Below are positions 1-64,000 of a stretch of 64,000 nt of DNA, piece after piece. The position numbers were made by a program, and so were the translations under genes. The notes under the pieces are model-generated. The model worked only from the letters and a program-made list of their open reading frames with translations, ran no database searches and was not told the DNA's origin. This DNA comes from Chryseobacterium salipaludis (GTDB taxonomy: Bacteria > Bacteroidota > Bacteroidia > Flavobacteriales > Weeksellaceae): NCBI RefSeq assembly GCF_022968825.1, contig NZ_JALHKS010000003.1, positions 248,001-312,000 of the forward strand. Direction: 5' to 3'. How positions within the stretch are numbered: position 1 is the first letter of the stretch; each line of letters starts with the position of its first letter.

Positions 1-1269
1 GAAAATGCTGACGGCACGCTACTGAATCAATATCGAACAGATTCCCTTTCCGCTCGCGAACAAAACACCTATGTGCAGATTGACAGTGTCGGCCAGAAAT
101 ACAAACTCGATCAGAAAGCCGGAATCATCTCTAAACTGCTGAAAGGAAAAGTACGTTTCGGCAAAGTTGATTTTGATGTGCTGCAGTTAGTGAAATACAA
201 TAAATATGAAGGGCTTCGGCTCGGCGCCGGCGTTAAAACCAATGAAAAGTTCAGCAGATATATTTCGCCGGATGCCTATGTAGGTTATGGTTTTCACGAC
301 CACCGCTGGAAAGGCGGTGCGGGTATAGATGTGCGAACCACGCTCCGAAGGAATGCTTTTTTCCGCGCAGAATATTACAATGATGTGGATGCGGCCGGCC
401 GCTTCAATGAAGATCTGTGGAATGTGAAAATGCGCATTATGAACTCTGGCGTTGATTTGAATAACAGGATGTTTTACCGCTTTTCCGGCTTTAAATTTTC
501 TTACGAAGATGACCTGACGAGTACCTTCACGGCCAAAGCAGCGATGTCAGCCAACAAGGAGTACGCCGAATTTCCCTATAACTTCCGGGAGCGCGGTAAT
601 GATTTTCACAACACTGCTTTTCAGCTGACTTTAAAGTACGCGCCGTTTTCAAAAAACATGATGACGCCGGCGGGCAAACTTACCTACGAACAGAACTATC
701 CGGAGTTTTATTTTAATTATGAACAGGCTTTTTCTGCTTTAAAGGGAAATTTTTCCTACAGCAAATTTGATGTACTGGCGCAGCATCAGTTTAAAACAAA
801 AGCAGGGCAAACGGGCGCAAGACTGTACGCCGGCATTGTTTCGGGTGACGCACCGATCTGGCATCAGTTCGCAATGAACGGCTTGAGTAACGGCAAAGGA
901 AATATCAGTTTCAACCTGACTTCATTCCTTGGTTTCGCGACCATGGAAGGAGGGAAATATTTCAATGACCGTTTTGCCGGCTATTACCTGACGCACCGTC
1001 TGCCTGTATATTTCCGTACCTTTGGCCGCAAGACTTCTAGCTTTGATCTGCTGTATAAAGGAATCATCGGCGACATGTCGCATCCGGAATACCATGATCT
1101 CAACTTTGAAAAACTGAATAAATTATATCAGGAAGCGGGTCTGGAAGTTAACAGTATTTTTGGAATACCGTTTAATCTGGGCTTTTTCTACCGTGTGGGA
1201 CCATACGCCACAGCTAACTTCAGTTCAAATTTTGCGGTCCAGCTTAAGCTTAATATTTTAGGATTTTAA
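1..1269 (+). CDS. DUF5686 family outer-membrane protein, C-terminal part (cut by window edge)
   Basis: The reading frame is open to the left window edge, so only about 420 C-terminal residues are present; the GTG at 73 is internal and not a start. The visible part alternates short aromatic-rich beta strands and turns and ends with strands finishing in Leu-Gly-Phe, typical of an outer-membrane beta barrel with a terminal aromatic residue. Order and wording of the strands resemble the C-terminal barrel of DUF5686 proteins, which in Bacteroidetes carry an N-terminal signal peptide and carboxypeptidase-like regulatory domain (expected beyond the edge). The role of the family is not established. 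It is followed with zero spacing by a 78-codon gene, suggesting co-transcription. Family call is by recognition; the barrel nature is the firmer part. Confidence 0.75.
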   Translation, partial: ENADGTLLNQYRTDSLSAREQNTYVQIDSVGQKYKLDQKAGIISKLLKGKVRFGKVDFDVLQLVKYNKYEGLRLGAGVKTNEKFSRYISPDAYVGYGFHDHRWKGGAGIDVRTTLRRNAFFRAEYYNDVDAAGRFNEDLWNVKMRIMNSGVDLNNRMFYRFSGFKFSYEDDLTSTFTAKAAMSANKEYAEFPYNFRERGNDFHNTAFQLTLKYAPFSKNMMTPAGKLTYEQNYPEFYFNYEQAFSALKGNFSYSKFDVLAQHQFKTKAGQTGARLYAGIVSGDAPIWHQFAMNGLSNGKGNISFNLTSFLGFATMEGGKYFNDRFAGYYLTHRLPVYFRTFGRKTSSFDLLYKGIIGDMSHPEYHDLNFEKLNKLYQEAGLEVNSIFGIPFNLGFFYRVGPYATANFSSNFAVQLKLNILGF

Positions 1270-1506
1270 ATGAAACCAATTCAGATTCAGGCACGTTCGT
1301 TTTTTGAAATGCTTAAAGAGAGAGATACTTCCATGTGGGAAATTTTCGCGCAACTGATTGACGGACAGCGGCGAGAACTTCTATTCTTAGACGATGAAGA
1401 CAAAATACTCTTTGCTTACGAACTGCCGGGAACGCTCGAAGAACTCAACCGCGACCGCGAAGTTTTCGCGAAAGAATATGCCGAGAAACTATCTGCTTTG
1501 AACTAG
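1270..1506 (+). CDS. small conserved hypothetical protein (78 aa)
   Basis: Starts on the base after the stop codon of the DUF5686 gene, so the two are probably one transcript. The product is 78 residues, charged and soluble, without signal peptide or membrane segment; a central D-D-E-D acidic turn and a helical C-terminal half are the only visible features. Its last 18 nt overlap the 3' end of folP on the opposite strand. No family recognised. Tight coupling to the preceding gene and uniform codon use support a real gene. Confidence 0.65.
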   Translation: MKPIQIQARSFFEMLKERDTSMWEIFAQLIDGQRRELLFLDDEDKILFAYELPGTLEELNRDREVFAKEYAEKLSALN

Positions 1507-2340
1507 GAAATCCTGAATGGTGGTCCGCGCCTGGGCCACGTCGTGTACCCGCAAAATTTTTGCACCGTTTTTCAGCAACGTGCGGTGCAGCTTTTGTGTT
1601 TCGGTATTGATTTCGGTGGTTTTTTTCCCTAAGGGTTTATAAATAAAAGATTTCCTGGAAATACCGGCAAGCACAGGATATCTTCCAAAACTCAGATAAT
1701 TCAGTTCATTAATCAGCTGATGCTGCTGCTCCACCGTTTTCCCAAATCCGAATCCGGGATCCAGTATAATGTCTTTCACACCGGCGTTCCGCAATTTTTG
1801 TATGCGCTCCGAGAAATAGAAGTTTAGGTCCAGCAGCAGATCATCGAAGGTTTTAACCTCATGCATTTTTTCATAATTCGCGTTGTTGTGCATCAGGATA
1901 TACGGCAGCCCGGTGCGTCCTGCTGCAGGTATCATCTCCTTATCGTAAAAGCCACCCGAAATGTCATTAATGATATCAATTCCCTGATCAAACCCGAATA
2001 AGACCGTGTCCGAATAAAACGTATCGAGCGAAATCAGTGTTTCCGGAAATTCTTTTTTAATTAAACTGATCAGGGTGCCGAGTCTTGCGATTTCATCTGC
2101 GGCTGTGAGTTTCTCCGCACCCGGCCGGGTGGATTGTGCACCGATATCCAGGATGTCAGCACCCTCCGTAACCATCTTTTCTGCCTGGCGTAACGCCTCT
2201 TTTTCTGAATTAAATTGCCCGCCGTCTGAAAACGAATCGGGTGTGACATTCAGGATGCCTAAAATTTTCGGTTCTTTCAAATCCAAAAGCTTACCGCGGC
2301 AATTAATTAAAAAGTTGGGAGCCGACCTTACATTTTCCAT
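1489..2340 (-). CDS. folP: dihydropteroate synthase
   Basis: Folate biosynthesis: condenses 6-hydroxymethyl-dihydropterin pyrophosphate with p-aminobenzoate; the sulfonamide target. 283 residues from the chosen ATG at 2340, usual length for the family. Visible motifs: GILNVTPDSFSDGG (about 28-41), DIGAQSTRPGAE (about 65-76), DPGFGFGKT (about 194-202), GISRKS (about 226-231) and a C-terminal RVHDV pair, covering the pterin and phosphate sites of the TIM barrel. An upstream in-frame ATG at 2379 would add 13 residues unlike the family and lies across the TATTTTTG promoter box at 2345-2352, so 2340 is preferred. Divergent from the DUF1599 gene; its 3' end overlaps the small gene on the other strand. 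Confidence 0.95.
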   Translation of the reverse strand: MENVRSAPNFLINCRGKLLDLKEPKILGILNVTPDSFSDGGQFNSEKEALRQAEKMVTEGADILDIGAQSTRPGAEKLTAADEIARLGTLISLIKKEFPETLISLDTFYSDTVLFGFDQGIDIINDISGGFYDKEMIPAAGRTGLPYILMHNNANYEKMHEVKTFDDLLLDLNFYFSERIQKLRNAGVKDIILDPGFGFGKTVEQQHQLINELNYLSFGRYPVLAGISRKSFIYKPLGKKTTEINTETQKLHRTLLKNGAKILRVHDVAQARTTIQDFLVQSR

Positions 2341-2344
2341 TTCA

Positions 2345-2352
2345 CAAAAATA
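2345..2352 (-). promoter_or_regulatory. -7 box of folP (TATTTTTG)
   Basis: Exact TAnnTTTG match 4 nt upstream of the folP ATG on the minus strand. No TTG at 17-23 nt upstream, so only half a promoter is seen. If used, the mRNA would start at or within a few nucleotides of the start codon. Confidence 0.45.
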
Positions 2353-2425
2353 GAAATAATATAAAACGATGTGCTGCAAAAATCAATTCCGTGCGGTGCC
2401 GCTCGGAAAGGCAAGTCAAAATTGT

Positions 2426-2433
2426 TATCTTTG
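2426..2433 (+). promoter_or_regulatory. -7 box of the DUF1599-DoxX operon (TATCTTTG)
   Basis: Exact TAnnTTTG match 17 nt upstream of the DUF1599 ATG at 2451. No clear TTG at the -33 position. It faces away from the folP box, making this a compact divergent promoter region of about 110 bp. Confidence 0.5.
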
Positions 2434-2450
2434 AAACGATTTACTGATCT

Positions 2451-3017
2451 ATGGACAAAACTTTACAGCAATATGACGAGGCACTGGAAATGTGCCGTTC
2501 TCTTTTTGTAAAAAAACTGCACGATTACGGCGCTTCCTTTCGTGTTTTGCGCGCGCCGTCGCTCACCGACCAGCTTTATATTAAAGTAAAAAGCTTGCGA
2601 ACCTTCCAAACCACCGGCGTTTCCAAAGTTGGTGAAAGCGAACAGGAAAATTTTATAGCCATCGTTAATTATGCGGTTATTGGTCTTATTCAATTAGAGA
2701 AAGGGGCGGCAGACGAAGTTCATGAAGATGCAGAGGAAGTAATCGGATTATATGATCAGTTTGCCGCAGAAGCCAGAAATCTGATGATTCGGAAAAACCA
2801 TGATTATGGTGAAGCCTGGCGTGAGATGCGGATCTCCTCCATCACCGATTTAATTTATCAGAAAATTCTGCGTACCAAACAGATTGAGGATAATGCCGGT
2901 GCCACACTGGTGTCCGAAGGGATTGATGCCAACTACCTCGACATGCTGAACTATGCTTTGTTTTGTCTTATTAAGATGAACGAAGATTCCGCAAACTTTA
3001 AAAATCAAACGTCATGA
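2451..3017 (+). CDS. DUF1599 domain protein with two tandem domains (188 aa)
   Basis: The protein is an internal duplication: HDYG at residues 24-27 and again at 117-120, S(L/I)TD at 37-40 and 130-133, and (V/L)NYA..... LI at about 72-81 and 166-175, an offset of 93-94 residues throughout. Each half is a mostly helical DUF1599 unit; the conserved His-Asp and the later Asn suggest a metal or phosphate site, but no activity is established. Soluble, no signal. It starts the run DUF1599-DoxX-TerB-tpiA; its TGA overlaps the ATG of the next gene (ATGA), so translation is coupled. This gene order next to folP is familiar from other Bacteroidetes (recollection). Confidence 0.85.
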   Translation: MDKTLQQYDEALEMCRSLFVKKLHDYGASFRVLRAPSLTDQLYIKVKSLRTFQTTGVSKVGESEQENFIAIVNYAVIGLIQLEKGAADEVHEDAEEVIGLYDQFAAEARNLMIRKNHDYGEAWREMRISSITDLIYQKILRTKQIEDNAGATLVSEGIDANYLDMLNYALFCLIKMNEDSANFKNQTS

Positions 3018-4102
3018 TACGCACAGTTCTCCGCATCATTGTTGGAATTATCTTCGTTGTTTCCGGCTTTGTTAAGGCAGTGGATCTGAAAGGTTTTGGT
3101 TTTAAACTGGAAGAATACTTTTCGCCGGCAGTGTTCAATCTGCCCTTCCTGGAGCCGTATGTTTTATTCTTTGCGGTGGCGGTCGTTTTTGCAGAGCTGC
3201 TCCTGGGTTTACTGCTGATTTTTAGATTGCAGCTGAAAGCTACTTTGACTTTATTGATCGCACTGTGCATCTTTTTTGGCTTTCTGACTTTTTATTCGGC
3301 ATACTATAACGTGGTCACAGATTGCGGCTGTTTTGGGGATGCTGTATCTTTTACGCCCTGGCAGAGTTTTTTCAAAGACATGATCTTGCTCGCTGCCCTG
3401 CTTCTTTTATCATTTTTATACAGACGAAAATCTGAAACGCTGCCGCGCCGAAAAACGCCGGCAGTTATGGCGGTACTTGCTTTGATGCTTATCTTCAGCA
3501 GTATTATGGTTTGGGGAATTAAAAAGGAACCTCTTATTGACTTTCGGGATTATAAAGTAGGTACTAATCTGCTCAAAGAACAGCAGAAAATTGCGGCAGA
3601 TCCGGCGGAGTATAAAACGTTTTACGCTGTCAAAAATAAACAATCCGGCGAAACACGAAACATCGGCCAGGATGAATATATTAACGATAAAAGCTACTGG
3701 CAGGAAGGTTCACCGTGGGAAATTCAGGAAAATGAAACGATTACTAAGGTTGTAAAGAAAGGCTATCAGTCCGAGATTGCCAAGTTTGCACCGGAAGATG
3801 CAAATGGCCAGAACATGACTTTAAAAATTCTGAATGCACCGAGAGCAGTTTTAATTTTGTCTTATAACCCGAAAGAGGCCGACTCAGACGTTCTGCGGGC
3901 TGCGGAAGCAAAAGCTGCCTCGGAAACCGGCACTGCCGCTTACGGAATCTCCACCAGAACTAATCTATTCACAAAAATCCCCAATACCGTAATGGACGGC
4001 ACGGCGCTGAAAACCATTGCCCGGAGCAATCCGGCGGTGCTCATTCTGGAAAACGGCACGATAGTGGCTAAGCTGCCGGCGCTGGATTATATTAACCTTT
4101 AA
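3014..4102 (+). CDS. BT_3928-type DoxX/MauE-like membrane protein
   Basis: 362 residues. The first 165 hold five hydrophobic helices of the DoxX/MauE type, with the sequence DCGCFGD at about 103-109 between helices, a Cys pair typical of this group and suggestive of thiol redox. The remaining roughly 200 residues are hydrophilic and contain no Cys pair, with a thioredoxin-fold flavour near the end (ILENGTIVAKL) but no CxxC. Such two-part proteins are named BT_3928 family; the role is not known. Translation is coupled to the DUF1599 gene by an ATGA overlap, and a TerB-like gene follows after 12 nt. Confidence 0.8.
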   Translation: MIRTVLRIIVGIIFVVSGFVKAVDLKGFGFKLEEYFSPAVFNLPFLEPYVLFFAVAVVFAELLLGLLLIFRLQLKATLTLLIALCIFFGFLTFYSAYYNVVTDCGCFGDAVSFTPWQSFFKDMILLAALLLLSFLYRRKSETLPRRKTPAVMAVLALMLIFSSIMVWGIKKEPLIDFRDYKVGTNLLKEQQKIAADPAEYKTFYAVKNKQSGETRNIGQDEYINDKSYWQEGSPWEIQENETITKVVKKGYQSEIAKFAPEDANGQNMTLKILNAPRAVLILSYNPKEADSDVLRAAEAKAASETGTAAYGISTRTNLFTKIPNTVMDGTALKTIARSNPAVLILENGTIVAKLPALDYINL

Positions 4103-4114
4103 AAAAAATTAAAC

Positions 4115-4477
4115 ATGAATACTGAACAGAAAAAATCGAATAAATCAATTGCCGGATACCATTTACTGATGTTACTTTCTGCCGTCGATGGCGAGGTTGC
4201 GCCTGAAGAAGGATTGATGATCCGCGAATATCTGGCAGAAGAATTTCCATTTAAAATGGACCTGGATGACGAACTGGATGTCATCGCCTCTTTACAACCT
4301 GAAGAATGGGCGCCGCATTTTGAGTTTCACGCCAAATGTTTCCTGGATGATTCAACCGAAGAAGAACGGCTGTCTTTCCAGCAGTTTGCCAAGTCCCTGA
4401 TCAAAGCAGATGAGACAGTATCTGATGATGAACATTCCTATTACACCACACTGAAAAAAATCTGGAACCTGAAATAA
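4115..4477 (+). CDS. TerB-like acidic helical protein (120 aa)
   Basis: Small acidic, all-helical protein with the pattern LMLLSAVDGEVAPEE near residue 17-31 and KADETVSDDEH near 100-110. These repeated D-G/E-x-(V/I)-x-x-(E/D)-E signatures mark the TerB/DjlA-type fold that binds divalent metal. Cytoplasmic, no signal. Lies 12 nt after the DoxX-like gene and 13 nt before tpiA, so part of the same transcription unit. Tellurite resistance should not be inferred: no terC, terD or terZ gene is nearby. Function unknown. Confidence 0.7.
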   Translation: MNTEQKKSNKSIAGYHLLMLLSAVDGEVAPEEGLMIREYLAEEFPFKMDLDDELDVIASLQPEEWAPHFEFHAKCFLDDSTEEERLSFQQFAKSLIKADETVSDDEHSYYTTLKKIWNLK

Positions 4478-4490
4478 TAAATTAATCAAC

Positions 4491-5252
4491 ATGAGAAGAA
4501 AAATCGTTGCCGGTAACTGGAAAATGAATAAAGATGTAATTGAAGCGCAGCAGTTGATGCTTCAGTTACTGCATTACCGCAAGGAAAATCCGGGACATTG
4601 CGAAATCTGGATTGCACCGCCGGCATTATATCTTTTAATGGCGAAGGACGTATTCTCGCTCCGCGAAGTGGGAATTTTTGCGCAGGAAGTCAGCGCATAT
4701 GAGGAAGGCGCCTACACCGGTGAGATTTCTGCCGGCATGCTGGAATCTATCGGCGCCAATGGTGCTTTGGTCGGCCATTCAGAAAGACGCCTCTACCACG
4801 GCGAAACGGATGAAAAGTGTGCACTGAAAGTGAAGATTTGCTTAAGAAAAGGCCTCACGCCCATTTACTGCAATGGTGAAACACTCGAACAACGCCGCGC
4901 CGGAAATCATCTGGATGTCGTAAAACAGCAGACGGAAACGGCTCTTTTTGGTTTAACGGCCGAAGAAATTAAAAATGTTGTTATCGCGTATGAACCTGTT
5001 TGGGCGATTGGAACCGGGGAAACGGCAACGCCGGAGCAGGCACAGGAAATTCATAAGGCCATCCGCGATCTGATTGCCGATAAATACGGAAAAGACGTTG
5101 CAGAAGAAATCTCCATCCTCTATGGTGGTTCGGTGAAACCGGGCAACGCAAAGGAAATTTTCTCTCAGCCTGATATTGATGGCGGACTCATCGGTGGCGC
5201 AGCCCTTAATATTTCGGACTTCTCAAAAATTATTGAAGGAATCGAAGGATAA
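4491..5252 (+). CDS. tpiA: triosephosphate isomerase
   Basis: Glycolysis/gluconeogenesis: interconverts dihydroxyacetone phosphate and glyceraldehyde 3-phosphate. 253 residues, normal length. Active-site residues are in place: Lys11 in GNWKMN, His96 in VGHSERR, Glu168 in AYEPVWAIGTG, and the phosphate-binding GGSVKPGN near 212-219. Last gene of the run beginning with the DUF1599 gene and followed by a strong hairpin terminator at 5275. Confidence 0.97.
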   Translation: MRRKIVAGNWKMNKDVIEAQQLMLQLLHYRKENPGHCEIWIAPPALYLLMAKDVFSLREVGIFAQEVSAYEEGAYTGEISAGMLESIGANGALVGHSERRLYHGETDEKCALKVKICLRKGLTPIYCNGETLEQRRAGNHLDVVKQQTETALFGLTAEEIKNVVIAYEPVWAIGTGETATPEQAQEIHKAIRDLIADKYGKDVAEEISILYGGSVKPGNAKEIFSQPDIDGGLIGGAALNISDFSKIIEGIEG

Positions 5253-5274
5253 AATTTGAACGATATACATCTAA

Positions 5275-5310
5275 AAGCCGGCGCAAAATAGTTTACGCCG
5301 GCTTCTTTTA
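5275..5310 (+). terminator. Rho-independent terminator after tpiA
   Basis: Perfect 9-bp stem AAGCCGGCG / CGCCGGCTT (5275-5283, 5296-5304) with a 12-nt loop followed by TCTTTTA. Lies between convergent tpiA and clpP and could serve both strands. Confidence 0.85.
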
Positions 5311-5327
5311 TATGAAAGAAAAGTTTA

Positions 5328-6011
5328 TTATTTCTCTGTTTTTCTTTCCAGAACTTCATCCACCATACCGTATTCTTTCGCTTCACCAGACGTCATCCAG
5401 TAGTCACGGTCCGAAGATTTTTCTACCCAGTCATAAGTCTGGCCGGAATGATGTGCGATAATATCGTACAATTCCTTTTTCAGTTTCAGCATTTCGCGCA
5501 GGTTAATTTCCATGTCAGACGCTACTCCCTGGGCACCACCGCTGGGCTGATGAATCATCACACGCGAATGCTTCAACGCTGAACGTTTCCCCTTCTCTCC
5601 TGCTACCAGCAGCACTGCGCCCATGGAAGCTGCCATGCCGGTACAGATTGTCGCTACATCCGGTTTAATAATTTGCATCGTATCATAAATACCCAAACCT
5701 GCATACACAGATCCGCCGGGTGAATTAATATAAATCTGAATATCCTTGGACGCATCAGAACTTTCCAGGAACAGCAATTGCGCGGTCACGATGTTGGCTA
5801 CCTGATCATCAATTCCGGTTCCCAAAAAAATAATGCGGTCCATCATAAGTCGCGAGAAAACGTCCATTTGCGCAACGTTCATTCGGCGTTCTTCCATAAT
5901 ATAGGGTGTCAGGTTGGTCGGCCCAAGCATTCCCATATACTGATCTGTCGCCAGGCCACTGTTACCCATGTGTTTTACAGAGAAATCTCTGAATTCTTTT
6001 TTTATATCCAT
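5328..6011 (-). CDS. clpP: ATP-dependent Clp protease proteolytic subunit
   Basis: Serine protease that forms the double heptameric chamber and degrades proteins fed by ClpX/ClpC. 227 residues. Catalytic triad visible as Ser129 in GMAASMGA, His154 in MIHQPSG and Asp203 in DRDYWM; the oxyanion GGSV lies at 99-102. The N-terminus is about 25 residues longer than the E. coli protein, consistent with the propeptide/axial loop of Bacteroidetes ClpP. Stands 25 nt downstream of dnaG on the same strand, so probably co-transcribed. No clpX in the window. Confidence 0.96.
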   Translation of the reverse strand: MDIKKEFRDFSVKHMGNSGLATDQYMGMLGPTNLTPYIMEERRMNVAQMDVFSRLMMDRIIFLGTGIDDQVANIVTAQLLFLESSDASKDIQIYINSPGGSVYAGLGIYDTMQIIKPDVATICTGMAASMGAVLLVAGEKGKRSALKHSRVMIHQPSGGAQGVASDMEINLREMLKLKKELYDIIAHHSGQTYDWVEKSSDRDYWMTSGEAKEYGMVDEVLERKTEK

Positions 6012-6036
6012 CTTGAATTTTTTTCTGCAATTCTTT

Positions 6037-8010
6037 TTACAATTTCTGTTCCTTAAAAAAACTATGCCCTTTTGTCAGTTGGCGGCTGAGTTTGCGGTTG
6101 ATTTCGTTCAGCAAAGTCTTCAGCACCATAATCATTTTGAGTGTCTCGTTGTATTGCTCTTCCTGATCCTGGCATTCCTGCAACTGCTGCACTTTTTCAT
6201 AAATGAGTTTTTCGATATAATGACTTTTATGGATCAGCATATCATCTTCGATCTCGGCTTCCAGTTTATCGCCAGGGCTGGGCGGGAAGATATTATTGCG
6301 TGCCCAGTCACCCAGCGGATTATCTTCCATGATTGCACTCGAGACTTTGGACACCACCTGCTCATCCATCAGGGTCAGAAAGAAATTACTGCCGATAATG
6401 GTGTTTTCCTGTAATCCTTTTTTAAGCTCATCGATGATGACCTGGTTGACCGGCGACTGCACCGGATAATCATCTTCTTCCAGATGCCGCACAATCTCTT
6501 CGATTACGGTCGTTTGGTACGGCTGATCTTCCGCATCTTTGCGGTTGAGCACTCGGTCACCGTAGTTGAGCATATGCTTCACCAGTTTCTCCTCCAGTTC
6601 CAATAAAGGATTGAGGGTCTGGATCGCTTCCGGTGCCACCACTTCCATTTTAGGTTTCGGCGCGGCTGGCTGGGCAGACGGCCCGGGCTGTTGCTGATGA
6701 ATCTGCTTCTGCACATTCAGTTCATTAAACAGCGTTTGTTCCGAAAGATCAAACTTGGTAGCCACTTCTTTCAGGTACACTTCCTGTTTCAGGACATTGG
6801 CAACGGCCGCGACGGATTTCACAATATCCCGGATCGCCTCCGCTTTTTTTATCGGATCAGCACCGGCATCTTTGAGCAGAATAGCTGCTTTAAAATCAAT
6901 AAAATCCTGCGCCTGCTCGGCGATAAATTTCTCCACATATTCCTGTGGATGTGCGCGTACAAAAGAATCAGGATCATGGCCTTCCGGAAAGAGCAGGATG
7001 CGGATATTCATTTCGGAAGCCAGCAGCATATCGATACTCCGGAAACTGGCCTTAATACCGGCGGGGTCACCGTCAAAAAGAATGGTTACATTCTCCGTGA
7101 GCCGTTTGATAAGTTTAATCTGTTCCTGCGTCAGTGCTGTTCCTGAACTGGCCACCACGTTTTCAATACCGTTTTGGTGCAGCGCCACGACATCCATATA
7201 GCCTTCGACGAGCAAACAGACATTTTGCTTACTGATCGCCTGCTTGCTCTGATTTAGACCATATAAAACATTGGATTTATGATAAATTTCCGTTTCGGGG
7301 GAGTTCAGATATTTCGCGGCCTTCACGTTGCTCTTCAATATTCTGGCTCCAAAACCGAGCACCCTGCCGGAAAAACTGAGTATCGGAAAAATAACACGCT
7401 CCCGAAAACGGTCCACTCCGTCAGGACTGTATTCTGTGAATATGCTGAGTCCGGATTTTTCCAGGATTTCTTTGCTGTAGCCTTTCTCCAGCGCGTAGGC
7501 CGTAAAGGCATTGCGCTGCTCGGGCGAATATCCCAACTGAAATTTCTTTATAATATCATCCCGCAGTTCGCGCTCCCGAAAATAAGCATAGCCGATCGTC
7601 TGCCCTTCTTGTGTTTCAAAAAGCTGCTGCTGAAAAAAATCGTTGGCAACTTCGTGGATTTTGTACAGCAGATCGCGGCCGGTTTGTGCCTGCTTTTCAT
7701 CATCGGTGAAGTCGCGTTTAATTTCGTCGATTTCAATTCCATACTTTTTTGCCGCGTGGCGCAGCGCTTCCGGATAGGTGAAATTCTCGATTTCCATTAA
7801 GAAAGAAATGGCCGTACCTCCTTTGCCGGAAGAAAAATCCTTCCAGATCTGCTTGCTGGGTGACACTACGAAACTCGGAGTCTTCTCATCATGGAACGGA
7901 CTCAGGCCCTTGTAATTACTGCCGGCACGTTTTAGTTGCACATATTCGCCGATGATTTCTTCTACCCGAATGGCTGAAAAAATCTTGTCAATGGTTTCTT
8001 TTGAAATCAT
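6037..8010 (-). CDS. dnaG: DNA primase
   Basis: Synthesises RNA primers at the replication fork with DnaB. 657 residues. Layout: N-terminal zinc-finger-type domain (1-100), RNA polymerase core with TOPRIM motifs EGYMD (269-273) and DGDPAG (313-318), a Pro/Gln-rich linker near 445-460 and a helical C-terminal helicase-binding domain. The odd part is the zinc domain: the usual C-P-F-H and C-x2-C ligands read S37-P-F-H40 and D58-F-S-S61, so three of four zinc ligands are gone while the surrounding EKTPSF and GKGG stay. I recall flavobacterial primases sharing this. No strong promoter box upstream (TACATTTA near 8017). clpP follows. Confidence 0.95.
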   Translation of the reverse strand: MISKETIDKIFSAIRVEEIIGEYVQLKRAGSNYKGLSPFHDEKTPSFVVSPSKQIWKDFSSGKGGTAISFLMEIENFTYPEALRHAAKKYGIEIDEIKRDFTDDEKQAQTGRDLLYKIHEVANDFFQQQLFETQEGQTIGYAYFRERELRDDIIKKFQLGYSPEQRNAFTAYALEKGYSKEILEKSGLSIFTEYSPDGVDRFRERVIFPILSFSGRVLGFGARILKSNVKAAKYLNSPETEIYHKSNVLYGLNQSKQAISKQNVCLLVEGYMDVVALHQNGIENVVASSGTALTQEQIKLIKRLTENVTILFDGDPAGIKASFRSIDMLLASEMNIRILLFPEGHDPDSFVRAHPQEYVEKFIAEQAQDFIDFKAAILLKDAGADPIKKAEAIRDIVKSVAAVANVLKQEVYLKEVATKFDLSEQTLFNELNVQKQIHQQQPGPSAQPAAPKPKMEVVAPEAIQTLNPLLELEEKLVKHMLNYGDRVLNRKDAEDQPYQTTVIEEIVRHLEEDDYPVQSPVNQVIIDELKKGLQENTIIGSNFFLTLMDEQVVSKVSSAIMEDNPLGDWARNNIFPPSPGDKLEAEIEDDMLIHKSHYIEKLIYEKVQQLQECQDQEEQYNETLKMIMVLKTLLNEINRKLSRQLTKGHSFFKEQKL

Positions 8011-8104
8011 GCCGTAAATGTACTGATTATTGCCAAGTCATTTAAAATTTTGGGCGTTTCCCGCCGGAGGAATAGCTGAAATGAGAAAGAAGGTAATCAG
8101 CCGG

Positions 8105-8176
8105 CGGGCCGGGCTTTTCATTGCAAGTCCTCGCCTCCTGCGTCGGCTGCGGGCTTTTCATTGCAATCCCTAACGC
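8105..8176. repeat. hairpin-core intergenic repeat, copy B
   Basis: Contains an exact 16-bp direct repeat, GGGCTTTTCATTGCAA at 8111-8126 and 8151-8166, around a CTCCTGCGTCGGC core. Its ends and core align with the element at 29678-29747 (shared GCCGGGCT...TGCAA at one end, CTCCTG-GTCG in the middle and ATCCCT---GCGG at the other end). Confidence 0.65.
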
Positions 8177-8316
8177 GGGGGAACGCCGCCGTTGTAAGAA
8201 ACGTGCAAACGGGAAAATTTCGAACAACATCATTTACAGTACGAACAGCATATAACTAAGCGCAAATCAAGCAGAAGTTTCGGCGCTCGCTGCGCTCGCG
8301 CCTCCAAAATTTTCTC

Positions 8317-8324
8317 TACATTTG
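8317..8324 (+). promoter_or_regulatory. -7 box of iaaA-tsaE (TACATTTG)
   Basis: Exact TAnnTTTG match 25 nt upstream of the ATG at 8350; no TTG at the -33 position. Confidence 0.45.
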
Positions 8325-8349
8325 AGCAGCTATTTTTTACCCCTTTATC

Positions 8350-9354
8350 ATGAAAAGATTACTGTTTACGCTGAGTCTTTCGGCCGCAGCACTGCTGACT
8401 GCACAAAAGAAGCATATACTCGTCATCCACGGCGGTGCCGGCACTATTCTGAAAAGCGAGATGTCGCCGGCGAAAGAAGCCGAGTATCAGGCGAAGTTAA
8501 AAGAAGCATTGCTGGCCGGTTACGCCCAGTGGAAAGCAGGCAAGCCGGCGGTTCAAACGGTGACTTCCGCCATCATGGTGCTGGAAGACAGTCCCTTGTT
8601 CAACGCCGGCCGCGGCGCTGTTTTTACGGCGGATGGAAAAAATGAACTGGATGCTTCCATCATGCGCGGCCAGGACAAAGCGGCCGGTGCGATCGCCGGC
8701 GTGCATACCATTAAAAACCCGATAACGGCTGCGGTAGCCGTTATGGAAAAAAGTGAACATGTCATGCTATCCGGCGCCGGTGCCGAAGCGTTTGCTGCAG
8801 CTCAAAAACTGGAAATAGTAGATCCCGAATATTTTTGGACACAGGATCGATGGAACAGTCTGCAAAAAATTAAAAATAAAGAAAATAAAAAAACAACAGC
8901 CATGTCGGCAGGCAAATCCTATCCGGAAGCGTATGAAGTGGATCAGAAGTTCGGAACGGTAGGCGCAGTTGCTTTGGACAAAAATGGGTACCTCGCAGCG
9001 GGTACCTCTACCGGCGGAATGACTAACAAAAAATACGGACGCATCGGCGATGCACCGATTATCGGTGCCGGCACCTATGCTGACAATAACGTCGGGATTT
9101 CCGCTACCGGCTGGGGAGAATATTTCATCCGCGCAACCGCCGCACGAACCGTTGCTGCGAAGATGGAATATCAGCAAAAAGACGTGGCAGCGGCTACGCA
9201 GGAAGTAATTGATGAAATTGGCAAAATGGGCGGCGATGGCGGAATGATCGCGCTGGACCGTGCCGGCAATATCGCTATGCCTTTTAATACCGCCGGTATG
9301 TACCGCGGAGCTATCAACGAGGACGGGGAAATTCTAATTGAAATTTATAAATAA
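8350..9354 (+). CDS. iaaA: isoaspartyl peptidase / type III L-asparaginase, exported
   Basis: Ntn-hydrolase that removes isoaspartyl residues from peptides and hydrolyses asparagine. 334 residues with a signal peptide of about 18 residues ending LLTAQ, so periplasmic. The precursor is expected to self-cleave before Thr203 in FGTVGAVALD; GGAGT (28-32), the GNELDA-like KNELDASIM (98-105) and GTSTGGM with a downstream Arg support the family. A Lys/Asn-rich linker (172-182) precedes the cleavage site, as usual. Its stop codon abuts the ATG of tsaE, so the two are co-transcribed despite unrelated roles. The symbol follows the E. coli homologue. Confidence 0.9.
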   Translation: MKRLLFTLSLSAAALLTAQKKHILVIHGGAGTILKSEMSPAKEAEYQAKLKEALLAGYAQWKAGKPAVQTVTSAIMVLEDSPLFNAGRGAVFTADGKNELDASIMRGQDKAAGAIAGVHTIKNPITAAVAVMEKSEHVMLSGAGAEAFAAAQKLEIVDPEYFWTQDRWNSLQKIKNKENKKTTAMSAGKSYPEAYEVDQKFGTVGAVALDKNGYLAAGTSTGGMTNKKYGRIGDAPIIGAGTYADNNVGISATGWGEYFIRATAARTVAAKMEYQQKDVAAATQEVIDEIGKMGGDGGMIALDRAGNIAMPFNTAGMYRGAINEDGEILIEIYK

Positions 9355-9771
9355 ATGGAGTTCATTGTTCAGGGCATGGAAGACTGGCAGGATTTTACCC
9401 GGTCTTTCCTATCACAGCGAAAACATCCGCTTCTCCTTCTAAAAGGAAATCTCGGCGCCGGCAAGACCACCTTCACGCAACATTTAGTGCGAGAACTGGG
9501 CAGTGCAGATCAGGTTTCCTCCCCTACCTATGCACTGGTGAATGAATACATCGCGCCCGGAGGCACCATATTTCACTTTGATTTATACAGATTAAAAAAC
9601 GCTGCTGAAGCTTATAATATCGGTATCGAAGAGTATCTGGATACCGCTTTTTTCACCATAATTGAATGGCCTGAGGTGTATGAAGAGCAACTTGCCGATT
9701 ATCCGCATCATACGATGCAGATCGAAACCCGCGACGGCATACGCCACATCTTTCTCACGGAACACAGCTGA
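9355..9771 (+). CDS. tsaE: tRNA threonylcarbamoyladenosine biosynthesis ATPase TsaE
   Basis: Works with TsaB, TsaC and TsaD in forming t6A37 on ANN-decoding tRNAs. 138 residues, normal length. Walker A GNLGAGKTT at 31-39; VSSPTYALVNEY near 55-66 is the switch-like segment; FHFDLYRL near 74-81 and the Trp/Pro of IEWPE near 102-106 are family marks. Starts immediately after the iaaA stop. Confidence 0.95.
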   Translation: MEFIVQGMEDWQDFTRSFLSQRKHPLLLLKGNLGAGKTTFTQHLVRELGSADQVSSPTYALVNEYIAPGGTIFHFDLYRLKNAAEAYNIGIEEYLDTAFFTIIEWPEVYEEQLADYPHHTMQIETRDGIRHIFLTEHS

Positions 9772-9787
9772 AAAAATTAAATCGTCG

Positions 9788-9795
9788 TATCTTTG
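9788..9795 (+). promoter_or_regulatory. -7 box of ald operon (TATCTTTG)
   Basis: Exact TAnnTTTG match 37 nt upstream of the ald ATG at 9833, just after the tsaE stop; no clear TTG at -33. Confidence 0.5.
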
Positions 9796-9832
9796 CCGCC
9801 TGTAAGGCACTGTATTTATAAACTGATTTGTC

Positions 9833-11026
9833 ATGAGCCACACCCATGTCTTCACTCCCTTTACCGAGCAGGATCTTGTTCCGCAGGAAGAAAAACTGGA
9901 GATCGTAAAAAAAGGAAAACAGTTCAGCATTGGTATTCCCAAGGAAACCTGTCTGAATGAAAGGCGAACTTGTATTACACCCGATGCGGTACAGGTGCTC
10001 ACAGCCCATGGTCATAAAATCATCATCGAAAAAGGAGCCGGCGAAGGCTCTTTTTACAGTGATTTGCAGTACGCTGAGTCCGGTGCACAGATGACCGATG
10101 ATCCTGCAGAAGCCTTTGGACAGGACTTGGTTCTCAAAATCAACCCTCCCACAGAGGAAGAAATACAGCTGTTAAAAGCCAACACATACCTGGTGTCGGC
10201 ACTGCAGATCAGTTTGCGTGACGCGGACTATTTTAAGCAACTTGCCGAACGAAAAGTAAATGCAATCGCGTTTGAGTTTATTGCAGATGACTATAAGCAA
10301 CTTGCGCTGGTACGCCTGATCGGTGAAATTGCCGGGAATATTTCGGTATTATATGCCGCGGAATTACTGGCACTATCCAATGGGATGATGCTCGGCGGAA
10401 TTACCGGCGTGCGTCCGGCAGAGGTGGTTGTTTTAGGTGCCGGCATTGTAGGTGAATTTGCTACCAAAGCGGCACTGGGACTTGGCGCAAGCGTACGTGT
10501 GTTTGACAATTCACTGTCTAAACTGCGCAGGCTGCACATGATGGTGGATGGCCGCGTACCGACTTCTATTATTGATCCGAAAGAATTAGCCAAAAGCCTG
10601 AAACGTGCTGATGTTGTGATCGGTGCACTGTCGAAACTGACACATGTGCCCGTAGTTACCGATGAAATGGTAGCGTCAATGAAGAAAGGCAGCGTCATTA
10701 TTGATGTAACCATCGATAACAGCAAGATGATTGAAACGTCAGAGCTCACCGACATGGAAAATCCTTACGTTATCAAACACGGCGTGATTCACTGCGGACT
10801 TCCGAACCTGACGTCTAAAATGCCAAGAACCACAACGAAAGCGATCTCGAATTTCTTCTTATCCTATCTTTTAAATTATGATGAAGAAGGAGGTTTTGAG
10901 AATATGCTGGTGCGCAATAATGAAATGAAGCAATCACTCTATATGTACAAAGGCCGCCATACCAAAAAAATTCTGTGCGACCGTTTTAACCTGACGTACC
11001 ACGATATCAATCTTTTAATATTCTAA
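9833..11026 (+). CDS. ald: alanine dehydrogenase (AlaDH/PNT family)
   Basis: NAD-dependent interconversion of alanine with pyruvate and ammonia. 397 residues, about 25 longer at the N-terminus than the Bacillus enzyme. IGIPKE near 34-39 and NERRTCITP near 42-50 mark the substrate domain; the Rossmann nucleotide site is VVVLGAGIVGEFA near 199-211. A single-chain protein of this length, with no PntB-type membrane part, fits alanine dehydrogenase or the saccharopine-dehydrogenase-like AlaDH/PNT variants common in Bacteroidetes better than transhydrogenase. First gene of a three-gene run with the 123-aa protein and tyrA. Confidence 0.85.
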   Translation: MSHTHVFTPFTEQDLVPQEEKLEIVKKGKQFSIGIPKETCLNERRTCITPDAVQVLTAHGHKIIIEKGAGEGSFYSDLQYAESGAQMTDDPAEAFGQDLVLKINPPTEEEIQLLKANTYLVSALQISLRDADYFKQLAERKVNAIAFEFIADDYKQLALVRLIGEIAGNISVLYAAELLALSNGMMLGGITGVRPAEVVVLGAGIVGEFATKAALGLGASVRVFDNSLSKLRRLHMMVDGRVPTSIIDPKELAKSLKRADVVIGALSKLTHVPVVTDEMVASMKKGSVIIDVTIDNSKMIETSELTDMENPYVIKHGVIHCGLPNLTSKMPRTTTKAISNFFLSYLLNYDEEGGFENMLVRNNEMKQSLYMYKGRHTKKILCDRFNLTYHDINLLIF

Positions 11027-11398
11027 ATGCGAAAAATTAAATTTTTTCTGATTGGCCTTATCCCGGGTCTTTTGCTGGTGATGTTTATCCTTAATAAAAA
11101 AGGTGCGAGCTGCAGTGGCTATCTCCCGAACTCCCGAGTGATTGCGGAAACCTTGTCCAAAGACTTCGCTTTTTCTGAGGAAGTGAAGGAAACAATGGCA
11201 CAGCAGAATATCGATGAGAAATATTTGCGCGACAGTATTCTGACCAATGGGTATGTGGATTTCGCCCGCAGCCAGGCGCAGCAACAGCCGTGTCCTGCCT
11301 ATACCTTGGTCTATCCCAAAAAGAATCCGCGTTATGAAGTGTATTTTGAAAAGTGCAAAGAGCAAACGCTTTTTAAATCCCTGAAAAAGCTACCCTGA
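11027..11398 (+). CDS. membrane-anchored small protein, possibly DUF4258-type (123 aa)
   Basis: Begins on the base after the ald stop. Residues 5-22 form one hydrophobic segment (FFLIGLIPGLLLVMFIL) followed by a periplasmic-looking tail of about 95 residues with three Cys. The pattern CSGYLPNSRVI just after the membrane segment is one I associate with proteins labelled DUF4258 in Chryseobacterium; that label is recollection. No catalytic motif is visible. Sits between ald and tyrA in the same orientation. Confidence 0.65.
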   Translation: MRKIKFFLIGLIPGLLLVMFILNKKGASCSGYLPNSRVIAETLSKDFAFSEEVKETMAQQNIDEKYLRDSILTNGYVDFARSQAQQQPCPAYTLVYPKKNPRYEVYFEKCKEQTLFKSLKKLP

Positions 11399-11423
11399 TA
11401 CTCCAATATAAAATACAAGCAAA

Positions 11424-12266
11424 ATGCAGCTTACTATTATCGGGACCGGCCTTATTGGCGGGTCCATTGCTTTAAAATTAAAACTTAATGGCGTCTGTAA
11501 CCATGTGATTGGTGTTGATGCTTCACCGGAACATGTTCAAAAAGCGCTGGAGCGCGGAATTATTGATGAAGCGCTTCCATTGGCTGAAGCGGTGCAAAAA
11601 TCGGATGTGGTGATTCTTGCCATTCCCGTAGATGCCGCCGCAGCTCTGCTGCCGCAAGTGCTTGATCTGCTTGGCCCAGGGCAAACTGTAATGGATGTCG
11701 GTTCCACAAAGGGAAAGATTTGCAGTACGGCAGACCAGCACCCGAACCGCGAGCGATTTGTAGCCTTTCACCCGATGTGGGGAACTGAAAACTCCGGACC
11801 CGAAGCAGCTAAAGCTGACAGTTTCAGTCAGAAAGCCGGCGTTATCTGCGATGCAGAAAAATCAGCGCCGGATGCAGTAGAAACTGCCCTGAAAGTAATT
11901 GAAGGCCTGGAAATGAATGTGTTGTACTTCGACGCTGAGAACCACGATATCCACACGGCTTACATCTCGCATATTTCGCATATCACATCGTATGCACTTG
12001 CCAATACGGTTTTAGAGAAAGAACGGGAAGAGGATACTATTTTCCAGATGGCGAGCACCGGTTTTTCGAGTACGGTTCGTTTGGCAAAATCCCACCCGGA
12101 AATGTGGGTCCCGATTTTTAAGCATAACAAAGAAAATGTTCTCGATGTACTGAATGAGCATATCTCGCAGTTAAGGAAATTTAAATCGGCGCTGGAAAAA
12201 GAAAACTACGAACTGCTCGAAGAACTGATCCGGAATGCCAACAGGATTCGTCCCATTTTAAAGTAA
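11424..12266 (+). CDS. tyrA: prephenate dehydrogenase
   Basis: Tyrosine branch of aromatic biosynthesis: oxidative decarboxylation of prephenate to 4-hydroxyphenylpyruvate. 280 residues. Rossmann motif IGTGLIGGS at 5-13; DVGSTK near 91-96, the catalytic His region FHPMWGTENSGPEAA near 114-128, and SHISHITSYALA near 188-199 are family hallmarks. No chorismate mutase or ACT domain, so a monofunctional form without visible Tyr-binding regulation. Last gene after ald; a hairpin repeat element follows at 12306. Confidence 0.93.
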   Translation: MQLTIIGTGLIGGSIALKLKLNGVCNHVIGVDASPEHVQKALERGIIDEALPLAEAVQKSDVVILAIPVDAAAALLPQVLDLLGPGQTVMDVGSTKGKICSTADQHPNRERFVAFHPMWGTENSGPEAAKADSFSQKAGVICDAEKSAPDAVETALKVIEGLEMNVLYFDAENHDIHTAYISHISHITSYALANTVLEKEREEDTIFQMASTGFSSTVRLAKSHPEMWVPIFKHNKENVLDVLNEHISQLRKFKSALEKENYELLEELIRNANRIRPILK

Positions 12267-12305
12267 GCGTACTCCGTCCGGGAAAGAAAGAACGGAATGT
12301 CCCTC

Positions 12306-12384
12306 ATAGCCCGGATGGAAGCGGCATCCTGCGCCGCGGCGGCAAAGCCGCCGCGGCGCAGATATAGCGGACAGCCGGACGAGA
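12306..12384. repeat. hairpin-core intergenic repeat, copy C
   Basis: Perfect 14-bp inverted repeat (TGCGCCGCGGCGGC at 12330-12343; GCCGCCGCGGCGCA at 12347-12360) with an AAA loop, flanked by AGCCCGGATGGAAGCGG and GATATAGCGGACAGCCGG. Read on the minus strand, the flanks match the element at 29678-29747. Fills the space between convergent tyrA and sdaA and may also end transcription, though no T run follows. Confidence 0.75.
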
Positions 12385-12421
12385 TTTCCACTGAGCACAG
12401 TACTTCCTGCTCCTAAAAATT

Positions 12422-13840
12422 TTAGCACTCCGCTACATTCACGGCAATTGCCAAACCACCTTCCGAGGTTTCCTTAAAGCGTTCGCTCATGCTCTGCGCA
12501 GTTTCCCACATGGACTGGATGACTTCATCCAGCGTGACGCGTGCTTTTTCAGGATCGGACTCCAGCGCGATATTGGCAGCGGTGATGGCTTTCATGGCAC
12601 CCATCGAGTTGCGCTCGATACACGGAATCTGCACCAGTCCCGCAATCGGGTCGCAGGTGAGGCCGAGGTGATGCTCCATGGCAATTTCGGCCGCCATCAG
12701 CACCTGTCCGGGTGTACCGCCCATAATTTCCGTAAGACCGGCCGCTGCCATTGCCGATGAAACACCGACTTCTGCCTGGCAGCCACCCATGGCCGCAGAA
12801 ATGGTTGCATTCTTTTTAAACAAAGTTCCGACCTCACCGGCGACGAGCAGAAAACGGATGATATTGTCTTCACTGGCATACTCCGTAAATACCTGTGAAT
12901 ACAGCAATACCGCCGGAATAACACCGCTGGCGCCGTTGGTCGGTGCCGTGATGATCCGGCCAAAGGAAGCGTTTTCTTCATTAACCGCAAGCGCGAAACA
13001 GGACACCCATTTATTAATATTAATAAAACCGGGATCGGTTTCGAGCAGCAAATTATACCATTCCTGCAGATTATTGTATTTCTTTTCACCGAGCAGCTTT
13101 CGGTTTAGGCCGGCTGCTCGCCGTGTAACCCGCAGGCCACCGGGCAAAATCCCTTCTTTATTAATGCCTTTATAAATGCATTCGCAGATTTGCTCCCAGA
13201 TGTACAGCGCTTCCCTTCTGGTTTCCTCGCGCGTGCGCCAAGATTCCTCATTCAGGAACACCAAATCAGAAATTTTGGGCAGTTGCAGTTTAGTAATATT
13301 GCGCATAATATCCGCACCGGAATGACAGGGATATAAGGTTCGCACGCAGTTATTTTCGTAGGAGTTTTCCTCGCGCGTCGCAATGAAACCACCGCCCACG
13401 CTGTAATAATCCTGCTCTACGGTAGTGCCGTCTGCAAAAGTTGCTTTGAAAATCATCCCGTTCGGATGGAAATCCAGTGACTTTTTTTTATTAAGAATCA
13501 AATCGGTTCCGTAAATAAAGGGCAGTTCTTTTGCGCCGCCGAGCATTATTTTTCCGGATGATTTAATGGCTTCTACTTTCGCGTCAATCTGCGTGGTGTC
13601 AATTTCGCGGAAATTTTCGCCGCTCAAGCCCAGCATGCCAGCGATATCGGTACCGTGACCAATACCGGTTTTGGCCAGCGACCCAAAAAACTCTACTGAA
13701 ACATGCGTCACCTGTTCCAACGGCTGAAGGCCGCGCAATAATTGCAGAAAGCTGCCCGCTGCATTCCAGGGGCCCATGGTGTGTGAACTGCTGGGGCCGA
13801 TTCCTACTTTAATAATCTCGAAAACGCTGATTGATTCCAT
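12422..13840 (-). CDS. sdaA: L-serine ammonia-lyase, single chain, iron-sulfur type
   Basis: Deaminates L-serine to pyruvate and ammonia. 472 residues from the ATG at 13840; the TTG two codons upstream is not needed. N-terminal half is the beta domain with [10 protein letters not shown] near 16-25; the C-terminal half is the alpha domain. Cluster ligands expected for this family are visible in GGCQAEVG and [12 protein letters not shown] near the C-terminus, and GGCQ/TNGASG motifs hold the serine site. A TATCTTTG box lies 39-46 nt upstream. Alone in its unit, between repeat C and the hydrolase gene. Confidence 0.95.
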
Positions 13841-13878
13841 GTACAAGCTGCCGGAGCAGAATAAAATTTAATGTATTA

Positions 13879-13886
13879 CAAAGATA
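13879..13886 (-). promoter_or_regulatory. -7 box of sdaA (TATCTTTG)
   Basis: Exact TAnnTTTG match on the minus strand 38 nt upstream of the sdaA ATG. No TTG found 17-23 nt further upstream. Confidence 0.5.
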
Positions 13887-13941
13887 ATTTTATTTCGATG
13901 ATTTCCTATGCAGTGTGCAGGTTCCGCAGTATCAACTACTG

Positions 13942-14604
13942 TTATGGTCTCTCTAGCTTTATTTTACCGAAAATTTCGTCCAGGATACGGGACACTTCTT
14001 TTGCGCGTGTGGCTGGAAATAAATGGCTGGCATTTCTTATAATATAATCAGGTTTGGAATTCGCGATGGGAAAAATGAGGTCGCGGTCTGCCATGATTTG
14101 TACTACACCGGGAACAGGTTCAAACTTCCAGGCAGAAATTTTTGCAATACTCCACTTGAGGTAATACGGATCACGCACCCTGAAGTATTGAAGAAGTGCA
14201 GGATTAGACGGATCAAAAAAGCGCCGGGCAAATGTGTAAAGAAAGGTCGATCGTTCACCGTAAAAACCCGACGGCACATAGGCCGGCAGCCGCGTGCGTT
14301 CGCCCCACCGCAGCAATCGCGACTTTTCGCGGTGCGAACGAATGCTCCCCATAATGATTACCTTTTCTGCGGGCTTCAGCCGATGAATTTCCTGCACGAT
14401 GATACCGCCAAAAGAATATCCCAGCAACGCGAAAGGTTCACGATCGTCGATTCGGTCTGCCATCCGACGGATATAATGAGAAAAATGTTCACCTTTTTCC
14501 GGCTGCAGCCAATCGAGAAAACAAACTTCAAGATCAGCGGGAAATGTCAATCTTTCGAGCACCTTAAAATCGGCACCCAACCCGCTGACTACGTATAATT
14601 TCAT
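13942..14604 (-). CDS. alpha/beta hydrolase family protein
   Basis: 220 residues from the ATG at 14604; the longer frame would start inside the terminator of the upstream yceI gene. VSGLGADFKV at the N-terminus replaces the usual HGxG oxyanion motif. The nucleophile elbow is GYSFGG near 76-81, Asp in ADRDLIFP near 182-189 and the His in NASHLFPA near 202-209 complete a plausible catalytic triad. Soluble and cytoplasmic. Substrate unknown. Separated from yceI by a hairpin terminator, so probably has its own weak promoter or reads through. Confidence 0.75.
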   Translation of the reverse strand: MKLYVVSGLGADFKVLERLTFPADLEVCFLDWLQPEKGEHFSHYIRRMADRIDDREPFALLGYSFGGIIVQEIHRLKPAEKVIIMGSIRSHREKSRLLRWGERTRLPAYVPSGFYGERSTFLYTFARRFFDPSNPALLQYFRVRDPYYLKWSIAKISAWKFEPVPGVVQIMADRDLIFPIANSKPDYIIRNASHLFPATRAKEVSRILDEIFGKIKLERP

Positions 14605-14609
14605 GTCAT

Positions 14610-14645
14610 AAAAGTAAAAAAAAGAGCAGACAATGCTGCTCTTTT
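14610..14645 (-). terminator. Rho-independent terminator after yceI
   Basis: 10-bp perfect stem (AAAAGAGCAG at 14620-14629, CTGCTCTTTT at 14636-14645), loop of 6; on the minus strand it is followed by TTTTTTACTTTT. Confidence 0.8.
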
Positions 14646-14668
14646 CCACCTTCAAATTAATCTAACCT

Positions 14669-15235
14669 TTACTTTGCAGTAATGCTGATCATCATATCGA
14701 TATCATCCTTGATGACGGCATCCTTCAAACTTGATTTATAATTGACGCCAAATTTCTGACGGTCAAAACTGAATTTATCGGATGTTAAGGTGAAAACTCC
14801 ATTATTCAGGGCAATTTTCGCCGGGAAAGAAACTGCATTCGTCTTTCCTTTCACAGTCAAGTTTCCGTTCACTTTGTACGGGAAAGCTTTACTGTTGTTC
14901 TTTTTTACACTGGTGATCTTGTACACGGCCGTCGGGAATTTATCTGTTTCGAAGAAATCACCGCTTTTCAAATGGCCATCTAACTTCTGCTTGGACTCGC
15001 CTGTCACATCTGTTGCATTGATGCTGTTCATATCCAGTACGAATGTTCCGCCGGCGACCTGATTATTTTTCAGTACCACCTCACCAGACTTGACATTAAG
15101 CAGACCGAAGTGTGAAGAGGTTTCGGTTTTAGCCAGTTTGTAACCCCACCATTGTACGTTGGAATCTGTTACCTTTTTAGTTTGTCCGAACGCCAGGCCG
15201 CTTGCCAGTACTGCAGCGAATAATAATTTTTTCAT
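14669..15235 (-). CDS. YceI-like lipocalin-fold secreted protein
   Basis: 188 residues with a signal peptide ending GLAFGQ, so exported. The mature protein is an all-beta YceI barrel: WWGYKLAKTETSSHFG at the start, alternating strands with T-G-E-S-K-Q-K-L-D-G-H-L, and a C-terminal FSFDRQKFGVNYKSS. YceI proteins bind polyisoprenoid-type lipids, but the role here is unknown. Start chosen at the ATG beginning MKKLLFAAVLA; the upstream in-frame ATG at 15262 overlaps a TACCTTTG promoter box. Single-gene unit ending in a good terminator. Confidence 0.88.
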   Translation of the reverse strand: MKKLLFAAVLASGLAFGQTKKVTDSNVQWWGYKLAKTETSSHFGLLNVKSGEVVLKNNQVAGGTFVLDMNSINATDVTGESKQKLDGHLKSGDFFETDKFPTAVYKITSVKKNNSKAFPYKVNGNLTVKGKTNAVSFPAKIALNNGVFTLTSDKFSFDRQKFGVNYKSSLKDAVIKDDIDMMISITAK

Positions 15236-15267
15236 CTCGTTATAAATGCTTTTAGAATTCATCTGCG

Positions 15268-15275
15268 CAAAGGTA
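15268..15275 (-). promoter_or_regulatory. -7 box of yceI gene (TACCTTTG)
   Basis: Exact TAnnTTTG match on the minus strand 32 nt upstream of the chosen ATG at 15235; its position argues against the longer start at 15262. Confidence 0.5.
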
Positions 15276-15371
15276 TCCTAAATAAGCTTTGTTACTCTTG
15301 ATGTAGGTCAAGATCGTCGTGTAACCGGGTACACAAAAAGAGTCTTGCTGTGCAAAACCCTTTGTAAATAA

Positions 15372-16421
15372 TTATTCCTGAGAGAAAGCGCCATAAAGTG
15401 CTGCGCCTTTAAGGATGGTTTTTTCATCGCGAACCAGATAAATGGGAATGTCTTCCAGAATATTTTCCATTTTATCGCTGATGACAAAGTTCTTGTAAAA
15501 CTGGCCTTTGTCAATGAACTGTTCCAGCATGATGGGCAGTTTGCCGGTCAGGTATAAACCACCGGTGGCCTTCATTTTCAGCACAAGGCTGTTCGCCTCT
15601 CGCGCCATGTAGGTTAAAAATGTTTCAACGGTTGCTGTGCAGATGCGGTCTGTGCATTCAAGTGCCCCGCGAATAACAGCGTCGGTGAAGTTTCCGCTTT
15701 CGATCTCCCCACTCAGCCATTGCGGCTGCTGGTGCTGCTTTACGTCGCGCAGAAAACGGTAGATATTAAACAGTCCGCTCACTGACAGTACTGACTCCCA
15801 CGAAACGATGCCGTAAATTTTTTGCAGGTAGGTATAGAACTCAACTTCCTGATTGGTCCGCGGCGAAAATTCGCAGTGGCCGCCTTCCGTCGCAAACGGT
15901 CGCAGGTAATGGCCGTCCCAAAACAGCGCAGCTTCACCCAGTCCTTCACCCGGTGCCAGTAAGGCTGCATTGCCCTGAGTAAAATTCACAACGTCATGAA
16001 TTTTAACAAAATCCTCATCATCTACATGTTTAATTCCGTAAGCAGAAGCTTCCAGGTCATTAATCAGGCAGACATTTTCCAGGCCGGTGACACGGCTGAA
16101 CTCCGCGGCATCCAGCCGCCACTGCAGGCGGAGCGGTTCACTCTTGCCGGCAATGACAGGGCCCGGCACGGCAATACTAACACGATCAATTGGCCCCGGC
16201 TGATGCTGCTGCAAAAACTCCTGTGCAATTTCCGTAAATGATTTGTAGTTTTCGGTTTCATAGACAGCCTCTGTCAACAATTCCAGATTCTGATGTGACG
16301 TTTTATATAAGGCAATAACCGTTTCAGCTTCTTTCAGATCAGCAGCAAGCACGGTGATTCCATTGTTTTTCTCTGCCATTAAGCCAGGCAGAAATAGTTT
16401 GAATTGATTTTTTGCTTCCAT
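15372..16421 (-). CDS. glk: glucokinase-family sugar kinase
   Basis: 349 residues from the ATG at 16421 (a codon 7 upstream is also possible). Belongs to the bacterial glucokinase (Glk) family rather than ROK: AVPGPV, INDLEASAYG with the catalytic Asp, APGEGLGEA and EGGHCEFSPRTNQE are all present. The phosphate-1 loop near the N-terminus, normally D-x-G-G-T-(N/K), reads AADLKEAETVIALY here, so the glycines that contact ATP phosphates are missing. Sugar binding therefore looks intact, while phosphoryl transfer is less certain. Own promoter box at 16440; a barrel protein gene lies upstream on the same strand behind a terminator. Confidence 0.8.
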   Translation of the reverse strand: MEAKNQFKLFLPGLMAEKNNGITVLAADLKEAETVIALYKTSHQNLELLTEAVYETENYKSFTEIAQEFLQQHQPGPIDRVSIAVPGPVIAGKSEPLRLQWRLDAAEFSRVTGLENVCLINDLEASAYGIKHVDDEDFVKIHDVVNFTQGNAALLAPGEGLGEAALFWDGHYLRPFATEGGHCEFSPRTNQEVEFYTYLQKIYGIVSWESVLSVSGLFNIYRFLRDVKQHQQPQWLSGEIESGNFTDAVIRGALECTDRICTATVETFLTYMAREANSLVLKMKATGGLYLTGKLPIMLEQFIDKGQFYKNFVISDKMENILEDIPIYLVRDEKTILKGAALYGAFSQE

Positions 16422-16439
16422 GTTTGTACGGTTATCTCC

Positions 16440-16447
16440 CAAAGATA
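16440..16447 (-). promoter_or_regulatory. -7 box of glk (TATCTTTG)
   Basis: Exact TAnnTTTG match on the minus strand 18 nt upstream of the ATG at 16421; no TTG at -33. Confidence 0.5.
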
Positions 16448-16469
16448 ATAATAGTTTTTAAAAATAATA

Positions 16470-16510
16470 AGGCTTAAAAAGAAAAACCTCCCCTGCTTAC
16501 AGAGGAGGTT
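16470..16510 (-). terminator. terminator after the barrel protein gene
   Basis: Stem AACCTCC (16485-16491) / GGAGGTT (16504-16510); on the minus strand followed by TTTTTC. Confidence 0.65.
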
Positions 16511-16527
16511 CAAGAATGTTTCGTTTC

Positions 16528-17091
16528 TTATTTTCCCAGCGGAATGTTGTACCCTACACCAACACCAATGGCTCCGGCATTATATTTCTGGCCGCCGATT
16601 TCGCCTTTGCTGCCGGTAAATGTTTTCTGGTATTGTAGGGCTACGTTCCAGTCGCGGTTATGGTATCCGATTTCTGGTTTGATGTAGAAACCGCCGTCTG
16701 GTCTGTCCACCGTACTGTTGGAAGCTACCTTTTCATCACCTACAATAAACCCGTATCCAAGGTCAGTTCCCAGATAAAAGCCGGTTTGCTGCGGATAATA
16801 TCTCAGCAAGGCTGCGACCGGCACCACGCCAAAATCGTTATTGCTGTTCCCGTTGTTATCCTTTCCAAAAAAGTGGTTATATCCGGTTGCGATACCCAAA
16901 CCAAAGCCCGGAGTCGTCAGATTCTGGTAAGCCACATCAACACCGATGGTACCGCCTGCATTTTCTGCCGGCACCGCTACCCCACCGTTTACTCCGATTT
17001 TCAGCATATTTCGCATATCAGCACTTTGTGCACTAAGTAATCCGGCTGTAACCAACCCTGCTATAAGCATTGAATTTTTAATCAGTTTCAT
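16528..17091 (-). CDS. small outer-membrane beta-barrel protein (187 aa)
   Basis: Signal peptide of about 21 residues ending GLLSAQ, then about 165 residues of alternating strands with aromatic girdles (YYPQQTGFYLGTDLGYGF, NVALQYQKTF) and a last strand GVGVGYNIPL. This is the layout of an 8-stranded OmpA/OmpW-like barrel without a periplasmic domain. Function unknown; such proteins are frequent in Flavobacteriia. Followed by a terminator, upstream gap of 200 bp shared with the rhodanese terminator. Confidence 0.75.
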   Translation of the reverse strand: MKLIKNSMLIAGLVTAGLLSAQSADMRNMLKIGVNGGVAVPAENAGGTIGVDVAYQNLTTPGFGLGIATGYNHFFGKDNNGNSNNDFGVVPVAALLRYYPQQTGFYLGTDLGYGFIVGDEKVASNSTVDRPDGGFYIKPEIGYHNRDWNVALQYQKTFTGSKGEIGGQKYNAGAIGVGVGYNIPLGK

Positions 17092-17224
17092 AATTTTAAA
17101 TTTTTAAGTTTTACGCTCTATGGCTTGTCAAAATCATGCCAAAGAAACCGGAGCAACTCCTTAAAATAAAAATTATATAACTCAAAGTACTGAAGATCAA
17201 TCGAATAAAAACAGTATCAAAACT

Positions 17225-17273
17225 AAACAACCATTTACTTTCTGCCGTAGCAGATGTCAGTAAATGGTTGTTT
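17225..17273 (-). terminator. long nested hairpin downstream of the rhodanese gene
   Basis: Perfect 15-bp stem AAACAACCATTTACT (17225-17239) / AGTAAATGGTTGTTT (17259-17273); the 19-nt loop holds a second stem TCTGC-CGTA-GCAGA (17241-17254). Placed 20 nt after the rhodanese stop; on the minus strand followed by AGTTTTG, so terminator activity is likely but the T run is imperfect. Confidence 0.6.
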
Positions 17274-17292
17274 AATTTAAAATAAGGACGAA

Positions 17293-17577
17293 TTATTTCT
17301 CTAACTGGCTTGCCACATCCTGATAGCCGCCGCCATTGTAAACATCTTCGATTCCCTGGGATTTTAAGTATTCCATTGCTTTCCCGCTCCGATTTCCGCT
17401 CCGGCAGAACACAATTTTTGGTCCGCTCATATTGGCGATTTCATCTTTATGCTCCTCTATTTCGCCCAGCGGAATATTGGTTGCCTGGTCGATGGCGCCG
17501 TCCATTTCCAGCTCCATCGGTTCACGAACATCGATCAGATGGTAATTTCCGGACTGCAGAATGTTTTCAATTGACAT
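17293..17577 (-). CDS. single-domain rhodanese-like sulfurtransferase
   Basis: 94 residues, one rhodanese domain, cytoplasmic (no signal). Active-site loop CRSGNRSG starts at Cys58; LIDVREPMELEMDGAIDQATNIPLGEI near 14-40 is the family N-terminal signature. Members carry sulfane sulfur from thiosulfate or persulfides to acceptors. Own unit with a two-part promoter 45-74 nt upstream, divergent from queG. Confidence 0.92.
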   Translation of the reverse strand: MSIENILQSGNYHLIDVREPMELEMDGAIDQATNIPLGEIEEHKDEIANMSGPKIVFCRSGNRSGKAMEYLKSQGIEDVYNGGGYQDVASQLEK

Positions 17578-17621
17578 GATTCTTGTTTTTTAAAGTTGAT
17601 TGTACAGCAGTATGCTTCACA

Positions 17622-17651
17622 CAAAATTATAAAATAATAGTAATTTCGCAA
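17622..17651 (-). promoter_or_regulatory. promoter of rhodanese gene (TTG-N19-TAATTTTG)
   Basis: On the minus strand TTG at 17651-17649 and TAATTTTG at 17629-17622, spaced 19 nt: full match to the Bacteroidetes -33/-7 consensus. The queG start lies only 9 nt beyond, so the two promoters overlap or abut. Confidence 0.7.
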
Positions 17652-17659
17652 TCACTCTT

Positions 17660-18607
17660 ATGGATTCTTCTGCCAGCCGTTACACCCGATTGATTAAAGC
17701 AAAAGCAAAAGCACACGGCTTTCATTCGTGCGGAATTTCTGCGGCCGGCTTTCTGGAAGAAGATGCTGCTCCGTTGGAGCAATGGTTAAAGAATCAGTAC
17801 CACGGTGAAATGTCCTACATGGAAAATCACTTTGATAAGAGGCTGGATCCCACAATTCTGGTGCCCAGCAGCAAATCCGTTATTTCGTTGCTCTATAATT
17901 ATTATCCTCAGCAAAAATTTACTGATTTTGGCGGCCTGAAGATTTCCAAGTATGCGTACGGCCAGGACTATCATGAAATCATTAAAGAAATACTGCGTGA
18001 GCTCGTCAGTGAACTTCAAGAGGAAATCGGTGCGTTCGAATGCAGGGTTTTCACAGATTCAGCGCCGGTACTGGAACGCAGTTGGGCAAGAAAATCAGGC
18101 TTGGGCTGGATCGGGAAAAATGCCAACCTCATTTCAAAAGGTGCCGGCTCCTTCTTTTTTTTAGCTGAAATCATTTGCGATCTGGAACTTATTGCGGATG
18201 GGCCGGTCACGGATCACTGTGGAAGTTGCCGGCGCTGTATTGAAGCGTGCCCCACAGATGCGATTGTTGATGACCGTACTATTGACGGAAGCAAATGTAT
18301 TTCCTACGCCACCATTGAACTTAAAAATGAAATCCCCGCCAGTTTTGCCGGCAATATGGAAGACTGGATGTTCGGCTGTGATATTTGCCAGGATGTCTGC
18401 CCCTGGAACCGCTTTGCAACCCCACATCAGCAGCCTAAGTTTGTTCCCACGGAAGGTCTGCAGCAAATGAATCAGGTGAACTGGACAGAATTAACACAGG
18501 AAATCTTCTCGGAGATCTTTAAAAAATCGCCGGTTAAACGAACAAAGTTTGCAGGGCTGCAAAGAAATATAGCGTTCATTAAAAAGCACAAAAAAGACAA
18601 TTTATAG
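17660..18607 (+). CDS. queG: epoxyqueuosine reductase
   Basis: Last step of queuosine synthesis: reduces epoxyqueuosine in tRNA anticodons, using a cobalamin cofactor and two 4Fe-4S clusters. 315 residues, the short form without HEAT repeats. Cluster ligands: [12 protein letters not shown] (Cys187, 190, 193, 197) and Cys213 with CDICQDVCP (Cys240, 243, 247). Acid residue Asp133 in TDSAPVLER and the [15 protein letters not shown] segment match the family. Starts at ATG 17660, divergent from the rhodanese gene. Confidence 0.96.
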
Positions 18608-18659
18608 CGCATTTTGATGCGACAAGTCTTACGGAACTATTTAATTTTATATTTACAGA

Positions 18660-19337
18660 ATGAAAAAAATATTCCTCGGAATTGCGAGAGCAGTGGGCGT
18701 CGTTCTAAGTCTCGTGCTGGTGTATGTGCTGGCAGCTTTATTACTCCCTTTCCTGGAAGTTCCTGCGAAGCCGGCAGGTGAACCCAAAACCATCGAAACC
18801 TATATTCTGACCAATGGTGTCCACACCGATATTGTCGTTCCGATAGTATCGCCTGAAATGGACTGGCGCGCTGCCGTTCCGTTTAGAAATACCAAATCGC
18901 AGCGCACTGACTTTCAATATCTCTCCATTGGCTGGGGCGACAAAGGTTTTTATCTGGATACGCCGGAATGGTCTGACCTGAAATTCAGCACGGCTGTGAA
19001 AGCTGCATTTTGGCTGGGAGAATCGGCAATGCATTGTACGTTCTATGATACGATGATTGAAAATGACAAATGCAAAAAGATTATGCTGACGGAAACGCAG
19101 TACCGTGATCTGGTAAAATTCATTACGGATAAATTTGACCGCGATCAAGAAGGAAATTTTGTTCTGATCCCCACGGATGCGGTCTATGGTGAGGATGATG
19201 CGTTCTACGAAGCAAAAGGAAGTTATAATTTCCTGGAAACCTGCAACACCTGGACAAATAACGGTTTAAAAGTAGCCGGGCAAAAGGCCGCGCTCTGGAC
19301 TGCAACGGACTTCGGGATTTTTCAGCACTATAAATAG
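18660..19337 (+). CDS. TIGR02117/DUF2459 family membrane-anchored protein
   Basis: 225 residues. One N-terminal membrane segment (about 8-30) and then a globular domain with the family signature YILTNGVHTDIVVP near 47-60, IGWGDKGFYLDTPEW near 90-104 and AMHCTFYD near 123-130. The His, Cys and Asp of these motifs look like a catalytic set and the family is sometimes likened to NlpC-type hydrolases, but no activity is proven. Follows queG by 52 nt; a bidirectional hairpin separates it from tRNA-Leu. Confidence 0.85.
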   Translation: MKKIFLGIARAVGVVLSLVLVYVLAALLLPFLEVPAKPAGEPKTIETYILTNGVHTDIVVPIVSPEMDWRAAVPFRNTKSQRTDFQYLSIGWGDKGFYLDTPEWSDLKFSTAVKAAFWLGESAMHCTFYDTMIENDKCKKIMLTETQYRDLVKFITDKFDRDQEGNFVLIPTDAVYGEDDAFYEAKGSYNFLETCNTWTNNGLKVAGQKAALWTATDFGIFQHYK

Positions 19338-19352
19338 GATTTTCAAAATAAA

Positions 19353-19381
19353 AAAACCTCCGCAAGAGGTGCAGAGGTTTT
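19353..19381. terminator. bidirectional terminator between TIGR02117 gene and tRNA-Leu
   Basis: Stem AAAACCTC (19353-19360) / GAGGTTTT (19374-19381), A run before and T run after, so it can act on both strands for the two convergent genes. Confidence 0.7.
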
Positions 19382-19382
19382 G

Positions 19383-19464
19383 TACCCAGTGCCGGAATCG
19401 AACCGGCACACCTTTCGGTACTAGAGTTTGAGTCTAGCGCGTCTACCAATTCCGCCAACTGGGC
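19383..19464 (-). tRNA. tRNA-Leu (anticodon CAA)
   Basis: Minus strand, 82 nt. Acceptor stem GCCCAGT/ACTGGGT with discriminator A; D-arm GGCGGAATTGGTAGACGC typical of Leu; anticodon stem CTAGA/TCTAG with loop CTCAAAC giving CAA (reads UUG); class II variable arm; T-arm GCCGG-TTCGATTC-CCGGC. The genome encodes ACA rather than CCA after the acceptor stem, so CCA must be added enzymatically. Confidence 0.97.
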
Positions 19465-19527
19465 CGCTAATTGGTGTGCAAATATAAAATTATTTTTCCG
19501 CTGGAAAAACTTTTAATTTAAAAAATT

Positions 19528-20292
19528 TCAGAAATCAAGCTGTAGGCCGTCGTACGCCAACTCAATACCCTCCGGGAGTTCCGCTGATGTTTCCGGGAAA
19601 AGCCCCATGTGATGCGAGATATGCGTAAGCAGCATTTTCCCGGGCCGCAGTTCCTCAAACAATTCAATCGCCTGAGGAAGAATATAATGCGACGGATGCA
19701 AATCGTCCTTTCGGATGCAGTTTAAGATCAAATATTCCAGGTTCTGCATTTTTTCTTTTTCTTGTGGTGAGATATAACTGGCATCAGTGACATACGCTAA
19801 ATTACGGATTCTGAATCCGAGAATCGGCAAATTTCCGTGCATAACTTCCAAAGGCTGGATTTTTACTCCCGCAATTTCGAGCGGTCCATCAATGTGGTGA
19901 AGATCAAAAGATGGCGCTCCCGGATAACGCACCGTGGCAAATGCATACGGAAAACGTTCTCTGATTTCGTTTGCGACGCGCTCTTTTGCGTAGATATCAA
20001 TATTTTTTCCTTTTCTGAAAATTAATGGCCGCATATCGTCCAGCCCGATGATATGATCATTGTGTTCATGGGTAATCAGGGCAGCTTCCAGATCATCTGC
20101 CGCGGCGCGCAGCATTTGCAGCCGGAAATCGGGGCCGCAGTCGATGAGCAGATTTTTTTGATCGTCAGTCGTGAGCAGTACGGACGAACGGAGACGATGA
20201 TCCCGCGGGTCATCGGAGCGGCACACTGGGCAGTGGCAACCGATCACCGGAACACCCTGAGAAGTTCCTGTTCCAAGAAAGTTTAAAATCAT
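19528..20292 (-). CDS. PhnP-like metallo-beta-lactamase fold hydrolase
   Basis: 254 residues. Metal motif THEHNDHIIG near 76-85 and further His/Asp in the MHG, LTHISHHMG and TDASYI segments give a dinuclear site. The N-terminal GTGTSQGVPVIGCHCPVCRS carries the Cys-His structural zinc loop of PhnP-like phosphodiesterases. No phn genes nearby, so the role is probably a general cyclic phosphodiesterase rather than phosphonate use. Divergent from the 20451 gene; a TAGATTTA sequence 20 nt upstream is a near match to the -7 box. Confidence 0.85.
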   Translation of the reverse strand: MILNFLGTGTSQGVPVIGCHCPVCRSDDPRDHRLRSSVLLTTDDQKNLLIDCGPDFRLQMLRAAADDLEAALITHEHNDHIIGLDDMRPLIFRKGKNIDIYAKERVANEIRERFPYAFATVRYPGAPSFDLHHIDGPLEIAGVKIQPLEVMHGNLPILGFRIRNLAYVTDASYISPQEKEKMQNLEYLILNCIRKDDLHPSHYILPQAIELFEELRPGKMLLTHISHHMGLFPETSAELPEGIELAYDGLQLDF

Positions 20293-20423
20293 AAAAAACG
20301 GATGTTTTGTAAATCTACAATTATTTGTTAAAAACTTAAAGAGGCAGAAGAAGAATGGAAAGCCATGTGAAACAATAAGCGCGCTTGGAAACGGCTGATA
20401 GCCTCAGATTGTTGAATATTTCG

Positions 20424-20431
20424 TATTTTTG
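20424..20431 (+). promoter_or_regulatory. -7 box that fixes the start of the 20451 gene (TATTTTTG)
   Basis: Exact TAnnTTTG match lying downstream of the in-frame ATG at 20385 and 19 nt upstream of the GTG at 20451; the mRNA would begin after the ATG, so GTG is the start. Confidence 0.55.
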
Positions 20432-20450
20432 CGCCAAATTGAAATGGGCC

Positions 20451-21881
20451 GTGATTGAGCAGAAATTAACTCCGAAACAGAAAGCATTAGAAATAAATTT
20501 AGACGCCGGTATTTATGGCACTTTCGCCGAAATTGGCGCGGGTCAGGAAACAGTGCGTCATTTTTTTCGCGCCGGAGGAGCTTCCAAAACCATTGCGAAA
20601 GCAATGTCTGCTTACGATAAAGATTTCAGTGATGCGATCTACGGAAAAGAGCCCGGCAACCGCTACGTGACGCAAAACCGCCTGCGCAAAATGTTGCGGT
20701 ATGAAGTCGCTTTGATCGAAGAGCGCCTATCCCGCGAAAACAATCCGGGCCGCAGGTTCTTCTCTTATGCAAACACGGTAACCACCATCAACTTTGATAA
20801 AACAAGTAAAGGCCATGGCTGGGTGGGTCTTCGTTTCCAATTGGACGAGCACGAGGATTACAACGAAATCGTTTTGCACGTTAAATTTCGGGAGAATGAT
20901 GCAACACTGCAGCAGGAAACTTTAGGCGGTCTCGGGGTTAATTTAATTTACGGCGCTTTCAACTACAGCGATAACCCGCGCAAGATGATCAATTCATTAT
21001 ATGATCATATCCCGACGGACAACCTGGAGATTGATATGATCGATTTTCGCGGGCCGGCTTTTGAGTATGTAGACAATCGCCTGATGAGTCTGCAGCTGGT
21101 GAAAAACAATATGACCGACGCCGTGATCTTCAATGCGCAGGGCAGTAATATGCTTCCGGCTGATACTTTATACAAGAAAAATATTTTTGCCGTACGCGGA
21201 AGTTTCCGGCCAGTAACGCTGGTGAACATCGATATGTTTAAGCGCGGGCTGGAAATGTTTGAGCGCGACTGGGAATCCACGCCCGAAGAAACGGAGGTCC
21301 TTTTTGAAATTACCATTTCCAATCTGCGGGCAGCGGGCGATATTGATGAGCGTGATTTCCTGCACCGGGTTGATATCTTAGGAAAGCTGGGTTACACGGT
21401 AATTCTTTCGAACTTCTCGGAATATTACAGGTTGATTGATTATTTTACAACGTACACCAATGGCAAAATTGGCGTGGCGATGGGCGTTAATAATCTGCTG
21501 GATGTGTTCGATGAAGAATATTATAAAAACCTGTCCGGCGGAATCCTCGAAGCGTTTGGTAAATTCTTCCGCCAGGATATGCGCGTGTACCTCTACCCTT
21601 ACAAAGATCCCGAAACACATGAGCTGCTGACTTCCAAAAACCTGAAAGTGAGCGACAGTCTGAAGCAATTATATAAATACTTTAAGCAAAACGAAAGGAT
21701 TGTGGATATCGAAGAATATAATCCCAATCACCTGGAAATTTACTCAAGAAGCATTCTGCAAAAAATTGCAGACCACACGCCGGGCTGGGAAAAAGAAGTG
21801 CCGGCAGGTGTGGCAGAAATGATTAAAGCACGCGGAATGTTTGGCTACCAGGAAGAAATGAATTTAAAACACTTTTCATAA
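20451..21881 (+). CDS. large conserved bacterial protein of unknown function (476 aa)
   Basis: Start taken at GTG 20451: the product then begins MIEQKLTPKQKALEINLD, the N-terminus I recall for this family, and a promoter box lies between this codon and the upstream ATG. Soluble, no signal. Strongly conserved-looking blocks are GTFAEIGAGQETVRHFFRAGGAS (near 26-48), KAMSAYDKDFSDAIYG (near 53-68), RLMSLQLVKNNMTDAVIF (near 203-220) and FRPVTLVNIDMF. Database names for this family vary (for instance nicotinate-nucleotide adenylyltransferase), but no HxGH or other known nucleotidyltransferase motif is visible, so I do not assign a function. The GAF protein gene follows after 3 nt. Confidence 0.8.
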   Translation: MIEQKLTPKQKALEINLDAGIYGTFAEIGAGQETVRHFFRAGGASKTIAKAMSAYDKDFSDAIYGKEPGNRYVTQNRLRKMLRYEVALIEERLSRENNPGRRFFSYANTVTTINFDKTSKGHGWVGLRFQLDEHEDYNEIVLHVKFRENDATLQQETLGGLGVNLIYGAFNYSDNPRKMINSLYDHIPTDNLEIDMIDFRGPAFEYVDNRLMSLQLVKNNMTDAVIFNAQGSNMLPADTLYKKNIFAVRGSFRPVTLVNIDMFKRGLEMFERDWESTPEETEVLFEITISNLRAAGDIDERDFLHRVDILGKLGYTVILSNFSEYYRLIDYFTTYTNGKIGVAMGVNNLLDVFDEEYYKNLSGGILEAFGKFFRQDMRVYLYPYKDPETHELLTSKNLKVSDSLKQLYKYFKQNERIVDIEEYNPNHLEIYSRSILQKIADHTPGWEKEVPAGVAEMIKARGMFGYQEEMNLKHFS

Positions 21882-21884
21882 TAT

Positions 21885-22334
21885 ATGGAACAACTAAAAA
21901 AGCAATTGCTGACTGCGCTGGATGACGAGGGAAAAGATACCAATGCGAAACTCCAGAAAGTATGTGAAATTCTGGACAGAGAAATTTCGTATTTCAACTG
22001 GACCGGTTTTTATTTCAAAAATGGCGATAAGCAGGAACTTATTCTGGGACCTTATGTAGGTGCACCCACGGATCACAGTATTATCCCCTACGGTCGCGGA
22101 ATCTGTGGGCAGGTAGCTGTCTCCAACGAGACCTTTGTGGTACCGGACGTTCATGAACAGGATAATTACCTGAGCTGCTCAATTGATACGAAGGCTGAGA
22201 TCGTGGTTCCGATTATGAAAAACGGTGAAAACATTGGTCAGATCGATATCGATTCCCATACAGTAGATCCTTTTACAGCGGAAGACCGCGAATTGCTGGA
22301 GTGGCTGTGTGAAGAGATTAGTGACATTATGTAA
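21885..22334 (+). CDS. GAF-domain protein, free-methionine-(R)-sulfoxide reductase-like
   Basis: 149 residues, one GAF domain. Resembles fRMsr (E. coli MsrC): GRGICGQVAVS, VPDVHEQDNYLSC, SEIVVP-like AEIVVPI and GQIDIDSH are in the family order. Cys residues equivalent to MsrC Cys94 (GICG) and the catalytic Cys118 (YLSC) are present, whereas the position of resolving Cys84 is His. Reduction of free Met-(R)-sulfoxide is therefore plausible with a changed resolving path. Starts 3 nt after the preceding gene, so co-transcribed; followed by a very strong terminator. Confidence 0.8.
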   Translation: MEQLKKQLLTALDDEGKDTNAKLQKVCEILDREISYFNWTGFYFKNGDKQELILGPYVGAPTDHSIIPYGRGICGQVAVSNETFVVPDVHEQDNYLSCSIDTKAEIVVPIMKNGENIGQIDIDSHTVDPFTAEDRELLEWLCEEISDIM

Positions 22335-22359
22335 TAATCAGGCATTTCAAAACAGTAAT

Positions 22360-22397
22360 AAACCGGCGCGGAACCTTGAGGTTCCGCGCCGGTTTTT
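22360..22397. terminator. strong terminator between convergent GAF and GNAT genes
   Basis: 16-bp perfect stem (22360-22375 and 22380-22395; core AACCGGCGCGGAACC) with TTGA tetraloop, followed by T run on the plus strand and TATTACTGTTTT on the minus strand. Confidence 0.9.
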
Positions 22398-22416
22398 GTT
22401 AATCAGACTCCGAAAT

Positions 22417-22887
22417 TTATTTCACAAGTTTCTGCAGTGCCTTTTCGTCCAGGCGGTAAACTGTCCATTCATTCATGGCTACAGCGCCGAGCGATTTATA
22501 AAAGTTAATGGCCGGCGTGTTCCAATTGAGCACAGACCATTCCATCCGGCCACACTTTTTCTCTTTAGCCAGCGTGGCCAGCTGAACAAAGAGTTGTTTG
22601 CCGTAGCCTTTGCCGCGGTATTCCGGCTCAATATACAAATCCTCGAGATACAGTCCCGCGCGGCCTACGAAGGTGGAGAAATTGAAAAAATATAAAGCAA
22701 AACCAATTGCGGTTCCGGCTTCTTCTGCAATCAGTACCTGCGCATTTTCTTTAACAAACAGCTGTTCGCGGAGCTCTTCTGCCGAGGTAATAACTGCATC
22801 TTCCATTTTTTCATAAACGGCCAATTTGCGGATCAGTGAAAATATTAATTCAGTATCGGCTTCTTTTGCCTGACGGATGGTAAACAT
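22417..22887 (-). CDS. GNAT family N-acetyltransferase
   Basis: 156 residues, single GNAT domain. Acetyl-CoA site is IEPEYRGKGYGKQLFVQL near 87-104 (R/Q-x-x-G-x-G/A pattern), preceded by LYLEDLYIEPE and followed by WSVLNWNTPAINFYKSLGA. This order is that of the diamine (spermidine/thialysine) acetyltransferase-like subgroup, but the acceptor cannot be read from sequence. Own unit between two terminators. Confidence 0.85.
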   Translation of the reverse strand: MFTIRQAKEADTELIFSLIRKLAVYEKMEDAVITSAEELREQLFVKENAQVLIAEEAGTAIGFALYFFNFSTFVGRAGLYLEDLYIEPEYRGKGYGKQLFVQLATLAKEKKCGRMEWSVLNWNTPAINFYKSLGAVAMNEWTVYRLDEKALQKLVK

Positions 22888-22931
22888 TAATAATTTGATT
22901 TTAAATGTAAATAGAACGTAATTAAAACTAA

Positions 22932-22954
22932 AAACCTCCGAATTCCGGAGGTTT
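22932..22954 (-). terminator. terminator after the E2 gene
   Basis: Stem AAACCTCCG (22932-22940) / CGGAGGTTT (22946-22954), loop AATTC; on the minus strand followed by TAGTTTT. Confidence 0.75.
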
Positions 22955-22959
22955 AGATA

Positions 22960-24309
22960 TTATATTTCAGTGTTCAGATCCCAGTTCTCCAGATAATCAT
23001 GAACATGTTTCAGGAACATGCCGCCCAATGAACCATCTACCACCCGGTGGTCGTAGGAATGTGACATAAACATCAGCTGACGGATGGCAATCACATCGCC
23101 ATCAGCGGTTTCCAATACGGCCGGTTTTTTCACAATCGCACCAATTGCCAGAATTCCCACCTGTGGCTGCGGAATAATCGGCGTGCCCATCAGGTTTCCA
23201 AAGCTGCCCACATTTGAAATGGTGTAGGTAGCGCCCTGGGTATCTTCCGGTTTTAGTTTTTTATTTCTCGCACGGTGCGCCAGGTCATTGATTGCTTTCG
23301 CCAGACCTGACAGGGAAAGCTGATCCGCATTTTTAATCACCGGTACAATCAGGTTACCATCCGGAAGTGCGGTGGCCATTCCGATGTTGATGTTTTTCTT
23401 CTTAATGATTTTATCACCATCCACTGAAACGTTGATCATAGGGAAATCCTGAATGGCTTTCACCACGGCCTTCACAAAAATCGGCATAAAGGTCAGCTTC
23501 TCGCCTTCCCGCTTTTCAAACAATGCTTTGTGCTTGGCGCGCCATTTCACGACATTGGTTACATCAGATTCAATAAATGAGGTAACGTGCGGCGAGATAC
23601 GTTTGGAGTTCACCATCGCATCAGCAATGATTTTCCGCACACGGTCCATCTGAATAATCTCATCGCCGGCAGCAACCGGAACCGGCACTGCTTTTGGCGC
23701 TGCAGGTGCTGCTGTTGTCGTAGCGGCAGGTTGCGAAGGCGTAATTTGCTGCGCTTGTGGCTGAGCTGTTTTACCTTCTTTGCGATCTGCAACAAAGGAT
23801 AAAATATCTTCTTTGGTAATTCTACCTTCCATTCCGCTGCCGGAAATAGAGCGAAGTTCGTCTTCGGAAATATTTTCTTCCTGCACAATGGATTTTACCA
23901 GTGGTGATAAATACAGATCACCGGTATTCATTTGTGTAGTTGCAGAAGTCTTCTGGAGCGGTTCTTCCAGTGCGGCAATATCCGTTGGTGTAGTCTCCGG
24001 AATCTGGGTCTGTACCTCTGCGTGGGATTTTGGTTCCTGCGCCTGCTCTTCCACTGCATCTCCGGCGCCGGCCACCTGCAGAATGGCAATTACTTCCCCA
24101 ACCTGTGCAACTTCGTCTTTTTGTTTCAGGATTTTGACCAATTTACCGGATACGGGTACCGGTACATCAGAATCTACTTTATCTGTTGCAATTTCCACTA
24201 CAGAATCGTCCTCCTGCACGGTATCTCCTTCGTTTACAAGCCAGCTGATGATGGTGGCTTCCATGACTCCTTCGCCCATCGAAGGAAGCAATAGTTTATA
24301 TTCTGCCAT
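22960..24309 (-). CDS. 2-oxo acid dehydrogenase complex, dihydrolipoyl acyltransferase (E2)
   Basis: 449 residues: one lipoyl domain (1-76, lipoyl Lys44 in EIATDKVDSDV), an Ala/Pro/Gln linker, a peripheral-subunit-binding domain near 130-168 (LSPLVKSIVQEENIS), a second Ala/Pro linker, and the catalytic domain ending with SHSYDHRVVDG (His421, Asp425). One lipoyl domain and the MGEGVMEATI start fit branched-chain or 2-oxoglutarate type E2 of Bacteroidetes; substrate not decided. lipB, whose product makes the octanoyl group used here, is 110 bp upstream on the same strand. No E1 or E3 gene in the window. Two-part promoter at 24329. Confidence 0.92.
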   Translation of the reverse strand: MAEYKLLLPSMGEGVMEATIISWLVNEGDTVQEDDSVVEIATDKVDSDVPVPVSGKLVKILKQKDEVAQVGEVIAILQVAGAGDAVEEQAQEPKSHAEVQTQIPETTPTDIAALEEPLQKTSATTQMNTGDLYLSPLVKSIVQEENISEDELRSISGSGMEGRITKEDILSFVADRKEGKTAQPQAQQITPSQPAATTTAAPAAPKAVPVPVAAGDEIIQMDRVRKIIADAMVNSKRISPHVTSFIESDVTNVVKWRAKHKALFEKREGEKLTFMPIFVKAVVKAIQDFPMINVSVDGDKIIKKKNINIGMATALPDGNLIVPVIKNADQLSLSGLAKAINDLAHRARNKKLKPEDTQGATYTISNVGSFGNLMGTPIIPQPQVGILAIGAIVKKPAVLETADGDVIAIRQLMFMSHSYDHRVVDGSLGGMFLKHVHDYLENWDLNTEI

Positions 24310-24328
24310 TATTGTTTTTCGGTTTTTA

Positions 24329-24358
24329 CAAAGATAAAAATTTTAGCCATTTAGCAAA
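24329..24358 (-). promoter_or_regulatory. promoter of the E2 gene (TTG-N19-TATCTTTG)
   Basis: Minus strand TTG at 24358-24356 and TATCTTTG at 24336-24329, spacing 19 nt; 19 nt from the box to the ATG. Full consensus match, so E2 is transcribed independently of lipB. Confidence 0.75.
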
Positions 24359-24419
24359 AAGTGATTTTTAAGCCTGGTTTTTTGTCAAATTTTTAAAAAT
24401 GTTTTTTCCTGTTTTATGT

Positions 24420-25142
24420 TTATTGTTCAAAGGTAGCTTCGAAAACTGCGCTGAAATGACGCAGAATTTTCTCCTTAATCTCAGCTGTTTCTTCGGTTGA
24501 AAAAGATCGCTCCAGCTCCCGTTCTAATGATGTTACTGCCTTATCCCTGATTCCACACGGGATAATATAATCGAAATATTTTAAATCTGTATTCACATTC
24601 AGAGCAAGCCCGTGCATGGTTACCCATTTGGAAGTCTTCACACCCATTGCGCATATTTTTCGGGCGTACGGCGTTCCCACATCCAGCCAGACCCCAGTTT
24701 CGCCTTCGCTGCGTTCTCCCTTCAAACCATATTCTGCGATGACACGGATGATCACTTCTTCCAGGTTTCGCATATACAGAAATATATCTGACTTAAAGTT
24801 ATCCAAATCCAGAATGGGATAGGCCACGATTTGGCCAAAGCCATGATAAGTAATGTCCCCGCCGCGGTTTGTTTGTACAAATTTCGCCTTTAGGTCGCGC
24901 AACTTCAGCTGGTCCGCCAGCAAATGCTCCTGCAAGCCGCTTTTGCCCAGCGTGTATACATGCGGATGTTCCACAAACAGAAAATGATTAGGCGTTATTT
25001 TTCTGTCATCTTCATGATCGCGGTTGTGAAGTTTGAGCGAAATAATGGAGTCCATCAATTCCTGCTGGTAAGTAAAAGCGGGTTCATATTCCATCAACCC
25101 TAAATCTTCAAACTGCAGGACACGGTTTTGAGTACTAGTCAT
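24420..25142 (-). CDS. lipB: lipoyl(octanoyl) transferase
   Basis: Moves octanoyl from ACP to lipoyl domains. 240 residues from the ATG at 25142; the longer frame to 25184 adds residues outside the family. RGGDITYHGFGQIVAYPILD (near 88-107), Lys in GVKTSKWVTMHGLALNVN (near 161-178) and the acyl-accepting Cys in IIPCGI (near 190-195) are all in place. Neighbours trpA upstream (90 bp) and E2 downstream, both on the same strand. Confidence 0.95.
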   Translation of the reverse strand: MTSTQNRVLQFEDLGLMEYEPAFTYQQELMDSIISLKLHNRDHEDDRKITPNHFLFVEHPHVYTLGKSGLQEHLLADQLKLRDLKAKFVQTNRGGDITYHGFGQIVAYPILDLDNFKSDIFLYMRNLEEVIIRVIAEYGLKGERSEGETGVWLDVGTPYARKICAMGVKTSKWVTMHGLALNVNTDLKYFDYIIPCGIRDKAVTSLERELERSFSTEETAEIKEKILRHFSAVFEATFEQ

Positions 25143-25231
25143 AAAATCTTTTTTCTGAGGCGCAACGCAATACTTTTTACTCATTTATAAAGCCTGAAAA
25201 AGAAAAGTGCGGACGCCTGACAAATTTAAAA

Positions 25232-25972
25232 CTAATTGCGGATATTTTCAATAAAAGCCGCCCCCGATGTTTCCCAATCCGGGTCATCCAGCAGAATTTT
25301 CACAAAGGCCGAACCTATGATGGCGCCGTCTACTTTAGCTGAAATCTGTTTAAAATCCTCGCAGTTACTAATCCCAAATCCGACCATTATTTCATTTTTA
25401 AGTGGCAGTGACTGTAATCGGTTCAGGTAGTTTTCATTATACACCTGCTTCGACTGCTGACCCGTGGTGGATGAACTGGACACTGCATACAGAAATCCGC
25501 TGCCCAGTTTATCCAGGTAATAAATTCTTTCAACAGAAGTTTCCGGGGTAATCAGGAAAATAAAATCCAGCTGATATTGTTCTGTAACCTTTTTATACGC
25601 TCTTTCAAATTCAACCGGCGGCAGGTCAGGAATAATCAAACCCTGCACGCCCGCATCACGGGCCTCGCGGCAAAAATTTTCGAAACCATATTGCAGGACA
25701 GGATTAAGATAACCCATCAGAATAACAGGAATCGTAATACGGTCGCGGATCTCTTTTAATTGCGAAAACAAAATGGAAATAGTCATTCCATTGGCCAGTG
25801 CTTTTTCATGTGCTCGCTGAATGACGGGGCCATCCGCCACCGGATCCGAGTACGGCATTCCTATTTCCACATAGTCTGCGCCCGAGTCCTGAATCATTTG
25901 CAAAACGCGCCCGGTATCGTTCAGCTGCGGGATTCCTGCGGTAAAATAAATATTAAGTTTTTTCTTTTTCAT
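25232..25972 (-). CDS. trpA: tryptophan synthase alpha chain
   Basis: Cleaves indole-3-glycerol phosphate to indole, which passes to TrpB. 246 residues from the ATG at 25972. Catalytic Glu36 and Asp47 lie in YVEIGMPYSDPVADG; IIPDLP and the phosphate-binding GFGISN near the C-terminus are present. An in-frame ATG at 25996 overlaps the end of trpB by 14 nt and would add eight residues not seen in the family; it cannot be ruled out. Last gene of the trp operon. Confidence 0.95.
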   Translation of the reverse strand: MKKKKLNIYFTAGIPQLNDTGRVLQMIQDSGADYVEIGMPYSDPVADGPVIQRAHEKALANGMTISILFSQLKEIRDRITIPVILMGYLNPVLQYGFENFCREARDAGVQGLIIPDLPPVEFERAYKKVTEQYQLDFIFLITPETSVERIYYLDKLGSGFLYAVSSSSTTGQQSKQVYNENYLNRLQSLPLKNEIMVGFGISNCEDFKQISAKVDGAIIGSAFVKILLDDPDWETSGAAFIENIRN

Positions 25973-25982
25973 TGCTGTGTTT

Positions 25983-27188
25983 TTACAGTTTTCCATCCTT
26001 TGCCAAATCAGTCATATACGCTTCCATGTCTTTATCACCGCGTCCGCTCAGGCAGATTACTACTTTTTCCTCCGTTTTAAACTTCATAAAGTCCAGGACT
26101 GCCAGTGCGTGCGCCGATTCCAGCGCCGGAATAATTCCCTCGCGCCGTGCCAGTTTCTTTGCAGAAGCCAGCGCCTGCTGATCAGTCACACAAACGAATT
26201 CTGCTCTGCCCGAGGCAAACAAATGGGCGTGCATCGGACCAATTCCCGGATAATCCAGACCGGCAGAAATCGAATGCGGTTCAATCACCTGTCCTTCGCC
26301 AGTCTGCATCACCAGGCTTTTACTGCCGTGCAAAATGCCGGTCGTACCCAAGGCGGTGGTCGCTGCCGATTTACCTGAGTCAACACCTAAACCGCCGGCC
26401 TCTGCCGCGATGAGCCGCACTGACAGTTCATCCGCGAAATGATAAAAAGCACCGGCGGCATTACTGCCACCGCCCACGCAGGCAATGATGGCGTCAGGCA
26501 GTTCAGATCCGGTTTGTTCGCGCAGCTGAAATCGTATTTCCTCGGAAATAACACTTTGGAAACGTGCCACCAAATCCGGGAAAGGATGAGGCCCCACCAC
26601 GCTGCCGATGATATAATGCGTGGAATCAGCGTTATTAATCCAATCGCGCAAGGCTTCGTTCACGGCATCTTTCAGCGTTTTGGAACCCGAAGTGGCAGGA
26701 ACCACGGTCGCACCCAGCATTTTCATCCGTGCTACGTTGGGCGCCTGCCGCTTGATATCAACCTCGCCCATGTAAACAATGCATTCCAGGCCGAGCAGCG
26801 CACAAGCTGTCGCCGTCGCAACGCCGTGCTGGCCCGCGCCCGTTTCGGCAATAATTCTTTTTTTGCCTAAATGCTGCGCAAGAAGTGCCTGGCCCAGCGC
26901 GTTATTAATTTTATGCGCACCGGTGTGGTTTAAATCCTCACGCTTCAAATAAATCTGGGTGTTATATTGGTTACTTAAATTTTCAGCAAAATATAATGGC
27001 GTGGCACGCCCGACATAGTCTTTCAGCAGCGCCGAATACTGTTTTTTAAATGCCGGCCTTTCCATAATCTCCAGATATTCCGAGCGCAATTCCTCCACAT
27101 TCGGATACAGCATTTCCGGTACGAAGGCGCCGCCGAACTCGCCATAATATCCGTTGATGTCAGGATTTTTATAGGTTTTATTTATCAT
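25983..27188 (-). CDS. trpB: tryptophan synthase beta chain
   Basis: PLP enzyme joining indole and serine. 401 residues. PLP Lys93 in [24 protein letters not shown] near 115-124 and GGGSNA near 231-236 (phosphate cradle) present; TrpB1 type, partner of the adjacent trpA. Spaced 32 nt after trpF. Confidence 0.97.
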
Positions 27189-27220
27189 CAGTTTTTTGTA
27201 ATGTTAGCGTATTTAAATTT

Positions 27221-27862
27221 TCAATTTCTTAACCTTATTAAGAAACTGCGGACCTTGTTTACATCTTTCAGGCCTGGTGCTGTTTCAAAACGTGAGTTAA
27301 TATCGAGTGTTTGAGGTTGGATTTGTAATGTTTTAAGTTTTGGCAATAAAGATTCATCAATACCGCCGCTTAGCCAATAGGGCTTTTCAAAAGTAACGTC
27401 ATTAAGAAAACTCCACTCAAAAGATTGTCCGGTTCCACCATAAGAACTGCCATCAGTATCAAATAAAAGAATATCCACTTCTTTCATATGATTGTATCGC
27501 TGAATTTGCTGGCAGACTAATCCTTTATCTGAACCGACACGGATTACTTTAATTATTTTAATCCCGGCAGGCAGCGCTTTCTTTACATTTAAAATATAAT
27601 TTAAATCTTCGTCGCCGTGCAACTGTACAAAATGGAGTCCTGCGTGTTGAGCGATTTCCACTACTTCATGTATATCTGCATTAACAAACACACCCACTTT
27701 TCCACTGTGCGTAATTTGTGAAATCGCTTGCAATGAAAGATGAGTCAGCACATATCTTTTAGATTTTGCATAGAAAATAAAACCCAGATAATCAGCGCCC
27801 ACTTGTTGCAGTTCTTCCGCTTGTTTTAGATTTGTGACCCCGCACACTTTTACTTTCATCAT
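27221..27862 (-). CDS. trpF: phosphoribosylanthranilate isomerase
   Basis: Amadori rearrangement of phosphoribosylanthranilate. 213 residues. Catalytic Cys in KVKVCGVT near residue 7 and Asp in LLFDTDGSSYGGTGQSF near 130-146. Stand-alone protein, not fused to TrpC as in enterics. Overlaps trpC by 4 nt (ATGA), so translation is coupled; either of the two first Met codons may be used. Slightly more A+T-rich than its neighbours by eye. Confidence 0.95.
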   Translation of the reverse strand: MMKVKVCGVTNLKQAEELQQVGADYLGFIFYAKSKRYVLTHLSLQAISQITHSGKVGVFVNADIHEVVEIAQHAGLHFVQLHGDEDLNYILNVKKALPAGIKIIKVIRVGSDKGLVCQQIQRYNHMKEVDILLFDTDGSSYGGTGQSFEWSFLNDVTFEKPYWLSGGIDESLLPKLKTLQIQPQTLDINSRFETAPGLKDVNKVRSFLIRLRN

Positions 27863-28632
27863 AATGTTTTTACAAAGTTTGCAAACGCTTCCGCCGGCGC
27901 ATCCGATTCCATAAAACGGGTACCGATCAGAAAACCATTAAATCCGTTTTCTTTTAAATAGTGGTAATCTTCCGCCGACCGCATACCGCTTTCAGCTACT
28001 TTAATCACATCCGCCGGAAGTGCCGCCGCCAAATCCACCGAATGCTGCAGATCCACTTTAAAGTTTTTTAGATTGCGGTTATTCACGCCCACCATATCAA
28101 TTTCTCTACACACATGGCCTAACTCCTCTGCCGAATGCAGTTCCAGTAATACCTGCAATTGCAGACTGTGCGCCAAGTCCGTGAACTCCTGCACCTGTGC
28201 CGGAGACAAGCAGGCCGCAATGAGCAGCACCGCCGAAGCCCCCAGCCCGCGCGCTTCATAAAACTGGTATTCGTCCACCATGAAATCTTTTCGCAAGACA
28301 GGAATACGGACCGTTTGCACGGCCTTCACAAAATCATTGGCCGAACCGCCAAAAAAAGCCGAATCCGTCAGCACTGAAATTGCACTGGCTCCGCCACGCT
28401 CGTAACCTTCAACAGTTTCTGCAACAGCCGCCTTGGCATTGATAATTCCTTTGCTGGGCGATTGTCTTTTAAACTCAGCGATAATGCCGTGTTTATTTTG
28501 TACTCCATCCGTGAAAGAAAGCGGGTCTTGTTGCGCTGCGTCAGTTTCCAAAAATTTTCTGTATTCAAATGTGCGCTTCGCTTGTTGCACCTCCAGTTTT
28601 TTGTGCGCGATGATTTTCTTTAATATATCCAT
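27859..28632 (-). CDS. trpC: indole-3-glycerol phosphate synthase
   Basis: Ring closure of carboxyphenylamino-deoxyribulose phosphate. 257 residues, monofunctional. IAEFKRQSPSKG near 51-62, VLRKDFMVDEYQFYEARGLGA near 111-131, GVNNRNL and VAESGM carry the catalytic Lys/Glu/Asn set. Begins one base after the trpD stop and overlaps trpF. Confidence 0.97.
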   Translation of the reverse strand: MDILKKIIAHKKLEVQQAKRTFEYRKFLETDAAQQDPLSFTDGVQNKHGIIAEFKRQSPSKGIINAKAAVAETVEGYERGGASAISVLTDSAFFGGSANDFVKAVQTVRIPVLRKDFMVDEYQFYEARGLGASAVLLIAACLSPAQVQEFTDLAHSLQLQVLLELHSAEELGHVCREIDMVGVNNRNLKNFKVDLQHSVDLAAALPADVIKVAESGMRSAEDYHYLKENGFNGFLIGTRFMESDAPAEAFANFVKTL

Positions 28633-28633
28633 T

Positions 28634-29620
28634 TTATTGTATCAGTTTTTTAAAGTTTTGCAGGGCGACTCCGTCGGACAATGTTTTGTAAGCGAGTTCC
28701 AGGCATTGTCTATAATCGCCATGCTGTCCTGCGGTTTCCAGCGCAAGGGCGGCATTGGTTGCCACTACCGCATTTTGTGCTTCGGTTCCCTTTCCGCTTA
28801 AAATCTGATAAAATATCTCCGCGGCCTTTTCCGGCGTGGTCCCTCCGTATAAATTTTCGGCTCGTACTGGCTGCGGATTCAGGCTGCGCGCGGTACAGAC
28901 TTTTACGCCGTGACTGGTGATCAGTTTCGTATCGCAGATCAGGCTAACTTCATCATATCCGTCCAGCGAATGCACCAGCAGAAAATGCTGATTTTTCTTT
29001 TGCAGCAAATATTGATACAGCCTGGCAATTTCCAGATTGGCCACACCGATGATCGAATACCTCGGCCGCGCCGGGTTAATGAGCGGTCCCAGCAGATTAA
29101 AAAAAGTTTTCAGTCCCAGATTTTTGCGCATCGGTGCAATATTCTTCAATGACGTATGAAACAGGGGCGCATGCAGATAACAGAAGTTGCTCTTTTCAAG
29201 GTCGCGCTTTAACTCTTCTTCAGTTTTTTTAAACCGGTATCCCAACAGTTCCAGCACGTTCGACGCACCGCTCACCGCAGAGGCGGCATAATTGCCATGC
29301 TTAGCGACTGGCTGTCCCGCCGCAGCCACCACCAGTGCAGCCAAGGTTGAAATATTGAAGGTATCCTTTCCGTCGCCGCCCGTGCCCACAATGTCTACCA
29401 GTCCATCATTTTCCAGGTTTATATTTGGTGCCAATTGTTGCAGCGCTTCCACGAATCCTTCCAGCTCCTCCATCGTGATACTGCGCATCAGAAAAACCGA
29501 CACAAACGCCGTCACTTCGATTTCATTAAATATATTTTTGGCAATTTCCAGCAATACGGATTTCGCTTGCGCTTTACTCAGCGTTTGGTGATCAAATAAA
29601 TATTGTAGTATTTCTTTCAT
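28634..29620 (-). CDS. trpD: anthranilate phosphoribosyltransferase
   Basis: Joins anthranilate to PRPP. 328 residues, monofunctional. PRPP loop GTGGDGKDTFNIST at 79-92, KHGNYAASAVSGASNVLE near 107-124. Separated from trpG by 118 bp that hold a hairpin-core repeat, the only long gap in the trp operon. Confidence 0.96.
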   Translation of the reverse strand: MKEILQYLFDHQTLSKAQAKSVLLEIAKNIFNEIEVTAFVSVFLMRSITMEELEGFVEALQQLAPNINLENDGLVDIVGTGGDGKDTFNISTLAALVVAAAGQPVAKHGNYAASAVSGASNVLELLGYRFKKTEEELKRDLEKSNFCYLHAPLFHTSLKNIAPMRKNLGLKTFFNLLGPLINPARPRYSIIGVANLEIARLYQYLLQKKNQHFLLVHSLDGYDEVSLICDTKLITSHGVKVCTARSLNPQPVRAENLYGGTTPEKAAEIFYQILSGKGTEAQNAVVATNAALALETAGQHGDYRQCLELAYKTLSDGVALQNFKKLIQ

Positions 29621-29677
29621 AGTTTAAATATTTTTATTGGGGCAATCCCCTCGCCCATCCTTGGCCAGCCGCGCCGG

Positions 29678-29747
29678 GGCCGGGCTATCTGCTGCAATCT
29701 GCGGCTCCTGTGTCGCCGCAGGATTTACGCGTCTATCCCTATTGCGG
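29678..29747. repeat. hairpin-core intergenic repeat, copy A (inside the trp operon)
   Basis: Between trpG and trpD. Core stem CTGCGGC/GCCGCAG (arms near 29700-29706 and 29716-29722) flanked by GCCGGGCTATCTGCTGCAAT and ATCCCTATTGCGG. One flank supplies the last codons and stop of trpG (Met-Pro-Gln-stop), so the element reaches into coding sequence. Aligns with copies B and, on the opposite strand, C. Confidence 0.7.
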
Positions 29748-30320
29748 CATGGACGCGCCGAAAAAGTTTTCCAGTATTTTTCTGCCGTTGGGCGTCAGGA
29801 TGCTTTCGGGGTGATATTGCACACCATGTACATCGCAGGTTCTGTGTTGCAGGGACATAATAATACCGTTGGCATCACGGCTCGTAATCAGCAATTCTTC
29901 CGGAAAATCCAGCTCAGAGACAGCCCAGCTGTGGTAGCGGCCTACTTCTATTTCAGCCGGCAGGCCCCGTAAAAGTGGAGCTTCCGAAACACAGGAAGTG
30001 GCAGCGGTTGCCACCCCGTGGAAAATCTCGCTAAGATTCACCAGCGTCGCCCCGAATACTTCTGCAATCGCCTGCTGTCCCAGACACACGCCGAGAATCG
30101 ATTTCGTGGCGGCATACTCACGAATAAGGTCACATAAAATTCCGGCCTCAGCGGGAATACCCGGCCCGGGTGAGAGCACAATTTTATCATAAACTCCAAC
30201 TTCTGCCAGCGTTATTTCGTCGTTTCGGTAGACGTCGGGACGCAGTCCGGTAACCTGCTCGATCATCTGCACCAGGTTATAGGTGAAGCTGTCGTAGTTA
30301 TCAAGTACAAGTGTTTTCAT
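29739..30320 (-). CDS. trpG: anthranilate synthase glutamine amidotransferase subunit
   Basis: Supplies ammonia to TrpE from glutamine. 193 residues, class I GATase: Cys79 in GVCLGQQA, His170 and Glu172 in QYHPES, oxyanion region SPGPGIP at 50-56. Starts 11 nt after trpE. Could in principle also serve folate synthesis (PabA role), since no other pabA is in view. Its final codons lie in repeat copy A. Confidence 0.96.
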   Translation of the reverse strand: MKTLVLDNYDSFTYNLVQMIEQVTGLRPDVYRNDEITLAEVGVYDKIVLSPGPGIPAEAGILCDLIREYAATKSILGVCLGQQAIAEVFGATLVNLSEIFHGVATAATSCVSEAPLLRGLPAEIEVGRYHSWAVSELDFPEELLITSRDANGIIMSLQHRTCDVHGVQYHPESILTPNGRKILENFFGASMPQ

Positions 30321-30331
30321 CTTTGTTTTAT

Positions 30332-31744
30332 TTAAATTTTTTCGGCACGTTCTATCGCCGCACGCAGTGCATTCAGCTTGTTATCTACTTCTTTCAATTC
30401 GTTATGTGCCTCCGACTTTGCCGTGATTCCGGCGCCGGCCTGGTAAATGAGTTCATTATTTTTGCTCAGCATCGTGCGGATCATAATCGCCATATTGCAG
30501 CTGCCGTCGAAACCGGTAAAACCGATGGCCCCGCCATAAAACGATCGGGAAACCTGCTCATATTTGTCAATCAGCTGCATCGCCCGGTGTTTCGGCGCAC
30601 CGCTCAGTGTTCCCTGCGGAAATGTGGCCGCGATTACCTCAAAAGGATTTTGATTTGTAGGGAGTGTCGCGCACACTTCACTGACAAGATGAATCACGTG
30701 TGAAAAAAACTGCACTTCTTTTAATTTGCTGATGTGCGTTTCGTTTCCGAAGACACTTAGGTCATTACGAGCAAGGTCCACAAGCATGGTGTGCTCTGCG
30801 TTCTCTTTTGCGTCGGCTTTTAATTCTTCCGCTGCCTGCAGGTCCGCCGCCACATCTCCGGTCCGGCGAAATGTACCTGCAATCGGATGAATAATGGCTT
30901 TGTTATCTTTAATAATAAGCTGGCTCTCCGGGCTGGAACCGATTAATTTATAATCTCCGTAATCAAAAAAGAAGAGATACGGCGACGGATTGATTGTCCG
31001 CAGGCTGCGGTACACATTAAACTCATCACCGGCGAAAGGAATGCGGAAACGGCGGCTTAAAACCAGCTGGAAAACATCGCCGCGGAAACAGTGCTGTTTT
31101 GCTTTTTCGGTAATTTCCAGAAAATATTCGCTGCTCGAATTGCTTTGTTCTGCGCCGATGGTCTTAAACGGATACACCGGTGCATTCTTCTGATGGATCA
31201 GGTTTTCAATTTCGAGGACAGGCGATTTCAGGCCACTGAATTTATTTTCGATAATGAACATTTCATCATTGTAATGATTAATTGCAATCACGACCTGATA
31301 CAGCCTGTAGCGCAACAGCGGAATCTGATTTTCTGCCTGCTGAATATCAATCTTTTCAAAGAAAGAAACTGCATCATATGAAATGTATCCGTACAATCCC
31401 TGCGCGTATTTTGCCATTGGGTGAGCTGCCGGCTCCGATCGAAAACAGTCGCTGAACTCCTGGAGAACATCCGTCAGTTTCTGATTTTCGAGATCGATGC
31501 TGAATGGCTCCCCTGCCGGAAACTTCACTTCCGCGGAACGACGGTTTTCTATCTCAATTCCCGCGATGGCATTGACTGCGATAAAAGAAAAGTTATTCTC
31601 CGTATTCTGATTTCCGGCGCTTTCCAACAGAATAGTATCACGGAAGCGGTCGCGCAGCCGCAGGTAAATTCCGACCGGCGTGAAGAGATCGCTCATCACT
31701 GTTTTTACCGTCGTTTTAAAGGGAAAAGATTCTGAAAAGTTCAT
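30332..31744 (-). CDS. trpE: anthranilate synthase component I
   Basis: Chorismate to anthranilate, first committed step. 470 residues from the ATG at 31744. The frame extends further upstream but that part overlaps the leader terminator hairpin, so 31744 is the first start that can be on a read-through transcript; a second Met 16 codons later is possible. The Trp feedback motif LLES is at 39-42, indicating allosteric inhibition. Chorismate-binding core shows IIHPIAGTFRRTGD, LVDLARND and GTLSGAPKHRAM. Heads the operon trpE-G-D-C-F-B-A. Confidence 0.96.
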   Translation of the reverse strand: MNFSESFPFKTTVKTVMSDLFTPVGIYLRLRDRFRDTILLESAGNQNTENNFSFIAVNAIAGIEIENRRSAEVKFPAGEPFSIDLENQKLTDVLQEFSDCFRSEPAAHPMAKYAQGLYGYISYDAVSFFEKIDIQQAENQIPLLRYRLYQVVIAINHYNDEMFIIENKFSGLKSPVLEIENLIHQKNAPVYPFKTIGAEQSNSSSEYFLEITEKAKQHCFRGDVFQLVLSRRFRIPFAGDEFNVYRSLRTINPSPYLFFFDYGDYKLIGSSPESQLIIKDNKAIIHPIAGTFRRTGDVAADLQAAEELKADAKENAEHTMLVDLARNDLSVFGNETHISKLKEVQFFSHVIHLVSEVCATLPTNQNPFEVIAATFPQGTLSGAPKHRAMQLIDKYEQVSRSFYGGAIGFTGFDGSCNMAIMIRTMLSKNNELIYQAGAGITAKSEAHNELKEVDNKLNALRAAIERAEKI

Positions 31745-31762
31745 GTTAATTTTTAATTTTGA

Positions 31763-31803
31763 AATAAAAAAAAAGACCTCAGCGGGTCCCGCCAAAGTCT
31801 TTT
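31763..31803 (-). terminator. trp leader attenuator (terminator hairpin)
   Basis: On the minus strand AAAAGAC (31803-31797) pairs with GTCTTTT (31777-31771) around an inner GCGGG/CCCGC stem (31792-31788, 31786-31782), then a T9 run ATTT to 31763. Lies between the leader peptide and trpE, 19 nt before trpE ATG. A hairpin TTTATAT-AAGC-ATATAAA (31801-31818) overlaps its 5' foot, and GGGTC in the last leader codons (31841-31845) can pair with GACCC in the apex (31784-31788): two candidate anti-terminators. Confidence 0.85.
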
Positions 31804-31837
31804 ATATGCTTATATAAACAAAATACAAAGATTCGCC

Positions 31838-31894
31838 TCAGACCCTAAGAGAGTTTGAAAGCCACCACCAAGTATTTTGTACTGTTAGATTCAT
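31838..31894 (-). CDS. trpL: trp leader peptide with three tandem Trp codons (18 aa)
   Basis: Minus strand frame ATG at 31894 to TGA at 31838, product MNLTVQNTWWWLSNSLRV. TGG-TGG-TGG are codons 9-11 (31870-31862). Three successive Trp codons in an 18-codon frame placed between a consensus promoter and a terminator ahead of trpE is the classical architecture of ribosome-mediated attenuation. Codons 5-8 (ACAAAATAC, 31872-31880) are perfectly complementary to GTATTTTGT at 31826-31818, giving a 1:2 pairing that a ribosome stalled on the Trp codons would prevent. The ATG lies only 5 nt after the -7 box, so this may be a leaderless message. Confidence 0.85.
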   Translation of the reverse strand: MNLTVQNTWWWLSNSLRV

Positions 31895-31899
31895 TACAG

Positions 31900-31929
31900 C
31901 AAATATAGATATGTTTTCAGATAATCCAA
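31900..31929 (-). promoter_or_regulatory. trp operon promoter (TTG-N19-TATATTTG)
   Basis: Minus strand TTG at 31929-31927 and TATATTTG at 31907-31900 with exactly 19 nt between, an ideal Bacteroidetes promoter. Directs transcription of trpL and the trp operon. Confidence 0.8.
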
Positions 31930-31982
31930 ACAATTATGAAAAAAAATTAAAAAATAAAATTTACAAAATCTTAAATTTATAT

Positions 31983-32012
31983 TTGCTGGTATCTCAAATT
32001 AGTTTAGTTTTG
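31983..32012 (+). promoter_or_regulatory. promoter of the 68-aa lipoprotein gene (TTG-N19-TAGTTTTG)
   Basis: TTG at 31983-31985, TAGTTTTG at 32005-32012, spacing 19 nt, ATG at 32032. Divergent from the trp promoter, 50 bp apart. Confidence 0.75.
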
Positions 32013-32031
32013 CCACAAATAAAATTTTACT

Positions 32032-32238
32032 ATGAAAAAATTATTAGCAATCGCGTTCGTTGGTGGTCTGATCATGGCGAGCTGTGCAAAAAAAGAATCT
32101 GTTGATGAAACAAACACAATGATGACTGAACCGGACAGCATCACTACTCCAATGATGGACAGCACTGCAATGATGCCTGCTGACTCTGCAGCGGTAGTTG
32201 CTCCAACGGTAACTGATTCTACAGCAGTAGTACAGTAA
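32032..32238 (+). CDS. small low-complexity lipoprotein (68 aa)
   Basis: Type II signal peptide with Cys18 in LIMASC-AKKES, so a lipoprotein of about 51 mature residues. The mature part is a Thr/Ser/Asp/Met/Ala-rich, probably disordered tail with repeats of DS(T/I/A) and V-A-P-T-V-T-D-S-T. Similar short acidic lipoproteins are common in Chryseobacterium and have no known role. Consensus promoter upstream and a terminator just after show it is an independent, probably well-expressed gene. Divergent from the trp operon. Confidence 0.8.
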   Translation: MKKLLAIAFVGGLIMASCAKKESVDETNTMMTEPDSITTPMMDSTAMMPADSAAVVAPTVTDSTAVVQ

Positions 32239-32260
32239 TCACCACGCAACGAAAGAAAAC

Positions 32261-32288
32261 AGCAGCCTTTTAAAGGTTGCTTTTTTTA
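32261..32288 (+). terminator. terminator after the small lipoprotein gene
   Basis: 9-bp stem AGCAGCCTT (32261-32269) / AAGGTTGCT (32273-32281) with one G-T pair, then seven or more T. Confidence 0.8.
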
Positions 32289-32325
32289 TGCCCGGCCGGC
32301 AGCTGGCTTTTGCTGAAATTTTAAT

Positions 32326-32333
32326 TAAATTTG
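32326..32333 (+). promoter_or_regulatory. -7 box of lysS (TAAATTTG)
   Basis: Exact TAnnTTTG match 26 nt upstream of the lysS ATG; no TTG at the optimal spacing. Confidence 0.5.
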
Positions 32334-32359
32334 CATTCTTTTACATATACTTATAATCC

Positions 32360-34057
32360 ATGCAATTAACCGAACAGGAAATCATACGCCGCGAAAAGTT
32401 ACAAGCCCTCCGAAATCTGGGCATCGAACCATTCCCAGCCGCCGAATATAAAGTAACCGACACGACCTTTTCCGCGAAGGAAAATTATGAAGAAGGAAAA
32501 AAGGTGTGCCTCGCCGGCCGCCTGATGAGCCGACGTATTCAGGGGAAAGCCAGCTTTGCGGAATTGCAGGATTCCGAAGGACGTATCCAGGTATATTTTA
32601 ACCGCGATGAAATCTGTACTGGCGACGATAAGACGCTCTACAATGAAGTATATAAACACTTGCTGGACATTGGTGATATTATCGGTATCGAAGGTGAACT
32701 CTTCACCACACAGGTAGGCGAAAAAACAGTGCTGGTAAAAAACCTGACGGTTCTTGCAAAAGCATTGCGTCCTTTGCCGTTGCCTAAAACAGACGCGGAT
32801 GGAAATACATACGATGCCTTCAATGACGTTGAATTAAGATACCGCCAGCGGTATGTGGACCTGGTAGTGAATCCGCAGGTGAAAGAAGTTTTCATGAAAC
32901 GCACCAAGTTGTTCACGGCGATGCGTAATTTTTTCAATGATGCCGGATATTTCGAAGTGGAAACCCCGGTGTTGCAGCAAATCCCCGGCGGTGCAGCCGC
33001 GCGGCCTTTCATCACGCATCACAACGCGCTGGATATACCATTATATCTCCGTATTGCGAACGAACTGTATCTGAAAAGACTGATCGTGGGCGGATTCGAC
33101 GGTGTCTATGAGTTTGCGAAAAACTTCCGTAATGAAGGAATGGACCGCACCCACAACCCGGAATTCACGGTGATGGAAATCTACGTGGCCTACAAAGATT
33201 ATAACTGGATGATGGACTTCACCGAACAATTGCTGGAGTTCTGTGCCACACAGGTGAACGGCAGTCCGGAGTCCGAGTTTGGCGAACACAAAATCAGCTG
33301 GAAAGCGCCCTACCCACGTGTGTCCATGACGGACGCCATCAAGAAATTTACAGGTTTCGATATTACCGGTAAAACTGAAAAAGAATTATTTGACTTCGCG
33401 CAGTCTATCGGTATTGAGGTGGACGACACCATGGGCAAAGGAAAACTCATTGACGAAATTTTTGGTGAAAAGTGTGAAGGCAATTTCATTCAGCCCACCT
33501 TTATTACAGATTATCCGGTAGAAATGTCGCCACTGACCAAAAAGCACCGAAGCCAGGAAGGCCTCACGGAGCGTTTCGAACTGATGGTATGCGGCAAGGA
33601 GATTGCCAATGCCTACTCGGAGCTAAACGACCCGATTGATCAGCGGGAGCGTTTTGAAGCACAGCTGGCCTTATCCGAAAGAGGTGACGATGAAGCCATG
33701 TTTATCGATAACGATTTTCTGCGTGCTCTGGAATACGGTATGCCACCGACCTCCGGCTTAGGAATCGGCATGGACCGCCTGATTATGTTCCTGACAAATA
33801 ATCCATCCATTCAGGAAGTTTTGTTTTTCCCGCAGATGAAACCCGAAAAAACAACAGCGCAGGTTGAACTTGGGGAAGATGAAAAAGTAATCATTGAAAT
33901 CCTGGCCTCGCAGGAAGCGCCGATGCTTTTAAATGAAGTTAAAGAGCGCAGCCAACTTTCGGGGAAAAAGTGGGACAAAGCCACCAAAGGGCTCACCAAA
34001 CTGGAACTCATTAAGGTGGAGAAATCAGAGGAAGGACTGTTTATGCAGGCACTTTAA
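32360..34057 (+). CDS. lysS: lysyl-tRNA synthetase (class II)
   Basis: Charges tRNA-Lys. 565 residues: OB-fold anticodon domain (about 50-150), class II catalytic core with motif 2 FRNEGMDRTHNPEFT and motif 3 GLGIGMDRLIMFLT near 462-475. After the normal end of the core there is an extra C-terminal segment of 73 residues (493-565) with E-D-E-K-V-I-I-E-I-L... and a K-rich helix, looking like a small winged-helix domain; E. coli LysS has nothing comparable. I recall such tails from other Bacteroidetes. Own unit, closed by a terminator. Confidence 0.96.
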   Translation: MQLTEQEIIRREKLQALRNLGIEPFPAAEYKVTDTTFSAKENYEEGKKVCLAGRLMSRRIQGKASFAELQDSEGRIQVYFNRDEICTGDDKTLYNEVYKHLLDIGDIIGIEGELFTTQVGEKTVLVKNLTVLAKALRPLPLPKTDADGNTYDAFNDVELRYRQRYVDLVVNPQVKEVFMKRTKLFTAMRNFFNDAGYFEVETPVLQQIPGGAAARPFITHHNALDIPLYLRIANELYLKRLIVGGFDGVYEFAKNFRNEGMDRTHNPEFTVMEIYVAYKDYNWMMDFTEQLLEFCATQVNGSPESEFGEHKISWKAPYPRVSMTDAIKKFTGFDITGKTEKELFDFAQSIGIEVDDTMGKGKLIDEIFGEKCEGNFIQPTFITDYPVEMSPLTKKHRSQEGLTERFELMVCGKEIANAYSELNDPIDQRERFEAQLALSERGDDEAMFIDNDFLRALEYGMPPTSGLGIGMDRLIMFLTNNPSIQEVLFFPQMKPEKTTAQVELGEDEKVIIEILASQEAPMLLNEVKERSQLSGKKWDKATKGLTKLELIKVEKSEEGLFMQAL

Positions 34058-34080
34058 ATTCATCATCATAGATAACTTTT

Positions 34081-34107
34081 AAATCCCTGCTCTGCGGGGA
34101 TTTTTCA
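34081..34107 (+). terminator. terminator after lysS
   Basis: Stem AAATCCCTGC (34081-34090) / GCGGGGATTT (34094-34103) with loop TCT and one mismatch, followed by TT. Confidence 0.75.
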
Positions 34108-34165
34108 TGCCGCTAATTACTGTATTTGAACAGCTGAGAACCTTTCGTATTCCGCGTATTTTTCG

Positions 34166-34173
34166 TATATTTG
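34166..34173 (+). promoter_or_regulatory. -7 box of gyrB (TATATTTG)
   Basis: Exact TAnnTTTG match; TTC rather than TTG sits 19 nt upstream (34144-34146). Implies a 5' leader of about 100 nt with two hairpins: ATACCGC/GCGGTAT (34186-34206) and CGGCAG/CTGCCG (34241-34259). Confidence 0.5.
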
Positions 34174-34274
34174 TTAGTCTTTTTTATACCGCTGAAACGG
34201 CGGTATTTTCAAGGATTGGTTTTAATACAAAGTCGACAGCCGGCAGCTGATAACTGCCGTTCAAATAAATATAG

Positions 34275-36212
<1,938 letters not shown>

Positions 36213-36240
36213 TCGCTGCATCATCAAATACTATATTTTA

Positions 36241-36267
36241 AAAACTGTCCATTCGGGCAGTTTTTTT
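36241..36267 (+). terminator. terminator after gyrB
   Basis: 10-bp stem AAAACTGTCC (36241-36250) / GGGCAGTTTT (36255-36264) with loop ATTC, then T run. Confidence 0.85.
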
Positions 36268-36316
36268 ATCTTTTTGCCTGATATTTGCATCCTTTACGAC
36301 AAACATTATTTAAATT

Positions 36317-37126
36317 ATGAAAAAAATATGGTACGCTTTTCCCGTTCTGCTGCTCTCCCTTGCAGCCTGTAAAAAAACAACTGAAGTACAACATTCCGGT
36401 ACCGGGACAGATACGGTTGCCGTGCAAAAACCAGAATTTAAGGAAAGCGATTCGGTTATATTTCGGGATTCTGTTCAGCTGGATAAAAATCTCACCGCTT
36501 TGTTTGAGTCCACGGTTCCCACCTTTGACGGTACGGCTGATAAGGCACTTCTTGATTCCCTTTACAAACCTGCCAATCTGCAATTAAATGGCTATTCACG
36601 CAGCGAACTGGAAGCGGGCTTAAAAGCTTCTGCGCAGCAATATTATGATGACATCAGGAAAACATTAGCTGACTTTAAACCAACTTTTCACCAAACGTGG
36701 AACCAGAGCAGCCACATGAAAACATTTTCACGCGAACATGATTTTCTTACTATCCAATACAAATCCGACGGCTACAGTGGTGGTGCCCACGGTTATTATA
36801 ACGAAATTTATAAAGTTTTTGATTTAAAGAATAATAAAACCTTACAGCTGAGTGATGTGGTCGAAAATCAGGATTCCCAGGTATGGTCGAGGATTTTGAT
36901 GGATCACTTTCTTAAAAATGATCTCGGCACCGGACAAAGTGAAATGCTGTTGGTGAAAGAGATTCCGCTGAACAACAATTTTTACTTTGATAACCAAAAT
37001 CTGTATTTTCTGTACAATCAATATGAAATTGCGGCCTATGCAGCCGGACCGGTTTTGATCAAAGTGCCTTTTTCCGACATTAAACCGATGCTGACACAAT
37101 CCTTCCGTGAGAGACTGTCTTTATAA
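36317..37126 (+). CDS. DUF3298 (RsiV-type) lipoprotein
   Basis: 269 residues with a lipoprotein signal (Cys20 in LSLAAC-KKTTE). Mature part: flexible Thr/Gly stretch, then a two-layer domain with SGGAHGYYNEIYKVFDLKNN near 158-176 and NNNFYFDNQNLYFLYNQYEIAAYAAGP near the C-terminus, the latter being the hallmark of DUF3298 as found in RsiV (lysozyme-binding anti-sigma factor). Here there is no anti-sigma domain, so a lysozyme-binding or cell-wall role is only a possibility. Followed closely by the lipid kinase gene (24 nt). Confidence 0.8.
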   Translation: MKKIWYAFPVLLLSLAACKKTTEVQHSGTGTDTVAVQKPEFKESDSVIFRDSVQLDKNLTALFESTVPTFDGTADKALLDSLYKPANLQLNGYSRSELEAGLKASAQQYYDDIRKTLADFKPTFHQTWNQSSHMKTFSREHDFLTIQYKSDGYSGGAHGYYNEIYKVFDLKNNKTLQLSDVVENQDSQVWSRILMDHFLKNDLGTGQSEMLLVKEIPLNNNFYFDNQNLYFLYNQYEIAAYAAGPVLIKVPFSDIKPMLTQSFRERLSL

Positions 37127-37138
37127 GCAACGTATTGC

Positions 37139-37146
37139 TATTTTTG
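37139..37146 (+). promoter_or_regulatory. -7-like box 4 nt before the lipid kinase start (TATTTTTG)
   Basis: Exact TAnnTTTG match, CAGC then ATG at 37151. If active the transcript would be leaderless; no TTG at -33, so moderate confidence only. Confidence 0.35.
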
Positions 37147-37150
37147 CAGC

Positions 37151-38002
37151 ATGAAAAACGTTGCCTGCATCATCAATCCAAACTCCTCCAAGGGTAAATA
37201 TCACGCTGCCTTACAGGCTTTTCAGAAGGTGCTGCACGATGACCGTATCCTGCTTTCCAGATCGGCGCAGGACACGCATGAATTTATCAAAAAACAGTGG
37301 AACGACACGGATATTTTTATTGCTGTAGGCGGTGATGGGACCATTACCTCAGTAGCGTGCCAGCTGGCGCATTCGGATAAAATTTTAGCCATTTTGCCGG
37401 GCGGTTCCGGTAATGGATTTTCGCGCGAGCATCAGTTTGATAAAGATATTGACGGACTTCTAAGTAAAATTAAAGGCAAACAATACCGCCGGATTGATAC
37501 CTTCACCGTGAACGGACACTTATCCATCAATGTTTCAGGCGTCGGCTTTGATGGCGTCGTCACTAAATTATTTGAAAAAACCAACCGTGGACTCTGGAAT
37601 TATGTTAAAGTTTCTTTACGAACCTTTTTTTCGTATAAGCCTGTAGAGATTAAGTTTGAGGATGAAAAACACGTAAGCCGCAAAGGTAAATATCTGATGA
37701 TTAATGTGGCCAACACCCGTCAGTTTGGAAACAATGCCTTTATTGCTCCACACGCGACCACTACGGACGGACTTGCTGAAATTGTCCTGGTTAAGAAATT
37801 TCCGCTTTGGTACGGAGCCATCTTCGCTGCCAGATTATTTGCAGGAACCTTAAAAGAGGATGAATATATATCCTACATTTCAACCGCAGATATTAGCTTT
37901 TCCGTGAACAGCCGGGATTGGCATCTGGATGGCGATTACATCGAAATTAGTTCGCCGGTTCACATACAGGTACAGCCGGCCAGCCTTTGTGTTTTGCAGT
38001 AA
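37151..38002 (+). CDS. diacylglycerol/sphingosine kinase-like lipid kinase
   Basis: 283 residues, DAGK catalytic family (YegS/DgkB type). Nucleotide loop GGDGTITSVA near 60-69 and LPGGSGNGFSREH near 82-94; C-terminal beta sandwich ends with WHLDGDYIEISSPVHIQVQPASL. Phosphorylates a membrane lipid, substrate unknown. The stop codon directly abuts the stop of the convergent photolyase gene with no spacer. Confidence 0.88.
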   Translation: MKNVACIINPNSSKGKYHAALQAFQKVLHDDRILLSRSAQDTHEFIKKQWNDTDIFIAVGGDGTITSVACQLAHSDKILAILPGGSGNGFSREHQFDKDIDGLLSKIKGKQYRRIDTFTVNGHLSINVSGVGFDGVVTKLFEKTNRGLWNYVKVSLRTFFSYKPVEIKFEDEKHVSRKGKYLMINVANTRQFGNNAFIAPHATTTDGLAEIVLVKKFPLWYGAIFAARLFAGTLKEDEYISYISTADISFSVNSRDWHLDGDYIEISSPVHIQVQPASLCVLQ

Positions 38003-39304
38003 TCAGCTTTTTTGTAACGCCTTTTTGTAGGTATTTAACGCTTTTTCCCGCGTAGCTTTGTGCTCGACTATTGGTTGGGGATATTCTGTCGTATTGAATT
38101 CCGGCACCCACTTTTTAATGTATATAAATTCAGGGTCGAATTTCTTTTGCTGTTCTTCCAGATTAAAAACCCTGAAATACGGGGAGGCATCGGCGCCGCT
38201 GCCGGCACACCATTGCCAGTTTCCATTGTTGGCAGACAGATCATAATCCAGCAATTGAACTGCGAAATAGGCTTCACCGATACGCCAGTCGGTCAGCAGG
38301 TGTTTGGTCAGAAAACTGGCGCAGACCATCCGGACGCGGTTCGGCATATATCCCGTTTTGTTCAGCTGGCGCATTCCGGCATCTACTAAGGGATAACCGG
38401 TTTTGCCTTGCTGCCATTTTGAGAGATGATCTTCATTGTGCTCCCACGGAATACTGTCGTATTCCGCACGAAAAGAATGAGTAACCACCTTTGGAAAATG
38501 ATATAAAATCTGCATGAAAAATTCCCGCCAGATCAGTTCTTTCAGAAAAACTTCACTCTTGTCTCCTACTCTTTCCACCAACTTCCTGATGCCGATCGTT
38601 CCAAAGCGGAGATGCACGCTGAGTTCGCTGGTATGCTCGGAAGGCGTATTTCTGATCTCGGCATATCGTTTCAGAAATGCATCGGTTAGTTGAGGAACTT
38701 TCCAGCTGCCGCCCGTGCTTTCAAAACCAATATCCTTTAAACTAAGCCTTTTAAATCTGCTGTCTACCAGCTGGTCCAAATGTCTTTCGCTCGGATATGG
38801 TTTCTGTGGATTTTCCTTCCAGTGTTCCAGCCATTTTTTTGAATAAGGCGTGTACACGCTGTACGGGCTTCCATCTGCTTTTACAATGTCGTCTTTCGCG
38901 AAGATCACCTGGTCTTTGTAACTATAAAAAGAAATGTTTTTTCCCTCTAAAAAATCGCAAATTTCGGCATCCCTTTTAATTGCAACAGGTTCATAATCTT
39001 CATTGGTATAAACCGCCGCGACATCATAATCCTGCACTAATTTTTTAAAGATATCGAGCGGTTTTCCATGGTATTCCGCAATTGCTTTTCCTTTTAAGGC
39101 AAGTTTATCCTGAAGCCCACCGAGATGCTGCCTGATGAAATCAACGCGCCGGTCCTCCTTGTTTTCCAGTTGATCCAGGATTGTGGTATCAAATATAAAA
39201 AGAGGAAGAACCGGCTCCTTTTCAGAAAGTGCGCGGTATAAAGCATGATTATCGTCCAGCCGCAAATCCCGGCGCATCCAGTAAAGTGAAAGCCTAGTTT
39301 TCAC
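38003..39304 (-). CDS. phr: deoxyribodipyrimidine photolyase (cryptochrome/photolyase family)
   Basis: Blue-light repair of cyclobutane pyrimidine dimers. 433 residues. N-terminal antenna domain starts LYWMRRDLRLDDNHAL; C-terminal FAD domain shows TGYPLVDAGMRQL, NRVRMVCASFLTKHLLTDWR, and NNGNWQWCAGSGADASPYFR-like segments with the Trp electron-transfer and substrate residues of class I enzymes. Overlaps marR by 11 nt, so in one transcript with marR and probably the whole tetR-ABC1-SDR-marR-phr run. Its position beside carotenoid genes fits a photoprotection role. Confidence 0.95.
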   Translation of the reverse strand: MKTRLSLYWMRRDLRLDDNHALYRALSEKEPVLPLFIFDTTILDQLENKEDRRVDFIRQHLGGLQDKLALKGKAIAEYHGKPLDIFKKLVQDYDVAAVYTNEDYEPVAIKRDAEICDFLEGKNISFYSYKDQVIFAKDDIVKADGSPYSVYTPYSKKWLEHWKENPQKPYPSERHLDQLVDSRFKRLSLKDIGFESTGGSWKVPQLTDAFLKRYAEIRNTPSEHTSELSVHLRFGTIGIRKLVERVGDKSEVFLKELIWREFFMQILYHFPKVVTHSFRAEYDSIPWEHNEDHLSKWQQGKTGYPLVDAGMRQLNKTGYMPNRVRMVCASFLTKHLLTDWRIGEAYFAVQLLDYDLSANNGNWQWCAGSGADASPYFRVFNLEEQQKKFDPEFIYIKKWVPEFNTTEYPQPIVEHKATREKALNTYKKALQKS

Positions 39305-39947
39305 TTCCCAGCAAGCTTAAAAATTCTGCCGGATCCTCCGTGCGTCGCGTCGTATAAATAGTGTGGTGAAATGTATTTAACTCTTTCAGCATTCTCAGCA
39401 GGTCTTCCTTTTCCTTTTCGGAAAGCCGGCCGCACATTACTTTGGAAACTGTCGTGATATCTTTCATGGAAGCGTTAAAAAGTTCCCTTCCCTTCGCGGT
39501 AACAGATATTCTCGTGCTGCGCTTGTCTTTGGTGTCGGGCTTTTCTGCCAACAGGCCATGTTTCACGAGCCTTTTGATGATTTCAATTCCTGTTTGTTTC
39601 TCATGCGCATTTTTATCAATGAGCTGCATTTTCGTTAATGAATCGTAATCCATCATCCGGTAGAGATAGGTGAAATCTTCATTCACCAACTCCGGATGTT
39701 TGTCTAAGGACTTTTTAATCAAATGCTTACTGTAGCGGCCCAGCATAATCACCTGTTTCGCAATCTGATTTTCCAAATCATTCACATCCAGTTCATATTT
39801 TTCAGTCAGATTTTCCGGATTCTCGCGTTGGTAAGCCTGTTCATTCAGGAAAAGGCGGAAGTCTTCCAAAGTAATGGTTCCAGACGGACGCGTGCTCTGG
39901 CACTTTTCAAGCTCGGTGAGCAATTGTACAATTGTGTCTAATTCCAT
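39294..39947 (-). CDS. MarR-family winged-helix regulator (217 aa)
   Basis: About 60-70 residues longer than a typical MarR at the N-terminus. The winged helix-turn-helix is near 95-165: LTKMQLIDKN, EIIKRLVKHGLLAEKPDTKDKRSTRISVTAKG, the last being the wing with the D-x-R-(S/T) signature, followed by a dimerisation helix. The first 90 residues are helical and acidic. Likely regulates phr and/or the carotenoid genes, by position. A CAAATTTA box is 4 nt upstream, within a motif shared with the tetR-crtI region. Confidence 0.85.
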   Translation of the reverse strand: MELDTIVQLLTELEKCQSTRPSGTITLEDFRLFLNEQAYQRENPENLTEKYELDVNDLENQIAKQVIMLGRYSKHLIKKSLDKHPELVNEDFTYLYRMMDYDSLTKMQLIDKNAHEKQTGIEIIKRLVKHGLLAEKPDTKDKRSTRISVTAKGRELFNASMKDITTVSKVMCGRLSEKEKEDLLRMLKELNTFHHTIYTTRRTEDPAEFLSLLGSEN

Positions 39948-39950
39948 ATT

Positions 39951-39963
39951 ACAAATTTACTAA
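39951..39963. promoter_or_regulatory. marR promoter/operator candidate (ACAAATTTACTAA)
   Basis: 13-mer just upstream of the marR ATG (39947), containing a TAAATTTG -7 box on the minus strand (39959-39952). Matches 12 of 13 bases with ACAAATTTAGTAA at 42688-42700 between tetR and crtI. The centre AAATTT with TTA...TAA ends is a partial palindrome. Confidence 0.45.
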
Positions 39964-40655
39964 CTTTTAATACTCCCCATACCACCATCCAGGCCAATTA
40001 CCTGTCCGGTCATCCAGGAACTTTCATCCGACATTAAAAATGCTGCCAGCGCTGCAATATCCTGCGGTGTTCCCACGCGCTGCAACGGATGCCTCTTATC
40101 GGCCGCTTCGCGCTTTTGCTCAGTGGACAATAAAGCCGCAGATAAGCTGGTATCCGTCAGCGATGGCGCAATGGCGTTTACGCGAACTTTTTGCAAAGCA
40201 ACTTCTGCCGCCAGGCTTTTAGCCAAACCTTCAATCGCGCTCTTACTGGCAGAAATTGATGTGTGGAAAGGCATTCCCAGTTTTGCTGCGACGGTGGAAA
40301 ACAATACAATACTGCTGCCATCCGCTTTTTTCAGCGCTGACAGGCACTTGTGAATCACCTTTACTGCACCAATAAAATTTTGTTCAAAATCTGCACGATA
40401 ATCATCTTCTGTTAACCGCTGAAAAGGTTTTAGCACAATGGACCCGGGACAGTAAATCAGCCCATGCAATACTTCGGGCACTTCAAGAGTTTCCAGAGAA
40501 TCTTTAACCACATCCAGCGGGATAAATTTTGTGTTCAGCGCTGCCAGCTCAGGTGTTTCATGTCGCGAAACTGTGATCAGGTTGTTTTCCCGCAGTTTCC
40601 AGGCGCACGCCAGCCCGATTCCTTTGCCGGCCCCGATGATGAGAATATTTTTCAT
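39960..40655 (-). CDS. divergent short-chain dehydrogenase/reductase
   Basis: 231 residues from the ATG at 40655 (frame extends nine codons upstream). Cofactor loop GAGKGIGLA near 7-15, IYCPGS replacing NNAG, RVNAIAPSLTDT near 168-179 and the C-terminal VIGLDGGMGS are SDR-like. The catalytic YxxxK is altered: the segment reads HTSISASK, with Ile where Tyr should be and Lys kept; the Ser of the triad (LFST) remains. I recall similar FHxSI-xA-xK members in other genomes, so this is probably a divergent subgroup and not a mutation. Sits between marR (12 nt) and the ABC1 kinase (30 nt). Confidence 0.8.
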   Translation of the reverse strand: MKNILIIGAGKGIGLACAWKLRENNLITVSRHETPELAALNTKFIPLDVVKDSLETLEVPEVLHGLIYCPGSIVLKPFQRLTEDDYRADFEQNFIGAVKVIHKCLSALKKADGSSIVLFSTVAAKLGMPFHTSISASKSAIEGLAKSLAAEVALQKVRVNAIAPSLTDTSLSAALLSTEQKREAADKRHPLQRVGTPQDIAALAAFLMSDESSWMTGQVIGLDGGMGSIKS

Positions 40656-40685
40656 ATGAACAGATTTTGATGGTACTTCCAATGA

Positions 40686-42002
40686 TTAGTTAAGATATTG
40701 CTGGTAGTTATACACGCGAACAGGTCCGCCGTGCAGATTATTCATCAAACTATAGAGCCCGAAAAACGTACGGTTCATATAAATAAAATGCCGTGAACCC
40801 CGGTCTGCACTCCGGTTTCTCAGTTCAGCGCTTTTCGCATACTTTTGGCCCAGGTCCGATAGAGCATTGAGAAATTCCGCATCTCTAAAATCAAAGTAAT
40901 CATAGCGGAAAGGCGTGAAAAACAGCGTAAACAATTCATGGAATAAATCACTGAAAAACACGCGGTCTTCCTCGCTGTCTTCATCTGATAACAGTTCCAG
41001 TTCATGCATCAGTTCTTCAAAACGTGCAGGATCATCCAGATTTTCCGGTTTCGACAAGGCAAAGTAGGGATTATAAAATTCCGCAGGAATGTGCTTCATA
41101 CACCCAAAATCAAGTGCAATTAAGCTGTCATTCCGGTCTACTAAAAAATTCCCCGGATGCGGATCCGCATGAACGCGATGCAGACCGTGAATCTGAAACA
41201 TATAAAAATCCCACAATGTCTGCGACACCAGAGCACGCGATTCCGGGCTGCGATTCTGCTTCGTGAACTCAGCCAGATGAATTCCCTCCATCCAATCCAT
41301 TGTTATGATTTTGGAAGAAGACCATTGCGGGTAATACTGTGGCAGCCGAAGATTGGGCAGGTGTACGCACTGCGCGGCCATTTCCATACTCTGGTGAATT
41401 TCTCGCCGGTAATCCGTTTCCTCCAGCAGTTTTCCTTCTACTTCGCGGAAATAACGATCTGAATTTTCAGCTTTTATGTTAAATAACTTTAATGCCAGCG
41501 GTTTTACCATCGCCAAATCCGAAGAAATACTTTCGGCAACGCCCGGATACTGAATTTTAACGGCAAGTTTGCGCCCGTTTTTAGTGGCTTCGTGCACCTG
41601 GCCAATGCTGGCCGCATGCGTACTCTGGCGATTGAATGTATCGAAAAATTCCTGAGGCCGTTTCCCCAGCTGAGCAGAAAACATTTTATCCACTAGTGGC
41701 GCGGACAGAGGCGGGACCTGAAACTGTGCCAGCGAAAACTTTTCAACATAGGCGGTTGGCAGCATATTTTTTTCCATACTGAGCATTTGTGCTACCTTCA
41801 ACGCGCTGCCTTTCATTTGCTTCAAGCTGTCATAAATATCCGACGCGTTATTGCGATCCAGTTGCTCGCGCGCCTGTTCGCGGCTGCCGGTTACCTGGTC
41901 GCCATAATATTTAAGGTAGTTCACGCCCACCTTGGCACCCGTCTGCAAAATCTTGGCAGCGCGCTCAATTTTAGAAACAGGAATTCGGTCTAAGCTTTTC
42001 AT
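40686..42002 (-). CDS. ABC1/ADCK (UbiB-like) atypical kinase family protein
   Basis: 438 residues. Family marks: K-G-S-A-L-K-V-A-Q-M-L-S near 64-75 (KxGQ-type helix), AASIGQVH near 129-136 (Ala-rich loop in place of the Gly-rich loop), VKIQYPGV (ATP Lys), HADPHPGNFLV near 286-296 and ALDFG near 304-308 (catalytic and metal Asp). No membrane segments visible, unlike UbiB. ABC1 proteins support quinone or isoprenoid lipid metabolism; here the carotenoid cluster supplies an isoprenoid context. ATG overlaps the tetR stop by 4 nt (ATGA), a coupled pair. Confidence 0.88.
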   Translation of the reverse strand: MKSLDRIPVSKIERAAKILQTGAKVGVNYLKYYGDQVTGSREQAREQLDRNNASDIYDSLKQMKGSALKVAQMLSMEKNMLPTAYVEKFSLAQFQVPPLSAPLVDKMFSAQLGKRPQEFFDTFNRQSTHAASIGQVHEATKNGRKLAVKIQYPGVAESISSDLAMVKPLALKLFNIKAENSDRYFREVEGKLLEETDYRREIHQSMEMAAQCVHLPNLRLPQYYPQWSSSKIITMDWMEGIHLAEFTKQNRSPESRALVSQTLWDFYMFQIHGLHRVHADPHPGNFLVDRNDSLIALDFGCMKHIPAEFYNPYFALSKPENLDDPARFEELMHELELLSDEDSEEDRVFFSDLFHELFTLFFTPFRYDYFDFRDAEFLNALSDLGQKYAKSAELRNRSADRGSRHFIYMNRTFFGLYSLMNNLHGGPVRVYNYQQYLN

Positions 42003-42667
42003 ATAAACGGACGGATTTTCTCGTGATACAGAAATTTACCAAGGTCAGCCAGCTTGCGCGCAGGACTGATATCGAGCAGGGAAAAGGCTGTGTCTAAAGA
42101 TTTTTCGATATAAACATCGGTCTTCTCAAAGCGCGGGCTGTCATCTTCCAGCCAAAACTTTAAAACAGATAGCAGGTGTACCCAGAAAACATCGGCGGTC
42201 GCACGACTTTGCACTTTATGGAAATCGCTGAGCGACCGTACCTCTTCCATTTTAATATAATGCGGAAGGGCAAGATTTTTGATATAGTCAGAAAATAGTT
42301 TTTTAGCGGATTGCACGTTGCGCCACCGGTCTGCACGGCTCGGTTTCTCCTGCAGCAGATATAAAACCAGACTGCGGTTAATCGCAAGTTGCTCGAAGAA
42401 TGTAAAATAAAAGGTCAGCAGCCGCTCTTTTGCATCATCAGTTGAATACTGATGGCCAGAAATAAGTTCAAGAGTGCGTTTCATAAAAAATGGAAAATAG
42501 CTTTGTTCCAGGTTTCGGAAAGAACCAAAGCAAGCATAAAACTCCGGCTCGGCTATTTGATGTTGTTGGCAGAACTGATAAACACTGGCCGGTGGTGTGC
42601 CATTTCTCAGCACCACATCTGCGTACAGCTCCATCAGTAATTCACGATTTATTTCAGAAGAATGCAT
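41999..42667 (-). CDS. TetR/AcrR-type transcriptional regulator
   Basis: 222 residues from the ATG at 42667. The N-terminal 60 residues are helical with a TetR-like HTH (ASVYQFCQQHQIAEPEFYACFGSFRNLEQSYF), where the Y-x-x-F-x-S-x-x-x-L ending matches the recognition helix region. The rest is an all-helical ligand domain. First gene of the minus-strand run tetR-ABC1-SDR-marR-phr and divergent from crtI, so it is a good candidate to regulate both directions. A 9-bp inverted repeat lies 4-27 nt upstream of its ATG. Confidence 0.82.
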   Translation of the reverse strand: MHSSEINRELLMELYADVVLRNGTPPASVYQFCQQHQIAEPEFYACFGSFRNLEQSYFPFFMKRTLELISGHQYSTDDAKERLLTFYFTFFEQLAINRSLVLYLLQEKPSRADRWRNVQSAKKLFSDYIKNLALPHYIKMEEVRSLSDFHKVQSRATADVFWVHLLSVLKFWLEDDSPRFEKTDVYIEKSLDTAFSLLDISPARKLADLGKFLYHEKIRPFI

Positions 42668-42670
42668 ATT

Positions 42671-42694
42671 AATTTGTTTTTGATGAAACAAATT
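42671..42694. promoter_or_regulatory. inverted-repeat operator candidate between tetR and crtI
   Basis: Perfect 9-bp inverted repeat AATTTGTTT (42671-42679) and AAACAAATT (42686-42694), 6-nt spacer. It overlaps the TAAATTTG -7 box of tetR (42696-42689), so a protein bound here would block tetR transcription. Confidence 0.6.
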
Positions 42695-42696
42695 TA
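42689..42696 (-). promoter_or_regulatory. -7 box of tetR operon (TAAATTTG)
   Basis: Exact TAnnTTTG match on the minus strand, 21 nt upstream of the tetR ATG, embedded in the inverted repeat and in the 13-mer shared with the marR start. Confidence 0.5.
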
Positions 42697-42729
42697 GTAA
42701 ATATATTTTCTAATATGAAAATAAAAGTA

Positions 42730-42737
42730 TAGTTTTG
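42730..42737 (+). promoter_or_regulatory. -7 box of the carotenoid operon (TAGTTTTG)
   Basis: Exact TAnnTTTG match 20 nt upstream of the crtI ATG. No TTG at -33, which would fit a promoter needing an activator or an alternative sigma factor. Confidence 0.5.
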
Positions 42738-42757
42738 TTCTATCACAAATGTAGATT

Positions 42758-44233
42758 ATGAAAAATGCTGTCGTCATTGGATCCGGATTTTCTTCGCTGG
42801 CCGCTGCCTGCTATCTCGCAAAAGATGGTTATGCTGTGGATGTGCTGGAGAAGAATGAACAAATCGGTGGCCGCGCTTCCATACTGGAAATGGAAGGCTT
42901 CCGGTTTGATATGGGGCCCAGCTGGTATTGGATGCCGGATATTTTCGAACGGTTTTTTGCTGACTTTGGGAAAGAAGTTTCGCAGTATTATGAATTGAAA
43001 AAGCTTTCGCCGGGTTATCGTGTTGTGTTCGGTAAAGGAGATTATATTGATATCTCTGATGAGCCGGAAGAAATCATAAAAACTTTTGAAAAGATCGAAC
43101 CGGGCAGTGGCAGGCACCTTCGTAAGTTTATGGATGAAGCCAAACGAAATTACGAAATAGCAATGCAGGACCTGGTTTATAATCCCGGTAAATCTTTGCT
43201 GGAACTGGTGAGTCCGCAAACGGTTGCCCGCCTGCCCTTATTTGTGCAAAACATTTCACAAACGGTTCGTCGCAACATCAAAAATCCGAAGCTGCGCAGC
43301 ATTCTGGAATTTCCGGTTTTGTTCCTTGGTGCGAAACCAGACAAAACGCCGGCTTTTTATAACTTTATGAACCATGCAGACTTCGGCCTGGGAACCTGGT
43401 ATCCGAAAGGTGGTTTCAATGCTGTGGCGCTGGGCATGGCGAAGCTGGCGGAAGAACTCGGCGTGCGCTTTCACTGTAATCAGGAAGTGCGGAAAATAAG
43501 GTGTGAAGACGGTTACGCAACCGGTGTCGAATGCGCACAAGGTGTTTTTTCCGCAGATGTTATTGTTTCCGGTGCTGATTATGCGCACACCGAACAGCTG
43601 CTGCCGAAGGAACTGCGCAACTATACCACAGAATATTGGTACAAGAAAACCTTTGCGCCGTCCTCCTTTCTATATTACGTTGCCTTTGATAAACCCGTAC
43701 CAGAACTGCTGCATCATAATTTATTTTTCGATACGGATTTTGAACATCATGCAGCGGAAATTTACGATACACCGCAATTACCCGCAAAACCCTTATTTTA
43801 CGCCAATTTTTCTTCAAAAACCGATGATTCCTTATGCCCGGCGGGCAAGGAAACCGGCTTCTTTCTCATTCCGGTAGCGGTCGATTTGGAAGACAGCCCT
43901 GAAGTTCATGAGCAATACTTCGAGGTAATTATGGATCGAATCAAAAAGAATACAGGAATAGATCTGAGACCATCTGTATTATTCAAAAAAAGTTTTGGCG
44001 TTCAGGACTTTAAAGACCGCTACCATTCCTGCCGCGGCAATGCATATGGTTTGGCTAATACTTTGCTTCAGACCTCTGTCCTGCGGCCGAGCATATCCAA
44101 CAAAAAAATTAAAAATCTTTTCTACACGGGACAACTCACCGTACCGGGCCCGGGGGTTCCGCCGGCACTGATTTCCGGAAAGGTGGTGACAGAATACATC
44201 AAAAAACAGAAACACAAAATTCTCAGCATATGA
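42758..44233 (+). CDS. crtI: phytoene desaturase (CrtI family)
   Basis: FAD enzyme converting phytoene to lycopene by four desaturations. 491 residues. N-terminal dinucleotide loop VIGSGFSSLAAACYL, VLEKNEQIGGRA near 29-40, GPSWYWMPD near 54-62, and the C-terminal CrtI signature with GQLTVPGPGVPPALISGK. First gene of a seven-gene operon with crtB (4-nt overlap). Confidence 0.95.
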   Translation: MKNAVVIGSGFSSLAAACYLAKDGYAVDVLEKNEQIGGRASILEMEGFRFDMGPSWYWMPDIFERFFADFGKEVSQYYELKKLSPGYRVVFGKGDYIDISDEPEEIIKTFEKIEPGSGRHLRKFMDEAKRNYEIAMQDLVYNPGKSLLELVSPQTVARLPLFVQNISQTVRRNIKNPKLRSILEFPVLFLGAKPDKTPAFYNFMNHADFGLGTWYPKGGFNAVALGMAKLAEELGVRFHCNQEVRKIRCEDGYATGVECAQGVFSADVIVSGADYAHTEQLLPKELRNYTTEYWYKKTFAPSSFLYYVAFDKPVPELLHHNLFFDTDFEHHAAEIYDTPQLPAKPLFYANFSSKTDDSLCPAGKETGFFLIPVAVDLEDSPEVHEQYFEVIMDRIKKNTGIDLRPSVLFKKSFGVQDFKDRYHSCRGNAYGLANTLLQTSVLRPSISNKKIKNLFYTGQLTVPGPGVPPALISGKVVTEYIKKQKHKILSI

Positions 44234-45075
44234 ACAATTTCGCTATTTACCAGGATGTCTGCAACAGTACGTCGCAGATGGTAACCGAACGGTACAGCAC
44301 TTCTTTTTCCCGTGCCTCTACTCTTTTCCATGCTGAGATACGCCAGCATATTTATAATATTTATGGTTTCGTGCGCCTGGCTGATGAAATCGTAGATACA
44401 TTTCACGATTACGATAAATCCAGACTGTTGCAGGAGTTTGAGGACAGTTATAAAGCAGCGAGAGAGAACCGCATTTCGCTGAATCCGATTTTAAATTCTT
44501 TTTGCCGTACACAGCGCGAGAAAAACATTCCACAGCATTTGGTTGACTCTTTTCTGCATTCCATGCGCATGGATTTAGGGAAAATTAAAAACCTGAATGA
44601 TGAGCGGTACAATGAATACATTTACGGTTCTGCGGAAGTGGTCGGGCTTATGTGCCTGAAAGTTTTTGTGGATGGCAATGATGCGGAGTACGAACGGCTA
44701 AAACCGTATGCACAAAGCCTTGGCGCTGCCTTTCAGAAAATTAATTTTCTGCGGGATATCAGTGCGGACTTTAATGATCTGGACCGCACCTATTTTCCGA
44801 ATATTGATTTTAAGAATTTTTCAGCGGCTGATAAAGCGGAAATTGAGCAGGATATTGCCCGCGATTTTGCCCACGCGAAAAAAGGGATTACGCAGCTGCC
44901 GATCTCAAGTAAAATTGCTGTTTTTATGGCGTATAAATATTATTTTAATTTATTTAAAAAAATCCGGCGTACCAAAGCAGAACAGCTGATGCAGAAGCGC
45001 ATCCGGGTTTCCAATGCACGGAAGATCTATCTCTTCGGGGAAATGATTGTAAATAAAAACCTAAATTTACTTTGA
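44230..45075 (+). CDS. crtB: phytoene synthase
   Basis: Condenses two GGPP to phytoene. 281 residues, squalene/phytoene synthase fold. First Asp-rich motif DEIVD at 52-56; second in NFLRDISADFNDLDRTYFP (Asp176, Asp180), plus YIYGSAEVVGLMCLKVF near 130-146. ATG overlaps the crtI stop (ATGA). Confidence 0.95.
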   Translation: MNNFAIYQDVCNSTSQMVTERYSTSFSRASTLFHAEIRQHIYNIYGFVRLADEIVDTFHDYDKSRLLQEFEDSYKAARENRISLNPILNSFCRTQREKNIPQHLVDSFLHSMRMDLGKIKNLNDERYNEYIYGSAEVVGLMCLKVFVDGNDAEYERLKPYAQSLGAAFQKINFLRDISADFNDLDRTYFPNIDFKNFSAADKAEIEQDIARDFAHAKKGITQLPISSKIAVFMAYKYYFNLFKKIRRTKAEQLMQKRIRVSNARKIYLFGEMIVNKNLNLL

Positions 45076-45098
45076 TGAAAACTTAAAAATATAGTCAG

Positions 45099-45557
45099 AT
45101 GAAGCTCAGGTATTTATTTTTCGTTTTACTTTTTGGCCAGATGTGTAATGCCCAATCCTCAGTTCAGTTCCGCGAAATGATTAAAAAAGCGCAGCACTCC
45201 GAGAGTGAGACCAAAACATTTATTAATAAAGCGGAAGCCGCTTACAGCAAAAGCGGAAATGCCTTATACCAGGGTTTTCATGCAGCGGGAAATTTCCTAA
45301 TGGTGAAACATGTTTTTAATCCGTTAAAAAAAATGTCTTACTTCAAAGAAGGAAAACAACTGATGGAACAGGCGATTAAAGCCGCGCCGGATAATGTGGA
45401 GCTCCGCCTGATGCGACTCATTACGCAGGAAAACATTCCGAGTTTGCTCGGCTACCATCAGCATATTGAAGAGGACAGAAAGTTTCTGAAAAAAGCCTTC
45501 CCCACCGTACAGGACGCGGAAATTAAAAAATATATGAAAGAAAAATTAAAACTCTAA
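45099..45557 (+). CDS. secreted helical protein of the carotenoid operon, function unknown
   Basis: 152 residues; cleavable signal peptide ending QMCNAQ, then an all-helical mature domain of about 133 residues with TPR-like spacing (AAYSKSGNALYQGFHAAGNFL, LMEQAIKAAPDNVELRLMRL). Lys-rich C-terminus. No Cys in the mature part and no catalytic motif. Sits 23 nt after crtB and 1 nt before crtZ, firmly inside the operon. I recall a similar protein at this place in other flavobacterial crt clusters. A periplasmic or outer-membrane accessory of carotenoid placement is possible but unproven. Confidence 0.75.
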   Translation: MKLRYLFFVLLFGQMCNAQSSVQFREMIKKAQHSESETKTFINKAEAAYSKSGNALYQGFHAAGNFLMVKHVFNPLKKMSYFKEGKQLMEQAIKAAPDNVELRLMRLITQENIPSLLGYHQHIEEDRKFLKKAFPTVQDAEIKKYMKEKLKL

Positions 45558-45558
45558 G

Positions 45559-46029
45559 ATGCAAACGGCATATTTTATTTTGATTACACTGGCTGTATTT
45601 TTAGCCATGGAAGGCATTACTTGGCTTACACACCGGTATGTGATGCATGGTTTCGGCTGGTACCTTCATGAAGATCATCATCAGCCCGGCTATCCGCATG
45701 TCTTTGAAAAGAACGACGCTTTCTTTGTAATCTTCGCGATTCCCAGCATTCTGCTGTTTTATTTCGGCAGCCGTGGCGACCTGAACTGGATGTTTTTTGT
45801 AGGACTCGGTATTCTGATTTATGGAATTTGTTATTTCCTGGTCCATGATGTTTTAATTCATCGCAGATTTAAATGGTTTGATAAAACCAATAACTGGTAT
45901 TTCCGCGGTTTACGAAAAGCACACAAAATGCACCACAAGCATCTCGGCAAGCACGATGGCGAATGCTTCGGAATGCTGTATGTTCCCTATAAATACTTTA
46001 AAGAGGCACGATTGTCCACCAAAAAATAA
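45559..46029 (+). CDS. crtZ: beta-carotene 3-hydroxylase
   Basis: Di-iron membrane enzyme of the fatty-acid hydroxylase family that adds 3-OH to the beta rings, giving zeaxanthin. 156 residues, four hydrophobic segments. His boxes: HRYVMH (25-30), HEDHH (37-41), HDVLIH (96-101) and HKMHHKH (122-128), the full set. Starts 1 nt after the secreted-protein gene. Confidence 0.95.
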   Translation: MQTAYFILITLAVFLAMEGITWLTHRYVMHGFGWYLHEDHHQPGYPHVFEKNDAFFVIFAIPSILLFYFGSRGDLNWMFFVGLGILIYGICYFLVHDVLIHRRFKWFDKTNNWYFRGLRKAHKMHHKHLGKHDGECFGMLYVPYKYFKEARLSTKK

Positions 46030-46035
46030 TATATC

Positions 46036-46737
46036 TTGCAATCATTCTACTACTTACTTCTCGACGTTTTTAGCTTTTTAATTCCTTTTGTTTTTAGCTT
46101 CGAGCGAAAACGCATGCATTTCATCCGCTACTGGAAACCTTATTTCCTGGCGATTATTATTGTCGGATTTTTCTTTATAGCCTGGGATGTTTTTTTCACG
46201 TATCAGCAGGTCTGGGGTTTTAATGATGAATATCTGATTGGACTCCGAATTCTCGGGATGCCACTGGAGGAGTATCTTTTCTTTTTACTAATTCCGTACG
46301 CCAGTGTTTTTATTCATTACTCGCTGGAATATTTTTACCCTAAAATAATGCTGAGCGAAAAAGCTACCAGCGTAATCAGCTGGATTTTATTTCTAACAGG
46401 ACTTACTTTAACTGTTTTATACCATGAAAGGCTGTACACTTTTGTCTGCCTGGGCCTTTTTACGATTCTGCTGTTATTTCAGCTCATTTACAAATGGGAA
46501 GTGGCGCGAAGATTTTATCTGAGCTTTATTATCATCTTCATTCCTTTCTATTTTGTGAACGGCGCGCTTACCGGCAGTTATTCCGCAGAGCCGGTGGTGT
46601 ATTATGACAATAATGAAAATCTGGGAATCAGGTTGGGAACCATTCCGGTGGAGGACAGCTTTTATTGTTTTGCGCTTTTGTACAGCATTACCTTATTATT
46701 TGAATATTTAAAAACTAAATTTCCAGTGCAGCCATGA
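46036..46737 (+). CDS. lycopene cyclase, fused CrtYc-CrtYd type
   Basis: Cyclises lycopene ends to beta rings. 233 residues, six or seven membrane helices, two tandem lycopene-cyclase domains: PLEE at 76-79 in the first half and PVED at 204-207 in the second, the acidic motifs of heterodimeric-type cyclases. Start is TTG at 46036: the in-frame crtZ stop is only two codons upstream (TAT ATC between), no ATG occurs until residue 27, and starting there would remove the first membrane helix. Overlaps the SRPBCC gene by 4 nt. Confidence 0.9.
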   Translation: MQSFYYLLLDVFSFLIPFVFSFERKRMHFIRYWKPYFLAIIIVGFFFIAWDVFFTYQQVWGFNDEYLIGLRILGMPLEEYLFFLLIPYASVFIHYSLEYFYPKIMLSEKATSVISWILFLTGLTLTVLYHERLYTFVCLGLFTILLLFQLIYKWEVARRFYLSFIIIFIPFYFVNGALTGSYSAEPVVYYDNNENLGIRLGTIPVEDSFYCFALLYSITLLFEYLKTKFPVQP

Positions 46738-47219
46738 ACATCGTTTTAAAGAAGCAATCCGGCATTTATACGTTGACCTCGGAGCAGATTTTACCGGTCA
46801 GTCTTGAAAAAGCCTGGGCATTCTTCACGGTACCCATGAACCTGGATAAAATTACGCCGCCGGAAATGAAATTTTATATTACCAATAACCCACCGCCCAC
46901 CACGTATCGCGGCCAGATCATCACCTATAAAATCGGAATTTTTCCGCTTGTTAAATCCAATTGGATTACCGAAATTACGCACCTGGAGGATCGCAGGTTT
47001 TTCGTGGACGAGCAGCGGTTTGGCCCGTATGCGATGTGGCATCATGAACACCATTTCGAAGAGATGCCGGACGGGCAGGTGAAAATGACCGACATTGTGA
47101 ATTTTAAATTACCGTTCGGGGTTATTGGCGACCTTCTTGCAGGCAGCTCCGTAACAAATAAGGTAAAGTTTATCTTCAAAAGCAGATACGAAATTTTGCA
47201 AAAGTTTTTTCCATCATGA
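46734..47219 (+). CDS. SRPBCC (START/polyketide-cyclase fold) protein
   Basis: 161 residues, cytoplasmic, helix-grip fold: PVSLEKAWAFFTVPMNLDKITPPEM near 22-46, a long strand region with ITYKIGIFPLVKSNWITEITHLED, HHEHHFEEMPDGQVKMTDIVNFKLPFG near 99-126 and a C-terminal helix. Resembles proteins annotated as cell-division inhibitor partners of SulA-like epimerases. A hydrophobic-ligand carrier or chaperone role in the carotenoid operon is plausible, not shown. Coupled to both neighbours by ATGA overlaps. Confidence 0.82.
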   Translation: MNIVLKKQSGIYTLTSEQILPVSLEKAWAFFTVPMNLDKITPPEMKFYITNNPPPTTYRGQIITYKIGIFPLVKSNWITEITHLEDRRFFVDEQRFGPYAMWHHEHHFEEMPDGQVKMTDIVNFKLPFGVIGDLLAGSSVTNKVKFIFKSRYEILQKFFPS

Positions 47220-48643
47220 AAATATTCCTCACTGGCGTTACCGGTTACATCGGCAAAAGATTACTAATTCAATTAGTGGCAGACGGGCACCATGTGGTGT
47301 GTTCCGTCCGGGATAAACATCGGTTCAGTACGGATCTTTTCAAAAACAACCTAAGTCAGATTGAGGTGATTGAAAACGATTTTTTAATCGAGGATACCCT
47401 TCAGAACATCCCGGAGGATATCGATGCCGCATACTATCTCGTTCACTCCATGTCCTCCGGCAAAGGTGATTTTTTAAAAAAAGAAAAACAGTCTGCGTTG
47501 AATTTCAGAAGCGCACTGGAAAAGACAAGCGTTAAGCAGGTTATCTTTCTGACAGGTATCGTCAACGAGAAAAAGCTGTCGCGGCATTTGCAGTCCCGCA
47601 AAAATGTGGAAGAAGCACTGCACAGCAGCCATTATGCACTCACGAGTTTACGGGCGGCCATCATCGTGGGCAGTGGCAGCGCCTCGTTCGAGATTATCCG
47701 TGATCTGGTGGAGAAGCTTCCGGTTATGATTACGCCCAAATGGCTGAACACCCAATGCCAGCCTATCGCTATCCGGAATGTGATGCAGTTCCTGACCGGT
47801 GTCCTCGGGCAGGAATTCACTTATAACCAGCATTATGATATTGCAGGCAGTGATGTACTGACTTATAAACAGATGCTGCTGGAATATGCCAAAATTCGCG
47901 GCCTGAAGCGAAAGATTATCACGATTCCCGTGATGTCTCCGCGATTTTCTTCGTACTGGCTGTATTTTGTGACTTCTACGAGTTATCCGTTAGCAAAGAA
48001 TCTGGTGGACAGCATGAAAGTGGACGTAGTTGCCGAGCCCAACAATTTAGCGGAGCGGCTCAACATCCATGTATTTTCTTACTGTGAAGCCATCCGCATG
48101 GCGTTTGACAAGATTAAGCAAAACGATGTGCTTTCCAGCTGGTTTGACTCTTTCAGTAACCAGTTTCATAAAAGAAAAGTATGGCAATACCTGGAGGTTC
48201 CGGATGAAGGTTGTTATAAGGATATCCGCGAGATGAAGGTTGACGACGAGGAAAAAGCTTTGGAAAGAATCTTTAGTATTGGCGGTAAAACCGGCTGGTA
48301 CTATGCAGACTTCCTGTGGCGTACCCGGGGTTTTCTGGACAAACTGTTTGGCGGTGTGGGATTACGCCGCGGCCGCCGGAATACGAATACACTCCAGGCG
48401 GGAGATTCGGTGGATTTCTGGCGTGTGTTGTATGCCAGCAAAAGTGAGAATCGCCTGCTGCTGTTTGCCGAAATGAAAGTTCCGGGTGAAGCCTGGCTGG
48501 AGTTCAGGATTAAAGACGGCATTTTGCATCAGGAAGCCACCTTTCGGCCGCTGGGAATTTCCGGAAGGCTGTATTGGTATTCTGTATTACCTTTTCACGG
48601 TTTAATATTCAACGGAATGCTGAAGAAACTGGCCGGTCAGTAA
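47216..48643 (+). CDS. NAD(P)-binding SDR fused to DUF2867
   Basis: 475 residues. N-terminal Rossmann domain TGVTGYIGKRLL near 5-16 of the atypical SDR type; AAYYLVHSMSSG near 76-87. From about 320 a DUF2867 domain: VWQYLEVPDEGCYKDIREMKV, GRRNTNTLQAGDSVDFWRV, LLFAEMKVPGEAWLEF, and the end RLYWYSVLPFHGLIF. Last gene of the crt operon, coupled to the SRPBCC gene by ATGA; the pair recurs together in my recollection of Bacteroidetes crt clusters. May modify the carotenoid or act on quinones; not established. Convergent with ggt after 3 nt and no terminator is visible. Confidence 0.85.
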   Translation: MKIFLTGVTGYIGKRLLIQLVADGHHVVCSVRDKHRFSTDLFKNNLSQIEVIENDFLIEDTLQNIPEDIDAAYYLVHSMSSGKGDFLKKEKQSALNFRSALEKTSVKQVIFLTGIVNEKKLSRHLQSRKNVEEALHSSHYALTSLRAAIIVGSGSASFEIIRDLVEKLPVMITPKWLNTQCQPIAIRNVMQFLTGVLGQEFTYNQHYDIAGSDVLTYKQMLLEYAKIRGLKRKIITIPVMSPRFSSYWLYFVTSTSYPLAKNLVDSMKVDVVAEPNNLAERLNIHVFSYCEAIRMAFDKIKQNDVLSSWFDSFSNQFHKRKVWQYLEVPDEGCYKDIREMKVDDEEKALERIFSIGGKTGWYYADFLWRTRGFLDKLFGGVGLRRGRRNTNTLQAGDSVDFWRVLYASKSENRLLLFAEMKVPGEAWLEFRIKDGILHQEATFRPLGISGRLYWYSVLPFHGLIFNGMLKKLAGQ

Positions 48644-48646
48644 GTT

Positions 48647-50329
48647 TTATTCCGCTGCAGCCGAATCGTCGCCCCGCCAATCCGCAATACCGGTGACGCC
48701 ATCTTTTTTAATCAAAATCAATTCGGTACGACCGATATTACCGCGTTCAGTGACGGTGTAATTTTTATCTTCGAGTTTTTGACGGACTGACTTTGGAAAG
48801 CGTTTCTCTACCGAAACTGTTTCAGGCAGCCACTGATGATGAAATTTCGGCGCATTTACCGCCGCGGCCGGTGAGAGCTCAAAGTCAATGACATTCACAA
48901 TCGTTTGATACACGCTTGTTGGAATAGTCGTGCCACCGGGCGTTCCAACCACCATAAAAGGTTTTCCATTTTTAAGAACAACCGTAGGCGTCATGGAACT
49001 CAGCATTCTTTTTCCGGGCTGTATCGCATTGGCCTCACCACCCACAGCACCGAACATATTCGGTACACCGGGCTTGATGGAGAAATCATCCATTTCATTA
49101 TTTAATAAGAAGCCAGCCCCACGCACCACTACCCTGCTTCCATACAAGCCGTTTAAAGTAGTCGTAACGGCCACCGCATTGCCATACCGGTCCGTGATGG
49201 AAATGTGCGTGGTTTCAGTAGATTCCGTAACGGGTTGTATAATATCGCCCACGTCCGCGCTGGGAGTTGCTTTTTTAAAACTAAAACTGCTCCAGCGGCT
49301 GCGAACATATTCCCGGGAGGTGAGTTTTTCAGTTTCATCCGTAATGAAAGCCGGGTCACCCATATAAGCTGCGCGGTCTGCGAAGGCACGGCGTTCTGCT
49401 TCTACCATGATCTGCACGGCTTCTGTGGAATTTTGTGCGTAGTGCTGCAGTCCTGCCAACTCGGACATTTGCAGCATCTGGCTCAGCAAAATCCCGCCAC
49501 TGGACGGTAATGGCATAGTGACGATTTGATGCCCGTCGTACGGTATTTCAAGTGGCGTGCGTTCGTGTACTTTATAATTTTTTAAATCTTCGGCGGTGAT
49601 AATGCCGCCGGAACGTTTCATTTCCTGCACGATAAGATCAGCTGTTTTGCCACTGTAGAAACCTGCCAGACCGTCTTGCTGGATGCGTCTCAGGGTTTGC
49701 GCGAGTTCGGGTTGTTTCAGAATATCTCCCGGATACCAGGTGCGGTTTTTCTGAAAGGCCGTTTGATGCCTATTAAACTTTGCGAAATCTGTGGCATGTT
49801 CATTAAGCAGGTCAGCTTCGTGCACTGTGAGCGAAACTCCCTTTTCCGCCAGATCAATGGCAGGCTGGATCAGTTCGGCCATGGGCAGATTTGCGTAGCG
49901 GTGGGTCGCAAAAAGTCCGGCGATCGTACCCGGAATACCCACGGCCAGCGACCCATTTTGTGAAAGATCCGTATTTGCATTACCTGAATCATCCAGGTAC
50001 ATATCGCGATGGGCCGCCGCAGGTGCGGTTTCACGGAAATCGAGGGCGAGCTTCTCACCGTTTGCCCTTGTTGCCACCATAAAGCCGCCACCACCGATGT
50101 TGCCAGCCTGCGGATATACCACTGCCAAGGCATATTGAACTGCAATTGCTGCATCAAACGCATTGCCGCCTTTCCGTAGAATTTCGGCGCCGGCTTCACT
50201 TGCCAACGGATGCGCGGAAACCACCATGCCGCCGGTGTCGGATGAGTTCTGTTTCTGTATTTTGATATTGGTGAACTGCGCAAACAGGAAGCCGGGAACG
50301 GCCAATATGAGAAGTACTGATTTTTTCAT
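48647..50329 (-). CDS. ggt: gamma-glutamyltransferase
   Basis: Periplasmic Ntn enzyme that hydrolyses or transpeptidates glutathione. 560 residues with signal peptide ending FLFAQ. Self-cleavage expected before Thr373 in TETTHISITD, giving large and small subunits. GNAFDAAIAVQYALAVV near 56-72, the glutamate-binding Arg in DFRETAP near 97-103, and PLPSSGGI / GSRVVVRGAGFLLNNEMDDF support the family. Own unit, a -7 box 16 nt upstream; 3' end 3 nt from the crt operon end. Confidence 0.95.
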   Translation of the reverse strand: MKKSVLLILAVPGFLFAQFTNIKIQKQNSSDTGGMVVSAHPLASEAGAEILRKGGNAFDAAIAVQYALAVVYPQAGNIGGGGFMVATRANGEKLALDFRETAPAAAHRDMYLDDSGNANTDLSQNGSLAVGIPGTIAGLFATHRYANLPMAELIQPAIDLAEKGVSLTVHEADLLNEHATDFAKFNRHQTAFQKNRTWYPGDILKQPELAQTLRRIQQDGLAGFYSGKTADLIVQEMKRSGGIITAEDLKNYKVHERTPLEIPYDGHQIVTMPLPSSGGILLSQMLQMSELAGLQHYAQNSTEAVQIMVEAERRAFADRAAYMGDPAFITDETEKLTSREYVRSRWSSFSFKKATPSADVGDIIQPVTESTETTHISITDRYGNAVAVTTTLNGLYGSRVVVRGAGFLLNNEMDDFSIKPGVPNMFGAVGGEANAIQPGKRMLSSMTPTVVLKNGKPFMVVGTPGGTTIPTSVYQTIVNVIDFELSPAAAVNAPKFHHQWLPETVSVEKRFPKSVRQKLEDKNYTVTERGNIGRTELILIKKDGVTGIADWRGDDSAAAE

Positions 50330-50345
50330 GGTTGCAAAATTTGAC

Positions 50346-50353
50346 CAAATTTA
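50346..50353 (-). promoter_or_regulatory. -7 box of ggt (TAAATTTG)
   Basis: Exact TAnnTTTG match on the minus strand 16 nt upstream of the ggt ATG. Confidence 0.45.
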
Positions 50354-50389
50354 ATTAAAAATGCACAAAACGCGCGGAGACAAACCGAA

Positions 50390-50468
50390 CTGCAACCCGG
50401 CTTGAGCGGAGCTCTCCCGCGCCAGCGAAGGCGCGGGAAGCGGGAGCGGAAGACGGATTTAGTTGCCC
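50390..50468. repeat. hairpin-core intergenic repeat, copy D
   Basis: Stem TCCCGCGCC (50415-50423) / GGCGCGGGA (50430-50438), loop AGCGAA, flanked by AACCCGGCTTGAGCGGAGC on the left and GGAGCGGAAGACGGATTTAG on the right. Same plan as copy C (CCCGG...AGCGG - stem - AGCGGA...CGGA). Lies between divergent ggt and the epimerase gene. Confidence 0.65.
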
Positions 50469-50515
50469 AAATAAATATTCTGACGCTGCCGGCTGAAATT
50501 CACAATGCAAATGAG

Positions 50516-50523
50516 TAAATTTG
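50516..50523 (+). promoter_or_regulatory. -7 box of the 50546 gene (TAAATTTG)
   Basis: Exact TAnnTTTG match 22 nt upstream of the ATG at 50546, just after repeat D. Confidence 0.5.
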
Positions 50524-50545
50524 TGGGAAATTATAAAAAAGTACT

Positions 50546-51508
50546 ATGCGATCCAAATCAGAAAAGATTCTTATTACCGGCGCGCTGGGCCAGATTGGCA
50601 CGGAACTGACGAACCGGCTGGTTGAAATACACGGTGCCGATAGTGTTGTAGCTTCGGGACTGGACCGTTTTCAGAAAGGCATTACTGCGGCGGGACATTA
50701 TGAACGAATGGATGTTACCAATACGCAGCTGGTGCGGCAGGTGATTCAGGATTATGAGATTACAACGGTGTACCACCTCGCCTCCTTACTGTCGGGAACT
50801 TCCGAGAAACAGCCGCTGTTCGCCTGGAAACTCAATCTGGAGCCCCTGTTGCATTTCTGTGAAATGGCAAAGGAAGGGCTAATTAAGAAAATTTTCTGGC
50901 CGAGTTCGATTGCGGTTTTCGGCAAAGGATTGCCCAAGCATGACGTAGGTCAGGATGTGGTACTGAATCCGACGACGGTGTACGGCATTAGTAAAATGGC
51001 AGGTGAAAAATGGTGTGAATATTATTTTGATAAATACGGTGTGGATGTACGAAGCATCCGCTATCCGGGCCTGATTTCATGGAAAACACCGGCAGGCGGC
51101 GGCACAACGGATTACGCAGTGGAAATATTCTATGAAGCGATTAATGAAGGAAAGTACACAAGTTTTATTTCTGAAAACACGGGGATGCCGATGCTATATA
51201 TGGATGATGCGATCAACGCGACGCTGGCGCTAATGGAGGCTCCGAAGGAAAACCTGACCGTACATACTTCATACAATTTAGGCGGGCTCTCCTTTACACC
51301 GGCGGAGCTGGCAGCCGAAATTAAAAAGCACATTCCGGAGTTTGAGATTTCTTACGAGCCTGATTTCCGGCAGCAGATTGCCGATTCCTGGCCGGCCTCC
51401 ATTGACGATTCCCGTGCGAAGGAAGACTGGAATCTAAGTTATGATTTCGATATTGCATCGATGACGGAAGATATGCTCAAAAACCTGAGGATTAAACTTG
51501 GGAAATAA
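50546..51508 (+). CDS. NAD-dependent epimerase-type L-threonine 3-dehydrogenase
   Basis: 320 residues, extended SDR. TGALGQIGTEL near 11-21 (NAD loop), YxxxK as VYGISKMAGE near 145-154, and the signature IRYPGLISWKTPAGGGTTDYAVEIFYEAI near 173-201 with MPMLYMDDAI near 214-223. This wording is that of the SDR-type threonine dehydrogenase (L-threonine to 2-amino-3-ketobutyrate), not of sugar epimerases. No kbl gene next to it. Own unit with terminator. Confidence 0.88.
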   Translation: MRSKSEKILITGALGQIGTELTNRLVEIHGADSVVASGLDRFQKGITAAGHYERMDVTNTQLVRQVIQDYEITTVYHLASLLSGTSEKQPLFAWKLNLEPLLHFCEMAKEGLIKKIFWPSSIAVFGKGLPKHDVGQDVVLNPTTVYGISKMAGEKWCEYYFDKYGVDVRSIRYPGLISWKTPAGGGTTDYAVEIFYEAINEGKYTSFISENTGMPMLYMDDAINATLALMEAPKENLTVHTSYNLGGLSFTPAELAAEIKKHIPEFEISYEPDFRQQIADSWPASIDDSRAKEDWNLSYDFDIASMTEDMLKNLRIKLGK

Positions 51509-51529
51509 GAATTTTATATTATATGAAGG

Positions 51530-51552
51530 AGCCTGCGTAAGCGGGCTTTTTT
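51530..51552 (+). terminator. terminator after the epimerase gene (identical to that at 53359)
   Basis: Stem GCCTGC/GCGGGC with one G-T pair and loop GTAA, then T6. The 22-nt string at 51531-51552 is repeated exactly at 53359-53380. Confidence 0.8.
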
Positions 51553-51729
51553 ATGCCCCGAATTATGCTTTTTCTCAGAATGTGGCACAGTTCCGCACTG
51601 CAACCTGTTATTATTATCTATGCAAGCATTTCTATTTAGCCTGTATAATTTAATAATAAAAAGCAATTTGTTTTGCTGATATAAAAATATTTTTCTAACT
51701 TCGGCAGATAACTAACCAAATTTTATGTT

Positions 51730-53331
51730 ATGAAAAAAACTTTACTTACTGCCTCTTTACTGGCAATGCCATTTTTGGCAACATCGCAAATCTTCCAGGA
51801 AGATTTTGATGGGAATGGTCCGGGGATCGGTGCCTGGACAAAGATTGATGTGGATGGCCTCCCACACGCTGAAGCAGTGGCACAGTATGATGCGAGTGCC
51901 TGGATTCGGGTAGACCGCGGCGGCCCGACTCCCAATTATGGTGGCCCCGATGGAAATTATGCAGCTGCCAGTTCATCCTGGTATGATCCGGCCGGCACTT
52001 CCAACGACTGGTTAATTTCGCCGGCTATTGCGATCCCTGCCGGAGGAGCTGATTTATCTTGGGAAGCCAAAGCACAAGATCCGGATTTCCGCGACGGATA
52101 TAAAGTAATGCTGGCTCCAAGCGGTGGCAATACGGTGGCTGATTTTACAGTGACGCTCTACAGCACAGCGGCTGAAAATGGTGCCTGGATCAAAAGAACG
52201 GCATCACTGGCGGATTATGCCGGCACCAGCGTACGCATTGCCTTTGTAAATAATTCTACCGATAAATTCGTGTTGCTGCTGGACAATATTCTGGTAAAGG
52301 ATATTCCGACAGAAGCGCCCGGATGCCCTACGCTCACTTCGCCGGCAAACAGCACGACCGGAGTTGATTATAACGTTCCTTTATCATTGAAATGGACCGC
52401 AGCAACAATGGGTGGCGAAGCATCAGCTTACGACGTTTACCTGGATACCAACCCGGACCCAACTACTTTACTGGGCTCCACTTCGGAAATGTCCTACAAC
52501 GTACTGAATCTGGAAGCTGATAAGACCTATTATTGGAAAGTAGTTCCCAAAAACAGTGTTGGTGCTGCAACAGGCTGTACGGTATTCAGTTTTACCACGA
52601 TGGCAAATCCATTTGCGCCGTATTGCGGACCGCTGAATTTCACCTCCAAAACAGAGCCTATTACGTTAGTAAATTTTGCAGGTATTAATAATGTGACCCC
52701 TGCGGCGACCTCTAATACAGAAGGACACCAGGACTTTATTAATATTACGGGAAATGTTTCGGCCGGAAACACATATACGATTAAATTGCAAGGGAATACA
52801 TCAGGAAATTTCAAAAATAACTTCGTGGTATTCATCGACTGGAACCAAAATGGAATACTGGATGATGCAGGAGAAGTGTACCAGGTACCGACCGCCTTGC
52901 AAAACTCAACCGGTACGGATGGCAAGGAAGTGACAATGGATATCGCTGTTCCAGCTGATGCAGTTGCCGGTTCTACCAGAATGCGTGTTAAAAAGATTTT
53001 CGGCTCTACTAATTTACTTAACCCTTGCATGGGTGCAAGTTATGGCCAGGCAGAAGATTATACGGTGAATGTAGGTACACTCGGCACAAGCGAAGCGAAT
53101 CGCCAGAATTTGAATGTATACCCGAATCCGGTGCTAGATGTGCTGAATATCGATTCAGACAGCAAATTATCCGGCGTAACGGTACATGATCTGACCGGGA
53201 AAGCTGTATCGAGTCACACAATGGCAGCACAGAAAAATCAGATCAATCTGAGCAAACTGTCGCCGGGCGTTTATGTGGTAACTGTTCAAACCGAAGCCGG
53301 CAGCAAAACAGTGAAAATTTTGAAAAAGTAA
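51730..53331 (+). CDS. type IX secretion cargo with adhesin-type, Fn3-like and GEVED domains
   Basis: 533 residues. Signal peptide (1-19, ending LATSQ); choice-of-anchor J / cleaved-adhesin domain about 20-190 (EDFDG...W, NDWLISPAI); Fn3-like domain about 200-290 (SLKWTAAT, YYWKVVPKNSVG); GEVED domain about 300-455 (VVFIDWNQNGILDDAGEVYQV, GQAEDYTVNV); T9SS type A C-terminal domain from about 465 (NVYPNPVLDVLNI, LSPGVYVVTVQTEAG, KTVKILKK). It should cross the outer membrane by the por/T9SS machinery and be surface-bound or released; no protease catalytic site, so an adhesive or carbohydrate/protein-binding role is likely. Single-gene unit between two identical terminators; promoter TTG-N20-TAACTTCG (51673-51703) is a near match. 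Confidence 0.92.
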   Translation: MKKTLLTASLLAMPFLATSQIFQEDFDGNGPGIGAWTKIDVDGLPHAEAVAQYDASAWIRVDRGGPTPNYGGPDGNYAAASSSWYDPAGTSNDWLISPAIAIPAGGADLSWEAKAQDPDFRDGYKVMLAPSGGNTVADFTVTLYSTAAENGAWIKRTASLADYAGTSVRIAFVNNSTDKFVLLLDNILVKDIPTEAPGCPTLTSPANSTTGVDYNVPLSLKWTAATMGGEASAYDVYLDTNPDPTTLLGSTSEMSYNVLNLEADKTYYWKVVPKNSVGAATGCTVFSFTTMANPFAPYCGPLNFTSKTEPITLVNFAGINNVTPAATSNTEGHQDFINITGNVSAGNTYTIKLQGNTSGNFKNNFVVFIDWNQNGILDDAGEVYQVPTALQNSTGTDGKEVTMDIAVPADAVAGSTRMRVKKIFGSTNLLNPCMGASYGQAEDYTVNVGTLGTSEANRQNLNVYPNPVLDVLNIDSDSKLSGVTVHDLTGKAVSSHTMAAQKNQINLSKLSPGVYVVTVQTEAGSKTVKILKK

Positions 53332-53357
53332 TCTTTTCATTTATTATAATTATTGAG

Positions 53358-53381
53358 GGCCTGCGTAAGCGGGCTTTTTTT
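53358..53381 (+). terminator. terminator after the T9SS cargo gene
   Basis: GCCTGC-GTAA-GCGGGC followed by seven T; exact copy of the hairpin at 51531. Confidence 0.85.
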
Positions 53382-53437
53382 GTTTACGGTTTCAAAAAGA
53401 ACTTGTTTTATTTACAGCAAATTAGAACTCTCTTTTG

Positions 53438-53468
53438 TTGTGAGACTGCAAAATAAACTTTACTTTTG
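53438..53468 (+). promoter_or_regulatory. promoter of rpsF-rpsR (TTG-N20-TACTTTTG)
   Basis: TTG at 53438-53440, TACTTTTG at 53461-53468, spacing 20 nt; 33 nt from the box to the rpsF ATG. The leader is too short for the S6:S18-binding RNA motif known in other phyla. Confidence 0.75.
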
Positions 53469-53501
53469 CAGCTTGTAATATTTAACAAATTATTTAACAT
53501 C

Positions 53502-53843
53502 ATGAACAACTACGAAACTGTTTTCATTTTAACTCCCGTTCTATCTGACGCACAGGTGGAGGAAGCAGTGAAAAAGTTTGAAGACCTGTTGACTTCAAAC
53601 AATTGCGAAATTGTCGCCAAAGAAAAATGGGGACTGAAAAAATTAGCTTACCCAATTCAGCTGAAAAAGAATGGTTTCTACACCCTGATCGAATTTAAGG
53701 GAGAAGGAACTGTGGTAGCTGATCTGGAGCTCGCCTTCAAACGTGACGAACGAGTGATCCGTTACCTGACTACAAAACTGGACAAGCATGCGATTGACTA
53801 TGCCGTTACCAGAAGAAACAAACTGAAAGCTGCTAAAGCATAA
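53502..53843 (+). CDS. rpsF: 30S ribosomal protein S6
   Basis: 113 residues from ATG 53502, giving the standard [12 protein letters not shown] start; the longer frame from 53466 begins within the promoter box. YPI near 50-52 and [17 protein letters not shown] near 77-93 are S6 features. Binds S18 in the platform of the small subunit; rpsR follows after 20 nt. Confidence 0.97.
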
Positions 53844-53863
53844 TTTTAAAAAAAGATACAGAT

Positions 53864-54166
53864 ATGGCAATCGATGATATGGCTAAACAAGCCTCCGCAG
53901 GTGGTGAATCTGAAGTAAGATTTCTGACCCCTGTAGATATTAATACAAAATCCGACAAAAAATACTGCCGTTTCAAAAAATACGGAATTAAGCACGTTGA
54001 TTACAAAGACGCTGACTTCCTGTTGCAGTTTGTGAACGAGCAGGGTAAAATTTTACCAAGACGCTACACCGGAACTTCCCTGAAATACCAGCGTAAAGTT
54101 TCTGCAGCGATCAAAAGAGCACGTCACCTGGCTATGATGCCTTACGTTGCTGACCTTTTAAAATAA
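53864..54166 (+). CDS. rpsR: 30S ribosomal protein S18
   Basis: 100 residues. Core [20 protein letters not shown] and [34 protein letters not shown] are S18. The single Cys (YCRF) suggests the zinc-independent form. Partner of rpsF, ends at a terminator, so rplI is separately controlled. Confidence 0.97.
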
Positions 54167-54177
54167 GAAACAAAGAG

Positions 54178-54208
54178 AAGAGGAAAGCGTTCAGTTTTCC
54201 TCTTTTTT
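54178..54208 (+). terminator. terminator after rpsR
   Basis: 9-bp stem AAGAGGAAA (54178-54186) / TTTCCTCTT (54196-54204), then T run. Divides rpsF-rpsR from rplI. Confidence 0.8.
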
Positions 54209-54294
54209 AAGTTGCTGAATTAAATTTATATTCTAACTGTTTTAAAGAAGCTTTATGAAATTTGCTTCTGCCAAACAAAAACAAGACAACAACA

Positions 54295-54816
54295 ATGGAC
54301 ATTATCCTAAAAAAAGACGTAGAAAACCTGGGACTGGAGTTTGATACCGTAAGTGTTAAACCGGGTTATGCACGTAACTTCCTATTGCCACAAGGCCTGG
54401 CAGTACTGGCTACGCCAAAAAACAAAGCGGCACTTGCTGAAACTTTGGAATCAAGAAAAGAAGAAGAAGCAAAATTGGTTTCTGCTGCGAACGCAACGGT
54501 TGAGCAACTGAAAAACACCAATATTACCATCGCTGCGAAAGTGGGTACCGGTGATAAACTGTTTGGTTCTATCAACAATGCAGATCTTTCTGAAGAGCTT
54601 TCTAAATCAGGCGTTCAGGTTGATAAAAAATACATCAAAATTCCTGGTAACAACATCAAGAGAACCGGTAAATTTACCGCGTTGATCCGTCTGCACAGAA
54701 ATGTAGAACACAACTTCGATTTCGAAGTAGTATCTGACGCTCCTGCAGAGCCTGTACAAAAGGCTGCTCCTGCTGCTCCTAAAGCTACCACAGAGGAAGA
54801 AAATACAGAAGCATAA
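54295..54816 (+). CDS. rplI: 50S ribosomal protein L9
   Basis: 173 residues from ATG 54295 (MDIILKKDVENLG); the frame from 54262 is longer than the family. GYARNFLLPQGLA near 24-36 is the L9 signature; two-lobe protein joined by the Glu/Lys-rich helix. An Ala/Pro/Glu tail of about 25 residues (after 148) extends past the usual end. A small hairpin AGAAGC/GCTTCT at 54246-54269 lies in the leader. Confidence 0.97.
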   Translation: MDIILKKDVENLGLEFDTVSVKPGYARNFLLPQGLAVLATPKNKAALAETLESRKEEEAKLVSAANATVEQLKNTNITIAAKVGTGDKLFGSINNADLSEELSKSGVQVDKKYIKIPGNNIKRTGKFTALIRLHRNVEHNFDFEVVSDAPAEPVQKAAPAAPKATTEEENTEA

Positions 54817-54837
54817 TCAGCTTTTATACTGAATACT

Positions 54838-54867
54838 AAATCCGAACTCGAAAGGTTCGGATTTTTT
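54838..54867 (+). terminator. terminator after rplI
   Basis: Perfect 10-bp stem AAATCCGAAC (54838-54847) / GTTCGGATTT (54855-54864) followed by TTT. Confidence 0.85.
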
Positions 54868-55174
54868 GTGTTTGGAGATATGCTGTTAAAAATGCTTTTA
54901 TGCCAATTGACTTCAGCGGTTTACTTTTATTCAGGAATGCAATTCAGGTTTGCACAACAGAATAAAACGGGCAGATAACAAGCTGAATTCACAAGCCACA
55001 ATATACCGACAGAAAACCGCTAGTAATCAAAACATAGAAATACCGGACTGAAGAGCATCATAATTATAAAGCTTGGGCAGTCACATGATGACGGGTTTTA
55101 TAGCTTCTATAAATGATTGTTTTAAAGCCTGTAATGATCATTCAAATGAAAATACTGTGTCAAACCCTATGTGC
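54868..55174. other. gene-free interval between rplI and the GOGAT-domain gene
   Basis: About 300 bp of A+T-rich sequence between two convergent genes. No plausible coding frame with a promoter, no tRNA and no clear hairpin apart from the terminators at both ends. Nothing identified. Confidence 0.6.
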
Positions 55175-55203
55175 ACAAAAAAAGCTCCGAAAAACGGAGC
55201 TTT
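55175..55203 (-). terminator. terminator after the GOGAT-domain gene
   Basis: Stem AAAGCTCCG (55181-55189) / CGGAGCTTT (55195-55203), loop AAAAA; on the minus strand followed by TTTTTTGTGC. Confidence 0.85.
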
Positions 55204-55223
55204 AGTACAATTAATTTTATCGC

Positions 55224-56756
55224 TTATTCAAACTTGCTGGCCATTGGCTCAGTTTTCTTCAGATTGGTAAACACTTCAGGGAAGTAACCATCTGCAAGAT
55301 GTTCAAATTCATCTCCTCTCATGAACATGCTAGCGTCAACATCATCATAAGAAGCGCGGCCTGCCGCTGCCATCAGTTCATTGCAGGTACGCAGTGTATT
55401 CTTGTGGAAGTGGTATACACGTTCGCTTTTATCAGTAACATCCAGACCTTTAATCAGCATTTTATCCTGCGTAGCAACCCCGGTAGGACAAGTGTTGGTG
55501 TTACAACGCAAGGCCTGAATACAACCCAGTGCAAACATAAATCCGCGCGCATTATTACACATATCAGCACCCATCGCGATGGCACGAAGAATATCCAAAG
55601 AAGTCAGGACTTTGCCACTAGCAATCAGTTTCATTTTGTCACGCAGTCCGTAATTGGTCAGCGTACGGTTTACGTAAATTAAAGCAGGCTCCAAAGGCAT
55701 ACCTACCCCATCGGAGAATTCTGGCGGTGCAGCACCGGTACCACCCTCAGCACCATCAATGGTAATAAAATCAGGATAAATTTTCAGGATGTTCATCTGC
55801 TCACAGATGTCCTCAAACTCGCTGGTATCACCAATACAAAGTTTAAAACCAACCGGTTTCCCACCAGACAGGTCACGAAGTTGCTTAATAAAATTTAACA
55901 ACCCGGCTGCATTGGAAAAAGCAGAGTGCGATGGCGGAGAAACAATAGTCATCCCTGGCTGTACGTGACGAATTGCCGCAATCTCGGGTGTATTCTTAGA
56001 ACCTGGCAACACACCTCCGTGTCCCGGTTTAGCACCTTGTGACAATTTGATTTCAATCATCTTCACCGTCGGTAGTGACACATTTTTCTTAAAGATGTCC
56101 GGAGAGAAATTTCCTTCCTCATCACGGCATCCGAAATATCCGGTACCGATCTGCCAGCAAAGGTCACCTCCCTGCAAGTGGTAAGGAGAGATTCCCCCTT
56201 CACCTGTATTATGGTAAAATTGTCCTTTCTTAGCTCCACGGTTTAAGGAGATGACCGCACGGTCACTCAAAGAACCAAAACTCATGGCAGAAATGTTAAA
56301 AATAGAGGCATTGTATTTTTGGGTACAATCATCACCTCCTACCCACACGCGCGGCAATTCTTCCATCGGTGATTTAGCATAAATAGAATGCTTAATCCCT
56401 TCGTAGCGTCGGGTATTAATATCGAGCTGCGTTCCGAAAGGAACGGTATCGGTTAAGTTTTTAGCGCGTCGGTACGCGGCAGAACGCTCATTGCGCGGAA
56501 AGGGTTTCCCGTCGGTTTCACGTTCAATAAAGTACTGCTGCATTTCCGGAGAAATACCCTCGAAAAAGTAGCGGAAGTAACCAAGTACCGGGAAGTTCCG
56601 GAGGATGGCATGTTTCGTCTGGAAACTGTTATAAATTCCCAGTAAATAGATGCAGGTAAGAAGAACAGGAATCCAGAGGTGCGCCTTTAAAACAAGCGAC
56701 AGCGCCCAGGTCACCACCAGGATTACAGCTCCCCATTTGATGAATTGATCTCTCAT
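55224..56756 (-). CDS. membrane-anchored FMN-binding glutamate synthase-domain protein
   Basis: 510 residues. Two hydrophobic helices at about 8-24 and 29-45, then the FMN/Fe-S GOGAT catalytic domain: NISAMSFGSLSDRA near 163-176, GAEGGTGAAPPEF near 330-342, and CNTNTCPTGVATQD near 430-443 with the 3Fe-4S Cys. There is no glutaminase domain and no gltD neighbour, so classical glutamate synthase activity cannot be complete from this protein alone. Orphan proteins of this build are widespread in Bacteroidetes with unknown substrate. A TATTTTTG box is 23 nt upstream. Confidence 0.88.
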   Translation of the reverse strand: MRDQFIKWGAVILVVTWALSLVLKAHLWIPVLLTCIYLLGIYNSFQTKHAILRNFPVLGYFRYFFEGISPEMQQYFIERETDGKPFPRNERSAAYRRAKNLTDTVPFGTQLDINTRRYEGIKHSIYAKSPMEELPRVWVGGDDCTQKYNASIFNISAMSFGSLSDRAVISLNRGAKKGQFYHNTGEGGISPYHLQGGDLCWQIGTGYFGCRDEEGNFSPDIFKKNVSLPTVKMIEIKLSQGAKPGHGGVLPGSKNTPEIAAIRHVQPGMTIVSPPSHSAFSNAAGLLNFIKQLRDLSGGKPVGFKLCIGDTSEFEDICEQMNILKIYPDFITIDGAEGGTGAAPPEFSDGVGMPLEPALIYVNRTLTNYGLRDKMKLIASGKVLTSLDILRAIAMGADMCNNARGFMFALGCIQALRCNTNTCPTGVATQDKMLIKGLDVTDKSERVYHFHKNTLRTCNELMAAAGRASYDDVDASMFMRGDEFEHLADGYFPEVFTNLKKTEPMASKFE

Positions 56757-57394
56757 TTCTTTTAATAATTTTCAGTGTTCAAAAATAACAATAATAAACC
56801 GACAAAAAAAGCCTCTTTGATTTATTTTGATAAAGCCTAAAACTGATGAGTTCTATTATCTTATTATTCATTGTAAAGCGGTGTTATACAACTTCTTATA
56901 ATTAATATGCAGTAAAGTATCAGGATTATTAGCTGATCATAATACATTGCGAATTCCTCACCGATTGTATCTCTATATCAATTATAAGCCCAATCTCTTA
57001 ATAAAGATAAAACGTCGCTTTTGTTCTATTTTTATTTTTATTGACAAAGATAGTTCTATTTTGCATATTTACACTAATGCACCGTATTAAAAACGGGCTC
57101 TCATAAATATTGCCATGGCAGTATGGCGGCATCCTTTTATAGATGTTAAAGTGGATGTTTTGCCTTCGTGAAACTCAAGGTCTTTAATACCGCTAGCCTG
57201 CTTTTTATAGTTATAAACAAACCATCGATCATTCTTGTCTTAGGTAAATACATGTTATGTCACAGCAGGGCGGTTTTGCAATCTACAAATTCCTCCTTGC
57301 AAGTTGAACCAGGCCGGACTGTCACAAATAAGAAGTATGTTCTGATTTGGCGTATTATTTGAGTAATTCTCCATATTTTTTAATTTTAATTCTA
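56757..57394. other. 638-bp A+T-rich region without a recognised gene
   Basis: Between the divergent GOGAT-domain and DUF4197 genes. Contains a TATTTTTG box on the minus strand (56787-56780) for the GOGAT-domain gene and a doubled GTTCTATTTT string (57022-57031 and 57053-57062) around TTGACAAAGATA. A GTG-started frame of 64 codons (57168-57362) has no family, no promoter box and atypical composition, so it is not called. May hold a small RNA or decayed gene; not demonstrated. Confidence 0.5.
56780..56787 (-). promoter_or_regulatory. -7 box of the GOGAT-domain gene (TATTTTTG)
   Basis: Exact TAnnTTTG match on the minus strand 23 nt upstream of the ATG at 56756; TTG found only at 15 nt spacing. 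Confidence 0.45.
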
Positions 57395-58081
57395 ATGAGA
57401 ACAAAAACCATCATAGTTGCAAGTGCTTCCGTTGTGGCGGCAGCGACCACCACGCAAAGTTGTGTGGCACTGGCTACCTCTGCCGTGGGAATTGCCGTAC
57501 TGAAAAAAGTTCTTTTGGGCGGTATTACCAAAGGGTTGGGTATTTTTGCAGATAAAAACAGCTTTTTAGCGAACCGGCTGATTGATGCGGCCATGCCGTC
57601 GCAGTTGCGCGAACTTAATAATACGCTGGAGAAGATCGGCCTTGGAAATCTCGTGCAAAAAGAACGCGAATATATTGCGCAGGCGGCGGCCTTTACAGTA
57701 GATGTGTCCCGGCCGGTACTGGTCAATGCGGTAAACTCGCTGACGGCGGAAGATGTGACGCGCATCGTACAGGGCGGAAGCGGCACTGCTACCAAATTAC
57801 TGCGCGAGAAAACTGAAACCCAACTCATGGCCGCCATTGCACCCAGAGTAGATGCAAAACTTAATGAGTACGGAATTGTGCAGACCTTAAACTCAGCCAT
57901 GGCCGGAAACAATTTGTTCGGCAGCATTTTCGGAGGACAGCAGAACGCTTCGAACAGCCTTACGTCGGGCATCAGCAGGCTGGCTGCTCAGCAGATGGTT
58001 AATGGCCTGTTTAATATTATCGAACAGCACGAACAACAAAATGCGGTGACGCTGCAAAATGCCTTACAGCAGAACCGCTAA
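57395..58081 (+). CDS. DUF4197 family exported protein
   Basis: 228 residues from ATG 57395; the frame opens 16 codons earlier but that part lacks a start with signal features. N-terminal signal VASASVVAAATTTQSC suggests a lipoprotein with Cys near 22, then a helical domain with KVLLGGITKGLGIFADKNSFLANRLIDAAMP near 36-66, LREKTETQLMAAIAPRVDAKLNEYG and a Gln-rich C-terminus. DUF4197 proteins are common in Bacteroidetes; role unknown. Starts a plus-strand run DUF4197-DUF493-TIGR01777. Confidence 0.82.
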   Translation: MRTKTIIVASASVVAAATTTQSCVALATSAVGIAVLKKVLLGGITKGLGIFADKNSFLANRLIDAAMPSQLRELNNTLEKIGLGNLVQKEREYIAQAAAFTVDVSRPVLVNAVNSLTAEDVTRIVQGGSGTATKLLREKTETQLMAAIAPRVDAKLNEYGIVQTLNSAMAGNNLFGSIFGGQQNASNSLTSGISRLAAQQMVNGLFNIIEQHEQQNAVTLQNALQQNR

Positions 58082-58142
58082 TCATCTTTTATATAAAACA
58101 CCTGTTCTCGCGATCCGCGGAAATACTTAAGAATTATTTATT

Positions 58143-58451
58143 ATGCTCAATATTATAGAAAACGACCAGAACGCCAATCCCGAAGAATTTTATAAATCAT
58201 TAAAAGAAAAACTGGAAGCCACCCATGATTTTCCCGAAGATTATCTTTTTAAATTCATCATCAATAACGATCCCTCCAAACACACAGAAATTTACCGCGT
58301 TTTCGATGGCATTAAGTTCACCCTGTCCAGCCGCGAAAGCAAAAACGGAAAATACACCTCCTTAAATATTAACGCTTTTGTGATGGATGCAGACCAAGTC
58401 ATCCGTATATATAAAGAAGTAGGGAAAATCGATGGTGTTATGATGCTTTAA
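58143..58451 (+). CDS. DUF493 (YbeD-like) protein
   Basis: 102 residues, small alpha/beta fold: EEFYKSLKEKLEATHDFPEDYLFKFIINND near 14-43, then TSLNINAFVMDADQVIRIYKEVGKIDGVMML, the DUF493 ending. ACT-like fold; E. coli YbeD lies beside lipB, whereas lipB here is elsewhere in the window. Function unknown. Sits 61 nt after DUF4197 and 13 nt before the epimerase gene. Confidence 0.85.
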   Translation: MLNIIENDQNANPEEFYKSLKEKLEATHDFPEDYLFKFIINNDPSKHTEIYRVFDGIKFTLSSRESKNGKYTSLNINAFVMDADQVIRIYKEVGKIDGVMML

Positions 58452-58464
58452 TATCATTAACGAA

Positions 58465-59358
58465 ATGACGATACTCATCACCGGTGGCAGCGGCCTCGTC
58501 GGAAAGGCTTTATGTCATCAATTACGTCAGCAGGGACACGTCTTAAAACTGCTCACACGGCATGAACCTGCCACGCAGGAGGAGTTACGCTGGGATCTCA
58601 CTAAAAAATATATTGATCCAACAACCTTTGAAGGTGTACAATCCATTGTCCACCTGGCCGGCGCGCCGATCAGCCAGCGCTGGACTGAAAAAAACAAGCG
58701 TGAAATGTACGCCAGCCGCGTGGATGCTGCCAATCTCCTTCATCAATATGTGAATCAGTCCGGTATTCAGCTCGATAGTTTTGTTTCCGCCTCGGGAATT
58801 AATTATTACGGGACGTTTACGGATAATCAAATACTTACGGAAGCGGACGCTGTAGTTCACCACGATTTTCTGTCTGATTTATGTGTAGTCTGGGAACAGG
58901 CTGCCGAGCAGTTTCGCGATGTGGCGGAAAGAGTGGTTCATTTGCGTACCCCAATGGTGCTCAGTAATAAAGGTGGCGCCTTGCCACAGTTGCTGCAGAT
59001 TGTGAATTTAAATCTCTCCGCGCCGGTTGGTTCCGGTAAACAATGGATGAACTGGATTCACCTGGAAGACATGGTCAACATGTACGTGGCTGCTATCGAA
59101 AATAGAAAGCTTGATGGCCCTTATAACGCGCTTGCAGATGAAGTTCCGACTAATGCTGATTTTATGAAACAGCTGGCACACGCACGACATAAATTATTTT
59201 TACCGATTCCGGTGCCTTCGTTTGTGCTGAAACTTATTTTTGGAGATACGAGTGCGGTACTGCTCACGGGAACCCGCGCTGATAACTCAAAAATTAAAAA
59301 CACTGATTTTAGTTTTAAATATAAGAAACTGTCGGCAGCCTTGCGGGATTTGGTATAA
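58465..59358 (+). CDS. TIGR01777 family SDR oxidoreductase (SulA-like epimerase)
   Basis: 297 residues. ITGGSGLVGKALCHQL near 4-19, VHLAGAPISQRWTEKNKREMYASR near 62-85 (the family hallmark), ASGINYYG near 109-116 and a C-terminal LLTGTRADNSKIKN with F-K-Y-K-K-L-S-A-A-L. NAD(P)-binding; substrate unknown. Its stop directly abuts the stop of the convergent ArsC-like gene. Confidence 0.9.
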   Translation: MTILITGGSGLVGKALCHQLRQQGHVLKLLTRHEPATQEELRWDLTKKYIDPTTFEGVQSIVHLAGAPISQRWTEKNKREMYASRVDAANLLHQYVNQSGIQLDSFVSASGINYYGTFTDNQILTEADAVVHHDFLSDLCVVWEQAAEQFRDVAERVVHLRTPMVLSNKGGALPQLLQIVNLNLSAPVGSGKQWMNWIHLEDMVNMYVAAIENRKLDGPYNALADEVPTNADFMKQLAHARHKLFLPIPVPSFVLKLIFGDTSAVLLTGTRADNSKIKNTDFSFKYKKLSAALRDLV

Positions 59359-59706
59359 TTAATCTTCGATAAAGAGTTTTGCCACTTCCATCGGGCGTGC
59401 AATCATGGCTATTTGTTCCTTGATCAAAATCGGACGTTGCATCAATGAGGGATTTTCTGCCAGAATTTGAAAACATCTGTCTTCACTCAATGTTTCCTGC
59501 CCAAACTTTTCCTTAAATAAAGCCTCATTTTTTCGAAGAAGCATTTCTGCGGGAACATTCAGCTTTTTCACCAAGGTTCTCAGTTCGGTATAAGAGAGCG
59601 GATGCGCAATGAAATCAATAATTTCAAAAGGCACTCCGTTTTCATCCAGAAATTCCAGAATGCCGCGGCTTTTGGAACAGCTCGGATTGTGTAATACTTT
59701 GAGCAT
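59359..59706 (-). CDS. ArsC/Spx-family thioredoxin-fold protein
   Basis: 115 residues. Cys10 in HNPSCSKSRG is the ArsC-type nucleophile; RPILIKEQIAMIARP near 93-107 is the family C-terminal signature with the two Arg. Usually called arsenate reductase (glutaredoxin) by homology. No other ars gene is near, so arsenate reduction is unproven. A TAACTTTG box precedes it. Confidence 0.88.
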   Translation of the reverse strand: MLKVLHNPSCSKSRGILEFLDENGVPFEIIDFIAHPLSYTELRTLVKKLNVPAEMLLRKNEALFKEKFGQETLSEDRCFQILAENPSLMQRPILIKEQIAMIARPMEVAKLFIED

Positions 59707-59723
59707 GATGGTTATATTATGTT

Positions 59724-59731
59724 CAAAGTTA
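59724..59731 (-). promoter_or_regulatory. -7 box of the ArsC-like gene (TAACTTTG)
   Basis: Exact TAnnTTTG match on the minus strand 17 nt upstream of the ATG at 59706. Confidence 0.45.
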
Positions 59732-59753
59732 CAATTTTTTAAAAAAATAAAAT

Positions 59754-60368
59754 TTAGAATAAGCCGTGCAGTTCGGCTTCGGTTCTTTCCAGGATATATC
59801 CGAAGTCTTCCGGCCGTTCCACGAAATCCAGATCGTCCACTTCAATCACCAGTAATTTTCCTTCTTTATAGTTGGAAATCCAATGTTCGTACTTCTGATT
59901 CAGTTTAGAAAGGTAATCAATGCTGATGGTAGCTTCATAATCACGGCCGCGCTTATAAATCTTCTTCACCAGATTCGGCACATCCGATTTCAGATAAATA
60001 AGCAGCTCGGGTGCAGACACAAAACTTTTCATTAACTCGAAAATTGACGAGTAATTTCTGTAGTCGCGGTCGGTGAGCAGCTGCATATCGTTCAGGTTCT
60101 GGGCAAAAATATGCGCGTCCTCATAAATCGTGCGGTCCTGTACGATGTTTTTACCGCTCTCGCGGATTTCTTTTACCTGTCGGAATCTGCTGCCCAGAAA
60201 ATAAATCTGCAGCGCAAAACTCCATTTGCTCATATCCGCATAAAAATCTTCGAGATATGGGTTATGGTCCACATCTTCGAACTGCGCTTCCCAGCCGTAA
60301 TGTTTGGCCAGCATGGTGGTAAGTGTAGTTTTGCCTGCTCCGATGTTTCCGGTGACCGCGATATGCAT
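59754..60368 (-). CDS. deoxynucleoside kinase
   Basis: 204 residues, dNK family (dAK/dGK/TK2-like). P-loop GNIGAGKTT at 7-15, DR at 78-79 in VQDRTIYEDAHIFA, and the Arg-rich lid KKIYKRGRDYEATISIDYL near 146-164. Salvages deoxynucleosides to monophosphates; base preference not readable. In the same orientation as the downstream ArsC-like gene, 47 nt apart. Confidence 0.92.
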   Translation of the reverse strand: MHIAVTGNIGAGKTTLTTMLAKHYGWEAQFEDVDHNPYLEDFYADMSKWSFALQIYFLGSRFRQVKEIRESGKNIVQDRTIYEDAHIFAQNLNDMQLLTDRDYRNYSSIFELMKSFVSAPELLIYLKSDVPNLVKKIYKRGRDYEATISIDYLSKLNQKYEHWISNYKEGKLLVIEVDDLDFVERPEDFGYILERTEAELHGLF

Positions 60369-60419
60369 AGTATTATATAAAAATATTTAAATGAAAAGTT
60401 GTACTGACTGCGGAAACAG

Positions 60420-61199
60420 TTATTTCACTGCTTCTTTTTTCAGCGGGTAAAGATAGAGTTTGTCCTCAGTCATTCCCAAATAGCCGGTCGAGTTTTTATC
60501 CACAAAGCGGCATTGCGGGCACGTGAAGGTAATTTGCAGGAGATCATCGCTCAGTTGCAAAACAGCCTGATCAGTCAGCACAAAAATGGTTTTATTTTCT
60601 CGTCGCAGGCGTCTTGCATTTTCCACCAGAATTTGTTTTAAAAGCTGGCCGCGTAGGTTGTACACCTGCAGTGCGTTTTTTGTCAGCAAAAATATTTCCC
60701 GCCGGTAGATTAGGAAATCATTCACTTCTGCAAATGAAATGGGAAAGGGAATTTCCTGCAGGATTTGATCTTCCCGGTAATTGTATTGGATCAGGCGCTG
60801 CCTGCTTTCTTCCAGCAACCAGGCTTCCTGCAAATCTTCCACAAACACCGCGCGGATAAAACCTAGCGTTAGCGGAAATTTAATTTTTTCAGTGACGGCC
60901 AGCCGCGCATCCAAAAAAGACAGTTCCTGCAAATTTTGTGAAAAGGCCGGATAACGCAGGCTGTTCTGTACGGACGGTATCCGAAACGGATGCCGGAACC
61001 CGATGGTGGCAACCGGCAATCCGGCGGCGTCATACTTTGTAAAACTTTGTTTTTGTGAATTATAAAGGAGAAAATAACCCAGATCATCGATTTGAACATC
61101 TGATATATCCTTCCATACCACGGTATCGGCCGGAACGATCTGTTGCTGTCCGTACACCATACTGCATAACAACAGAAAAAAGACAGACAGCTTTTTCAC
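60420..61199 (-). CDS. secreted protein of unknown function, propeller-like (259 aa)
   Basis: Signal peptide of about 17 residues (ending SMVYGQ). The mature part is made of short beta-repeats (DVQIDDLGYFLLYNSQKQSFTKYD, NDFLIYRREIFLLTKNALQVYN, IFVLTDQAVLQLSD) suggesting a beta propeller or similar; one CPQC pair near 231-234. No family recognised. Follows the glutaminyl cyclase gene by 3 nt, so the two are co-transcribed and may act together outside the cytoplasm. Confidence 0.7.
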   Translation of the reverse strand: MKKLSVFFLLLCSMVYGQQQIVPADTVVWKDISDVQIDDLGYFLLYNSQKQSFTKYDAAGLPVATIGFRHPFRIPSVQNSLRYPAFSQNLQELSFLDARLAVTEKIKFPLTLGFIRAVFVEDLQEAWLLEESRQRLIQYNYREDQILQEIPFPISFAEVNDFLIYRREIFLLTKNALQVYNLRGQLLKQILVENARRLRRENKTIFVLTDQAVLQLSDDLLQITFTCPQCRFVDKNSTGYLGMTEDKLYLYPLKKEAVK

Positions 61200-61202
61200 G
61201 AA

Positions 61203-62228
61203 TTATTTTAAAATTTTAACCTCGTATATCGCCGGCCAGTTTTTGCCGGTGATCAGCATGTTCTCACCTTTGAAAGCAATGCCATTCAATACATCATCAT
61301 TTCCGGTGGTATGCTTGCGCGCGATTTCACTAAAATCAAATTTTGCCACTACTTCACCGTTTTCGGGATTAATTTTAATGACAATCGGTTTCTGCCAAAC
61401 ATTGGCATAGATGAATCCGTCTTTATATTCCAGTTCGTTCAACTGGTCGTATGCTTCGGATTTTCCTGCTACTGAGAAATGCCTTACCATTTCTGAAGGA
61501 TTGTCCACTTTTAAATAATAAATATTTTTGGTTCCATCTGAGGCAATTAAATGCTTTCCGTCATACGTAAGGCCCCAGCCCTCGCCCATCACATTCGGAT
61601 AGTCGAATTCGCTGAGCAGCTTGAGTGAATTTTTATCATAAATAAACCCTTTTTTATTCTGCCAGGTCAGCTGGTAAATTTTATCCCCCACGATGGTGCA
61701 GCCTTCCGAGAAAACATCGGCTGTCTGCTCAGTTTCCACCACGGGTTTGGTGGTTCCCAGCTGATATTTCATAATTCTTGACTTCCCAAACTGGCCGTCT
61801 GATTCATAAATCATATTGCCTTCCAACTCAAATCCCTGTACAAAATATTGAGGATCGTGCGGATATTCAGCCACAATTTCATATTTCAGTAAAACTTCGG
61901 CATTGCGCGCGAATACATTGATGGTCGCATCCTGCGTCAGTTCTTCTCCATTCTTCTTTTTAACCACAAACGTGACCGCATTATCGCCCAGCGTATAGAA
62001 AGCCGGATCGATTACCAAGCTGGTTGTTTCTTTATCACCGAAACTGATGGTAATGGTCTCTGCATTATCTGTCACCTTTTTAGGCAGTTTGAGGGTATCA
62101 CCGAAATGGTATCCCTGGCTTTCCATGGATGCATTGTATTCATAAAGGGAATCCAGGACCTGCTGGTCTTTGTTACAGGAGATCGCGAACAAGAAAAGGC
62201 ACGCAACGGCAAAATGTCTGACTTTCAT
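61203..62228 (-). CDS. glutaminyl-peptide cyclotransferase, lipoprotein
   Basis: 341 residues from the ATG at 62228. Type II signal (AISC-NKDQQ, Cys near 18). N-terminal Ig-like segment to about 115, then a beta propeller of the plant/bacterial QC type (PF05096): FVQGFELEGNMIYESDGQFGKSRIMKY near 128-154, VFSEGCTI, LTYDGKHLIASDGT, LNELEYKDGFIYANVWQ and VLNGIAFKGENMLITGKNWPAIYEV. Cyclises N-terminal Gln to pyroglutamate; this matters for T9SS and lipoprotein cargo whose mature N-terminus starts with Gln, as several here do. First of a two-gene unit. Confidence 0.9.
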   Translation of the reverse strand: MKVRHFAVACLFLFAISCNKDQQVLDSLYEYNASMESQGYHFGDTLKLPKKVTDNAETITISFGDKETTSLVIDPAFYTLGDNAVTFVVKKKNGEELTQDATINVFARNAEVLLKYEIVAEYPHDPQYFVQGFELEGNMIYESDGQFGKSRIMKYQLGTTKPVVETEQTADVFSEGCTIVGDKIYQLTWQNKKGFIYDKNSLKLLSEFDYPNVMGEGWGLTYDGKHLIASDGTKNIYYLKVDNPSEMVRHFSVAGKSEAYDQLNELEYKDGFIYANVWQKPIVIKINPENGEVVAKFDFSEIARKHTTGNDDVLNGIAFKGENMLITGKNWPAIYEVKILK

Positions 62229-62301
62229 CAACGTAAAAATTTTCGTAAAAATACTATAATTTATTCACCTGCTGTGTATCATCCGGCTGTGCGGAAACTT
62301 C

Positions 62302-62309
62302 TATCTTTG
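62302..62309 (+). promoter_or_regulatory. -7 box of the M1 peptidase gene (TATCTTTG)
   Basis: Exact TAnnTTTG match 19 nt upstream of the ATG at 62329. Confidence 0.5.
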
Positions 62310-62328
62310 CGGGTATACTTCTTCTATT

Positions 62329-63942
62329 ATGAAAAAAACGCTGCTGACACTCGCTTTGATTCCGGTAATTTTTAGTGCACAAACTTTCACGAAAGCGGAT
62401 ACGCTGAAAGGTTCTAATATCGTGTACCGCAATTTTTGGGATGTGCAGAAATATGAAATTGAAGTTGAACCGCAGTTTGAAACCAAAACACTCCGCGGCA
62501 GCAATACCATTTCTTTTAAACTCTTGAAAGATGTGCAAAAGCCTGTTTTTCAGATTGATTTGCAGCAGCCAATGAATTTCAGCTTAGCACAAGCAGATCA
62601 GAAAAAATACACTACCCGCCGCGACGGTGATTTTATCTTCCTGCAATCAAACACTGACTACCGCGCAGGCGAAACAGCCTCTTTCACAATTTATTTTGAA
62701 GGCAAACCCACCGAAGCTAAGAATGCTCCCTGGGATGGCGGCTGGGTGTGGAAAAAAGATACCGAGGGCAATCCGTGGATGTCCGTAGCACAGGAAGGAA
62801 TTGGTACCTCGGTGTGGTTACCGCTTAAAGACCTTTGGAGCGATGAGCCCGATCAGGGCATGGTCATGTCGATTATTACCGCGCCGGAACTTACGGGTGT
62901 TGGAAATGGTCGGCTGATCCGGCAGGAGAAAATCAATGGCAAAAACAAATTTACCTGGCAAGTCACCAATCCTATTAATGCGTACTCTATCGTTCCGAAC
63001 GTAGGAAAGTATGTTCACTTCGGCGAGCAGTTTTCAGGCGAAAAGGGGACACTCGATCTGGACTATTGGGTGCTGGAAGAAAATCTGGGAAAAGCGAAAA
63101 AGCAGTTTACGCAGGTAAAACCGATGCTCGCTGCCTTTGAGTACTGGTTCGGGCCGTATCCATTTTATGAAGATTCCTATAAATTGATCGAAACGCCGTA
63201 TCTCGGCATGGAGCATCAAAGTGGCGTTGGGTACGGCAATGGCTATGCGAACGGTTACCTGGGCCGGGACTTATCGGGTACCGGTGTGGGGCTGAACTGG
63301 GACTTTATCATTGTTCACGAAAGCGGTCATGAATGGTTTGCCAATAACATAACAGCTCAGGACAAGGCAGATATGTGGATCCACGAAAGTTTCACCAATT
63401 ACAGTGAAACGCTGTTTACCGAAAGATATATGAACAAACAGGCCGGCAGCACCTATGTGCAGGGAATCCGGCAAAATATTAAGAACGACAAAACGATTAT
63501 CGGACCCTACGGCGTTGCGAAATCCGGCAGCGGAGACATGTATTATAAAGGCGCAAATATGCTGCATACCATTCGCCAGGTAATCAATAATGATGAAAAG
63601 TTCCGGCAAATCCTGCGCGGGCTGAACAAAACGTTTTATCACCAGACGGTTACTTCAAAACAAGTGGAGGATTATATTTCCCGGGCAGCTGGTTTTGATT
63701 TTTCCACGGTGTTTGATCAATATCTGCGCACGGTACAAATCCCGGTACTGGAATACAAACAAAAAGGACGAAAACTGCAGTATCGCTACCAGAACACAGT
63801 TCCCAATTTGCATTTGCCGGTACGACCGGCAAATGCTGATATCACTTTACATCCGACGGAAAATTGGCAAACAGTAAAACTGAAAAGTAAAGCACCAGTT
63901 CAGTTCAGCGCAGAATATTATATTAACTACATGGAAAAGTAA
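62329..63942 (+). CDS. M1-family zinc metallopeptidase, exported
   Basis: 537 residues with signal peptide ending VIFSAQ. N-terminal beta-sandwich domain (30-225), then the thermolysin-like domain: exopeptidase loop GMEHQ at 293-297 (GxMEN-like, His replacing Asn), zinc site HESGHEW (His330, Glu331, His334) with Glu353 in WIHESF. Tyr-containing segment MYYKGANML near 404-412 gives the transition-state Tyr. No C-terminal ERAP domain, the short form common in Bacteroidetes. Periplasmic aminopeptidase; no T9SS domain. Confidence 0.93.
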   Translation: MKKTLLTLALIPVIFSAQTFTKADTLKGSNIVYRNFWDVQKYEIEVEPQFETKTLRGSNTISFKLLKDVQKPVFQIDLQQPMNFSLAQADQKKYTTRRDGDFIFLQSNTDYRAGETASFTIYFEGKPTEAKNAPWDGGWVWKKDTEGNPWMSVAQEGIGTSVWLPLKDLWSDEPDQGMVMSIITAPELTGVGNGRLIRQEKINGKNKFTWQVTNPINAYSIVPNVGKYVHFGEQFSGEKGTLDLDYWVLEENLGKAKKQFTQVKPMLAAFEYWFGPYPFYEDSYKLIETPYLGMEHQSGVGYGNGYANGYLGRDLSGTGVGLNWDFIIVHESGHEWFANNITAQDKADMWIHESFTNYSETLFTERYMNKQAGSTYVQGIRQNIKNDKTIIGPYGVAKSGSGDMYYKGANMLHTIRQVINNDEKFRQILRGLNKTFYHQTVTSKQVEDYISRAAGFDFSTVFDQYLRTVQIPVLEYKQKGRKLQYRYQNTVPNLHLPVRPANADITLHPTENWQTVKLKSKAPVQFSAEYYINYMEK

Positions 63943-63943
63943 T

Positions 63944-63971
63944 AATAGCTGCTGGACTGCGGTCAGCTATT
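63944..63971. terminator. hairpin between the M1 peptidase gene and the right-edge gene
   Basis: Stem AATAGCTG (63944-63951) / CAGCTATT (63964-63971), loop 12 nt, overlapping the last codons of the minus-strand gene. No strong T run, so moderate. Confidence 0.5.
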
Positions 63972-64000
63972 TCGCATGGTGATTCTGAAGGTCGTTCCGT
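63963..64000 (-). CDS. probable histidine kinase, last 11 codons only (cut by window edge)
   Basis: Minus-strand frame read from the edge gives GTTFRITMRNS then TGA (63965-63963). G-T-T-F-x-(I/F) is the usual end of the HATPase domain of sensor histidine kinases. Only 38 nt are visible, so the call is tentative. Confidence 0.4.
   Translation of the reverse strand, partial: GTTFRITMRNS

Follow-up and report, generated by a model that had tools for sequence, protein, structure and literature searches.

In the trpL leader of Escherichia coli, a four-strand logic of 1:2, 2:3 and 3:4 pairings is combined with tandem Trp codons at positions 10-11; strand 2 lies after the stop codon and the leader has a Shine-Dalgarno site. 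In Bacteroidetes, the Bacteroid-trp motif (Rfam RF01692) goes back to Weinberg 2010 (PMC2864571). The doubt voiced in an earlier note on the DNA studied here, as to how well such attenuation is described in Flavobacteriia, can be put aside, as RF01692 covers the phylum and Flavobacterium psychrophilum is noted to carry the motif upstream of its trp operon (PMC6414381). A trp leader of Corynebacterium diphtheriae is given as MTNMNAHNWWWRA, without a mapped start (PMC5784534). No description of a leaderless attenuator in Bacteroidetes was found among the papers listed in literature searches, as judged by titles and abstract openings. Here we analyse a locus in a window of 64,000 nucleotides (the whole stretch of DNA under study), in which the minus-strand stretch ahead of the trp genes is very probably a Trp-sensing, ribosome-mediated transcription attenuator of the trp operon, as predicted from its codons, its folding and comparison with relatives.

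Anatomy of the trp leader

The minus-strand leader (31895-31766) reads as a sigma-A-type promoter, an 18-codon ORF and a strong terminator, followed by trpEGDCFBA. The promoter (31930-31900) consists of TTTG at 31930-31927, a spacer of 19 nt and a -7 box, TATATTTG, at 31907-31900, of the type located at -12 to -5 in F. psychrophilum (PMC9723704). As the box ends 5 nt 5' of the ATG (31894-31892), transcription is predicted to start (+1) at 31895, one base upstream of that codon. The ORF, MNLTVQNTWWWLSNSLRV (31894-31838, stop TGA at 31840-31838), is predicted to be leaderless and carries three consecutive TGG codons at positions 9-11 (31870-31862), the proposed stall site. The terminator hairpin (31803-31771) is formed by strand 3, its 5' arm (AAAAGACUUUGGCGG, 31803-31789), and strand 4, its 3' arm (31785-31771), with a T9 run at 31774-31766. 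The same terminator, with 15 pairs, was found by an independent search, and 5 terminator-like sites were detected in 31700-32400 (both strands) versus 0.5 in shuffles. The fold of the leader (-36.9) was likewise better than that of shuffles (-25.9, sd 3.7; z -2.99), only 1 of 200 shuffles being as good. Downstream, trpE (31744-30332, ATG at 31744; Pfam PF00425/PF04715) is the first gene of the operon presumed to be controlled, and trpG, trpD, trpC, trpF, trpB and trpA follow in that order on the same strand (30320-25232, Pfam).

Strand 1 (CUUUCAAACUCU, 31861-31850) abuts the Trp codons on their 3' side and would pair with strand 2 (AGGGUCUGAGGC, 31846-31835), which comprises the last two sense codons, the stop codon and three further bases and is the putative 5' strand of the antiterminator. 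Both assignments draw on co-variation, and that of strand 1 also on the RF01692 structure line. Folding further predicts an outer helix between ACAAAAUAC (31880-31872, weakly conserved over the set) and GUAUUUUGU (31826-31818), and stepwise folding places a hairpin, UUAUAUAAGCAUAUAA (31817-31802), which overlaps the terminator foot, in the window's predicted antiterminator. The earlier note had named the promoter, the 18-codon frame with its three TGG codons at 9-11, the terminator with T9 and trpE, and all of these coordinates check out, as do the complementarity of ACAAAATAC (31880-31872) to GTATTTTGT (31826-31818) and the hairpin overlapping the terminator foot. Its label 'flavobacterium' is right only at the level of order; the nearest named TrpE proteins are from Weeksellaceae, namely Cruoricaptor (73%) and Kaistella (up to 72%), in a search that may omit the window's own or very near records.

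Conservation in relatives and detection by Rfam

TrpE was matched in 40 of 60 close genomes, yielding 30 loci including the window's own. These were combined with 80 named loci (from Kaistella, Chryseobacterium, Epilithonimonas, Elizabethkingia, Halpernia, Cloacibacterium, Cruoricaptor, one Capnocytophaga and others) and with L111, from the same family, to give a near-relative set of 111 loci, in which some genomes are present twice and which is, as far as the loci are named, mostly Weeksellaceae, with one Flavobacteriaceae member (the Capnocytophaga locus, L065). Conservation of tandem TGG codons in the leaders of relatives, proposed earlier as a check, was borne out in 110 of the 111 loci; the remaining one (L098) lies at a contig end that cuts the leader before its ATG and was omitted from leader counts. 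The 110 leaders correspond to 92 distinct promoter-plus-leader sequences, 85 with WWW and 7 with WW, in which the two or three adjacent TGG codons are kept while upstream codons vary. Across these 92 the first Trp codon is at position 8, 9 or 10, where several ATGs were possible the script having chosen the one that placed the Trp run nearest codon 9; the ORF spans 17-28 codons and its stop codon ends 24, 27, 30, 42, 45 or 51 nt past the last Trp codon. C-terminal residues are kept within clades (SNSSSGL, QSLEHCSFV), and those past strand 2 (e.g. LSCC) are without an explanation from overlap with RNA strands. A terminator was detected by script in 107 of the 110 leaders; those of L065, L078 and L089, where none was found, were omitted from the pairing tests and the ribosome scan.

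In other families of the class, a WW, WWW or WxW leader precedes trpE in 23 of 27 loci with upstream sequence, a count that leaves out L135, which lacks upstream sequence, and G112, whose match sits only 16 bases into the contig (base 16). Later-fetched regions, which include L221 from the same genus and L222 from the same family, have such a leader in 21 of 25 cases, with none found in L209, L216, L217 and L220. In three of these four the sequence before trpE resembles, by eye, the end of trpB, so that a leader would be elsewhere. The leader-search filter on its own also picks up a few chance frames (for example one each in L067 and L112), but in most loci the leaders counted agree in position and have both the promoter box and the terminator in common.

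A default Rfam scan (gathering score) gave no match at the window's leader. A relaxed scan placed RF01692 at 31914-31791 with 42.2 bits, below the cut-off of 49, so that a default scan misses this leader; at gathering score the family was missed in 20 tested loci, the window's own among them. The alignment is full length (model positions 1-131 of 131), with 2 non-standard pairs marked in the part inspected. Within the genus, RF01692 was found at E<=0.001 in at least 15 of 36 genomes, all 15 matches lying directly ahead of trpE by coordinates, and exceeded the cut-off at the trpE leader in at least 9 of the 36. Genome-wide, the window's genome gave no match at E<=0.001 among the 68 of 323 first-look candidates that were scored, and such misses are not firm because at most 68 candidates were scored per genome. 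The proteobacterial Trp_leader family (RF00513) had no match in the window at E<=10.

Three competing helices

Co-variation across near relatives points to three mutually competing helices, 1:2, 2:3 and the terminator 3:4, with 2:3 joining strand 2 (the later part of 1:2) to the 5' arm of the terminator. The 107 leaders gave 44 distinct 2:3 pairs, whose mean native energy was -12.1 kcal/mol versus -10.55 (sd 0.21) when partners were permuted, a mean that 0 of 5000 permutations equalled; with strand 2 shuffled the value was -5.0. For 1:2 the values were -5.40 and -4.05, again with 0 of 5000 as good (35 distinct pairs), and both permutation tests ignore the relatedness of the sequences. The 1:2 hairpin adjoins the Trp codons on their 3' side, mostly takes the form xxxCA-A-ACUC / GGGU-C-UGxxx, and changes on both sides between clades, usually around the same internal mismatch, as in CUCAA..UUGAG and UUCAA..UUGAA (L005 and L028, same genus) or CUUA..UAAG (L067, Cloacibacterium). 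Folding predicts this hairpin in 44 of 46 distinct segments; the two others, L003 and L009 (from the WWHH group), also have the weakest 2:3 energies (-7.8 and -8.3). Strand 2 keeps its distance to the Trp codons constant within about 2-3 nt and pairs with the terminator arm as CGUCGGGUCU with AGACUUUGACG in Chryseobacterium, UGUCGGGUCU with AGACUUCGACA in Epilithonimonas, CGCUGAGUCU with AGACUUCAGCG in Cloacibacterium and UCAAAGUCUU with AAGACUUUGA in a Kaistella group. On this comparative evidence, the conserved antiterminator is predicted to be strand 2 paired with the 5' arm of the terminator.

The suggestion in the earlier note that stalling leads to an antiterminator is thus strongly supported by comparison and folding, with the amendment that the conserved antiterminator is 2:3 in place of the pairing that it had proposed with the terminator apex. 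That pairing, GGGTC (31845-31841) with GACCC (31788-31784), is used in the window's Trp-stalled fold; over the set it is weak (-3.08 versus -2.71, 46/5000), and we rejected it as a general antiterminator. Similarly, the outer helix that had been put forward as the 1:2 pairing is used in the window's predicted fold, and the helix conserved among relatives is the inner one, CUUUCAAACUC with GGGUCUGAG; as a generally conserved element the outer helix was rejected (pre-Trp versus post-stop, -3.71 versus -3.38, 64/5000).

Two alternatives bear on this conserved core. A Trp-binding riboswitch or a TRAP-like protein site, acting in place of ribosome sensing, would agree with the presence of conserved hairpins, and is nonetheless extremely improbable: what is conserved is an ORF that carries Trp codons, strands 1 and 2 hold their distance to those codons while the stop shifts, and no Rfam family, riboswitches included, matches here at gathering score. 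It is also very unlikely, if a little less remote, that the peptide itself acts, by nascent-chain arrest or in trans in the manner known for peTrpL of Sinorhizobium (PMC7298713); the C-terminal conservation within clades would suit such a role, but, of the conserved residues, those closest to the Trp codons map onto strands 1 and 2, and from clade to clade they change along with strand 3.

Ribosome position and access to the terminator arm

We scanned the leaders codon by codon, blocking 30 nt around the ribosome with the 3' arm of the terminator not yet made, and computed the energy to free the 5' arm. Over 86 distinct near-relative sequences, the mean rose to 8.3-9.4 kcal/mol when the A-site was placed at W1 to W1+2, versus 3.1-3.7 at W1-7 to W1-3 and 1.1-1.4 at W1+6 to W1+10, 2.6 without a ribosome and 5.1 with the ribosome at the stop codon. 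Values at the Trp codons exceeded those of the ribosome-free state in 86/86, of early codons in 85/86 and of the stop codon in 86/86 sequences, and in 81/86 the maximum fell within the interval that starts one codon ahead of the Trp run and ends two codons past it. The same ordering was seen in other families (ribosome-free 19/19, early 19/19, stop 18/19, peak at Trp 15/19; 19 of 23 leaders, with L113, L119, L122 and L137 omitted as no terminator was found) and, with a less regular peak, in the later-fetched set (19/20, 19/20, 17/20 and only 12/20, respectively), from which L215, having no detected terminator, and L209, L216, L217 and L220, in which no leader was found, were omitted. In this later set L223 fails the scan outright and L224 is almost without contrast. 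The window's own occlusion effect is not extreme, being matched by 4 of 40 spacer shuffles (0-10 of 40 over 29 loci), and in long ORFs the terminator arm is partly held again when the ribosome sits at the stop codon. In this model, accessibility of the terminator arm depends on ribosome position.

In the Trp-stalled state, stepwise folding of the window's own leader joins GGGUCU to GGACCC in the terminator apex and lets the post-stop stretch pair with the terminator foot, giving an antiterminator about equal in stability to the terminator. Pairing of the terminator foot was 0.3-0.6 with the ribosome at the Trp codons, versus 1.0 with it at the stop codon or absent (full length); whole-terminator pairing was 0.29-0.49 in the Trp-stalled state versus 0.94. 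In this fold the conserved 2:3 pairing does not rise above 0.50 before the apex pairing replaces it, and both the outer helix and the apex pairing take part, so that the pairings described previously add, in the window, to a conserved core that had not been named.

For most of the 18 sequences listed, equilibrium favours the finished terminator (about 0.9 or more) wherever the ribosome is placed, and the switch would therefore have to be kinetic, the antiterminator winning by forming first. This strength would equally be a property of a constitutive partial terminator behind an unrelated or chance Trp-rich ORF. Such an arrangement is highly improbable given that the TGG run is kept in 92 distinct leaders as the codons before it vary, that the helices co-vary, and that accessibility responds to a ribosome at the Trp codons.

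Promoter spacing and a predicted leaderless start

In 77 of 92 distinct leaders, 4-5 nt separate the end of the box from the leader ATG, and a 5' UTR of 0-1 nt is predicted from this spacing. The TAnnTTTG box of F. psychrophilum occupies positions -12 to -5 (PMC9723704), and F. johnsoniae promoters were deemed probable when the distance between box and start was 4 or 5 nt (PMC6847099). Counted over 110 loci, the spacing is 4 in 44, 5 in 48 and 22 in 1, with no box within 30 nt in 17. Among the 18 exceptional loci, two Halpernia loci have the box at 22 and 35 nt, 15 have it at 44-92 nt, and L060 has none within 150 nt. In 10 of the 15 with a displaced box, another ATG lies exactly 5 nt past the box, as if an insertion had separated a leaderless start from the Trp leader. 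A strict box precedes 15 of the 23 leaders from other families, at a spacing of 4-18 nt (6 or less in L119, L127, L130 and L131).

Other amino acid leaders provide a reference. HisG was present in 27 genomes of the same genus, and in 20/20 hisG loci read the box-to-ATG spacing was 14-19 nt, giving a 5' UTR of about 10-15 nt versus the 0-1 nt predicted for the trp leader; the idea that all amino acid leaders of the genus are leaderless was rejected on this spacing. A crude run filter, which does not rule such leaders out, detected Phe-rich frames at 5 of 20 pheA loci, all of them lacking a box; at ilvD (4 loci) and at homoserine dehydrogenase genes (20 loci) it detected nothing. A search of the window's own genome for TTTG..ATG..TGGTGG gave 22 rows irrespective of frame, two of them the trp leader, versus 5 and 4 in the backward control, and a plasmid search gave no match. 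Within the window, 18 of 76 ORFs of at least 120 aa (a crude list) have a box within 80 nt, at a spacing of 4-5 in 4 and of 16-38 in 14, so that leaderless genes appear as a visible minority and the spacing is not unique to the trp leader. Leaderless mRNAs are reported at 5.5% in F. psychrophilum (PMC9723704), and 5' UTRs of less than 10 nt at about 3.7% in Bacteroides thetaiotaomicron (PMC7366714).

The attenuator could also be transcribed from further upstream, in which case the leader would not be leaderless. We regard this as unlikely though worth weighing: 15 of 92 distinct leaders have a displaced box or none, the spacing is 18 nt in L116 and L118 of the same order, and the 4-5 nt spacing recurs at other window ORFs as given above, whereas the same 4-5 nt is kept in the other 77 distinct leaders and matches the interval at which the box was mapped in F. 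psychrophilum (PMC9723704). We favour, as the probable reading of the sequences, a Weeksellaceae form of Bacteroid-trp that is leaderless, with the box fixed 4-5 nt from the ATG for 5'-terminal AUG loading without a Shine-Dalgarno site, and with strands 1 and 2 inside the ORF at a near-fixed distance from the Trp codons while the stop is free to move; such a form would be the convergent counterpart of the leaderless WWW leader reported in Streptomyces, within a phylum whose mRNAs are mostly not leaderless.

Proposed mechanism

Transcription would begin about one base before the leader ATG, and a ribosome would load at the 5' end of the RNA. When charged tRNA-Trp is scarce, the ribosome would stall at codons 9-11 and its footprint would cover strand 1, breaking the 1:2 hairpin, and the freed strand 2 could pair with the emerging 5' arm of the terminator. 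If 2:3 forms first, the terminator would be pre-empted and RNA polymerase would read through into trpE. When Trp is plentiful, the ribosome would cover strand 2 or, in longer ORFs, pass so that 1:2 re-forms, and with strand 2 covered or back in 1:2 the terminator could form. Without translation, 1:2, accompanied in the window by the outer helix, would form and transcription would also stop. Computed support for this scheme comes from three sources: the Trp codons themselves, helices that co-vary, and an accessibility of the terminator arm that varies with ribosome position.

Relation to known systems

The attenuator is very probably real, of a known kind and ordinary in principle, with one mildly surprising property. 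It supplies a testable anatomy for the Rfam motif Bacteroid-trp, including a predicted antiterminator strand and stall site, and indicates that some members of that family score below the Rfam cut-off. Should the leader be leaderless, Weeksellaceae would offer a natural, Trp-tunable reporter of initiation at a 5'-terminal AUG, in a phylum that lacks Shine-Dalgarno sites, and recurrence of this layout in Streptomyces would make a clean case of convergence.

With E. coli trpL the locus shares the four-strand logic and the tandem Trp codons; unlike in trpL, strands 1 and 2 here lie inside the ORF, the window's strand 2 running over the stop codon. RF01692 is likewise a Trp leader RNA of Bacteroidetes, and its model spans the ATG, the Trp codons, the 1:2 hairpin and the terminator foot, but it stops at that foot and is without the terminator and the 2:3 antiterminator. 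In F. psychrophilum, leader-peptide attenuation has been inferred ahead of amino acid operons, in a transcriptome of which leaderless mRNAs make up only 5.5% (PMC9723704). TrpL1 of Streptomyces lividans also has 18 residues with WWW at 9-11, is reported to be leaderless and stands ahead of trpE, but belongs to another phylum, differs in sequence and precedes a monocistronic trpE (PMC8079986); the likeness is presumably convergent. Given RF01692 and the S. lividans leader, Trp attenuation in the phylum and leaderless Trp leaders each have precedents; the present analysis adds the predicted occurrence of both together, the identity of the 2:3 strand and an occlusion profile.

Promoter spacing and predicted leaderless starts

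The distance from the TAnnTTTG promoter element (−7 box) to the first ATG separates those ORFs of the window that have such a box into two distinct predicted start classes, one with spacings of 4–5 nt, for which a leaderless start is predicted, and one with spacings of 16–38 nt. The former comprises four ORFs, at positions 37151 on the plus strand and 2340, 39947 and 15262 on the minus strand, while the other 14 boxes found in the window make up the latter. The window also carries a Flavo-1 RNA (RF01705; 12304–12385, plus strand; Rfam match of 59.5 bits), to which the section examined in PMC9723704 assigns no function.

At ten loci of the near-relative set (L002, L011, L012, L014, L017, L036, L039, L053, L054 and L058), the −7 box lies 52–92 nt upstream of the Trp leader and is followed by a further ATG exactly 5 nt past it, an arrangement resembling what an insertion separating a predicted leaderless start from the Trp leader would produce. 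At L053, this ATG is in frame with the Trp leader, giving a leader of 41 codons.

Variation in the Trp leader

WWHH replaces the WWW motif in L002–L004, L007, L009, L011, L017 and named copies, with His in place of the third Trp codon and unchanged spacing; this group belongs to the same genus as the window, Kaistella as far as named. Non-adjacent Trp codons (W-R-W) occur in the leaders of L205, L207, L208 and L210, from a set of 25 additional trpE upstream regions. Two further loci of that set, L223 (genome G052) and L225 (G037), present two WWW leader ORFs in series upstream of trpE, each followed, by eye, by a terminator-like hairpin and T-run. These tandem leaders may represent a double attenuator; the second leader of L223 did not pass the ribosome scan, which computes the hold on the terminator 5' arm for each ribosome position.

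Amino-acid pathways and hisG leaders

The 2.5-Mb genome of C. salipaludis (G000) encodes a full set of trp genes. Searching it returned no match for HisG or IlvD, and prephenate dehydratase matched over only 108 of 181 positions, together suggesting possible auxotrophies. Among relatives, a His-rich leader (e.g. MKNTTALFHHHHLI) lies upstream of hisG at L140–L159, with a predicted 5' UTR of ~10–15 nt at all loci read (20/20).
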